Of a stretch of DNA of 36,971 bases, positions 1 to 36,971 are shown one piece after another (within the stretch, counting starts at the first letter, position 1; every line of letters starts with the position of its first letter). The DNA lies in the IMG/VR virus record IMGVR_UViG_3300045972_000034, positions 1 to 36,971 of that record. One strand, given 5' to 3'. The DNA is from a virus. A program made the position numbers and the translations under genes. The notes under the pieces are model-generated. The model had not been told where the DNA came from, ran no database searches, and saw nothing but the letters and a program-made list of their open reading frames with translations.

Positions 1-3000
1 TTTGACTAGAGACAAAGTATGGGGCGTTGCCACCAGCCCAAGCGGTGACGTCAGTCATCGACGGGTCAGCGTTGATTTCCTGACCCTTGCTTTGAACCAA
101 TAGTCTATCTGTAGTAATAGAGTTAGTAGCTATATTACCTGCTGTAACACTATTAGCAGCTAAATTACCTGCAACAATAGATCCTACACCTAAATAAGTT
201 CCAGTATTAGCAGCTGTAATAGGATTAGTAGTAGTAACTGCAGTAAAAGTACCTCCTCCAGCACCTCCTAAACTTACTACTCCTGATAGATGGTTAAGAG
301 TAACTGCAGTATTAGCAACTACAGTACCTGCCCCCGTACCAATACCTGTTATAGCATTGCCTGTAATAGTAATAGCAGTATTTTGAATTGCTTCAGTACC
401 TGCTAAAGCCGCAACATTGGCAGGCTTAGTACCTACACCAGCCCAAGTAGCTGTGGTAGCCGCAGTAGCAATACCTGATTGAATATCTTCAATAGCAGGA
501 GTCCATGCAGAGGCTTTATTACCATACTCACACTTAGGGTGCCAGATATGTAAAGTAGAAGCTGCAGGAATATTTAAGTCTACAAAGTTATAAGTAGCAA
601 GAGAATAACTTGATACTACAATACCTTCGGAAGCAAAGTATTGCCAGGCTGTTGTAGATGCTATTGAATTTACTGTTGGAGTAACATCATTAACGTCAAT
701 ATTACTTGTTAAAGTTCCTGTAGGAACTTTGTGCCATAATGAGAAAGAGTATGTATCATTACCACGTAACGCATTAAAAAATCTAGCGTTAACAGCGATA
801 GTAGTTACTAACTGAATAGCATTACCTGTAGTACCATCTGGTAGTACCATACTTACTAAGGACATTGTAGTACCTACAGGTGCTACAACATTAGCTAGTT
901 CAGAATTCTTAATAAAGTTAGTCCCACCAATATCTATAAGAGCATTATTGATACCTTCAGTACCTATAAGTGCTCCTATATTTGCTGGAGTACCTGAGAT
1001 AGTAGCCCCCCACGCGGCTCTTCTACCTGCTTCAGAAGCTATTTTAGTTAATAGTATTTGTTTTGCAGTATATACAGCAGAAAAGTTAGTACGGAAAGTA
1101 GTACCAACTATAGTTGTATCCCCTGTTAAATTACTCCATAGTACAGGAGTAGTAAGGGTAGCTAGATAAGTAGTTAGATTAGAAATAGCTGTAGTATATG
1201 CAGTTCTTTCTGCAGTAATACTATAAGTAGCTGCTTGAGTATCAATACCACTTTGCTCGCTTGTAATTATAGTATAGTCTTGAATAATACTAGGTTTTTC
1301 ACTAGGGCTAAGAATAGAATCACTAGCAATATTGGCTATAGCAGTATTAGCAGTATTAGCAGCTGTTTGTGCGGTACTAGCAGCGGAAGCAGCGGCAGAA
1401 GCAGCAGCGGAAGCAGCAGCAATATCGCTAACAACTTGTTTACCTGAAGTACCTACAGTCCAAGGACCTGGTATATTAGAGGAAGTCCCTGCTTCTTCTA
1501 ATTGTATTCTACATGCAAATACATAACTATCTGTATTTGGTGAAACAGTATTATATTTTCTAAGTTCTATTTGAATAATAGCAGTAGTAGCAGGTGTATC
1601 AAACCAAGAGTAAATACGTCTATATCCCCCTAAGGCTATTCCTCCATTACCTTCGATATTACTTTCAAGTATATTTCCAAAGGAATGAGAAAGCATTGTA
1701 CCCGCACTATTATACGCCCACATACCTATAGCTACACGACATCTATGTGAACCTACGTATGCACTAGCAATATAACGTTTATTTGGTAAAACAGATACAG
1801 CTACGGGATATGTACCTATAAATCCAGTTTCTAATCCAGCCGCAGTAATTAAACCACCTACTTGGGATAGCCAATAAGTATTATTACTTTCACCAGCACC
1901 ATTATTAAGAGACCAAGAGGCTAAATTAATACCTCGTGTAATAGTACCTCCTACAGTACCACTATCTGCAGTTGTCCAACCTGTAATCCCATTAGCAAAA
2001 TCTGCATTAGGACAAATATTAGTACCTAAGGCTAGTATATTATTATCTACTGAAATACCTGCTGTACCAATACCAGATAGTACTCCGTTACTAATAGTAA
2101 TAGCAGGAATAGTTACAGTGGTAGATGCTACATTTACCCAAGCAGGTGCAGAAGTTGGTGCAACTATAGTACCTATTTCTAACCCATTTTCTGTACGTCT
2201 TGCGGCTGCTATACCAAATGAATAAGTATCTGCAGCACTAATACCTTCAAAAATAAAATAAGAGGCTAAAGTACCTGCTTCACAGGATAAAGAAGAATCT
2301 GCTAAAGTAGGTGCAGTAGTAGTCTTATTCCAATAAATAACAAAGAAATCCGCCTGTTTAGCACCTTGAGTATATGCAGCCCAGTCTAATCTAACATTTC
2401 TAGAACCATCACTATTAGCAGTAATAGTGATACCACTAGGTGCTACATTATTAGTAGGAGCACCAGTAACTCTATACTTAGCTGTACCGTAAGATGTAAA
2501 TAAGCCATCTAAAGGTGTAGGGCTACCATCACATAATGTAAGCATAGGCTTACCAAAGCGTAAAGTATTTACTGCTGTAAATGCTGTAGCCTTATATAAA
2601 CCATGTCTAAACTGTACATCAGTATTACCTGCATTCCAGTTAAAATTAAGTACTGTAGCTGCTATTTTTTGGCCTGTAGTAGAATCATATAGGCCCTGAT
2701 CAGAAATAGTAGCAGTTGTAGTACCTGTAGGATATATATAACCTACTAGATAATACCATCTATTAGTAACTACCGAACTAGGAGTTAATGCAAATAGAAT
2801 ATAGGGGTTGGCATTAATAGCAGCAGTATTAGCAGTACATACGTCTGCACTACCTGCAATACCTACATAGATTTCACAATCCCCAATAGTTCCTGCTGTA
2901 AGCTTAATAGGTATAATATATCTATAGGTAAGGGAATCTTTAATAGGAATATTAGGAGATAAAGGACCTCCTTGCCAACTAGTACTACCTATAGTGCTAG

Positions 3001-4510
3001 AAACCTGCCATACATTTTGATTTTCTCCTGTAGGCATTGCATCTAATACTTGAGTATATGATGTACCTCCATAATTTGTCCAGCTATTAACTCCCGGCCC
3101 CCAATCGCTAGTATTAAGTAGATTACCACTAGAAGTACCGTCAGATACTACTGGTATAGTTTGTTCATCTATCTTAGTAGTATTGTCTGCTAAATATCCT
3201 GCAATTCTAATACTAGTTACAGCATTACTACTGGGAGTATAGGTAAGAGCTGTAGTAGTTACTGTAGTAGAAGTACTAGCAGTAAGTGATCCATTTTCAT
3301 AAACTTTAAAATGTCCTGCATATGCTGTAGGAGTAGCTGTACCTACAGCACTTAAGGTATTAGCAATAATAGAAGTAGGATTAAATAGCCCTGTAGCGCC
3401 TTTTTGTATAGCAGCTGCAGATACATTTAACCAATATGCTGTGGCACTTGCCCCTACTGCACCGCTTGCACCTGCTTTAGCCTTAGTTACAGTAAAACGT
3501 TTAAATACTGTACCATATCCAGAACGTGTAGCCGTAAAATCTACATAACCAATATCAGCAGATAACGCCGTTACAGTCTGAACTCTGCTAGAAGTTGCTT
3601 CAGTACATGTAATATTAGTTTTTACAACTGAAAAAGTCCAATTAGTTGAATCATCTGTACCACCTAGGTATACAGACATTGTAGTAGATGCACCTGCAAA
3701 AGAAGTCACAGTACCCGCAGTATCCGCAGGTACTAAAGCTGCATCATTAGTCAGAACTCCGGTAATAGCATTAGTCCCGTTTGTAGGATACCAAACATAC
3801 CCATTCCAACTATATGAAGTTAAGGAAGAGTCTAAGTATGTATCATACAGTACTTCATCTGGCTGTACATTATTATATGCGGCTAAACCAAATAGGAATA
3901 ACCCAGTACCGTCCCCTATGAATACAAAAGTACCGCTAGAATCCGTCAGCTGTAACTGAGCAGTTGCTCTAGTTTCTGCAGCTGCAGTAACTGTAAAAGT
4001 TGCACCAATAGTTACTTTCCACCAACCATTGCCTATAGCAATAATTTTAATAAAATAATTGCTCCATCCCGCGCCCATAGTAGGAGCAGCAGCAGTACCT
4101 GTTAGAGGATTAAATACATAGTTAATATAACTATTAGCAGTTCCTTGTGCTCCTAAAGATAAAAGTATTTTATAAGTGCAAGAAGGACCTGACTTAACGT
4201 ATATAGTTGTTTGATACTTATTACCAGAAGCAAATGCAGGAGACGAAGTAGCTGTAGCTACTTCATAGAGTCCAAAATAATGCTGATTACTAGTTGCATC
4301 AGGAGTAAATAATAGAGCACTATTACCAAAAGGATCTAAAATAGTACCTGATATAGTTCTAGTAGTATTAAAAACATTTACAGTATCTAATTTAGGATAT
4401 ATATTAGACCAAGGCGCACCTACAGATTTAAACTGTTTTGGGGGACGTAAAACACGAGTACGAGAAGAATCTTCTAATATTAAATCACGTGTATTTATAA
4501 TAGTTGCCAT
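1..4510 (-). CDS. Giant tail fibre / tail-tip host-specificity protein (partial, C-terminus outside window)
   Basis: The frame is open from the ATG at 4510 to the left edge, at least 1503 residues, and its stop lies outside the window. The ATG overlaps the stop of the upstream tail gene (TAATG), so translation is probably coupled. The N-terminal ~250 residues are rich in beta-type W/Y/G/T sequence and resemble carbohydrate-binding-like domains of phage fibres. Near 1330-1440 there is an alanine-rich run (S-A-A-A repeats), then a segment with the LSPSEKP motif. The left edge encodes LAANSVTAGNIATNSITTDR and QEINADPSMTDVTAW, both typical of central tail fibres related to lambda gpJ. Its role is probably receptor recognition at the tail tip. 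The family call comes from reading these motifs; the exact domain order was not computed. Confidence 0.8.
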   Translation of the reverse strand, partial: MATIINTRDLILEDSSRTRVLRPPKQFKSVGAPWSNIYPKLDTVNVFNTTRTISGTILDPFGNSALLFTPDATSNQHYFGLYEVATATSSPAFASGNKYQTTIYVKSGPSCTYKILLSLGAQGTANSYINYVFNPLTGTAAAPTMGAGWSNYFIKIIAIGNGWWKVTIGATFTVTAAAETRATAQLQLTDSSGTFVFIGDGTGLFLFGLAAYNNVQPDEVLYDTYLDSSLTSYSWNGYVWYPTNGTNAITGVLTNDAALVPADTAGTVTSFAGASTTMSVYLGGTDDSTNWTFSVVKTNITCTEATSSRVQTVTALSADIGYVDFTATRSGYGTVFKRFTVTKAKAGASGAVGASATAYWLNVSAAAIQKGATGLFNPTSIIANTLSAVGTATPTAYAGHFKVYENGSLTASTSTTVTTTALTYTPSSNAVTSIRIAGYLADNTTKIDEQTIPVVSDGTSSGNLLNTSDWGPGVNSWTNYGGTSYTQVLDAMPTGENQNVWQVSSTIGSTSWQGGPLSPNIPIKDSLTYRYIIPIKLTAGTIGDCEIYVGIAGSADVCTANTAAINANPYILFALTPSSVVTNRWYYLVGYIYPTGTTTATISDQGLYDSTTGQKIAATVLNFNWNAGNTDVQFRHGLYKATAFTAVNTLRFGKPMLTLCDGSPTPLDGLFTSYGTAKYRVTGAPTNNVAPSGITITANSDGSRNVRLDWAAYTQGAKQADFFVIYWNKTTTAPTLADSSLSCEAGTLASYFIFEGISAADTYSFGIAAARRTENGLEIGTIVAPTSAPAWVNVASTTVTIPAITISNGVLSGIGTAGISVDNNILALGTNICPNADFANGITGWTTADSGTVGGTITRGINLASWSLNNGAGESNNTYWLSQVGGLITAAGLETGFIGTYPVAVSVLPNKRYIASAYVGSHRCRVAIGMWAYNSAGTMLSHSFGNILESNIEGNGGIALGGYRRIYSWFDTPATTAIIQIELRKYNTVSPNTDSYVFACRIQLEEAGTSSNIPGPWTVGTSGKQVVSDIAAASAAASAAASAASTAQTAANTANTAIANIASDSILSPSEKPSIIQDYTIITSEQSGIDTQAATYSITAERTAYTTAISNLTTYLATLTTPVLWSNLTGDTTIVGTTFRTNFSAVYTAKQILLTKIASEAGRRAAWGATISGTPANIGALIGTEGINNALIDIGGTNFIKNSELANVVAPVGTTMSLVSMVLPDGTTGNAIQLVTTIAVNARFFNALRGNDTYSFSLWHKVPTGTLTSNIDVNDVTPTVNSIASTTAWQYFASEGIVVSSYSLATYNFVDLNIPAASTLHIWHPKCEYGNKASAWTPAIEDIQSGIATAATTATWAGVGTKPANVAALAGTEAIQNTAITITGNAITGIGTGAGTVVANTAVTLNHLSGVVSLGGAGGGTFTAVTTTNPITAANTGTYLGVGSIVAGNLAANSVTAGNIATNSITTDRLLVQSKGQEINADPSMTDVTAWAGGNAPYFVSSQ

Positions 4511-6159
4511 TAAATTAATACCTCTACTTCTACTTGTGATGTAACCCAATTAGGTGTTAAACTAACTACCTGACCTAATCTACCCGCACCACTATTATTT
4601 AAATCAAATCTATAATGTCTTAAATAGATCTGCTGTCCTAGCCTCAAGCTAAGTAGTACATATGTACCTGTAAATTTATAAGTGTATCTTTGAACACTAT
4701 AATAAGTTACTAATCTAGTAGCTTCTGCTAATGCATCTGCGGAAGTTATTAAATATGTATCCTTTTGTGCCGGATCTATATCTAAACTATAATTAGCTAC
4801 CATAGTAGGACTAGCTGTATAGGTGCTAGTTAACCATTCTGTAGCTAGCATATCTTTATGGTCTGCAGGTATAGAAGTTAGTAACCCGTCTTGTACTGTC
4901 CAATTTCTGCAATATCCTAATTTTACTGCACCTGTAAAGGGCAGTTTTGAAGATATAGCAAAACTATCGTACAACATATCTGTTTCATCTACAGGGATCG
5001 TACTTGCATAACCAATAGTAATGTTAGCAGTATCCTGAGTTTGAGGTATGCCTACACCATATTGTATTAATTGTAGCTTACCTTCTCTACTAAAGTATAT
5101 TTGTGAACCTATACTTGCAGCCAATGCCTGGCAAATAGATAGTACATTTGTAGTATCTGTGATAATAATACCTACAGGCTTATTATTAGAAGTATTAAAA
5201 GCATTAAAATTTACTAAATCTATATCTGCTGAAGTTAAGCGAGAATTAGCTTTACCATATTGCGTAACTATTACTGCAATTATATTTGCAATAGAATTAG
5301 TATATGCTACACTAGATGTACCAGTAGTAAGATTTATAGTAGACTTTTGTCCTTGTACAGAAACAGTAATTGCACCTGAAGGAGGATATGTAAGTATAAA
5401 AGTACCTATAGTTAAATCTACAGTAGCTCCAGTATATACCGCACTACCTGCTTGATACACTGGTACTCCATTATCACGAATTTCGATAATACTTTCTATT
5501 AGCCCATCATGCACCATGTACTTACCACCGCCAGAATTGGGGTCTATAAGTGTAGGAGTCATATTAAATACTTCTCCAAAAACTAATGGTTTAATAGTAT
5601 CCGCAATTTGCACATTATTAACCCAAGTCCCTGTAGCTGTACCGAATTTAGCTTCAGTTATAGGACTATTTAGTCTTTCAAGTTTATCTCTTAGAGTTAT
5701 ATCTACTACACTACGTTCAGTAGATACGATATCACCAATTATACCATTAAATAATAGTTCAAATTTAGTAGTACTAGTATTAAAATCCGAAGCTACTGCT
5801 GACCAGGTAGGATCACCTAAATATATTTGAATAGGTTTGTTTACCCAAATATATTTATTATTACTTAAATAAGCATCTAGTTCACCATTATGGTTTGCTA
5901 ATCTTATTCCTCCGAAGGTCATTGAAATACCTCCATCCGAAGAAATAGATTCAGTTAGACTTACGTCCCCCATAATTATAGGATTAAAAGAAATTAAAGC
6001 GTCTGTAGTACTAAACCCAGCATTAGAAAAATATACTGGAGTAGAAATATATGACGTACCTAGTCCACTACTATCATATAATATAGTAGCTACAACAAAA
6101 ATTGATCGAATAGAAGAAGGATCCTCTAACCAAGCTTGTGAATAGGCCGAATATGCCAT
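4510..6159 (-). CDS. Tail-tip / baseplate hub-like protein
   Basis: 549 residues. It lies directly downstream of the tape measure gene and upstream of the giant fibre, the position of the distal tail/hub proteins in siphoviruses. The sequence is almost entirely predicted beta-strand, with no signal peptide or membrane segment, which suits a structural tip protein. The start ATG at 6159 follows an AAGGATA ribosome binding site just past the terminator at 6173, so expression depends on readthrough or on an unseen start. I do not recognise a named domain with certainty. The assignment rests on gene order and composition; another minor tail protein is possible. Confidence 0.6.
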   Translation of the reverse strand: MAYSAYSQAWLEDPSSIRSIFVVATILYDSSGLGTSYISTPVYFSNAGFSTTDALISFNPIIMGDVSLTESISSDGGISMTFGGIRLANHNGELDAYLSNNKYIWVNKPIQIYLGDPTWSAVASDFNTSTTKFELLFNGIIGDIVSTERSVVDITLRDKLERLNSPITEAKFGTATGTWVNNVQIADTIKPLVFGEVFNMTPTLIDPNSGGGKYMVHDGLIESIIEIRDNGVPVYQAGSAVYTGATVDLTIGTFILTYPPSGAITVSVQGQKSTINLTTGTSSVAYTNSIANIIAVIVTQYGKANSRLTSADIDLVNFNAFNTSNNKPVGIIITDTTNVLSICQALAASIGSQIYFSREGKLQLIQYGVGIPQTQDTANITIGYASTIPVDETDMLYDSFAISSKLPFTGAVKLGYCRNWTVQDGLLTSIPADHKDMLATEWLTSTYTASPTMVANYSLDIDPAQKDTYLITSADALAEATRLVTYYSVQRYTYKFTGTYVLLSLRLGQQIYLRHYRFDLNNSGAGRLGQVVSLTPNWVTSQVEVEVLI

Positions 6160-6172
6160 AAGTTATCCTTAT

Positions 6173-6201
6173 AAAAACCCCGAGTATATAACTCGGGGTT
6201 T
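6173..6201 (-). terminator. Intrinsic terminator after the tape measure gene
   Basis: Arms 6175-6185 and 6191-6201 form an 11-bp stem (AAACCCCGAGT) with a 5-nt loop. Read on the minus strand the stem is followed by TTTTTAT. It sits between the tape measure stop and the next start, so it probably lowers rather than abolishes expression of the tip genes. Confidence 0.85.
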
Positions 6202-6206
6202 CTTTA

Positions 6207-9200
6207 TTATACAGATGCTACTGTACCTCTTATTACAGGTTGGTAAGTAACTCTTCCCGCGGCTATTGCTGCAGGAGTTTGAACAGCTCCAGCTACAGTA
6301 TTAGCAGCATCTGCTGTTGCTACTACATTAGTACCTATAATTGCTGCTGTTTGTGCAGCCTGTTCCGCTCTTAGAGTAGTTATTTCATTAGACATAGTTT
6401 GTACTTGTAAAATTAATGCATCCATTTGCATAACAATAGTAGTTGTATTATTAGTATTATCTGCTGTAGGTCTTAAAGTATTAGCAATAGCTTCTAAGTC
6501 TGCCATTATATTAACGCTAGAAGCATTAATAGATGTTTGTACTGCAGAAGGTAGAGCTGCTTGAGCTAATGCTGTAGCAGTTTGTGCTGCATTTAATTGT
6601 ACTAACAAACTTGCTGTAGTATCTGAAGCAGTTACTATACTATCTAAGAATGCTGTTTGACTCTTTAACTGGGCTAATTGCATTTCTGCATCGCTTTGTT
6701 GCACAGCCATTGTATTTGTAGTCTGATCTAGTATACCTGTAATATAATTAAAATCACTAGTATATTGAGCAGAACTCGCGTACATTTGTTGAGAATTCTG
6801 TAGGAAAGTATCGGCAGCACTTGATAGTGAATCAATAGCTGCTTTTTGAGTAGCTTTTTCTACATCAGTAGTAGCCGGGGCTTGAATTTGATCAAGTAGT
6901 CTACTTACCTCAGTTTTAGCATTAGCATACTTTTGTTGGTTAGTTTGAGTGGATGACGAACCACCAAGTAAGGCTGTTTTATATTTCTTAAGTGTATCTA
7001 TAGAAGCCTTAACACCGCTAATAGTAGTTTCTAGTGCAGTAGTTTCAGCATCTCTTGCTTTAGTTAGTTTATCTAAAATACTAGTTTCATCATTTAAAGC
7101 ATTAATATATTCCTGTCCTGGACGAAGTCTATCATCTATAGCAGCCAACTCAATTTGACGCTGTAAATTCAATGCTTTAGTATCATTCTTTTGTGCTTTA
7201 AGAATTGCAAGATTTTGATTAGAAGCAGCCATATAGTCTTGTATAGCATACATAGTTCTCTTATTTGCTATTAAAGCTGCAGCTTGTTCTGCAGGATATA
7301 AAGCAAGTTGGGCTAGTTCTTCTTGTCTTGCTAGTAATGTAGATTTATATATATTACCTAGAGTCTTTTGAATATCAACTTCGTCGGATAATAGTTTAGT
7401 TCTTAAATCTTCTACAGTTAAAGATTTATCAACTGCTGGATATACTTTAGCAAATGAATCTGCTACATCCATTAAACTTTGATAAGTAGATCTACCTGTT
7501 TCAGTAGTAAGATCTAGACCTAGTACTAAGTCTTTAAATTTCTTACGAGTATCAATACCTGTATAACCTAAAGTCTTAAGACTATCATTTACAGAACTTT
7601 GAATAGGAGCTAAGCGTTCTGCTTCTGTTAAAAAGTTATCATTGAAGTTTTTAGATTGGCTAATAAAAGTTTCTAAACTACCAGCGGCATTTACCATTGC
7701 TTCGGAAATATTGAATGAAATTTCTTTCATTGCCTTATCTACTACTTCTGTAGAAGGTTTAATGGTTCCTAAATTGAATCCAAAAAACTTTATAGTCTTA
7801 GTTAAAGATTTTTCAACTTGAGCTTTAGTACCTGATAATTCCAAAGCAGTATCAATAGTAGCTTTACCCATGCTTTTAAGAGCTAGATTAACTTTATCAT
7901 TACTATCAATTACTCTAAGTACTGTTTGTAAAGGAGCTTCACCAAATTTACGATATTTTTCTGCTAGAGCACCTACTAAGTTATTAGCAGCTTCATCTAA
8001 CATACTACTAATAACAGCATTAAACTCTTTATCAAAAGCATCGCCAGTAAGACCGCGTAAACTAATAAGTTTATCAGGCCCGACCTTAGATAATACATCT
8101 AAAACATTCTTTTCAGACATACCTATCTTTTTACCTATTTCCTGGAATGCAGTCGTAGCTTTACCAAAAATATCTTGAATATATGTTTCTACACTAGTAC
8201 CTAAAGCTTGAAATTCCGTACTAAGATTTTGATTTCTACTATAAGTAATACCGAAAGCACTCTTTGAAGTTTCTGTTAGTACATCTTGATATGCTTTACT
8301 AGAGCCTTCTACACCCTTAGCAAGGTCTAGTATAGATCCTGTTAATTTAATACCTGAATCTGTTATAGAAGTACTAGATTTGTTACCAAAAATACTACTA
8401 ACAAAAGACCCAATAACATCGCCATTTAATAACTTTTTATAAGTATTAAGATCTTTACCACCACCGCTAGATGCTGATCCTTCAATTGTATCAGTTAAAG
8501 AACCTGCACGTATACCTGGTATAATATAAGCAGCTACCGCAGCTTTACTAACACTTTGATCAATGCTGGTTAATAGTTTAACCATACTATTACTATTTGA
8601 AAGCCCTTCTACACTAGTAGCTTTCATTGTTTCTAAGGACTTTTTAATTGATTCAGATTTTGCACTTGTATCACCAAAAGTACCATTACCGTTATCAACT
8701 TTCTGACCATTAACAAAAGAAGTTCCAGTACCTTGAGTTTCTTGGCGATCAGCTGCAGTCATTCCTGACATATTAACCTTCTTACCAGAATTACCCATTA
8801 TACTTGCCATGATCGCAATCATAGCAGCACCCGCAACGATACCTACAGGCCAAGGAGCTGCAAAAGCACCAGTAATAGCTGTAATAGCATTACCTCCTGC
8901 CTTAGTCATAGACTGGGCAACTGACTCACCTGCTACAGTCCATCCCATTATAGTTTCTTTTGCCCACATAGCTAATTTAGCAACGTGCATAGCCTTTTCA
9001 ATTCCAGCAAAGAGTTTATAAGCTCCTGTCTTTTCATTGAACATCTTCTTAGCACTGCCTGCCATCTTAGCGTCAGCATCTACAACCGTTTTAGCATGTT
9101 GTAAGTCTAATTGAGTACCTTTTGCTTGTGCAGCATTTAAACTATTAATACCTTCCTCTTGCCCAATAGTACCATCCATTAATTGCTGAGCAATACTAGC

Positions 9201-12200
9201 CTGCTCTGCGCCATTAGATGCAGAAGCATTGGCGTACTCTTTATTAGCTTTAGAAAGACCTGTAAAGGAGGCAGTAATTTCACCTAATACAGAACCAATA
9301 GTAGACATACGAGTTGCAAAATCACCAAATACATCTGCCAGTACTTTAATAGTATCTGACAGATCTGCATTTGCTATTTGCTGAGCTTTAGTAGCTTCAA
9401 TATTTTTAAGCTTGGCACCTGTTTCAGCATTAATTTTATCAACTTGACTATTATAAGTAGACTTACTATCATTAACTTTCTTATTAAATACTTCACCTAC
9501 AGCAGCATTTGCAGCACCTTGTTGTGCAGTAGGTAGTGTAGCAGCAGCAGCATATCCTGCACTTGCTTCAGCACCTGCAGCCATTAAACGCTTCTGGTTA
9601 TCGGCTCTAGCAATATCCATTTGCATTAAAGCTGCAGTTTTAGTCATTTCAGTATCTAGAGCAGCTAGCTTAGCTGCAGCCATTTGCGCAGATAATACAC
9701 CAAATGCCTCTTGTCTAGTAACTTCATCTTTATCTGCACCTAGTCCAATAAGTTTAATATCTGAATAAGTTTGTTCTAGAGCTAAAGTTCTATCTATTTC
9801 TGTATTAACAAGTCCAACACGTACTTGCATTGCTGAATTATCAGAAATAATACTTGCTAGTTTATCTCTTTCAGCAATAATTTCTTCTGTAGTTTTCTTT
9901 TCTTCTTTTAGAGCAGCAACATTAATCATGTAGTTCTCTAGAGTTTTAAGAGAGGCTTTTTCCTTGCCCATCTGTAATACTCTTTCTTCTGCATGTTTAA
10001 TTTGCTGGTTAATACTTTCTAATTGTTTTATCTTTTCAGAAGCACGTTGATCTATTTCCATAGTCTGTCTAGTTATTTCTAACTGAGCAGACATTTCAGG
10101 AGAGATAGCAGAGATAGTACTTAGAGTTTGTAAGACTACCGCACGTCTATCTATTTCAGCTTGAGTAATTTTATTAGCTATAGCTAGGGTTTCATCTAAC
10201 TTAGCATTTACACGTTCAATTTCAGCAGTTTTAGTCTTGGTATTAATACCAACCATACCTTGCTTATATCCTTGCTCATTCGCTGCGTAAGTACCTACTT
10301 CACCCTTAGCTCCAACACTTAAGGAAGCATAAGATTGTTTACCTCCAACATATCCTTGAGCACTTTTGTTATCCGCTTGTTCTTTATAAAGATTAGTAAG
10401 AACACCCATAAGGTTTTCTTTTTCCTGAGGGCTAGCACCATCAAGTTTCTTTCTATTTTCAATTAATGCTTCATCAATCTGCTTAGCTTTAATAACTAGA
10501 TTATTTTCTGTCATTGTCTTATTAAGAGTATGCAGAGCTTCTAAGTTATTACGTTCTACAGCAATTGTTTCTTTAGCTAACTGGAATTGAGCATCTGCTG
10601 TACCAGTACCTGACATACCGGCAGTAATAGCTTTTCTAACATCTATAGAAGCTAATTGTTTGGCATTATTAAGTGCAAGATCCATATATTTACGGCCGTC
10701 CGTAAAGAACTTATCCTGAACACTTCTAATACCTTCTAGTAGAGCAGTTGTAGCTTCTTTATTTTTGGCTATTAAAGCTTTCTGAGCTTCTATACCTGCA
10801 GATAAGTCCTTACTTTTAGCAGATTCAGTATTAAAAGTACCTGTTCCATTATCACCTTGTGACTGTATAGCAATATTAGCTTGTTTTGATTCTTCTTGTG
10901 CCTTAGCTTGTAATGCACGTAAAGTAATTAAAGTAGTTTCATAATTTTGACCTGCCTTATCTAGTGCTTCTATACCAGACTTTGCATCTAAAATAGATTT
11001 AACAGAATCTGGGCTCATTACAGATAAAGTGGCAGTATCTTTTAACAATTTATTAAGTGCTGTAAGAGCTTCCATAGGATTCTTATACAGATCTTCAAAC
11101 TTAACAGCTGCTTGTTCTAATGCTTGACCTAATTTAAATACGTTATCAGTAGGCATTAAAGTATTAAGATACGCAGTGTACGTAAGACTTAATTTCTTCA
11201 TTGCATCGTCAAAACCTTGTAAAGAAGCAGCAGCCTTTTGAGTAGATGTATTAGCAATATCTACTACAGCTTTAACTGCCTTACCTTTAGCTAATAGTTC
11301 TTCTGGACGTATTGCTGAGGCTGCAGCCTTAATACTTTCTTTAGTAATAGCATCAGTGATACCAAGAACTTCACGTAAACTATCTTCTGCTTTTTGTTTT
11401 GCAGGACCTTCTGTCATGGCACTTAAAGCAGCCATTACTGAATCAGTCATACCTTGGGCAAATTTTTGTTCTACACTATTACCAATAATACTAGCGAAGA
11501 AGTTAGTAAATCTATCAAAACCACTACTTTGTTGCATAACCTTATCAAAGGTTTCTACAACTTTAGATAGACCTTCTGTAGCTCCTGAAGCAGCATTAGC
11601 ACGTGCAATATAAGTATCAAAGTCCATACCTTTAGTACTACTTTGATGCGTAACATTATAAAGTACGTCTCCAGTCAATTTAAGATTAGAAGCAGCACCT
11701 GCTATTGCGTTACTATATTCTTCTAATTGCTTAGCATTTGTAGACCATTTACTATCTATTATATCAAAAACTAAAGCAGCGGCAGAAGCTACCATACCTA
11801 AAGTACCTAGGCCGCTTACTAGACTAAGTACACCCTTAACAGCAGTACCTGCTACTAGTTTAAAACCTTCTAGGGCTGCTGTAGTACCTTTGAGTTTTAC
11901 ATCAGTAATAGTAACTATTTCAGGTATCTTCTGCCCATTTTTATCTACCTTATCTTTACCTAATGCATCTTTCTGAGTTTCGCCAGTGGCAACAGGAATA
12001 GAATGTACTTGTTTTCTAGCTTGCCAAAGATCTACAAGGCCTTTCTTTAAAGAGCCCATATATCCAAGTTCTTCTGCTGCTGCTGCTGCATTGGCAGTAA
12101 TTCTTTTAGCTACAGCAGTACTAGCTTGATCTTCGAATACTCTATTAGCTTTCTTTTGTGCTACTGTAATAGCATTAGCAGATTGAGTTGCCTTATCTTT

Positions 12201-13562
12201 GGCCACTTGAGCTACAGTATTTTCTCTTTCTGCAGATTGCCAATTTCTTAAGCCATCTCCTAGTTCTTTATAAGTACCTGCTACCTGAGTATTTTTAGCA
12301 GCTAAACTATCTAGATAAGCTAAATCTTCTTTAGTAACATCTACGTGACTTTTACCTAAAATACCTTGAGTGCGAGCACTAAGTTTATTTTTACTAATAG
12401 CCTTAAGTTTATCTTCGGCAGCTGAAAAGGCAGCTAGTTTTGCATCGGCTTCTGCTTCAGCTTCTTGCTGAATAGCTGCTGCTTTATTTGCAGAGATTTG
12501 TTTAAATGCAGTACTTTTTAAAGCACCTTTATTTAAAGATTCTCCTGCTGCTTTTTCTAAAGCATCTTTATACTGTCCGATAGCAGGAATAGCTTGCTTT
12601 AAAAGCATGCTTCCTATAGTACCAATAACAGTAAGTAGCGCAGTAGGGCTTTGAGCTAAAAATCCTACAATAGGATTTAGTACGTTATTTACTAGAGTAA
12701 GACCAGTTTGTGCTAAATTATCAAAAGAAGCAGACAATTTAGCATAGGGATTAATATCAATATTAATCGAACTAAACTTATCTTGGCCTTCTTTAATTGC
12801 CGCATTAGCAAAAGCTTGACGACGTTCAAATTCTGTTAAAGAACTTGCAGCACGACCTGTAGCCATAGAGTATGCTTTAACAGCTGGTTCAATTCTGGTA
12901 TACAAACCTAGTTCGTCCAAAAGTTCTGGTTGCATTTTAGCGATACCAGTACTTAGACGTTCATATGAGTCGGACATATTACGACCAAGCGCAATAGAGG
13001 CCTTTTGAGCTACTTGACCTAGTTCAGCAATTTGCTTAGCTCCAAGACCTGCAGCTGATGCTTTAGCAGTAGCTCTCATAGCGTCTGCTAGAGAAATAGC
13101 ACCATCAGATGCTGCTACAAGTTGTTTAGCAGTAAAAGATAAATTCTTACCGCTTGCAGCACCTAATTGATCTAGGCCTTTAATTAAGTTAGCTGTATCT
13201 GCTGCTTTTGATAAAGCATTAAATGCTGCTGAAACAGCGAATACATTAGCCGCAAAAGTAGCGTACACACGTACTAAACCACCTAGGCCTTGTGATTGCT
13301 GGGCAAAGTCTCTACCCGCTGCGCCAGTACCTTTAATAGAACGTTGAATACCGTAATCGATATTTTCCTGGGGAGTAGTAGCCATTTCTCTGGCTTTACT
13401 AAGCGTAGCAGAGCCCCCACTAGGCTGTGACTTTGCAGAAATCTTATTAGTGGCTGCAGCACCGGAAGACATATTAGTATTGAATTCTTTAGCACTTTTA
13501 ACTAAAGGATCTAGACCAGCAGCTTTTACTTGTAGTAGTAAATTTACTATATTAGACGCCAT
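6207..13562 (-). CDS. Tape measure protein
   Basis: 2451 residues, by far the longest complete frame here and the classic signature of a tail-length ruler. It is rich in A, K, Q, E, S and T with long predicted helical and coiled-coil stretches. Hydrophobic segments lie near residues 295-325, 575-605 and 1545-1590 (the last includes PWPVGIVAGAAMIAIM); tape measures use such segments to cross the host membrane at DNA ejection. It follows the G/T chaperones that coat tape measures before tube assembly. The start has an AGGAG site and its own promoter at 13613. At about 0.15 nm per helical residue the length implies a tail of some 350 nm, unusually long; this is an estimate and ignores proteolytic processing. 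Confidence 0.95.
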   Translation of the reverse strand: MASNIVNLLLQVKAAGLDPLVKSAKEFNTNMSSGAAATNKISAKSQPSGGSATLSKAREMATTPQENIDYGIQRSIKGTGAAGRDFAQQSQGLGGLVRVYATFAANVFAVSAAFNALSKAADTANLIKGLDQLGAASGKNLSFTAKQLVAASDGAISLADAMRATAKASAAGLGAKQIAELGQVAQKASIALGRNMSDSYERLSTGIAKMQPELLDELGLYTRIEPAVKAYSMATGRAASSLTEFERRQAFANAAIKEGQDKFSSINIDINPYAKLSASFDNLAQTGLTLVNNVLNPIVGFLAQSPTALLTVIGTIGSMLLKQAIPAIGQYKDALEKAAGESLNKGALKSTAFKQISANKAAAIQQEAEAEADAKLAAFSAAEDKLKAISKNKLSARTQGILGKSHVDVTKEDLAYLDSLAAKNTQVAGTYKELGDGLRNWQSAERENTVAQVAKDKATQSANAITVAQKKANRVFEDQASTAVAKRITANAAAAAEELGYMGSLKKGLVDLWQARKQVHSIPVATGETQKDALGKDKVDKNGQKIPEIVTITDVKLKGTTAALEGFKLVAGTAVKGVLSLVSGLGTLGMVASAAALVFDIIDSKWSTNAKQLEEYSNAIAGAASNLKLTGDVLYNVTHQSSTKGMDFDTYIARANAASGATEGLSKVVETFDKVMQQSSGFDRFTNFFASIIGNSVEQKFAQGMTDSVMAALSAMTEGPAKQKAEDSLREVLGITDAITKESIKAAASAIRPEELLAKGKAVKAVVDIANTSTQKAAASLQGFDDAMKKLSLTYTAYLNTLMPTDNVFKLGQALEQAAVKFEDLYKNPMEALTALNKLLKDTATLSVMSPDSVKSILDAKSGIEALDKAGQNYETTLITLRALQAKAQEESKQANIAIQSQGDNGTGTFNTESAKSKDLSAGIEAQKALIAKNKEATTALLEGIRSVQDKFFTDGRKYMDLALNNAKQLASIDVRKAITAGMSGTGTADAQFQLAKETIAVERNNLEALHTLNKTMTENNLVIKAKQIDEALIENRKKLDGASPQEKENLMGVLTNLYKEQADNKSAQGYVGGKQSYASLSVGAKGEVGTYAANEQGYKQGMVGINTKTKTAEIERVNAKLDETLAIANKITQAEIDRRAVVLQTLSTISAISPEMSAQLEITRQTMEIDQRASEKIKQLESINQQIKHAEERVLQMGKEKASLKTLENYMINVAALKEEKKTTEEIIAERDKLASIISDNSAMQVRVGLVNTEIDRTLALEQTYSDIKLIGLGADKDEVTRQEAFGVLSAQMAAAKLAALDTEMTKTAALMQMDIARADNQKRLMAAGAEASAGYAAAATLPTAQQGAANAAVGEVFNKKVNDSKSTYNSQVDKINAETGAKLKNIEATKAQQIANADLSDTIKVLADVFGDFATRMSTIGSVLGEITASFTGLSKANKEYANASASNGAEQASIAQQLMDGTIGQEEGINSLNAAQAKGTQLDLQHAKTVVDADAKMAGSAKKMFNEKTGAYKLFAGIEKAMHVAKLAMWAKETIMGWTVAGESVAQSMTKAGGNAITAITGAFAAPWPVGIVAGAAMIAIMASIMGNSGKKVNMSGMTAADRQETQGTGTSFVNGQKVDNGNGTFGDTSAKSESIKKSLETMKATSVEGLSNSNSMVKLLTSIDQSVSKAAVAAYIIPGIRAGSLTDTIEGSASSGGGKDLNTYKKLLNGDVIGSFVSSIFGNKSSTSITDSGIKLTGSILDLAKGVEGSSKAYQDVLTETSKSAFGITYSRNQNLSTEFQALGTSVETYIQDIFGKATTAFQEIGKKIGMSEKNVLDVLSKVGPDKLISLRGLTGDAFDKEFNAVISSMLDEAANNLVGALAEKYRKFGEAPLQTVLRVIDSNDKVNLALKSMGKATIDTALELSGTKAQVEKSLTKTIKFFGFNLGTIKPSTEVVDKAMKEISFNISEAMVNAAGSLETFISQSKNFNDNFLTEAERLAPIQSSVNDSLKTLGYTGIDTRKKFKDLVLGLDLTTETGRSTYQSLMDVADSFAKVYPAVDKSLTVEDLRTKLLSDEVDIQKTLGNIYKSTLLARQEELAQLALYPAEQAAALIANKRTMYAIQDYMAASNQNLAILKAQKNDTKALNLQRQIELAAIDDRLRPGQEYINALNDETSILDKLTKARDAETTALETTISGVKASIDTLKKYKTALLGGSSSTQTNQQKYANAKTEVSRLLDQIQAPATTDVEKATQKAAIDSLSSAADTFLQNSQQMYASSAQYTSDFNYITGILDQTTNTMAVQQSDAEMQLAQLKSQTAFLDSIVTASDTTASLLVQLNAAQTATALAQAALPSAVQTSINASSVNIMADLEAIANTLRPTADNTNNTTTIVMQMDALILQVQTMSNEITTLRAEQAAQTAAIIGTNVVATADAANTVAGAVQTPAAIAAGRVTYQPVIRGTVASV

Positions 13563-13612
13563 AGAATCTCCTGGCTGTACAAAAATTTAGATGTGTTATC
13601 ATCGACCACATG

Positions 13613-13641
13613 ATTATATCATGAGGGATAACTAATGTCAA
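13613..13641 (-). promoter_or_regulatory. Sigma70-type promoter for the tape measure/tail-tip block
   Basis: On the minus strand TTGACA (13641-13636), a 17-bp spacer and TATAAT (13618-13613): a perfect consensus. Predicted start about 13606, giving a ~45-nt leader before the AGGAG site. A dyad CATGAT-TAT-ATCATG (13609-13623) covers the -10 box and could be an operator. Confidence 0.85.
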
Positions 13642-13661
13642 GCATTATTTTTTATAGGCGT

Positions 13662-13686
13662 AAAAAAGCCTCCCTTAGGAGGCTTT
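13662..13686 (-). terminator. Intrinsic terminator at the end of the tail chaperone gene
   Basis: Arms 13665-13673 and 13678-13686 (AAAGCCTCC) give a 9-bp stem with a 4-nt loop that contains the stop codon of the chaperone frame. On the minus strand a run of T residues follows. It closes the head/tail block just before the tape measure promoter. Confidence 0.85.
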
Positions 13687-13983
13687 AGGCTTAGAGTCTT
13701 TAATACTCTTAGCGCGTATACGATCAATATGCATAATCAATTCGTAAATAGCACGTCTATCTTCATGGTCTATTTCATAGATATTTAATATATCATTGAA
13801 ACCTGCCATATTTTTTCCGATATAGTTGCCACCCATGTAGTCCCAGGAATCCTGCAAGTTATTATATATACGCAGCGCTTCCTGCACTTCTAGAACTAAG
13901 TCTTCAAACTCTACTGGGATTTCTTCCTCGATAGGTTCTGTACCCATCATTTCGCAGAGTTCGAAATAAACTTCTTTAGTCAT
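13675..13983 (-). CDS. Tail assembly chaperone, downstream frame (T-like; made as G-T fusion 13675..14459)
   Basis: The ATG-to-stop frame is 102 residues and acidic, but its ATG has no clear ribosome binding site. The frame stays open upstream to a TAG inside the end of the preceding gene. It lies in the -1 frame relative to that gene and overlaps a GGGAAAC slippery heptamer at 14052-14058. A -1 slip there joins residues 1-136 of the G-like protein to 23 linker residues plus these 102, about 261 in total. This matches the lambda gpG/gpGT arrangement, where the fusion loads tail tube subunits on the tape measure. The gene directly precedes the tape measure, as expected. Independent translation from 13983 cannot be excluded but looks weak. 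Confidence 0.8.
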   Translation of the reverse strand: MTKEVYFELCEMMGTEPIEEEIPVEFEDLVLEVQEALRIYNNLQDSWDYMGGNYIGKNMAGFNDILNIYEIDHEDRRAIYELIMHIDRIRAKSIKDSKPKAS

Positions 13984-14024
13984 ATTAACAGAAGTATTCT
14001 GAAAATATGACTCGAATTGTTTAA

Positions 14025-14459
14025 TTACTTGGCTACGCTGGGTTTCTGAAAGTTTCCCAGTTCTGTAACCTGTTCGCTAATCCAAGCATCAAAATTGCTT
14101 GAATTCTTCATAAGGAAAAGAGCATTTTCATCAGTGTATGCTAGTTCCGCTTCTGGATCATTACCGGCTAGTTCAACAGGAGCAAGTTGCTCTACATACG
14201 CTAGCTTTAATCCTGACCAACCCTTAATACTTGCTGCGACATATAGTTGTAGGAATAGGTCGTCATTAAGTTCATCAACAGGCTGTCTATTCTTAAATAC
14301 AATCTTAGTAGACTTCTTACGAATACTCATAAGAGTTTCGCGAGATAGGAAAGATAGATTTACTTTAAATCCTTCAAATCCTGGGAAATCTACTTCTACC
14401 TGCTTGCTAGGTACTAGAAGTGACTTAAGTGACAGGGAAGTGGTCTTTACGTCGGTCAT
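14025..14459 (-). CDS. Tail assembly chaperone (lambda gpG-like)
   Basis: 144 residues between the tail tube gene and the tape measure, the conserved slot for gpG-type chaperones that bind the tape measure and recruit tube subunits. The N-terminus (SLSLKSLLVPSKQVEVDFPG) and the helical C-terminal half fit this family in style. An AAGGATA site precedes the ATG. A GGGAAAC heptamer in codon phase G-GGA-AAC lies at codons 134-136, nine codons before the end, the place expected for programmed frameshifting into the downstream frame. The family call rests on position plus the slippery site, not on a database match. Confidence 0.8.
   Translation of the reverse strand: MTDVKTTSLSLKSLLVPSKQVEVDFPGFEGFKVNLSFLSRETLMSIRKKSTKIVFKNRQPVDELNDDLFLQLYVAASIKGWSGLKLAYVEQLAPVELAGNDPEAELAYTDENALFLMKNSSNFDAWISEQVTELGNFQKPSVAK
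14052..14058 (-). promoter_or_regulatory. -1 programmed ribosomal frameshift site GGGAAAC
   Basis: On the minus strand the reading phase is CTG-GGA-AAC, an X-XXY-YYZ heptamer (X=G, Y=A, Z=C). Lambda uses GGGAAAG at the same gene junction. After slippage the -1 frame is open through the downstream chaperone frame to 13675. Confidence 0.85.
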
Positions 14460-14486
14460 GGAATTTATCCTTGTTGTGTATACAAT

Positions 14487-14525
14487 ATAAAAGAAAAAGA
14501 GGACGCGGTGCGCGTACCGCGTCCT
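14487..14525 (-). terminator. Intrinsic terminator after the tail tube gene
   Basis: A GC-rich 10-bp stem (AGGACGCGGT, 14500-14509, with 14516-14525) has a 6-nt loop and, on the minus strand, is followed by CTTTTTCTTTT. It likely lets the tube protein be made in excess over the chaperones. Confidence 0.9.
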
Positions 14526-14539
14526 GTAAACTCTAACTA

Positions 14540-15991
14540 TTAGTTAGAGAAATAACGAATACGAAGATCGTTAGTAGCTTCGAGGTCATAGTTAGCAGAT
14601 GCAGTACCTTGTAGAGCATCAGCACCTTGAACTGTGAAGTTAATCGCAGTAGAGATAACAGCTTGAGCATCTAAGGTAGGAATCTGGATATTAGCACCAT
14701 TGGCTAGTAGTTCAATACGTGTAGCTGCTGATGAGCCACCAATATTAATAACCATACGATATTCAGGTTCGATAGTAGTAGAAGCTACTGCTAACATGTC
14801 TGACATTAGCTGCCCACTACCAGTACCTGAGCGTAGATACGCATTTAGAGTACCTGTAATAGCACGACTACCTGTATAGTATCCAATAGGTTGGTTAACA
14901 ATACCTAGTTCCGCAGGGGTAACATAGTTGATATTATTAGCAATTTGAATGCTACCACCGGTAATAGGAATACTATAAGCAGTACCGCCACCACCGATGT
15001 TACCATCGATAGTAATAGTAGATAACTTATTAGTAATATAGCGGGTAACAGAGGCAGAAGACTTAGAAGTATAAGTACCCGCAACACCTCCAGTTAATGT
15101 ACCAGTAGTAGCACCCGTAGTAACAACTGTAGCTGTTTTCTGTCTTAGTGCTGCGCCCTTGCCGGTCCATTGTACAGTAGCAATACCATCTAGACCGAAG
15201 TCAATAGACGCTTGATCAAGTACTGCGTTATCTACTACATAAGTAGTACTATCGATAACAATAACCAGACCAAAAGATAGTAGCTGATTAAGGTTAGAAC
15301 GTGCAGTAGTAAGTTCTGTATATGCAGTATTACCTACTGCAGAATCAGTAGCAACTGCAGCATATTCATTCCATGCAGACTGTGTAAAGTTTACAGTAGG
15401 AGTAAACATTGCAATTGTAGCACCAGTAGCAGCAGCTGCAGAAGGAGCTGTTAAATACTGAGCAACTAGAGTAGTGGCTGAACTACTAGTAACTTTAAGA
15501 GGTCCATTTAGCTGACTAGCAAAAGCACCGATAACTCCACGCATAATATAAACGCTAGTAGGAGTTAGTACAGGGATACCTGCAGTACTGATAAGTGTTA
15601 GTACACCTGCAGTAGTAACTGTAGCTGTAGTAGCAGCAGTAGTCATAGTAACAGCTGCTACAGCAATTGGCTTATCATTAAATAACGCATTCCATAGATT
15701 TCCTTCGTCCGCGTGTACGGTACCTGAAAGATATGGGCGGATATACGTTGAGAACGAGAAATCTACAGGATTTAAAGCTGTATTAAAACTACGCTGACCA
15801 CGAGCAGGTAAACCGCCGGATTCAGAAATAGTAATTACATCGTTCGCTACACCTTGCGAGAAAGAGAAACTATCAAGAATTGAGAGTTCTTGTGTACCTG
15901 CTGCAGTCAATGCTGCAACGTTTACGGTACTATTAGTTAGATCGGTTGTAAAATATACCTTACTATTACGTAAGAGATTGAATGTTGCCAT
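14540..15991 (-). CDS. Major tail tube protein
   Basis: 483 residues, threonine/alanine/glycine-rich and strongly beta-type, with a structured N-terminus (LLRNSKVYFTTDLTNSTVN) and a C-terminal INFTVQGADALQ segment typical of phage tube proteins. It stands between the tail terminator gene and the tail chaperones. It has its own strong terminator just downstream and an AGGAG site before the ATG, both consistent with high expression. The length is above that of simple tube proteins, so an extra surface (Ig-like or fibre) domain is plausible, but I cannot delimit it. It is the subunit that polymerises around the tape measure. Confidence 0.8.
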   Translation of the reverse strand: MATFNLLRNSKVYFTTDLTNSTVNVAALTAAGTQELSILDSFSFSQGVANDVITISESGGLPARGQRSFNTALNPVDFSFSTYIRPYLSGTVHADEGNLWNALFNDKPIAVAAVTMTTAATTATVTTAGVLTLISTAGIPVLTPTSVYIMRGVIGAFASQLNGPLKVTSSSATTLVAQYLTAPSAAAATGATIAMFTPTVNFTQSAWNEYAAVATDSAVGNTAYTELTTARSNLNQLLSFGLVIVIDSTTYVVDNAVLDQASIDFGLDGIATVQWTGKGAALRQKTATVVTTGATTGTLTGGVAGTYTSKSSASVTRYITNKLSTITIDGNIGGGGTAYSIPITGGSIQIANNINYVTPAELGIVNQPIGYYTGSRAITGTLNAYLRSGTGSGQLMSDMLAVASTTIEPEYRMVINIGGSSAATRIELLANGANIQIPTLDAQAVISTAINFTVQGADALQGTASANYDLEATNDLRIRYFSN

Positions 15992-16082
15992 AGATTTCTC
16001 CTGTGGTTGGATGAATCTACTAGATCTTTGCTAGATATTTATCTGCGTCAGTTTCGTAGATTACATAGAGCTGGCGGCCCTA

Positions 16083-16520
16083 TTAAATTATCTGATAACG
16101 CACCTGGATAGAAATTTCCCCGATTGCGTAAGGCGCTAGTAGGCCTTCATCAGTAACAATAGAAGAAATTAAAATTTCTTCTGTAGAATACATATTTACT
16201 GAGTCGTACTCCAGCCTACGATTATCGTGTAGGACGTTTTCGATATCCTCTAGTAAATCTTCTAAAAGCTGTTGACTGAATTCGCCTTTAGTATAAACTT
16301 TCAGAGTAAGGTTAAGAAAACCCCATGTAAAATCTGAAGGTAGATACTCTCTTTGCTCGGACCCAGCTATTGTATAAATAGAAGGGAAATCTTTTGTTTC
16401 ATCCCAAAACTTTAAGTACGGAAATGAATTATTAAATATATTTGACTTAAATGCAGTAGTACCATCAATAACTTTTAACTTTTCAGCAACTGCTTTTACT
16501 ATACTAGTTCTTCTACTCAT
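16083..16520 (-). CDS. Tail terminator / tail completion protein
   Basis: 145 residues. The pattern (helical start SRRTSIVKAVAEKLKVIDG, then strands and a helix QQLLEDLLEDIENVLHD, ending in SIQVRYQII) matches the small alpha/beta tail terminator fold of lambda gpU-type proteins, which cap the tail tube. It lies between the neck protein and the tube protein. Its ATG overlaps the previous stop by 4 nt (ATGA), so the two are probably translationally coupled. Assignment is by position and sequence style. Confidence 0.65.
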   Translation of the reverse strand: MSRRTSIVKAVAEKLKVIDGTTAFKSNIFNNSFPYLKFWDETKDFPSIYTIAGSEQREYLPSDFTWGFLNLTLKVYTKGEFSQQLLEDLLEDIENVLHDNRRLEYDSVNMYSTEEILISSIVTDEGLLAPYAIGEISIQVRYQII

Positions 16521-17881
16521 GATAATACTGCTCTCATTCTATTACCGACTATCGTAGCTGCTATTTCTCTAATACTTTTAGAGATTAGAAGCTTAGGATC
16601 TCGCGACCTAGGGTCTTGTTGCATTCCACCATCTGAGAAGGTACCGTAAGGGTTTCGCATATAAGAGTAAAAAGCGGTAATCATACCTTCTTTTGATTGC
16701 GACATACGATTAACTTCAGCAGACCCTGCAAAACGTCCAGACCTATAGTTTAGTACGTCTCTGCGTTCTCCAGTACCCATATTCCTACGAATTTGCTCTT
16801 GTAAGGAATTATTAATTAGAGTCTGTAAGGAGATAAGAGAAGTAAATTGACCCTTAATATTTCGTATAGGAGGTGCTTTATTACTTTTTATAACGGCAGC
16901 AGTGTCAGTAAGATTACCAGAAGCTTTATGCTTCTTTTGAACTTTGTGCGTATTATGCTTTTTTAGCTTACTAGAACTACTTGATAGAGTATTGGCAAAT
17001 GCTTCTACTATATCTTCAATAATCGTATTAGAACCTTCTATCTTTTCAAAAGGCACTTTAGATAATTTTAAAGCTAAAGTGCCTTTTAATCTATTAAATA
17101 TAGCTAATTCTTTAGTTGAAAAGGCTGCATTTAATTTTTGTCTATGTAGAGTTACTACTACGTAAAACTCCCCTAAAACATCTCGAGCTAGCTGAACTGC
17201 TTCTGGAGTAGTATTAGTAAAGGAGTAAGAGGCTTCTGCTTGAATAGCGTATAAATCTACTAAAGCTTTTTTAGCTTCTTGAACAATAATCGGATTATTT
17301 CTTTGTATACCTAATTCAAGTATACTAGCAAATTTTAACTCTAAAGGAGATATTAGATTCTCATTATCTGCAGTAGGAATATGACCAATATCGATCTTAG
17401 TACGACTAGTCTTTTTATAACTACCACTAGGTATGCCTTTTTTATTTAGTTCTTCTGTAATAATAGTAGATTGACCAAAACTAGTCTTTTCTAATCTAGG
17501 ATCTTTACTAACATATTTAGTAACAAAGTTTCTAATAGCTTCAAAACTTCTAGCTATTAGGAATCTATTACTATCTCCACCATTAATATATAAAAAAGGT
17601 GCTATAGGGTTATCAAAATACCCTATAGGAATATCTTTTAGAGAAGTATATTTTCTAGTAGCTTTTTCATCTAATATCTCTACTAATACTCTATAAGCAT
17701 TATTATATGCTTCTACGTGGGCTTTAGTATTTCTATAAACATTTACTTTTAAAGCCTCGTAAGATAGATCTAAGATAGTAATTCTTTTGTCTAGTTCTTC
17801 TCTAAAATCTTTAGAAAAGATATCACTAAGATCTTTATCTACTATAGATATAGCATCATTTAAAGATATTTTTGTAGCCAT
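16517..17881 (-). CDS. Putative neck / head-tail completion protein (extended)
   Basis: 454 residues, longer than usual for a head-tail completion protein (100-200). The C-terminal ~130 residues (about 325-454) hold the RSGRFAGSAEVNRMS and FYSYMRNPYGTFSDGG motifs and a basic end, a style seen in HK97 gp10-like neck proteins. The N-terminal ~300 residues are mostly helical and unrecognised. A lysine/histidine-rich stretch (KLKKHNTHKVQKKHK) near residue 310 looks like a linker or nucleic-acid contact. The gene sits between the adaptor and the tail terminator, where neck proteins are encoded. The function is inferred. Confidence 0.5.
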   Translation of the reverse strand: MATKISLNDAISIVDKDLSDIFSKDFREELDKRITILDLSYEALKVNVYRNTKAHVEAYNNAYRVLVEILDEKATRKYTSLKDIPIGYFDNPIAPFLYINGGDSNRFLIARSFEAIRNFVTKYVSKDPRLEKTSFGQSTIITEELNKKGIPSGSYKKTSRTKIDIGHIPTADNENLISPLELKFASILELGIQRNNPIIVQEAKKALVDLYAIQAEASYSFTNTTPEAVQLARDVLGEFYVVVTLHRQKLNAAFSTKELAIFNRLKGTLALKLSKVPFEKIEGSNTIIEDIVEAFANTLSSSSSKLKKHNTHKVQKKHKASGNLTDTAAVIKSNKAPPIRNIKGQFTSLISLQTLINNSLQEQIRRNMGTGERRDVLNYRSGRFAGSAEVNRMSQSKEGMITAFYSYMRNPYGTFSDGGMQQDPRSRDPKLLISKSIREIAATIVGNRMRAVLS

Positions 17882-17884
17882 ACT

Positions 17885-18460
17885 TTATCCGTAATAAGCA
17901 GTATGTAGGTCTAGTACTCTACGAATATGTGAAGGTAGACTTGTTGTAGTAATATATTCAATTTGAACAGAATTACTACCAATAGCTTTCTGAGAGTGTA
18001 CCGCCGCTTCATTACGGATATAGTAACTAATCATATCAAAAATAGCTAGCTTTAAATCTTGAGGTAGTTCAGTATACCCTGCAGTATAAGATATTTTATA
18101 AGCATTAACTCTTTTATATCCTTGGTAGGGTGCTACTATTAATTCAATACTACCATTATCTGCATCAACAACGTAGTCTGTATACTCTACTAAAGCAGTA
18201 TAAGTTTTACCATAATCATCTGAGAATTCTAAAGAACCAAATGTAAGTAGTGGAGTTTCTGTTAATAAAATAGTATTACTACCACCTCTATTAATATCTA
18301 CTTTTTGTTCATCTACATAATCTAAGAAAGTACGTCTACATATACTTTTTACTAAATTGCTAACCTTAGGTATAAGCGAGTTAATAGTACCATCATTAGT
18401 AGTACTACTAATCCCATAATATGCTTTATACTCAGCTGCAGTTACTAAATCTAGTCCCAT
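17885..18460 (-). CDS. Head-tail adaptor (connector) protein, HK97 gp6-like
   Basis: 191 residues. It begins LVTAAEYKAYYGI, then a helix with SNLVKSICRRTF, strands with TETPLLTFGSLEFSDDYG, and a C-terminal helical segment LPQDLKLAIFDMISYYIRN. This is the characteristic layout of gp6/gp15-type adaptors that form a ring under the portal. It lies directly downstream of the capsid gene, as in HK97-like phages. The start has an AAGGA site that abuts the arm of a 13-bp hairpin (18471-18510), which may influence translation. Confidence in family is good; the exact subfamily is not determined. Confidence 0.75.
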   Translation of the reverse strand: MGLDLVTAAEYKAYYGISSTTNDGTINSLIPKVSNLVKSICRRTFLDYVDEQKVDINRGGSNTILLTETPLLTFGSLEFSDDYGKTYTALVEYTDYVVDADNGSIELIVAPYQGYKRVNAYKISYTAGYTELPQDLKLAIFDMISYYIRNEAAVHSQKAIGSNSVQIEYITTTSLPSHIRRVLDLHTAYYG

Positions 18461-18470
18461 ATAAATCCTT

Positions 18471-18510
18471 TATCTTTTCTTAGACCTCTTATGAAACCTA
18501 AGAAAAGATA
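18471..18510 (-). other. Hairpin next to the adaptor ribosome binding site
   Basis: Arms 18471-18483 and 18498-18510 pair perfectly over 13 bp (TATCTTTTCTTAG) around a 14-nt loop. It shares five bases with the capsid terminator stem, so the two cannot both form completely. It lies just 5' of the adaptor AAGGA site. It may be an RNase cleavage site or a translational control element. Confidence 0.6.
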
Positions 18511-18531
18511 GGGAACCGAAGTTCCCTATCT
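18503..18531 (-). terminator. Intrinsic terminator after the capsid gene
   Basis: An 11-bp stem (18506-18516 with 18521-18531) is closed by a TTCG tetraloop on the minus strand and followed by TTTCTT. It probably sets the high capsid-to-connector ratio by partial termination. Confidence 0.85.
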
Positions 18532-18536
18532 CTATA

Positions 18537-20528
18537 TTACACAGCCCAGCGTAGGGTTGAAACTGAGTCACCAAGGTTAGTGGTAACACGAGTCATACCG
18601 GTACGTAGTGAAGCTACTAGAACACGACGTTGTGATTCAACAAGTTCTTGAGTATCGAAACGCAGACCACGTTGGTTACCTGCTAAGAAGTTACCTGGGG
18701 CGAAACATAGAGCACCAATGTTAGTGGTAGCAGTGTTAGCACCAGAAGCCTTAGTCGGGAATTCTGCAGACACAAGGACTGGAGTATTACCGATTGAACC
18801 AACTTGACCAGTTAGCAGAGTGGCCATAGGACCAACTTGCGCCATAGTCTGGAACGCGGTGTCATCTAGAAGATCGTAGTATACTTCGGTAGAAACTACG
18901 TATACTAGTTCTGCAGGATCAAGACCCCAAGCACCTAGATCCTTACGTAGTGAACGAAGGTTAGCGATAGAAGCGCCAGTATTAGCAGTACCGATTGATA
19001 CGTTAACAGCTGAAGTCGCATCAAAGTTAGCAATACCCTTAACCGGATCTGCACCTGAACCAACACCTAGCAGATATGCACGGTCTACAGCACGAGCAAG
19101 ACGACGTACCATAGCATCACGCACGATAGGCATAATGATAAGTAGCGAATCTTCTTCTTCTTCGTAGTTTAGGTATTCATTGGTAGCAACCTTATATGCA
19201 TTAAGGGTGATTTCCTTAAGCAGGTGAGGTGAACCAACACCAGGAGTTTGGCCAGTAGTAGCAGTGGTGCTACCTGACGAAGCAGTAGTACCAAACTGAG
19301 CATTGGTAATCCAGCTAGCAAGACCAGCTTCAGGATTCACAGGCAGAGTCATAACGTTAGTCTGCATGTTAACTGCGCGTACAAGCGGAGCAACAACTAG
19401 ACGACGACGAACTTCTTGTTCCATGTTTAGTGAAACTTCCAGTTCCCAGGTAGCTGAAGGCATGTGTTGACCAACCTTTTCAACCAATTGCTGGCCGAAA
19501 CGGGTACCTGTCAAACCCTTACCGCTAACCTTACCTAGCAGAACAGCGGTTTCGCGATCTGCATAGCTTGAGTCAGTGCGCTGACCCTTATCGCCGAACT
19601 GCATCTTACTATTACGCATAGCTTCTAGTTCAGCTGACTTTTCACGCATTGCACTTTCAAGACCAGCTAGTGCACTCTTTTGCACAGCGGCTTGATCAGC
19701 AAAACGCTTTTCAATATCTGCAAGTAGACGTTCAGCACCGGTATCGACGGTCTTAACGCTAGCTTCAACAGCGGATTTAATCTTAGCTTCAAGATCAGAC
19801 TGAGCCTTAGCAACCGTAGCAGCTTCTTCAGCAGCCTTAGCTTGTGCGGCTAGTAGACGTGTAGTAGCTTGTTCAGCAGCATTAGCAGCAGCTTCGGCAA
19901 GCATCTTTTGGATTTCTTCTGGATTCATTTTCCATTCCTTTTGGGTTGTGCTTTTTGCATCCGTAGTGGATTCTTGCCCTTTAGCTGAAGTGCCTTTGGG
20001 TGCAAATTGCTCTCTAAACTTCTTACATTCTTCGTCGCTAGCAAAAGATTTTGATAGGTTGAAAAGTGTATTTTGATTGCAGGGGACCGAAACTACAGAA
20101 ATCTCCATTAATTCGATTTCTTTAATTAAGAACACCTCAGCAGCTGAATTGTACTCAGCATCGACAATTCTAAAGCCGATACTAAATGCAGTTACTACCT
20201 TGTCTTTAACAAGGTTAAAGATCTCAGCGGCTGCCGAGATTCGTGCTTTAATCCATAGGCCTTTGTTATCAATCTTATGTTCTACCATTCTACCAATTGG
20301 ATCATCATAATCATGATTGGCTAAAATAATAGGATTATTAAGATAGTTTTTGATGCCTTTTTCCCAGGCGATAGTAGAAACTACATCTCCTGCTCTGTCT
20401 ACATCATTGGTACTTGCGTAACCTTCGATAAATACAGATTCAATAACATCCGTAGCGGAAGGCAGCTCTTCAGAACTACCATCTTTTACAACAAAAGCAC
20501 TAGATAGATATAATACTTTATCTTTCAT
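18537..20528 (-). CDS. Prohead protease fused to major capsid protein (HK97 family)
   Basis: 663 residues. Residues ~25-160 are a U35-type prohead serine protease: His72 in ILANHDYDDP, Ser116 in VVTAFSIGFR, then ELMEISVVSVP. Residues ~200-310 are a long alanine/glutamate-rich coiled coil, equivalent to the HK97 delta scaffold domain. Residues ~320-663 are an HK97-fold capsid protein (VRRRLVVAPLVRAVNM, then LVASLRTGMTRV near the end). The protease should cleave the scaffold near the coiled-coil end after assembly. An internal ATG at codon 201 has its own AAGGA site (19926-19940), so capsid subunits could be made without protease. The capsid part is richer in preferred-looking codons and GC than its neighbours, consistent with high expression. 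Confidence 0.92.
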   Translation of the reverse strand: MKDKVLYLSSAFVVKDGSSEELPSATDVIESVFIEGYASTNDVDRAGDVVSTIAWEKGIKNYLNNPIILANHDYDDPIGRMVEHKIDNKGLWIKARISAAAEIFNLVKDKVVTAFSIGFRIVDAEYNSAAEVFLIKEIELMEISVVSVPCNQNTLFNLSKSFASDEECKKFREQFAPKGTSAKGQESTTDAKSTTQKEWKMNPEEIQKMLAEAAANAAEQATTRLLAAQAKAAEEAATVAKAQSDLEAKIKSAVEASVKTVDTGAERLLADIEKRFADQAAVQKSALAGLESAMREKSAELEAMRNSKMQFGDKGQRTDSSYADRETAVLLGKVSGKGLTGTRFGQQLVEKVGQHMPSATWELEVSLNMEQEVRRRLVVAPLVRAVNMQTNVMTLPVNPEAGLASWITNAQFGTTASSGSTTATTGQTPGVGSPHLLKEITLNAYKVATNEYLNYEEEEDSLLIIMPIVRDAMVRRLARAVDRAYLLGVGSGADPVKGIANFDATSAVNVSIGTANTGASIANLRSLRKDLGAWGLDPAELVYVVSTEVYYDLLDDTAFQTMAQVGPMATLLTGQVGSIGNTPVLVSAEFPTKASGANTATTNIGALCFAPGNFLAGNQRGLRFDTQELVESQRRVLVASLRTGMTRVTTNLGDSVSTLRWAV
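19926..19940 (-). promoter_or_regulatory. Internal ribosome binding site and start for the capsid-only product
   Basis: On the minus strand AAGGA (19940-19936) stands 7 nt before an in-frame ATG (19928-19926) at codon 201 of the fusion. Initiation here gives a 463-residue scaffold-plus-capsid protein that begins MNPEEIQKML. The start lies exactly at the protease/scaffold boundary, which argues against chance. Confidence 0.7.
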
Positions 20529-20536
20529 AGTACTCC

Positions 20537-21766
20537 TTATTTATTTGGTGCAGGCTTTTCGCCACCAGGACCTGGTGGTTTAGGTGGCGCACCTCCTACG
20601 CTGGGGTTAGCAGCAGAGCCTGCAATATTTGCAGGTACTCTTAGTTCATCACCTCCCGGCTTAGGCTCATAGCGTAATTCAGTACGGGCTTCATTTGGGG
20701 TAAGAACTCCACCATTTACTAGCGTAGTATGATATGCAGCTACATCTTTCATTTCAGGCTGTAGTGCGGAAACATTAGAAGTTACTGGAGATACATCATA
20801 CCCAAAATATCTTTCTATTGCAGAAGTATACTTATTTACAATAGGCATTATGGTTTCTAAATAAAACAAACGCAAATTAGGAGAAATATTAGCATTATTA
20901 CCGCCGTCCATTAAGACAGGAGGTACTCCTAGCGCTTTTAGAATCTTAGTATCATGAGTATGGATGCTTGTATCAAAGTCCATCTCTTTAAACGATTCTT
21001 GTAGCCCTGCAAAAGGTTTTAGTCCGCTATCCAGAATCATCGGACGCTTTGCTCCGTTCTTGGGACTGTACTTCGATTGCCAGTTAGCTATAGTTCTATC
21101 CTTAGCTACTTGGCTAAGGGTATTATCTGTAGTAATAATTAATCCAGTTATAGCGCCATTCTCAAAGAATTGGTCTTGAAAAGTCTGCATCTTATATAAG
21201 ATTTTAATAGTTCTATCCGCAGCTGCTAGTCTACTAGTGCCACGATAAATAGAAATACTACTTAAATCTTTTACGTGTATAATTTCTTCTGGCTTAAATA
21301 GAATAGTTCTATTATAAGTATAACCGCTAATAAAAGTTATAGGATCTGTTTCAATCGTAACTCTAGTAGCAGGTAGATGGTATAAGAATACACCATCAAA
21401 ATAAATAAATATATTACCTTCTAGAATGAAGTCGGTAAATATATTATTACGAAACTCTTGTGCAGACTGGTGAGGATTAGGACGAAAATTTAAAAGATTC
21501 GCGATCGTCTTTTGTCTAATACCATTAGCAATACCGTCGTTCTTTTTATCTTTAATATCGTAATCTAAGCTAGCACATGCACTAACAATCATATTAGTGC
21601 CTCGATTAACTGCTTCAAGTTTATCAAATGCCTGATTATAAGATATCAGCGCATCCGTATTAATGAATAGTCCTTGCTCACGACTAATCATAGCCTGTGC
21701 TGGATTTAACTTTTCTTCAATATCGCCTTGAGCAGGAAACCATGTTCGTGGATCATACCATGTCAT
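20537..21766 (-). CDS. Portal protein (HK97 type)
   Basis: 409 residues. Family hallmarks are visible: the early YNQAFDKLEAVNRGTNMIVS helix, NLLNFRPNPHQSAQEF, a wing region GNIFIYFDG, the LFKPEEIIHVKDLS segment, and a C-terminal part with KALGVPPVLM followed by the PNEAR motif in GVLTPNEARTELRYEP. The tail is proline/glycine-rich. The portal forms the dodecameric DNA channel at one capsid vertex and docks the terminase. It stands between the HNH gene and the capsid fusion, with an AAGGATA site before the ATG. Confidence 0.93.
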   Translation of the reverse strand: MTWYDPRTWFPAQGDIEEKLNPAQAMISREQGLFINTDALISYNQAFDKLEAVNRGTNMIVSACASLDYDIKDKKNDGIANGIRQKTIANLLNFRPNPHQSAQEFRNNIFTDFILEGNIFIYFDGVFLYHLPATRVTIETDPITFISGYTYNRTILFKPEEIIHVKDLSSISIYRGTSRLAAADRTIKILYKMQTFQDQFFENGAITGLIITTDNTLSQVAKDRTIANWQSKYSPKNGAKRPMILDSGLKPFAGLQESFKEMDFDTSIHTHDTKILKALGVPPVLMDGGNNANISPNLRLFYLETIMPIVNKYTSAIERYFGYDVSPVTSNVSALQPEMKDVAAYHTTLVNGGVLTPNEARTELRYEPKPGGDELRVPANIAGSAANPSVGGAPPKPPGPGGEKPAPNK

Positions 21767-21775
21767 GTTTATCCT

Positions 21776-22339
21776 TTAATAGAATCGCGCAAAATGCCTT
21801 ACTAAGGAGGCAGCTTTTACAGGTTCATACACCTGCTTAGGCGGTGCATTTTCTTTCTCATCTAGTAGCGCTTTGATATTAGGAGAAACGTATCCTGGCT
21901 CATATACAACAGGCTTAAGTAACATCCCAGAGTCTACTACTTCGACTAACGGTACACCCTGTTCAGCCCACTTGGTCTTTTGACGCTCAATCCAGATACC
22001 TTGTTTACTAGCGGATAATAAACTAGGAGATTTTCCATATACACCATGTAAATCCACATGGTGTGAATTACATAAAGTGTATACATCATTATATATTTCT
22101 TTATGGTATGTAGCAATGAATTCGTCACGTACTTCGACAATACCTTCATCCGTAGAAATATCATAACCCATTTTATATGCCCACTCCGTCAGTAGGAGAG
22201 TCATAGAGTGAGTATGATGTAATTCTAGGTCAACTGTAGAGCCGCATATATAACAAGTGTCCTTCTTATTATATGCTGCTTTTGCCTTATCTCGTACCCA
22301 TTTAACTGGTATACGTTTATTTCCCGTGTTACGTGCCAT
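21776..22339 (-). CDS. HNH endonuclease
   Basis: 187 residues. The zinc and catalytic motif is clear: CYIC at residues 29-32, LELHHTHS with His41/His42, then CNSHHVDLHG (Cys90, His93/94, His98). The C-terminal ~90 residues are not recognised. HNH proteins next to terminase and portal genes often act with terminase in DNA packaging (HK97 gp74 is the model), so this one may do so rather than being a homing enzyme. It is first in the block driven by the promoter at 22368. The mRNA leader is only about 20 nt and lacks a good Shine-Dalgarno. Confidence 0.85.
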   Translation of the reverse strand: MARNTGNKRIPVKWVRDKAKAAYNKKDTCYICGSTVDLELHHTHSMTLLLTEWAYKMGYDISTDEGIVEVRDEFIATYHKEIYNDVYTLCNSHHVDLHGVYGKSPSLLSASKQGIWIERQKTKWAEQGVPLVEVVDSGMLLKPVVYEPGYVSPNIKALLDEKENAPPKQVYEPVKAASLVRHFARFY

Positions 22340-22367
22340 TATTTATACCAATTTTTGGAATTTCCTT

Positions 22368-22396
22368 ATTATATCATGCAGGCATACCTAAGTCAA
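22368..22396 (-). promoter_or_regulatory. Sigma70-type promoter for the HNH-portal-capsid block
   Basis: On the minus strand TTGACT (22396-22391), a 17-bp spacer and TATAAT (22373-22368). It shares CATGATATAAT with the tape measure promoter at 13613. It lies between the terminase-block terminator and the HNH start, so it begins a new transcription unit. Confidence 0.85.
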
Positions 22397-22426
22397 TACT
22401 CAAATTTATGATGGTATAGTACAAAG

Positions 22427-22461
22427 AAAAAGCCCTTATACCGTAAGATATAAGGGCTTTT
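22427..22461 (-). terminator. Intrinsic terminator of the terminase block
   Basis: Thirteen-bp stem (22428-22440 with 22449-22461, AAAAGCCCTTATA) with an 8-nt loop. Read on the minus strand, where it follows the HNH promoter region only downstream of the GIY-YIG stop at 22463, it is followed by TCTTTG and a T-rich start. Confidence 0.8.
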
Positions 22462-22462
22462 G

Positions 22463-23086
22463 CTAGCGTAAATTAAATAGACGTTTATACCAGGGCTTGT
22501 TAATTTCTGCTAGTAGTAAAATTACTTGCGAAGATAGCTGTTCGTTCTCTTCTGTAAGCTCATTAATACTTTCACTACTAGAGATAAGACCTGCTGTAAG
22601 TGTAGAAACCTTTTGTTCTATATCATATTTGATTTCTTCTAAAGTACGATCCTGAGCTAAAAAGTTATTTTCCTCTCTTAGTTCAATACTATCTTGCTTT
22701 AGTTCTGTTACTTCTGCTACTAGTTTTTCGTATTGTTTACAAATATCTACTAAAGATTTTTTAGACAGTTCATCTAAAGTAGAAGTAAGTTCCATCTCAA
22801 TTCCATTTGGGAAAGGATTGTCAGGAATTACTGTATTAAGGGACTTAGGTCCATTATACATATTAATAAATAATGCTTCTAATACATTTAAATGATTAGG
22901 ATGGCATATAAAAATCGTCTCCGCTTTAGGAACCCCGTACTTATCAAAAGCACATTGCATAAGGTCAGAGTGTTTTCCCTTTACAAAGCTAGTAGCATGC
23001 TGGCGCATACGTTGTTCGATATTGACGGATTTACCTATATAAGTAGCCCCGTCAGGAAATGTAAGTTTATAAATACCAGATGTCAT
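22463..23086 (-). CDS. GIY-YIG nuclease with coiled-coil tail
   Basis: 207 residues. The N-terminal ~90 residues are a GIY-YIG nuclease: GIY at 4-6, YIG at 16-18, Arg26 and His30 in IEQRMRQH, and a glutamate in VLEALFINMYNG (Glu70) where the metal ligand is expected. Residues ~100-195 are a heptad-rich coiled coil (ELKQDSIELREENNFL). The start overlaps the terminase large subunit stop by 4 nt (ATGA), so it is co-translated with packaging genes. It may be a homing-type free nuclease or an accessory packaging/host-DNA nuclease; the sequence does not decide. Confidence 0.85.
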   Translation of the reverse strand: MTSGIYKLTFPDGATYIGKSVNIEQRMRQHATSFVKGKHSDLMQCAFDKYGVPKAETIFICHPNHLNVLEALFINMYNGPKSLNTVIPDNPFPNGIEMELTSTLDELSKKSLVDICKQYEKLVAEVTELKQDSIELREENNFLAQDRTLEEIKYDIEQKVSTLTAGLISSSESINELTEENEQLSSQVILLLAEINKPWYKRLFNLR

Positions 23087-24384
23087 AGTGTATATGTATA
23101 TAGAGCGTAGCGTATTGCATCCGCCATGTGGGAAAAGTCGTCATGTACTGGTTTTTCTTTAGCCAATGTATCACGTGTATCCCATTGGTATTGGTCAAAC
23201 ATTTCAATAGTATGTATGCAGCTAGGGTCAACTAGAAGGCGCTTTTGTTCTAGTAAAGTCTGAACATATGCGATACCAGGTAGTACGTCTTTCTTAGCTT
23301 TAGTAGTAGATACATCATAGCTATAAGCTAAGTCGCTAGCAAACTGTGCTGCTGCAGAGTCAATAAAAATGGACTCTACTCCATACTTAGCAGTAAATTC
23401 TGTAAAGAATGCAGCATGTTCTGCAGTAACACTTTCTGCTTTTAAATACTCGTCCATAATATGGAAAACATCAGTTATTGGATTATACGCAATAACTACA
23501 AAAGCAGTAGGATCTTTATATCCTGGATCTAGTCCTGCAATGAATTCCATTTCTGGAATGCGTTCGAATATAACAATTTGTGATTCTGGTAACTTGTAAA
23601 TCTGACCCTCGAAGCTAACAAAGCTCGCCATGTATTCTTGCTCAAATTCGGCAGCAGACATAGAAAGTCTAGCTTCTTGTACGTCTTTCTCAGCCATGCG
23701 CTTATTTTCGGTCCAGTCAGCGTGTAGCGAAATCCATTGAGGATACTCAAGACTAAAACCACGTAGCCAGAACTTAGAGAACCAGTTGTTTTTACCACGA
23801 GGTGTAGAAATAAAGATTGCTTTAGCAGTAGGCCTATCTAGGGTAGGTCTTAAACTAACATTAAATGCTTCTAGTCCGTCTCTACCTAGCGCAGCTTCGT
23901 CAAAGATAATAAGGTCATAGCTACGCCCAACACAGGAGTCTACTGTAGATAAAGAGCCCATTCTAATAGTTGATCCATTAGATAGTTCAATAATCTTATC
24001 TTTAACATTGTCTTTATCTAGTTCAACATCGAATTGTTTCAAGAATCGACGCTGTAGATCAAAACTAATACTCGATAGAGTATAGTTAGGAGACATGATC
24101 AGTACATTAGAGTTAGGTATTAAAGTAACTAGCTGACCAATAATATTGGTCATAAAAGTTTTACCTAAGCGTCTAGATAATGCAGCACAAATAAAACGAT
24201 AGTCTGGATTATTAACAGCATTGATTAATGCTATCTGAGGTGCATTAAGTTCTTCAGCAACTGATTTACCTCCCCATTGCAAAATACTTAAGTAATTAGC
24301 AATGGGGAGTTTAATAAACCTAGTATCAAAATCGTACTCAGTTATTACTTCACTCGATATTCCCGGTCTTGAAATTGTTAACAT
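23083..24384 (-). CDS. Terminase large subunit
   Basis: 433 residues, the packaging motor ATPase and headful/cos nuclease. Walker A is SRRLGKT (70-76), Walker B LIIFDEAA (158-165), motif III ISTPRG (192-197). The RNase H-fold nuclease has Asp286 in GLDPGYKDPTA, Asp342 in FIDSAAAQ and Asp422 in HDDFSHMADAIRY. All expected catalytic residues are present. It overlaps the upstream TPR-glycosyltransferase gene by 35 nt and the downstream GIY-YIG gene by 4 nt, so the packaging block is tightly coupled. Confidence 0.95.
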   Translation of the reverse strand: MLTISRPGISSEVITEYDFDTRFIKLPIANYLSILQWGGKSVAEELNAPQIALINAVNNPDYRFICAALSRRLGKTFMTNIIGQLVTLIPNSNVLIMSPNYTLSSISFDLQRRFLKQFDVELDKDNVKDKIIELSNGSTIRMGSLSTVDSCVGRSYDLIIFDEAALGRDGLEAFNVSLRPTLDRPTAKAIFISTPRGKNNWFSKFWLRGFSLEYPQWISLHADWTENKRMAEKDVQEARLSMSAAEFEQEYMASFVSFEGQIYKLPESQIVIFERIPEMEFIAGLDPGYKDPTAFVVIAYNPITDVFHIMDEYLKAESVTAEHAAFFTEFTAKYGVESIFIDSAAAQFASDLAYSYDVSTTKAKKDVLPGIAYVQTLLEQKRLLVDPSCIHTIEMFDQYQWDTRDTLAKEKPVHDDFSHMADAIRYALYTYTL

Positions 24385-25621
24385 AAGTAGCTATATCCTT
24401 ATCCCATTTGGTAAAGGGAAACGACGCCGCCCTACCTTCCAGCTTTTTCTTTACAGTACTAAATACTTGCTTCCAGTCACCTGGATTACGAATAACCTTA
24501 ACGCTAGGATACCAGATATTATCCTCACACATTGAATCATTACCCCATCTAAAATCAGTTTCGATTAAAGGCTGCAATAGCCAAGTCTCTACCCCTAAAC
24601 TGCCTGCCATATGTGCTATAGAAGTATCCACTGTAATTAGTAAATCTAGTCCTAGCAATGCAGAAGCAGTAGCATCCCAACCTTTATTAACAGTATTTAA
24701 AGCAGTTAACCCACGAATGCTTTTCTCTCTAAAGGTATACAACTTAACCCTAGGTAAACTAAGGTTATCTAGAAATACATCAGGAGTAATACTACGGTTA
24801 AGATTATTACTATGGGTAGTAGACCCAGCCCACTCCACACCAACATTAAACCTATCAGTACTAAATTTATCGGCACTAAACTTTCCACGTAACCACTCCC
24901 CATCTACTAGCCCAAAAATACCCGCTAAGCCACAGATAGGAGTACCGAATTCAGCCCCAGAATCTGCTGCAACTCGGCAAGTTTTAAAGTCGCTAAATAT
25001 ACAATCTAACATAACATGACATTGTACCCATACTTCATCAAAGAATGCGCGCAAACACTTAACATACCTACCCCACATTAACTTATCACCTAAACCTTGT
25101 TCAGCTAAAACACAGATACTACGTCCTCGTTTAACTCCGTCCCACATAGGTAGTGATTTTTCAATAGGTACTGGATTAGATCTAATAAATCTATAGTCGT
25201 AACACTTCCATGCTAGTTCTAAATCTACTTCTTGTCTAGAGCTATATTTACGTAGTAATGCTGAAGCATAGTTCCACGTAGCATCTGCTAGATTAGGATT
25301 AACAACTAAAGCCTTTTTATAGTATTCTATTGCTAAGTCGTCATTACCAGTGGCATAATAATACAAGCCCATATTACTAATCCCGAGATCAAAGTTTCCA
25401 AACTTCCCATGGGCATTAGGTACACTAGTCTGTATAGCCTTATCATAGCATTTTTTAGCATTAACATAATCACCTTTAGCTTTATAACAATTACCTAGAT
25501 TTAACCACAATTCCTTAAAGTCATCTACTTTTGTTGCGCGCTTTAAAAACTGCATACCTTTATCGATATTGCCAGCCATTAGGTACTTTGTACCTTTATT
25601 ATAATCGTTGAAATCAAACAT
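24350..25621 (-). CDS. TPR-domain protein with glycosyltransferase (GT9/GT41-like) C-terminus
   Basis: 423 residues. Residues ~36-140 contain at least two TPR units (LWLNLGNCYKAKGDYVNAKK; ISNMGLYYYATGNDDLAIEY). The C-terminal ~270 residues look like a GT-B glycosyltransferase of the heptosyltransferase/OGT style: LAEQGLGDKLMWGRY, FNVGVEWAGSTTHSNN, then LLITVDTSIAHMAGSLGVE, the nucleotide-sugar binding segment. It lies between the two terminase subunits with overlaps at both ends (8 nt and 35 nt), so it is made with the packaging machinery. Targets might be virion proteins or host surface glycans; both are inference. Related TPR proteins occur in other phages, but the glycosyltransferase activity here is unproven. 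Confidence 0.75.
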   Translation of the reverse strand: MFDFNDYNKGTKYLMAGNIDKGMQFLKRATKVDDFKELWLNLGNCYKAKGDYVNAKKCYDKAIQTSVPNAHGKFGNFDLGISNMGLYYYATGNDDLAIEYYKKALVVNPNLADATWNYASALLRKYSSRQEVDLELAWKCYDYRFIRSNPVPIEKSLPMWDGVKRGRSICVLAEQGLGDKLMWGRYVKCLRAFFDEVWVQCHVMLDCIFSDFKTCRVAADSGAEFGTPICGLAGIFGLVDGEWLRGKFSADKFSTDRFNVGVEWAGSTTHSNNLNRSITPDVFLDNLSLPRVKLYTFREKSIRGLTALNTVNKGWDATASALLGLDLLITVDTSIAHMAGSLGVETWLLQPLIETDFRWGNDSMCEDNIWYPSVKVIRNPGDWKQVFSTVKKKLEGRAASFPFTKWDKDIATYVNNFKTGNIE

Positions 25622-26126
25622 TGCCTTGCCTAATGATTCTCTCTAGTAGTTGTGAATAATTTGATGCAGGCGTTGCAGGTTCAGCACCGACTGCGGGAGG
25701 GTTTTCATTATTGATCTGAATATTTGTCTGAGTCTTGGGGGCTCTACTAATTCTTAATTTTTCTAGTTCAATTTCTTTAGCCATTAGTTCCATAGTCATC
25801 TTATGGCTAAGGGCCATAATATCTAGAATATCTTTACCCGACCCTAGGCCTGACTCGTCCATTTCCTCAAACTTCTTAGATAAAATTGCATCCATAGCTA
25901 GACGCATCTTAAATCTATTGTTAAAGCCTAGGTCCATAAATACATTATCTATATAAGCACGTACTTCTCTACGCCCTAGGAGCTGCATTACGGTTTCTGG
26001 AGCAATGCCGAGCTCGGAAGCTACTTTCATTTTATCCTGTACCTGAAGATAGCAGTTGGCTACCTCTAACGCTTCGGGACTTATATCTAGCACTTCTGCA
26101 GGATGGGTGGTTGCTAACTGTGTCAT
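25614..26126 (-). CDS. Terminase small subunit
   Basis: 170 residues. An N-terminal helix-turn-helix region (about 32-60: KMKVASELGIAPETVMQLLG) is followed by a helical oligomerisation region (KMRLAMDAILSKKFEEMDES and on) and a disordered proline-rich tail. This is the usual small terminase layout, and it is first in the block that contains the large subunit. The protein should bind the packaging site, which often lies close to this gene; the GC-rich hairpin region just upstream (26287-26367) is a candidate. Two leftward promoters precede it. Confidence 0.8.
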   Translation of the reverse strand: MTQLATTHPAEVLDISPEALEVANCYLQVQDKMKVASELGIAPETVMQLLGRREVRAYIDNVFMDLGFNNRFKMRLAMDAILSKKFEEMDESGLGSGKDILDIMALSHKMTMELMAKEIELEKLRISRAPKTQTNIQINNENPPAVGAEPATPASNYSQLLERIIRQGNV

Positions 26127-26156
26127 ATCTTCTTCTAATTATGGTAAGATGCTATC

Positions 26157-26185
26157 ATTATAGCACTGAGGACTTGGAGTTGCAA
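26157..26185 (-). promoter_or_regulatory. Sigma70-type promoter for the terminase block
   Basis: On the minus strand TTGCAA (26185-26180), 17-bp spacer, TATAAT (26162-26157). Predicted start is ~25 nt before the terminase small subunit ATG. Confidence 0.75.
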
Positions 26186-26213
26186 GTGTGAAATTTTAGT
26201 GGGGATACTTTGG

Positions 26214-26269
26214 TTACTGCAATTATTGCAATTACTGCTAGTTACTGCATTTATCTGCACTTATCTGCA
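26214..26269. repeat. Six phased TTAYTGCA-type iterons
   Basis: Copies start at 26214, 26223, 26232, 26242, 26251 and 26261, so the spacing is 9, 9, 10, 9, 10 bp. The first four read TTACTGC or TTATTGC, the last two TTATCTGCA. Near-helical phasing suggests one protein binding along one DNA face. The array lies between the leftward terminase promoter and the rightward early promoters. It could be an operator or an origin; the last two copies differ by two bases from a DnaA box. Confidence 0.75.
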
Positions 26270-26286
26270 TACAAATGTTTTTAAGA

Positions 26287-26367
26287 GCGTATTTTCCCAA
26301 AAATACCGCATGTGGGTGGGCCTAGCTATTAGGGCGATACCGGGGGTCTAAGAACCGCCCCACCCCC
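26287..26367. other. GC-rich hairpin region in the divergent control region (candidate cos/pac or mRNA leader)
   Basis: Hairpin one pairs GCGTATTTT (26287-26295) with 26300-26309 with one bulged C. Hairpin two pairs GGGTGGG (26314-26320) with CCCACCC (26359-26365), with an alternative inner GGGCG/CGCCC. Such GC content is exceptional here. It lies next to the small terminase gene, the usual place for a packaging site, and also falls in the leader of transcripts from the promoter at 26368. Neither role is shown. Confidence 0.45.
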
Positions 26368-26397
26368 ATTGTACCAGTCAAATTGGCCCCGCGTCAA
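26368..26397 (-). promoter_or_regulatory. Leftward promoter-like element E0
   Basis: On the minus strand TTGACG (26397-26392), an 18-bp spacer and TACAAT (26373-26368). The spacing and the flanks (GGCC..CGTCAATGG) match the E elements found between the early clusters. Here it points to the terminase block, so this copy could be a real late or alternative promoter. The rest of 26398-26497 has GTTACAC and TGTAA near 26405-26425, resembling the iterons used elsewhere. Confidence 0.65.
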
Positions 26398-26497
26398 TGG
26401 TTGTTACACTTAATTACGTATGTAAAGATGCTTGTATTCCTGGCCGATCTATGCTAGCGAATAACCCTACAGATTGATAGGGTATAGAATTTTGTTC

Positions 26498-26526
26498 TTG
26501 CTTTCTTGATCTCGTTAGCGCATAAT
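26498..26526 (+). promoter_or_regulatory. Rightward promoter candidate upstream of the first HTH gene
   Basis: TTGCTT, 17 bp, CATAAT. Weaker than the promoter at 26578, with which it is in tandem. Confidence 0.5.
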
Positions 26527-26577
26527 ACATACATGGGTTGAGAGAGATATGCAATACAAACCTCTGCAAATCTTCTC

Positions 26578-26606
26578 TTGACTCTGACGCTCTAAAGCCT
26601 TATACT
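26578..26606 (+). promoter_or_regulatory. Rightward early promoter of the first HTH gene
   Basis: TTGACT (26578-26583), 17-bp spacer, TATACT (26601-26606). Starts a transcript of about 60 nt leader before the ATG at 26676, which has an AAAGGA site. Confidence 0.8.
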
Positions 26607-26675
26607 ATATATCTGGATTGAAAAGCGTTTTTGATTCTCCACTGCAACCTATCGTTAATTTAAAGGAATACGATC

Positions 26676-27059
26676 ATGGCAACCGAAAAGACTGTTAAGC
26701 CCGTTAACTATACCCCCGAGCAAACTGCTGCAATGGTGGCTGCATATATTGCAAACCCCACAAAGGAAACTGTTGATACTCTTGCTGTAGAGTATAGCAA
26801 GACCTCACGCAGCATTATCGCTAAGCTCTCACGTGAAGGCGTGTATAAGGCTAAGGAATATGCCACTAAGGTTGGCGAGCCTGTTATTAAGAAGGATGCG
26901 GCTGCTGATGAATTGGCTGCACTGGTGGGGCTTACTGAGGCAGAAGCCGATAGCCTTACTAAGGCGAATAAGACCGCGCTTATCAAGCTGCGTGATCATA
27001 TCGTTACCCTGCAAGCTGCATTCGATGCGGTTGATGCTATGGAAGATACTCCCGAGTAA
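26676..27059 (+). CDS. HTH DNA-binding protein, paralogue A
   Basis: 127 residues. Residues ~12-58 form a helix-turn-helix of the 'TxETVxTLAxxxxKTxRSIxAKLSRExVY' type, found in many phage small DNA-binding proteins. The rest is helical (ELAALVGLTEAEADSLTKANKTAL). It is about 60% identical by eye to the protein at 33169. It is the first rightward gene beside the divergent control region, under its own TTGACT/TATACT promoter, so it is likely an early regulator. It or its paralogue is a good candidate for the protein that reads the phased TGTAA or TTAYTGCA arrays; this is inference. Confidence 0.7.
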   Translation: MATEKTVKPVNYTPEQTAAMVAAYIANPTKETVDTLAVEYSKTSRSIIAKLSREGVYKAKEYATKVGEPVIKKDAAADELAALVGLTEAEADSLTKANKTALIKLRDHIVTLQAAFDAVDAMEDTPE

Positions 27060-27065
27060 GTAACA

Positions 27066-27106
27066 CATACTATGCCTGTGATCCAGGTATAGTATGCTGC
27101 ATTTTT
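27066..27106 (+). terminator. Intrinsic terminator after HTH paralogue A
   Basis: Thirteen-bp stem (27066-27078 with 27084-27096, one G-U) with a 5-nt loop, followed by CTGCATTTTT. The sequence CATACTAT is reused in the terminator at 27906. Confidence 0.8.
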
Positions 27107-27112
27107 GCGCCA

Positions 27113-27142
27113 ATTATACCACGTAAAATGGGGCCACGTCAA
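27113..27142 (-). promoter_or_regulatory. Leftward promoter-like element E1
   Basis: On the minus strand TTGACG, 18 bp, TATAAT, then TGGCGCA. One of a family of repeats between the rightward clusters; here the inner palindrome is degenerate. Confidence 0.7.
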
Positions 27143-27152
27143 TAGCTGCACA

Positions 27153-27240
27153 TGTAACAATGTGTTAGATGTGTAACAACGTGTAACAGTTAAAAATTTG
27201 TTCCCCTAGGCATGCACAACAGGCAAAAGGCATGTATACT
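27153..27240 (+). promoter_or_regulatory. Iteron promoter P1
   Basis: TGTAA-like iterons start at 27153, 27163, 27172 and 27182 (10/9/10 bp). The -10 TATACT is at 27235-27240, 53 bp after the last iteron, with no good -35 box. The leader AAAGCCTAGGCAG follows. Probably activator-dependent. Confidence 0.8.
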
Positions 27241-27274
27241 AAAGCCTAGGCAGAAACGAAACAAGGAACGCAAA

Positions 27275-27421
27275 ATGAACCGCTCTGAATCTTACGCTTG
27301 CACACAAATGCAAATCGCTGCTAAGCCTGTACAAAACGTGCCTAGCTGGCAAAAGCCTGCTCCTACACGTGAAGTTAAGAAGCCTGTTTCGATTCTTGCT
27401 AAGATTTTTGGTAAGAAGTAA
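27275..27421 (+). CDS. Small basic protein of unknown function
   Basis: 48 residues. The start at 27275 is preferred over an upstream in-frame ATG (27212) because that one precedes the -10 box at 27235, and AAGGA stands a good distance before 27275. The protein is polar at first and ends in a basic segment (REVKKPVSILAKIFGKK) that could be amphipathic. First gene of the P1 cluster. No family recognised. Confidence 0.65.
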   Translation: MNRSESYACTQMQIAAKPVQNVPSWQKPAPTREVKKPVSILAKIFGKK

Positions 27422-27449
27422 TTTAACCCTGTAACTTTAAGGATATATC

Positions 27450-27896
27450 ATGGACCGCAATATCGCTAATTCCCTTCTGGTTTCTTTCCTTATGAACGAT
27501 ACACCGATGAATAACGCACGTATTGTGCGAGATCTGGCTGCTAAGTATCCAGCAATTCTGTGCGAATTGCTGGAATTGACGGATACTGCCCCTGCACCTA
27601 CAGTTAGCGGTGAAGAATCTCTACGCAATACGCGTTACGCTCTGGCTGAAGATGCGGGTAATACTTTCGATGATTTGCGCGATATGGATAACTTCGATCG
27701 TTATCATAAGATCGAAGATCTGTGCCGTAATGAAAAGGTGCGTGCCATTAAAACCGTGCGTATATTTACGGGTTTGGGTTTGAAGGAGTCAAAAGATATT
27801 GCGGATAATATCCAGAGTTTTTCCTTTGGTTCAGGTCTTATGGTGGATAAGACTAGCCAAGAAGCCATTGACTTGTTTAACGAGTATTTCCGCTAA
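27450..27896 (+). CDS. Protein with ribosomal L7/L12 C-terminal-like domain
   Basis: 148 residues. Residues ~94-120 read KVRAIKTVRIFTGLGLKES, almost the signature of the L7/L12 C-terminal domain (KVAVIKAVRGATGLGLKEA in E. coli). The residues that contact translation factors in L7/L12 are kept here: Lys96, Ile100, Lys101, Arg104 and Glu113. The N-terminal 90 residues are unrecognised and contain no obvious stalk-dimer domain. A phage protein of this kind could recruit or sequester EF-Tu, EF-G or IF2, but L7/L12-like folds also occur in other contexts. It has an AAGGA site and lies in the P1 cluster. Confidence 0.75.
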   Translation: MDRNIANSLLVSFLMNDTPMNNARIVRDLAAKYPAILCELLELTDTAPAPTVSGEESLRNTRYALAEDAGNTFDDLRDMDNFDRYHKIEDLCRNEKVRAIKTVRIFTGLGLKESKDIADNIQSFSFGSGLMVDKTSQEAIDLFNEYFR

Positions 27897-27905
27897 ACTC
27901 TGATC

Positions 27906-27946
27906 CATACTATGCTGCATTTTGCAGCATAGTATGCTGCATTTTT
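27906..27946 (+). terminator. Intrinsic terminator of the P1 cluster
   Basis: Perfect 14-bp stem CATACTATGCTGCA (27906-27919 with 27923-27936), 3-nt loop, followed by CTGCATTTTTG. Confidence 0.9.
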
Positions 27947-27952
27947 GCGCCA

Positions 27953-27982
27953 ATTATACCACGTATAATTGGTACGTGTCAA
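27953..27982 (-). promoter_or_regulatory. Leftward promoter-like element E2
   Basis: On the minus strand TTGACA, 18 bp, TATAAT, then TGGCGCA. CCAATTATAC and GTATAATTGG form a palindrome with a 3-nt centre that covers the -10 box. The clearest copy of the family. Confidence 0.75.
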
Positions 27983-27992
27983 TAGGCCTGGT

Positions 27993-28090
27993 TGTAACAA
28001 CCTGTAAATTTTGTAACAGCATGTAAAAAGCCAAAATTCTGCTCGATTCAACATAAATACAACACCACCTGGGCGAAAAGCTCATATAAT
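27993..28090 (+). promoter_or_regulatory. Iteron promoter P2
   Basis: TGTAA iterons start at 27993, 28003, 28012 and 28022 (10/9/10). The -10 TATAAT is at 28085-28090, 63 bp after the last iteron, one helical turn more than in P1, P4 and P5. An AAATACAACAC block precedes CCTGGGCGAAAA. Confidence 0.8.
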
Positions 28091-28123
28091 GAATTCAACG
28101 CAGCAAACAACGGAAAGCAAAAA

Positions 28124-28228
28124 ATGATCGATCTTATCAACGGCTCACCCGAAGTGATCGAATCTAATGATGCTGCGGTTTGGGAATTGTGGGATTCTGT
28201 TGTGTCTGAGCTTGATTCTAAGGAGTGA
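28124..28228 (+). CDS. Small acidic protein of unknown function
   Basis: 34 residues (starts MIDLINGSPEVIE, ends DSVVSELDSKE). First start codon of the P2 transcript, with GGAAAG before the ATG. Its last codons contain the AAGGAG site of the next gene, so the two are coupled. Acidic and probably helical. Confidence 0.6.
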   Translation: MIDLINGSPEVIESNDAAVWELWDSVVSELDSKE

Positions 28229-28233
28229 TTAAA

Positions 28234-28428
28234 ATGTCGCAAACCCTTACTTTGCTTAATGCCCTATTTGTTAAAAAGGCTGCCGATCATGGTTACAAGC
28301 CTGCACAAATGGTGCCTATGATTTGTCCCAATACTGCGCATAGTTGGGCAAAAAGTATTATTAAAGGTGAAAAGATTCTCGGTCTTACCATCCTGCCGAA
28401 TAACAAAGTTACTCCAATTCTGCGTTAA
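28234..28428 (+). CDS. Small basic protein of unknown function
   Basis: 64 residues. The ATG at 28234 is chosen over a GTG at 28225 because AAGGAG (28220-28225) then has an 8-nt spacing. The sequence (LLNALFVKKAADHGYKPAQM ... HSWAKSIIKGEKI) looks helix-turn-helix-like in helix content but carries no recognised motif. Part of the P2 cluster. Confidence 0.6.
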   Translation: MSQTLTLLNALFVKKAADHGYKPAQMVPMICPNTAHSWAKSIIKGEKILGLTILPNNKVTPILR

Positions 28429-28432
28429 TATC

Positions 28433-28516
28433 ATGTTAGCCCTAACCATTATATGCGTCACAGGGCTAGCCTTTACTCCCCTGCTAATTGTTATTTGGCT
28501 ATATAAAGGACTTTAA
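28433..28516 (+). CDS. Single-span membrane microprotein
   Basis: 27 residues, almost all a transmembrane helix (LALTIICVTGLAFTPLLIVI) ending WLYKGL. It begins 4 nt after the previous stop and ends 1 nt before the next ATG, a spacing that supports a real coupled gene. The ribosome binding site is poor. Such phage microproteins may affect lysis or membrane exclusion; here that is inference. Confidence 0.5.
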   Translation: MLALTIICVTGLAFTPLLIVIWLYKGL

Positions 28517-28517
28517 A

Positions 28518-28640
28518 ATGTCTGCAATTATTTTCCTGTTTTTCGTTAACCCTGTCACTCTGGCAATTGCTGCCGGTATGATTCAGGGCTGGAATGATCC
28601 CATAATTGTCGACTGTAATGGTGAGGTGGAATATGCGTAA
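28518..28640 (+). CDS. Small membrane-associated protein
   Basis: 40 residues with a hydrophobic N-terminal segment (AIIFLFFVNPVTLAIAAG) and an acidic C-terminus. An AAAGGA site lies in the end of the upstream microprotein. It overlaps the next gene by 8 nt. No family recognised. Confidence 0.55.
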   Translation: MSAIIFLFFVNPVTLAIAAGMIQGWNDPIIVDCNGEVEYA

Positions 28641-28770
28641 GCGTTTTGAAATTAGATTCTGTAACGGTAACGTGCAGTTTATTCGTTCGGCTTTTCCTTT
28701 GGTTACCTTGCAAGCTATTTACCGCGATGCTAAGGTTTCTGCCCTTGACGAAAATGGGGATTATCTGTAA
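28633..28770 (+). CDS. Small protein of unknown function
   Basis: 45 residues (starts MRKRFEIRFCNGNVQF). GAGGTGG precedes the ATG, which overlaps the previous gene. The end overlaps the next ATG by one base (TAATG). Mixed alpha/beta content; no motif. Confidence 0.6.
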   Translation: MRKRFEIRFCNGNVQFIRSAFPLVTLQAIYRDAKVSALDENGDYL

Positions 28771-28982
28771 TGGCTAGGTTTAATGAAAGTATTATATTAG
28801 CTGGTGGAGCATATGGTAGGGATGCTAACGAGGCAGATTGGAAAGCAGGAAAAGATTTCCATATTATGTGCGGCCCTTACTTTTCAATTCGTGATCTGCC
28901 TACAATAAAGGCCGAAGGCAATAAACAAATTGTATTCCTGACTAAAACAGGGTACACGGCGTTTATTATAGATATTGAATAA
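28770..28982 (+). CDS. Small protein of unknown function
   Basis: 70 residues. The TAATG overlap with the upstream stop suggests translation by re-initiation. Contains WKAGKDFHIMCGPYFSIRDL, no recognised domain. Last gene of the P2 cluster, followed by a duplicated AAGGAGATACTAAT unit and a weak hairpin. Confidence 0.65.
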   Translation: MARFNESIILAGGAYGRDANEADWKAGKDFHIMCGPYFSIRDLPTIKAEGNKQIVFLTKTGYTAFIIDIE

Positions 28983-29005
28983 GGAGATACTAATAAGGAG
29001 ATACT

Positions 29006-29025
29006 AATAAGGGTAAACCCTTATT
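29006..29025 (+). terminator. Short terminator-like hairpin of the P2 cluster
   Basis: Eight-bp stem AATAAGGG/CCCTTATT with a TAAA loop. It is a shortened form of the 13-bp hairpins at 31145, 32719 and 35209; just upstream the unit AAGGAGATACTAAT is duplicated in tandem. Confidence 0.6.
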
Positions 29026-29034
29026 TGCGCCAAT

Positions 29035-29064
29035 ATTATAGCATATAATATTGGACCCTGTCAA
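29035..29064 (-). promoter_or_regulatory. Leftward promoter-like element E3
   Basis: On the minus strand TTGACA, 18 bp, TATAAT, then ATTGGCGCA. The palindrome here is CCAATATTATA-GCA-TATAATATTGG, a variant with both arms changed, i.e. a compensatory change that keeps the dyad. Confidence 0.75.
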
Positions 29065-29074
29065 GGGCCGCAGG

Positions 29075-29172
29075 TGTAACAATGTGTTAGGTGTGTAACA
29101 GCAAGTAACAGTCCTGGAAACCCTCAAATTCAGCGTAAATACAACACTTCCTGGTTGAAAAACTCATATAAT
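29075..29172 (+). promoter_or_regulatory. Iteron promoter P3
   Basis: Iterons start at 29075, 29085, 29094 and 29104 (10/9/10; last copy AGTAA). The -10 TATAAT at 29167-29172 is 63 bp after the last iteron, as in P2. The leader GAAGCCTAGGCAG follows. Confidence 0.8.
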
Positions 29173-29204
29173 GAAGCCTAGGCAGAACGAAACGAAAGCG
29201 CAAA

Positions 29205-29468
29205 ATGTACTTCTCTGGCAAGCCCTTCGAGTTTATTTTTAGCACTGGTCGTGAATACGATACTATGCAAACTTTGGTAGTTCGTGGCGAGCTTATCGCA
29301 GCATTTGACGATGGGTATTGCCATAGTTATCGTGTCGAATTTGTTGATACTGCTAGACAAATTTCTGGTTATATTCCCGAAATGCTGGTTTTTGAATTTG
29401 AAACCGAGCGTGATATTTGTATAGATGTTTTGGCGTATTATGATGCCGGCATGTACAAACTGAGCTAA
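29205..29468 (+). CDS. Protein of unknown function
   Basis: 87 residues, beta-rich and acidic (VRGELIAAFDDGYCHSYRVEF). First gene on the P3 transcript; the leader before it (GAAACGAAAGCGCAAA) is shared with other clusters and has only a weak Shine-Dalgarno. No family recognised. Confidence 0.7.
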   Translation: MYFSGKPFEFIFSTGREYDTMQTLVVRGELIAAFDDGYCHSYRVEFVDTARQISGYIPEMLVFEFETERDICIDVLAYYDAGMYKLS

Positions 29469-29472
29469 GATA

Positions 29473-29835
29473 ATGACACGCACAGAAATGCAGGTTAAGA
29501 TTGAAAAACAGGTTGCAATACTTTGGGCAAAGTATTGCAAGATTTTCGGCATTTCAAACCCTATGCCGATTATCAAATTAAATGGTAGACTTACCCGCAC
29601 ATGGGGCTATTGTACATATGAGGATAATAAAATTGATCTATCGGTTAATGCATTAACCGAGCATTGGAATTTTATGGTAAAGGATGTTTTGCCACATGAG
29701 TTGGCACACCAACTAACTTATATTAAATACCCTGAGGCAATTAATTGTAAGCCTTGCAGACATCATGGTAGCGAATGGCAGAGTGTAATGCAGGCCATTG
29801 GCGAAACTCCTTCACGATTTCAGGACGTAAAATAA
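29473..29835 (+). CDS. SprT-like zinc metalloprotease
   Basis: 120 residues. HELAH at 75-79 is the zincin HExxH motif and HHGSEW (97-102) supplies the third histidine, the arrangement of SprT/Spartan-type domains. The upstream WGYCTYEDNKIDLS strand fits this fold. Spartan proteases cut DNA-protein crosslinks; bacterial and phage SprT proteins are less well known, so the substrate is open. The protein lacks the C-terminal zinc ribbon of some SprT members. It overlaps the next gene by one base. Confidence 0.85.
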   Translation: MTRTEMQVKIEKQVAILWAKYCKIFGISNPMPIIKLNGRLTRTWGYCTYEDNKIDLSVNALTEHWNFMVKDVLPHELAHQLTYIKYPEAINCKPCRHHGSEWQSVMQAIGETPSRFQDVK

Positions 29836-30047
29836 TGCTTAATATCCTTGGTTGGTTTGGCACAGTAACTTCGGTTATTGGATCATTTGTTGTGTCGTTC
29901 GGTTTCATGTTTCCGGGCTTTATACTGTTTTCGTTGGGTTCGATTAGTTGGCTCGCAGTCGCATACTACCGCAAAGACAAAGCGCTATTTACCCTGAATT
30001 TCTGTTTTTTCGTCGCTAATATTATCGGCCTTGTGAGGAATTTCTAA
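29835..30047 (+). CDS. Small integral membrane protein
   Basis: 70 residues with about three hydrophobic segments (GWFGTVTSVIGSFVVSFGFM; FILFSLGSISWLAVAYY; FTLNFCFFVANIIGL). The layout, with a short KDK loop before the last span, is like small YgjV/SWEET-style inner membrane proteins. The start is the TAATG overlap with the protease stop. Function unknown. Confidence 0.65.
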   Translation: MLNILGWFGTVTSVIGSFVVSFGFMFPGFILFSLGSISWLAVAYYRKDKALFTLNFCFFVANIIGLVRNF

Positions 30048-30073
30048 AATTGGCCTCTGTCAAGGAACCTGGT

Positions 30074-30161
30074 TGTAACAATGTGTGAGATGTGTAACAG
30101 GGTGTAATATTCAAAAATAACTGCTAGGGCATAGGCACAAAGGGCAAAACATAGTTATACT
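30074..30161 (+). promoter_or_regulatory. Iteron promoter P4
   Basis: Iterons start at 30074, 30084, 30093 and 30103 (10/9/10). TATACT at 30156-30161 is 53 bp after the last iteron. No terminator precedes it, and only the TTGACA half of the E element (30058-30063) remains, so the cassette has lost its left part. Confidence 0.8.
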
Positions 30162-30187
30162 ATAGGCTAAGCAGACAGGAACACGAA

Positions 30188-30331
30188 ATGAAAAACACCT
30201 ACCACATCACATCGCAAGCCGCAGGGTTTACGCGGGTAACGGCTGTTAAGGCATCAAGTGAAAAGGCTGCATTGGCAAGCATTAAGCGGCAATATCCGCA
30301 TGATGTTATTATCTCGATTTTTCAAGGCTAA
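30188..30331 (+). CDS. Small basic protein of unknown function
   Basis: 47 residues (starts MKNTYHITSQAAGFTRV). AGGAACACGAA precedes the ATG. First gene on the P4 transcript, 6 nt before the HAD gene. Alpha/beta pattern resembling a small ferredoxin-like half domain; no family recognised. Confidence 0.6.
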   Translation: MKNTYHITSQAAGFTRVTAVKASSEKAALASIKRQYPHDVIISIFQG

Positions 30332-30337
30332 ACTAAA

Positions 30338-30817
30338 ATGGCATCAATTAAGCGTTTCACGATTTATGACATGGATGGAACTATCGTCGATAGTTCACAT
30401 CGTTATCGCACACAAATTGGCGTTAATAATAAGGTGGCAATTGATCTGCAACACTGGCGAGATAATCAACATTTGGCAATGCTGGACCAACTGTTGCCAC
30501 TAGCCGAACAATATAAACTCGATCTGGCAGATCCCGAGTGTTATGTGGTAATTGCTACGGCCCGCGTTATGAACGAGCCCGACTGGCAGTTTGTGCGCGA
30601 AGTATTAGGCGAGCCTGATTATTTTATCTCACGAAAAGAAGGCGATTCTCAATCGGGCAAAACCTTGAAAATCAACGGCTTGCAAAAGTTTTTCAATCTC
30701 AAGAATTTTAAAGGAGTTTCCGCAGTATTTTACGAAGATAACGTCGAGTATCTTAAGGCAGTTTGCGATCACTTTGGCATTACCGGCGTTTATATTCCAT
30801 CAGTTCAGGGGCATTAA
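30338..30817 (+). CDS. HAD-superfamily phosphatase
   Basis: 159 residues. Motif I DMDGT with Asp11/Asp13, motif II IATAR (Thr74), a lysine near 108-111 for motif III, and motif IV FYEDN (Glu133/Asp134). All four HAD motifs are present with a short cap insert (20-65). Phage HAD proteins of this size are often polynucleotide 3'-phosphatases or nucleotidases in DNA/RNA repair or nucleotide scavenging; the substrate cannot be told from sequence. Confidence 0.85.
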   Translation: MASIKRFTIYDMDGTIVDSSHRYRTQIGVNNKVAIDLQHWRDNQHLAMLDQLLPLAEQYKLDLADPECYVVIATARVMNEPDWQFVREVLGEPDYFISRKEGDSQSGKTLKINGLQKFFNLKNFKGVSAVFYEDNVEYLKAVCDHFGITGVYIPSVQGH

Positions 30818-30819
30818 TT

Positions 30820-30837
30820 AAAGGGCTTAGGCCCTTT
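30820..30837 (+). terminator. Weak terminator-like hairpin after the HAD gene
   Basis: Seven-bp stem AAAGGGC/GCCCTTT with a TTAG loop then TTTT before A residues. Probably partial, as the next genes have no promoter of their own. Confidence 0.55.
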
Positions 30838-30852
30838 TAAAAGGAAACTAAA

Positions 30853-30945
30853 ATGCAATGGCTGGATGCATTCTATGAGGCAGTAAATGAGCATAGGCAT
30901 TTTAATATGCTGCTCGGATATGGCAAAATTGGGGATTACTTTTAA
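30853..30945 (+). CDS. Microprotein of unknown function
   Basis: 30 residues (starts MQWLDAFYEAVNEHRHF). A good AAGGA site stands 7 nt before the ATG. Downstream of the HAD gene and a weak hairpin. No motif. Confidence 0.5.
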   Translation: MQWLDAFYEAVNEHRHFNMLLGYGKIGDYF

Positions 30946-30953
30946 GGCATAAT

Positions 30954-31061
30954 ATGATTTGGATACTTGGTATTATTCTTGTGTTGGGTTTCATTTCTAT
31001 AATCGAGATTTTGCTATATCTTGATTATAAATCATGCAAAGGCTGTGGACAAGGATATTAA
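30954..31061 (+). CDS. Single-span membrane microprotein with CxxC
   Basis: 35 residues. An N-terminal transmembrane helix (IWILGIILVLGFISIIEIL) is followed by CKGCGQGY, a CxxC that could bind metal or form a disulfide. An AAGG site lies 6-9 nt upstream. It resembles other phage membrane microproteins; no function known. Confidence 0.5.
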   Translation: MIWILGIILVLGFISIIEILLYLDYKSCKGCGQGY

Positions 31062-31063
31062 AA

Positions 31064-31141
31064 ATGTATAAACGATATTCTATTTGTGGATTATGTGGGT
31101 GGAATAGGGGGCACGATTACGGATGTCCAAACGACTGGTAA
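31064..31141 (+). CDS. Zinc-knuckle-like microprotein
   Basis: 25 residues (starts MYKRYSICGLCGW). Cysteines and a histidine are arranged C-x2-C-x7-H-x3-C, a plausible zinc site. It follows the previous stop by 2 nt. AAGGATATT within the upstream gene end may serve as its ribosome binding site. Reality as a gene is supported only by spacing and the cysteine pattern. Confidence 0.45.
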   Translation: MYKRYSICGLCGWNRGHDYGCPNDW

Positions 31142-31144
31142 TTT

Positions 31145-31174
31145 ATACTAATAAGGGTTTGCCCTTATTAGTAT
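31145..31174 (+). terminator. Terminator hairpin of the P4 cluster
   Basis: Thirteen-bp stem ATACTAATAAGGG (31145-31157 with 31162-31174), loop TTTG. Followed by ATTTGCGCC; the T-run is short. Same hairpin family as 32719 and 35209. A degenerate E element follows (ATTATA box at 31185, no -35). Confidence 0.75.
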
Positions 31175-31212
31175 ATTTGCGCCAATTATACCACGTATAA
31201 TTGGACCGTGAG

Positions 31213-31300
31213 TGTAACAGATCGTAAACTTTGTAACAGGGTGTAATAGTCAAAAATAACACCTGGGGCGTAGGCACAAGGCATCGAAACCATGTATACT
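31213..31300 (+). promoter_or_regulatory. Iteron promoter P5
   Basis: Iterons start at 31213, 31223, 31232 and 31242 (10/9/10). TATACT at 31295-31300 is 53 bp after the last iteron. Leader AAAGCCTAGGCAG. Confidence 0.8.
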
Positions 31301-31333
31301 AAAGCCTAGGCAGAAACGAAACGAAAGCGCAAA

Positions 31334-31516
31334 ATGATCCGATTCACTACACTCTCGCTCGAAGATAATAAAATCGTTGATTTTATCGCGGTTTCCGTGG
31401 CTGATGCGATGCGCACAGTTTATCTGAACCATTATAAATGTCTTATTCGTTGCAAAAACGATAAAAACTGGACATACTCAGAAACAATTATGGAATATAA
31501 GGCAGAAGGGTATTAA
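31334..31516 (+). CDS. Small protein of unknown function
   Basis: 60 residues (starts MIRFTTLSLEDNKIVDF). First gene on the P5 transcript, right after the shared leader GAAACGAAAGCGCAAA. A ferredoxin-like beta-alpha pattern similar in style to the small proteins at 30188 and 28633; no family recognised. Confidence 0.65.
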   Translation: MIRFTTLSLEDNKIVDFIAVSVADAMRTVYLNHYKCLIRCKNDKNWTYSETIMEYKAEGY

Positions 31517-31589
31517 ATAGTTAAATCGTATAATAACTGTTCATTTAATTAACCTGCGAATTCCGGCAGTATCCGGTAATAAAGTATAT

Positions 31590-32288
31590 ATGGCAAAAAA
31601 GCAATTTTTTCTAGTTATTGACACTGAAACCACGATGGAAAACACCGTGGCTGATTTTGGTGCGATTATTATCGACCGTAACGGTACGATTCATAATCAA
31701 TGCGCAGTAATGGTAAAAGACCATTATGGTAAGTTTGAATTGTTTCACGATAAGGCTGCAAATGATATTTGGGGTTATGGTGGACTGGAAAAGCGCAAGG
31801 CTAACTATGTCGAAATGTTGAATTCTGGCCGCCGGATGTTGGCTAGCGTCAATGCCATTAATAAATGGCTGCAGCAAGCAATGGGTAAATATAACCCTGA
31901 ATTGACTGCCTATAATCTGGCCTTCGATAAGGATAAATGCGAAAAAACAGGAATTGACGTTACAGGCTTTTCTAACTCCTTTTGTTTGTGGCAAGCCGCA
32001 GTTGGCAATATCTGCAACACAAAAAAGTTCCGTGAATTTGTTCTAATGAATCACGCATTTAATGATGCCACTAAGTTTGGAAATATGACATTTCAAACTA
32101 ATGCAGAAGTTGTTTGCGGGTTTCTAAAAGGTGAGATTATCGACGAACCACATACGGCATTGGAAGATGCTCGCGATTTTGAATCCCCCATTTTGCAGCA
32201 TATTCTTAAGAAACGCGACTGGAAAGAAAAGATTACCCCCTATAACTGGCGCACACATCAAGTAAAAGATCATTTTATTGCCAAGTAA
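31590..32288 (+). CDS. DnaQ-like 3'-5' exonuclease (DEDDh family)
   Basis: 232 residues. Exo I motif VIDTETT (Asp11, Glu13), Exo II AYNLAFD (Asp113), Exo III EPHTALEDARDFE (His188, Asp193): a complete DEDDh set. It degrades single-stranded nucleic acid 3' to 5'; roles in phages include proofreading, recycling host DNA, or RNA turnover. Preceded by a 73-nt gap with TATAAT near 31528 but no clear promoter; a weak ribosome binding site. C-terminal ~30 residues are basic. Confidence 0.88.
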   Translation: MAKKQFFLVIDTETTMENTVADFGAIIIDRNGTIHNQCAVMVKDHYGKFELFHDKAANDIWGYGGLEKRKANYVEMLNSGRRMLASVNAINKWLQQAMGKYNPELTAYNLAFDKDKCEKTGIDVTGFSNSFCLWQAAVGNICNTKKFREFVLMNHAFNDATKFGNMTFQTNAEVVCGFLKGEIIDEPHTALEDARDFESPILQHILKKRDWKEKITPYNWRTHQVKDHFIAK

Positions 32289-32321
32289 TTAAAGGCTAGC
32301 CCGAAAGGGTTAGAATATAAT

Positions 32322-32678
32322 ATGGACGAACTAACATTCTTTTGTGCGATACTCGACGATACGATTAAACTAAAGCGTAAGCCTAAAGTAAGACAGTTTA
32401 AGCGTAAACCTTTATTGCTCGAAGGCGTAGTATGTGAGGGTCTATATCATGGCACGTACAATCGAAACGGAAAGCCTATGCACAGAATTAGTATCTGTGC
32501 AGGACCGACGGGTGAACATCTGTTTGCAGTATTAGCGCATGAGTATATGCACGCATGGCAAATGGAAAATGAACCAAACTCTGATTTAGGACATACTGCC
32601 GACGAAAATGTTTATTTTAAACTAATGCGTTTCTGGATTATTCAAGAATTCGATATTGATCCTGAGGGATGGTATTAA
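32322..32678 (+). CDS. Small zinc-metalloprotease-like protein
   Basis: 118 residues. HEYMH at 73-77 is an HExxH motif; LGHTADENV (His91, Glu95) gives a likely third ligand. The fold resembles SprT/ImmA-type zincins, but it is not close to the protease at 29473. The N-terminus is basic (KLKRKPKVRQFKRKP), which suggests nucleic acid binding. A hairpin CTAGCCC-GAAA-GGGTTAG lies just upstream, and the Shine-Dalgarno is weak. Substrate unknown. Confidence 0.75.
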   Translation: MDELTFFCAILDDTIKLKRKPKVRQFKRKPLLLEGVVCEGLYHGTYNRNGKPMHRISICAGPTGEHLFAVLAHEYMHAWQMENEPNSDLGHTADENVYFKLMRFWIIQEFDIDPEGWY

Positions 32679-32718
32679 AAAGGGCTTTGAAAACGGTAGT
32701 CGAAGGTATTAGCCAGGA

Positions 32719-32748
32719 ATACTAATAAGGGTAAACCCTTATTAGTAT
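32719..32748 (+). terminator. Terminator hairpin of the P5 cluster
   Basis: Thirteen-bp stem ATACTAATAAGGG (32719-32731 with 32736-32748), loop TAAA. The T-run is missing, so it may act mainly as an RNA 3'-end stabiliser. Confidence 0.65.
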
Positions 32749-32756
32749 GCGCCAAT

Positions 32757-32786
32757 ATTATAGCATATAATATTGCCCCCTGTCAA
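32757..32786 (-). promoter_or_regulatory. Leftward promoter-like element E6
   Basis: On the minus strand TTGACA, 18 bp, TATAAT, then ATTGGCGCA. Same palindrome variant as E3 (AATATTATA-GCA-TATAATATT). Confidence 0.75.
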
Positions 32787-32796
32787 GAGGGTAGGT

Positions 32797-32895
32797 TGTA
32801 ACAACGTGTGAGAAGTGTAACAGGATGAAACAGTCCTGGTCGAATGGCAAATTCATGCAAAATACAACACTTCCTGGGCGAAATGTGGTTATACT
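32797..32895 (+). promoter_or_regulatory. Iteron promoter P6
   Basis: Iterons start at 32797, 32807, 32816 and 32826 (10/9/10; last copy TGAAA). TATACT at 32890-32895 is 64 bp after the last iteron. No gene follows for ~270 nt: the 32896-33097 stretch is A-rich, has no ATG and contains two further promoters. Confidence 0.75.
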
Positions 32896-32966
32896 AGAGG
32901 CTAAGCAAACGCAAACACAAAGAAAGCAAAGACCAACAAAAATAGTCAGGTAAACAAAAATAAGGC

Positions 32967-32995
32967 TTGACACGCAAAACAAAAAGCCCTAAAAT
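32967..32995 (+). promoter_or_regulatory. Sigma70-type promoter upstream of HTH paralogue B
   Basis: TTGACA (32967-32972), 17-bp spacer, TAAAAT (32990-32995). Near consensus. Second of three stacked promoters for the gene at 33169. Confidence 0.75.
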
Positions 32996-33039
32996 AGAGT
33001 CTAGACGGAAAGAAAGGCAAACGACGAAAATAGCGCAAA

Positions 33040-33066
33040 GGTCGATAGCGGGTAAGCAAATCGACC
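33040..33066. promoter_or_regulatory. Inverted repeat, possible operator
   Basis: GGTCGAT (33040-33046) and ATCGACC (33060-33066) separated by 13 bp, centre distance two helical turns. It lies between the promoters at 32967 and 33098, so a bound protein could modulate both. A HTH autoregulatory site is possible. Confidence 0.45.
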
Positions 33067-33097
33067 ACTCTAGCAAAACAGGTTTACAAAAAATCAC

Positions 33098-33126
33098 TTG
33101 AGTTTGCTAGGTTTATGAGTTAGAAT
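33098..33126 (+). promoter_or_regulatory. Proximal promoter of HTH paralogue B
   Basis: TTGAGT (33098-33103), 17-bp spacer, TAGAAT (33121-33126), ~35 nt leader with AAAGGA before the ATG. Confidence 0.65.
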
Positions 33127-33168
33127 GAATTTCCCTGTTAAATGTTACTCCTCAAAGGATGTTGAAAA

Positions 33169-33528
33169 ATGACTGCTACCACTACCAAGACCGTTAAGGC
33201 CGTTAACTACACTGCCGAACAAACTGTCGCAATGGTTGCCGCTTATGTCGCGGCTCCCACTAAGGAAACTGTCGAAACTCTCGCCGTTAGTATGGGCAAG
33301 ACTGTTCGTAGTATCGTTGCCAAACTGAGCCGCGAAAAGGTTTACGTTGCAAAGGAATACACCAGTAAGACTGGCGAAAAGGTCGAAAAGAAGGATACCA
33401 CTGCTGATGCGATCGGTGCTGTTCTGCGTCTGAGCGAGGCCGATATTGAATCGCTCACGAAGGCGAATAAGTCGGCACTACGTGCCATCTTTGTGGCGCT
33501 TGCGTCCAGCAAGCCGATTAACGACTAA
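33169..33528 (+). CDS. HTH DNA-binding protein, paralogue B
   Basis: 119 residues, a paralogue of the protein at 26676. The same HTH (about 15-60: TKETVETLAVSMGKTVRSIV) and a helical C-terminus (LSEADIESLTKANKSAL). The two differ at many surface positions, and their codon use also differs, so the duplication is not recent. It has three stacked promoters, which makes it one of the best-expressed early genes. Likely regulator of the phage; candidate ligand of the iteron arrays (inference). Confidence 0.7.
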   Translation: MTATTTKTVKAVNYTAEQTVAMVAAYVAAPTKETVETLAVSMGKTVRSIVAKLSREKVYVAKEYTSKTGEKVEKKDTTADAIGAVLRLSEADIESLTKANKSALRAIFVALASSKPIND

Positions 33529-33533
33529 TCGGT

Positions 33534-33581
33534 GAAACCCTGAAAAGGGTTTCCAAAGGGCATATTATAACCCTTTGGAAA
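33534..33581 (+). promoter_or_regulatory. Mutually exclusive hairpins (possible attenuator)
   Basis: Hairpin one: GAAACCCT (33534-33541)/AGGGTTTC (33546-33553), GAAA loop. Hairpin two: TTTCCAAAGGG (33550-33560)/CCCTTTGGAAA (33571-33581), 10-nt loop, then TGTTTTCCCC. They share 33550-33553 and cannot coexist fully. Either a weak terminator or a regulatory switch between paralogue B and the next gene. Confidence 0.55.
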
Positions 33582-33619
33582 CTGTTTTCCCCTGTCACTT
33601 AAACTCTGAGGTATTTAAA

Positions 33620-33940
33620 ATGTCACGTTCTATCCTGAATGTTTACCAAGCCGAACAACTGCAACAATTGCGAGCCATGCAGTTGTCGACTCTGGTATTT
33701 TTCCAGCCCGAATATGGGGTTACTATTGTGGTCGAAACTCCGGCTAGTGATTCCGAAGTTAATACGGCTCGTTTCGGTGTTGCACTGTGCTCACCTAACG
33801 AGGATATGTTTAATGCCGAAGTTGGCGAGTATAACGCGCGTAAGCGTTTGTATTGTGGCGAAGTTTCTGTCACAGTTATTCGTGACGACTGGGCTAACTG
33901 GGCTGAATCTCTCGCCTTTGCTGTCGGTTATGGCATGTAA
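33620..33940 (+). CDS. Protein of unknown function
   Basis: 106 residues from the ATG at 33620; an in-frame ATG at 33575 is rejected because it lies inside the hairpin region and TGAGGT stands 7 nt before 33620. Helical start (NVYQAEQLQQLRAMQ), then beta-rich (GVTIVVETPASDSEVNTARFG) and a C-terminal WANWAESLAFAVGYG. No family recognised. Downstream of the strongly promoted HTH gene. Confidence 0.7.
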   Translation: MSRSILNVYQAEQLQQLRAMQLSTLVFFQPEYGVTIVVETPASDSEVNTARFGVALCSPNEDMFNAEVGEYNARKRLYCGEVSVTVIRDDWANWAESLAFAVGYGM

Positions 33941-34055
33941 TTAGTTAGATACTGCCTCCGGAGTAAGGGATTAGTTAGCCGAGCTATTTAAGTTATAGCA
34001 AACCGAAGCGAAACGCACAAACCTAGGCAGTTTTCCATACTTAGTATGGGCAGAG
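33941..34055 (+). other. Structured 3' untranslated stretch
   Basis: No gene. ACTGCCT at 33951 pairs with AGGCAGT at ~34025, and inside GCTAT-TTAAGTT-ATAGC forms a 5-bp stem with a 7-nt loop; a small hairpin CCATAC-TTA-GTATGG follows. It looks like a structured RNA tail or small RNA ended by the terminator at 34056. It is tRNA-like only in outline. Confidence 0.35.
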
Positions 34056-34089
34056 CCCACATAATATAATTATATTATGTGGGTTTTTT
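34056..34089 (+). terminator. Strong intrinsic terminator
   Basis: A 14-bp perfect palindromic stem (34056-34069 with 34070-34083, CCCACATAATATAA) followed by TTTTTTG. Confidence 0.92.
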
Positions 34090-34117
34090 GCGCTTACATT
34101 CTGTTACACTTTAGTTC

Positions 34118-34146
34118 TTGACAGCCACGAAAATTTGTGGTATAAT
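34118..34146 (+). promoter_or_regulatory. Rightward consensus promoter
   Basis: TTGACA (34118-34123), 17-bp spacer, TATAAT (34141-34146), followed by TTTGGCGCAAAA: a rightward copy of the E-type layout. A TGTTACA site lies upstream (~34102). It faces E7 across the palindrome at 34150. Confidence 0.8.
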
Positions 34147-34149
34147 TTT

Positions 34150-34178
34150 GGCGCAAAATTTGTAACAAATTTTGCGCC
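34150..34178. repeat. 29-bp palindrome between convergent promoters
   Basis: GGCGCAAAATTTGT and ACAAATTTTGCGCC form a perfect 14-bp dyad around a single A. It begins 3 bp after the rightward -10 box and ends 3 bp before the leftward -10 box. Either an operator that blocks both promoters or a 5' RNA hairpin in both transcripts. Confidence 0.85.
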
Positions 34179-34181
34179 ATT

Positions 34182-34211
34182 ATTGTAACATACAATAATG
34201 TTCCACGTCAA
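34182..34211 (-). promoter_or_regulatory. Leftward promoter-like element E7
   Basis: On the minus strand TTGACG, 18 bp, TACAAT, then AATGGCGCA. Converges with the promoter at 34118. Confidence 0.7.
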
Positions 34212-34223
34212 GTCCTGGACGAT

Positions 34224-34317
34224 TGTAAATTCCTATGGTAGTCTACTTTTTCTATAGTCTTTTACAATGCAAATTTGTTCACCTGGATGCGCACAAGGGG
34301 CAAAATGTGGTTATACT
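34224..34317 (+). promoter_or_regulatory. Degenerate iteron promoter P7
   Basis: TATACT at 34312-34317 and leader AAAGCCTAGGCAG match the P family, but only one TGTAA (34224) remains and a reversed TTACA near 34262 takes the proximal position. Regulation of this cluster is therefore likely to differ, helped by the consensus promoter at 34118. Confidence 0.6.
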
Positions 34318-34350
34318 AAAGCCTAGGCAGAAACGAAACAAGGAACCAAA

Positions 34351-34527
34351 ATGATCATCTTTGCAGCTAGCGTCAGAAATGGCCGTGGTCAAATCGTCGG
34401 ATGTGAAATGGCTCTGAAAGGTGAAATCTATATGGTTGTTTTCGGTGGCAAACTGGTGTTCAATAGCTATGATTACGGGCAAGCCGAGCGCAATTATCTG
34501 GCTTGGGTTAATGGTACGGTGGATTAA
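34351..34527 (+). CDS. Small protein of unknown function
   Basis: 58 residues (starts MIIFAASVRNGRGQIVG), beta-rich, with an AAGGAACC site. First gene on the P7 transcript. No motif. Confidence 0.65.
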   Translation: MIIFAASVRNGRGQIVGCEMALKGEIYMVVFGGKLVFNSYDYGQAERNYLAWVNGTVD

Positions 34528-34539
34528 TAGGTGTATATC

Positions 34540-34746
34540 ATGACTAAATTTCCTGAATTCGTTACCCGCTCAGAATTGAAACGTATTGTATACGCTGCAC
34601 GCGTGGATGGACAAAGGCCCGGGCAATCTGTGTGCAATCGATATATGCTAGATAGCCCCTTAGATAACTTCATTTGGGAAATGAAGGATATTGATCTAGT
34701 AATTGCTGCAATTTTCAATTGGTATCAAGAGGAATATCATGCCTGA
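34540..34746 (+). CDS. Small protein of unknown function
   Basis: 68 residues from the ATG at 34540; AGGTG at 34528 supports it over the GTG at 34531. Helical (RSELKRIVYAARVDGQRPG ... DIDLVIAAIFNWYQEEYHA), overlaps the next gene by 8 nt. No family recognised. Confidence 0.65.
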   Translation: MTKFPEFVTRSELKRIVYAARVDGQRPGQSVCNRYMLDSPLDNFIWEMKDIDLVIAAIFNWYQEEYHA

Positions 34747-34963
34747 AATGTTCTACCCTGTTGATCGTGCCATTAGCGAGAATGGTTATCAATTAGACGT
34801 TTGCCGTTTACCTGTTGCAGTTGTGCAGGAACTAAACTCGCAAATGAATATGAATCTGCATGACGAAGAACAAGACTTCGATACTGATGATGGATTGACC
34901 GACATGATGACGGTCATATCCGATGCCGATTTGTTTGCTTATCTACACCCCGAAGGATTCTAA
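34739..34963 (+). CDS. Small acidic protein of unknown function
   Basis: 74 residues from the ATG at 34739, preceded by AGAGGA; an upstream in-frame start would lie inside the previous gene without a ribosome binding site. Very acidic centre (HDEEQDFDTDDGLTD), a possible DNA mimic or inhibitor; this is only a thought from charge. Confidence 0.65.
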   Translation: MPEMFYPVDRAISENGYQLDVCRLPVAVVQELNSQMNMNLHDEEQDFDTDDGLTDMMTVISDADLFAYLHPEGF

Positions 34964-34964
34964 A

Positions 34965-35156
34965 ATGTTTATCTGCCTTTATGCCGATCATAATAACGTC
35001 CAGCTTCACGGCATCGGTGCAACCCCTGATGATGCATATAATACTGGAGAGTTTGAGGTAAACGATATTCCTCGCGCGGAATGCGTATTCTATGAAACGA
35101 AATATGAAAAGCCTGCGACTATTCGCATTATCCCTGAACAAATCGTTTTGGTCTAA
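34965..35156 (+). CDS. Small protein of unknown function
   Basis: 63 residues from the ATG at 34965, with GAAGGATT before it. Beta-alpha pattern (FICLYADHNNVQLHGIGATP) in the style of the other single-domain early proteins; no family recognised. Last gene before the terminators at 35178. Confidence 0.65.
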   Translation: MFICLYADHNNVQLHGIGATPDDAYNTGEFEVNDIPRAECVFYETKYEKPATIRIIPEQIVLV

Positions 35157-35177
35157 GGGAAAAATTAGATTGAAACT

Positions 35178-35197
35178 GGCCCGCAAGGGCCTTTTTT
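35178..35197 (+). terminator. Intrinsic terminator of the P7 cluster
   Basis: GGCCC-GCAA-GGGCC followed by six T residues. Confidence 0.9.
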
Positions 35198-35208
35198 ACG
35201 TCTGTACT

Positions 35209-35238
35209 ATACTAATAAGGGTAAACCCTTATTAGTAT
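35209..35238 (+). terminator. Second hairpin of the ACTAATAAGGG family
   Basis: ATACTAATAAGGG (35209-35221) pairs with CCCTTATTAGTAT (35226-35238), TAAA loop, followed by TTTATTTG. It doubles the terminator before it. Confidence 0.75.
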
Positions 35239-35251
35239 TTTATTTGCGCCA

Positions 35252-35281
35252 ATTATACCACGTATAATTGGGCCGTAGCAA
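35252..35281 (-). promoter_or_regulatory. Leftward promoter-like element E8
   Basis: On the minus strand TTGCTA, 18 bp, TATAAT, then TGGCGCA. The palindrome CCAATTATAC-CAC-GTATAATTGG is complete; the -35 box has decayed. Confidence 0.65.
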
Positions 35282-35330
35282 GCTGTTTTACATGCTGTTA
35301 CATCTACTGCGCAAATTTCCCAATCGACTT

Positions 35331-35398
35331 TGTAACAATGTGTAAAACCGCTGGACACGTGCCTGAGCGACGTGGTATAATAAAAGTAGGTGTATACT
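35331..35398 (+). promoter_or_regulatory. Half-array iteron promoter P8 with an embedded sigma70 promoter
   Basis: TGTAA copies start at 35331 and 35341 (10 bp); two TTACA copies in the opposite sense lie at about 35288 and 35298. TATACT at 35393-35398 is 52 bp after the last iteron. Independently TGGACA (35352-35357), 18 bp, TATAAT (35376-35381) forms a second promoter. No gene follows either. Confidence 0.65.
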
Positions 35399-35414
35399 AC
35401 GCTAAGCTGCCCAA

Positions 35415-35448
35415 GCAGCGCCAGTGCTAAAGCTAGTCAAGTGCAAAA
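35415..35448. repeat. Repeat A, left copy
   Basis: GCGCCAGTGCTAAAG followed by GTCAAGTGCA. The same pieces recur at 36774-36812 (GCGCCAAT..., CAGTGCTAAAG, GTCAAGTGCA). GTCAAGTGCA occurs a third time at 35479. Region 35399-35500 otherwise holds GCTGC-CCAA-GCAGC hairpin and no gene. Confidence 0.6.
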
Positions 35449-35500
35449 CTGATTATGTGCCGCAGGGTCGACCTATCGTGTCAAGTGCAAAAATGAAGTC

Positions 35501-35529
35501 TTGAAAAATTTTTTGAAAAATATTATAAT
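35501..35529 (+). promoter_or_regulatory. Rightward promoter 1 of the noncoding block
   Basis: TTGAAA, 17 bp, TATAAT. Confidence 0.65.
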
Positions 35530-35598
35530 TTCATCTTGAAATCGAAAAGTAATTCAACCTAACCAAACCAACGATTATGTAATTAACCAAACCTTAAA

Positions 35599-35626
35599 TT
35601 GACGTAAATTTGCTATACAATAATAT
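35599..35626 (+). promoter_or_regulatory. Rightward promoter 2 of the noncoding block
   Basis: TTGACG, 16 bp, TAATAT. The weakest of the set. AACCAAACC occurs twice just upstream (35561-35592). Confidence 0.5.
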
Positions 35627-35659
35627 TTCGTACATCAACATACCGGCGAAAATCCTGGC

Positions 35660-35688
35660 TTGAATCGCGAAGTGTTCTGAGTTATAAT
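35660..35688 (+). promoter_or_regulatory. Rightward promoter 3 of the noncoding block
   Basis: TTGAAT, 17 bp, TATAAT. Confidence 0.7.
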
Positions 35689-35750
35689 AGATTCATCGGT
35701 TGGGAAAGCAATTCAAATAAGAAGATGGACAGAGAAACGAAATTTTTTAC

Positions 35751-35779
35751 TTGTTTGCCAACTGAATTTGTTATATAAT
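35751..35779 (+). promoter_or_regulatory. Rightward promoter 4 of the noncoding block
   Basis: TTGTTT, 17 bp, TATAAT. Predicted start about 35786, at the left edge of the structured RNA. Confidence 0.65.
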
Positions 35780-35785
35780 ATATGT

Positions 35786-36690
35786 ATGGAATGCGGGTGT
35801 AATGCGCTGCTGAAGAATGCAATTGCTTCGGCTATATTACTTAATTGACGGGAATTCGTCGAAAGCGGAGCGTCAGCCCACTAGTATTTTTTAGTTGTTT
35901 GTTCAAGCATTTGCTAGAACAAGTGGTTACATGATTGTAGCTAGATTACTTCCAGCGACGATGAGATGATTTTCAGTCTGCGTTCTACCTTCTAGGGTTT
36001 GGACACCAGTGCCTTGATTCAATATAGCGTTCCTAGGCTGTAACGTGCGAAAGTATAACGTCTTGGACAAACAACTAAAGTGTACTAACTAAATAAGTAC
36101 TAGGCCGGGAGTAAGTAAGTCCAAATGTTTTTGTTAAAACAGAAGGCATAACATACTGGAAAGTCAAATGTTAGTACACCTCTTAACCTTCTGACGAGCT
36201 AGTGCAAATCTAGCGAAACTCTAGGGTCCCGTAAGCTGTTGCTGGTACAATTCCCAAGTACCACCAGCTTGCGACCTAGGGTCAAGGTTCTCGACAAATA
36301 GATCCAATCCTCCTATCGAGAGCATTCTGAGGATTGGTAGCATAACAAGGATAAGCGTTGTTATGTGGTCGTATAGCTTCTTGCAGGATTGGTATACCTG
36401 CTTGTACACATTAACCTATTCTTGGCCTGTAGTTACTTGCAGGAGCAGGTAGGGTGACTTAGGGACTGATCCCCCTAACGATCGAAGGAAGCATATCCTA
36501 TGAACGTCTGAGATTGCTAGAAACTTTACCTACCTATATGCTTAGGCTGTATTAGACAAGTTTCTAGAATAGTAAGATACGTTTCTACAAGCAGCCGGTG
36601 CAGACCTAACCAGTAGCAGCCGTTCCAAAAAAGTTGGTAACTTTCTAAGCCCCTATATCGCAAGGTATAGGGGCTTTAGTTTTGCCCATA
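35786..36690 (+). ncRNA. Large structured noncoding RNA (GOLLD/ROOL-type candidate or new family)
   Basis: About 900 nt with no credible gene but dense complementarity. Helices seen: 35809-35815/35826-35832; 35846-35850/35871-35875; a long-range 18-bp helix 35890-35907/36062-36079 with one G-U; 36233-36238/36265-36270 enclosing GGTAC/GTACC; 36304-36312/36329-36337 (9 bp); 36341-36348/36358-36365 (8 bp); 36383-36387/36397-36401; 36459-36464/36473-36478; 36489-36496/36536-36543 (8 bp) interlocked with 36517-36526/36558-36567 (10 bp), a pseudoknot; 36630-36635/36639-36644. It starts after strong promoters and ends in an intrinsic terminator. Phage-borne RNAs of this size and style are the GOLLD and ROOL families, which form multimeric cages. 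I cannot run a covariance search, so family membership is open. Confidence 0.75.
36647..36683 (+). terminator. Intrinsic terminator of the large RNA
   Basis: Eleven-bp stem AAGCCCCTATA (36647-36657 with 36666-36676), 8-nt loop, followed by TAGTTTTG. Confidence 0.88.
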
Positions 36691-36701
36691 CTTTTCTAAA
36701 T

Positions 36702-36738
36702 TACTCAAGTCTATACCCCTAGTACTCAAGTCTATACC
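36702..36738. repeat. Tandem direct repeat TACTCAAGTCTATACC
   Basis: Two exact 16-bp copies start at 36702 and 36723, 21 bp apart (two helical turns). A partial third (TTACTCAAATAGGTA) lies near 36944. Possible operator pair just after the RNA terminator. Confidence 0.7.
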
Positions 36739-36773
36739 TCCTGCACCTTAGTCTGTTTTTAGCCAGCTTGCTG

Positions 36774-36812
36774 CGCCAATTTTACAGTGCTAAAGTGATT
36801 TTTGTCAAGTGC
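36774..36812 (-). promoter_or_regulatory. Leftward promoter-like element E9 within repeat A, right copy
   Basis: On the minus strand TTGACA (36808-36803), 18 bp, TAAAAT (36784-36779), then TGGCGCA. It points into the large RNA, so a transcript from it would be antisense to that RNA unless stopped by the bidirectional hairpin at 36647. Confidence 0.65.
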
Positions 36813-36971
36813 AGAGTTCTAATCCTTTTCGGAAACGACGAAACCCACCAACATACAAAGTATGGGCGGGATGCAAGTGCGTATACGCTGGACGGACTAG
36901 GGCACGGAAGCTGCAACGTCAAGACGGAGCTATAGTGCTAAAATTACTCAAATAGGTAGGGTGTCTTAATT
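36813..36971. other. Intergenic sequence to the window edge
   Basis: No gene seen. Contains a small hairpin CATAC-AAA-GTATG inside a CCCACC/GGCGGG context (about 36845-36871) and the palindrome GCGTATACGC near 36880. It may be the leader of a rightward gene beyond the window. Confidence 0.4.

Follow-up and report, generated by a model that had tools for sequence, protein, structure and literature searches.

The window, by which we mean the whole stretch of 36,971 bases analysed here (the record of an uncultured freshwater phage), very likely contains a member of an undescribed phage RNA family that carries a hammerhead ribozyme. Our sequence analysis establishes a transcription unit that leads from a TATAAT box to an intrinsic terminator, contains a conserved 5' domain (domain A), a long-range helix (stem X) and a type I hammerhead, and has no coding function (Table 1). 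We read the region as a structural RNA gene of a T5-like phage whose transcript would be cut by its hammerhead and whose pieces would work as a two-part RNA, and we put the probability of this reading at roughly 0.6. The family would be a giant RNA of the GOLLD/ROOL type that is unrelated to both and offers two handles apparently missing there: a ribozyme, which gives a precise and testable processing prediction, and a tRNA of a single identity, which points to translation or to a tRNA-targeting defence.

Table 1. Coordinates of the RNA gene, its parts and the syntenic upstream gene in the window
Feature	Position	Strand	Evidence or description
DNA-binding protein gene, phrog_1725	33169..33528	+	syntenic upstream of the RNA
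-10 box TATAAT	35774..35779	+	sequence; same place upstream of domain A in most relatives
Whole noncoding RNA, about 900 nt	35786..36684	+	fold z, absence of coding signal, module order as in relatives
Domain A	35795..35879	+	model R3; three-way junction, GGGU/GCCC closing two helices, conserved linker CUUAAUUG
Stem X, 5' arm	35882..35907	+	26 nt, 85% complementary to the 3' arm
Stem X, 3' arm	36062..36087	+	26 nt, 85% complementary to the 5' arm
Type I hammerhead	36183..36293	+	detected by model R1, which excludes the window, with 81 bits (E=1.4e-23)
Hammerhead stem I	36185-36190/36284-36289	+	6 bp
Hammerhead core CUGACGA	36191-36197	+	invariant core CUGANGA
Hammerhead stem II	36198-36202/36210-36214	+	5 bp
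Hammerhead core GAAA	36215-36218	+	
Hammerhead stem III	36218-36225/36275-36282	+	8 bp
Hammerhead GUC triplet	36281-36283	+	
Predicted self-cleavage site, C36283/A36284	36283..36284	+	after the C of GUC
3' part of the RNA, about 400 nt including the terminator	36284..36646	+	specific to the lineage of the window
Intrinsic terminator	36647..36684	+	13-bp stem (36647-36676), then TAGTTTTG

A structured, noncoding transcription unit

A first-pass annotation of this DNA had proposed a highly structured RNA without a credible gene, and both points are borne out. On the sense strand between 35795 and 36684 the longest open reading frame has 29 aa, which is shorter than in 98% of dinucleotide shuffles. 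ORF calling at 70 aa returned none across 35187-36971, and the sole frame of at least 60 aa in the region is one of 62 aa on the minus strand. The plus strand folds with a minimum free energy (MFE) of -287.9 kcal/mol (z = -4.2, compared to z = -2.7 for the minus strand), and a second, independent fold run gave z = -4.9. A search of the window for tRNAs and tmRNAs found none.

Transcription is predicted to start at about 35786, immediately 3' of the TATAAT box, which is preceded at a spacer of 17 nt by a weak -35 element (TTGTTT, 35751-35756). The four upstream promoters proposed earlier exist as sigma70-like patterns on the plus strand at 35352-35688, but their number is not much above chance: counted over both strands, 9 matches were observed versus 4.3 expected. 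These patterns are weak evidence for promoters, and the TATAAT box counts instead. The intrinsic terminator of the earlier description was recovered, and the same stem, followed by a GTTTTG tail, also ends the RNAs of many relatives.

A family of RNAs in T5-like phages

The window RNA was aligned to the ORF-free gaps of 50 related records, which led to shared motifs. A DNA search of these records yielded short, weak pieces only. The 5' motif TTAATTG..GAA..GAG..CAGCCC was scanned over 2.9 million viral contigs and gave 77 loci, eight of which were chance matches and were left out. The remaining 69 loci constitute the family, and all of them lie in uncultured T5-like phages. Complete members measure 588-1438 nt (median 925) and follow one order: TATAAT box, domain A, stem X around a variable domain, domain B, an optional tRNA-Glu, the hammerhead, a variable 3' part and a terminator with GTTTTG tail. 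In the window RNA we recognised domain A, stem X, the hammerhead and the terminator; neither domain B nor a tRNA was recognised there. The fold z-scores of several members are modest (-1.1 to -2.5). The comparison with homologues suggested by the first-pass annotation was carried out in part: homologues were found, their helices covary and they carry no coding signal.

The group is called T5-like because of its terminase and the T5 D5-like regulator in the neighbourhood of the RNA. The terminase of the window is 47% identical to those of Vibrio phages of about 110 kb, and the terminases of the relatives reach up to 72% identity to that of the window. Relatives of the DNA-binding protein encoded upstream of the RNA also match the T5 D5-like regulator. 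This gene lies on the same strand 1.4-1.9 kb upstream of the RNA in eight records (L387, L395, L396, L400, L421, L422, L423 and L431) and 2.6 kb upstream in the window; the shared neighbour in the eight records indicates that the RNA element is positionally stable.

By blastn against cultured phages, four RNAs of the superfamily had no match, and 50,697 phage records gave none. Occurrence in bacteria or prophages was considered and rejected: 84,980 species genomes contained 58 pattern matches, none of which was confirmed by R3 and none, among the nine on which it was run, by R1. A search for closer relatives of the window by a GAC-type pattern gave no convincing match beyond the two known before.

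Domain A, stem X and the 3' part

Domain A is the most widespread part of the RNA and stands at the very start of the transcript. Across the family it follows the pattern GGGUG ... CUUAAUUG ... CAGCCC. The model R3, built from an alignment of 36 relatives that excluded the window, finds the domain in the window with 37.6 bits (E=2.9e-9). Within this alignment 92.2% of the cells are paired, 7 of the 15 pairs show double-sided changes, and the double-sided cells number 47 compared to 11.7 in shuffles. Domain B is a second copy of domain A, seen as a second R3 match in about ten relatives (E 2e-5 to 0.3). A group I intron, whose P4 region the 5' domain resembles, was dismissed, as Rfam shows no such match at E<=10.

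The long-range helix described in the first-pass annotation corresponds to stem X. Its two arms in the window occupy the place where relatives carry a covarying helix of 16 bp that joins domains A and B, with perfect or near-perfect pairing in nine distinct sequences. In each sequence the helix was selected for being the best complementary stretch; chance is excluded by its constant position (9 nt after domain A and 0 nt before domain B), not by the pairing alone. Across members, 13 of the 16 positions switch to another type of pair. Some members lead from domain A directly to domain B, without stem X. The 3' part of the window RNA, folded alone, is weakly more stable than its shuffles (z -1.25), and the 3' half did not align with that of the main group.

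A conserved type I hammerhead

A complete hammerhead, which had escaped the first-pass annotation, lies in the middle of the RNA. The model R1 that detects it rests on an alignment of 25 distinct relatives without the window. None of the core bases (CUGANGA, GAAA and GUC) varies among the 25, and GGGUC is likewise present in 25 of 25. Pairing is found in 91.6% of the cells, with double-sided changes at 21 of the 28 pairs and in all three stems; the covariation score is 0.511 versus 0.167 in shuffled alignments and no more than 0.11 in controls with slid strands. R1 matches 58 of the 69 family loci, plus two that are truncated by contig ends, and as a rule there is one hammerhead per unit. In a further 1.6 Mb of sequence from related phages, almost every strong R1 match fell in a locus of the RNA family, and the exceptions were weak or lay in comparable noncoding gaps, as in L386. 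We did not find the hammerhead in nine loci with domain A (L194, L206, L214, L228, L234, L237, L243, L244 and L246), which indicates that cleavage is not essential in all lineages.

Folded alone, the segment has exactly the hammerhead junction as its MFE structure (-38.1 kcal/mol). The MFE structure of the full-length window RNA retains stems II and III and pairs stem I elsewhere, and is 1.5 kcal/mol better than the fold in which the hammerhead is enforced. A switch of stem I by the upstream strand, read from this structure, was discarded as a mechanism, since in the relatives it is neither conserved nor above chance. Of the Rfam models, Hammerhead_3 matches the segment best, with a weak score of 19.2 bits compared to a gathering threshold of 48.5, probably because of the long insert in stem III. 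By the chemistry of the hammerhead class the cut falls after the C of GUC, and the window RNA is likely to cleave itself at the predicted site.

The motif has the same complete core, three stems and GUC triplet as known type I hammerheads, and its chain is open at stem I as in these. It differs in a conserved extension of stem III of about 50 nt, which has its own hairpin and often a CCC loop, and in being embedded in a large structural RNA and scoring below the Rfam gathering cut-off. Phage hammerheads as such are already known (PMC3088659). In the open-access literature, with subscription journals lying outside the search, we found no report of a hammerhead within a giant phage RNA. The present family places conserved hammerheads within a large folded RNA, beyond gene borders and circular RNAs, and an RNA of this kind helps to address the role of self-cleavage in DNA phages.

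An optional tRNA-Glu

In 27 of about 64 loci ARAGORN detected a tRNA 3' of domain A, and it was always Glu(UUC). Wherever both are found it precedes the hammerhead, mostly by 4-9 nt and otherwise by 78-100 nt. Two loci which belong to the sub-clade of the window by their domain A (L112 and L115) have the tRNA-Glu 5' of domain A, in a unit of its own that has a separate TATAAT box and a domain-B-like motif. Arrays of tRNAs and tmRNAs lie near some members.

Comparison with known large RNAs and tRNA-associated ribozymes

Few natural RNAs whose function is unknown are as large as GOLLD and ROOL, and the GOLLD cage is a 14-mer. A theta ribozyme-tRNA unit consists of an HDV-like double pseudoknot 3' of a tRNA. 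The proposal that the region holds a large structured phage RNA stands; of the two options that came with it, a divergent GOLLD or ROOL and a new class, the evidence favours the new class. The RNA as a whole has no match in Rfam. A cmscan of 35000-36971 against all 4227 Rfam families at E<=10 listed neither GOLLD nor ROOL nor OLE. The GOLLD model (RF02032) had no match in the window, and its best score in 24 other family records was 4.4 bits (E=7); the ROOL model (RF03087) matched none of 25 records (the window and these 24), and gave no match in control genomes either. On the basis of these Rfam searches we reject a divergent GOLLD, ROOL or OLE.

Both GOLLD and ROOL form cages and adjoin tRNA islands (PMC12286853). 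The present RNA resembles GOLLD as a large structured phage RNA of similar length near tRNA islands, and ROOL as a large phage RNA of unknown function with the same kind of neighbourhood. As to the association with tRNAs known from GOLLD, the 27 loci with tRNA-Glu show it for the family, and the window itself has no tRNA. Besides the missing model match, the family differs from GOLLD in its conserved 5' domain and its hammerhead, for which we found no GOLLD report. It differs from ROOL, which its model likewise fails to link to the family, in having the hammerhead and domains A and B, undescribed for ROOL in PMC12286853. Theta ribozymes are HDV-like, adjoin phage tRNAs and have been proposed to act in the processing of 3' trailers (PMC10879173). 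They share with the present RNA a self-cleaving ribozyme associated with a phage tRNA, but have an HDV-like fold instead of a hammerhead; moreover, in the present RNA the tRNA is optional and invariably Glu, and the hammerhead is a single component of a far larger RNA.

Possible modes of action

Among several readings of the working form, a two-piece structural RNA appears the most likely, at slightly better than even odds. As expected from the hammerhead class, the RNA would cut itself once between C36283 and A36284, during or after transcription, leaving a 5' product of about 498 nt with a 2',3'-cyclic phosphate and a 3' product of about 400 nt with a 5'-OH. Both pieces may remain co-folded as an ornate two-part RNA, which could conceivably serve as an infection scaffold or a sequestering particle, as has been proposed for GOLLD and ROOL. 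The 5' piece of many relatives would carry the tRNA-Glu. Cleavage might release strain or lock the RNA in its final fold, and the ends produced would resist the usual 5'-end-dependent decay. Only tentatively do we suggest a new class of phage RNA machine, a particle of two RNA pieces that arises by programmed self-cleavage. The hammerhead would be its built-in maturation step, and the tRNA-Glu would be a module for display, which could act, for instance, as a decoy or a substitute when a host defence targets tRNAs.

A GOLLD-like cage, that is, a closed homo-oligomeric particle in which the hammerhead would cut a linker after assembly and the tRNA-Glu would be enclosed or displayed cargo, is in our view unlikely, given that the GOLLD and ROOL models provide no match in sequence or structure and that the 3' half varies more among members than a fixed cage suggests. 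It would agree with the size class, the phage origin and the partly tRNA-rich surroundings, all as in GOLLD and ROOL, and with the tRNA-Glu within 27 family loci, as the GOLLD linker sometimes contains tRNAs (PMC12286853). The unit could instead be a precursor that makes phage tRNA-Glu and whose ribozyme removes the downstream part, in line with the proposal for the theta ribozymes that go with phage tRNAs (PMC10879173). Glu(UUC) is indeed the sole tRNA in the RNA and often sits just before the hammerhead, but more than half of the loci, including the window, have no internal tRNA, a type I cut would fall at least about 90 nt past the tRNA end and leave the ribozyme attached to the tRNA, and such a precursor could do without a conserved domain A, stem X and a 3' RNA several hundred nt long. 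This makes a tRNA precursor quite improbable.

The presence of domain A at the start of the transcript, and its being the most widespread part, would suit a leader or anti-termination RNA whose 5' domain acts on RNA polymerase or on downstream genes. We think this very unlikely, because the unit has its own terminator, the next gene is in the opposite orientation in many relatives, and conservation extends far beyond a leader. Least probable of all is a circular or mobile, retrozyme-like RNA in which the hammerhead would serve replication or spread. Circles require cuts at monomer length and the rule is one hammerhead per unit; the locus is syntenic with the same regulator gene and not scattered, and no copy in a bacterial genome was confirmed. 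The points in its favour are that hammerheads are known from circular mobile RNAs, that one contig has two RNA copies (L216 and L235) and that one protein of the window phage may be polynucleotide-kinase-like.

Additional observations in the window and related phages

Polynucleotide kinases act on 5'-OH and cyclic-phosphate ends, such as hammerheads produce. At 30338-30817 the window has a weak match to the phage polynucleotide kinase family phrog_415 (E=4e-8), with no Pfam match. An open frame of more than 1500 aa on the minus strand (2-4549) extends beyond the left end of the record; this stretch is probably coding rather than noncoding.

L216 and L235 are one contig of 100,412 bases with two different giant RNA copies, each with tRNA-Glu and hammerhead. 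L112 (14900-16950) and L115 (200-2070) contain two or three noncoding units in tandem, each with a TATAAT-like box. Their long unit begins with domain A and is well conserved between both; the hammerhead was not found in it, and in L115 a terminator closes it, again with the GTTTT tail. A compact sub-family (L249, L256, L257, L258, L262, L263, L269 and L272) has no recognisable domain A; as read in L249, L257 and L262, a TATAAT box is followed by a short structured RNA and the hammerhead, with the terminator directly after. Two GC-rich phage contigs, L251 and L265, have three hammerhead-like motifs each and are apparently unrelated to the RNA family.

The tRNA arrays of related phages include tmRNAs at L112:3-453, L133:2445-2806 and L226:5526-5941, with the tag peptides ANDNTFALAA, ANDSIFAVAA and ANDSQFALAA, respectively. 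Both the permuted tmRNA model and the betaproteobacterial one match those of L112 and L133, a hint that the hosts are betaproteobacteria.

A palindromic repeat, GACCCTAARC / GYTTAGGGTC, is absent from the window and dispersed in L397, L219, L209, L119 and others, with up to 10 copies per 14-20 kb; in many relatives it occurs within and outside the RNA, and the hammerhead strand GGGTCAGG is similar to it. Finally, an intergenic element GCGCCAATTATACAGTGCTAAA..TTGTCAAGTGC occurs in the window at 36771-36808 (minus strand) and at 35252-35281. It is a sigma70 promoter pattern on the minus strand and is also found 3' of the RNA in many relatives.
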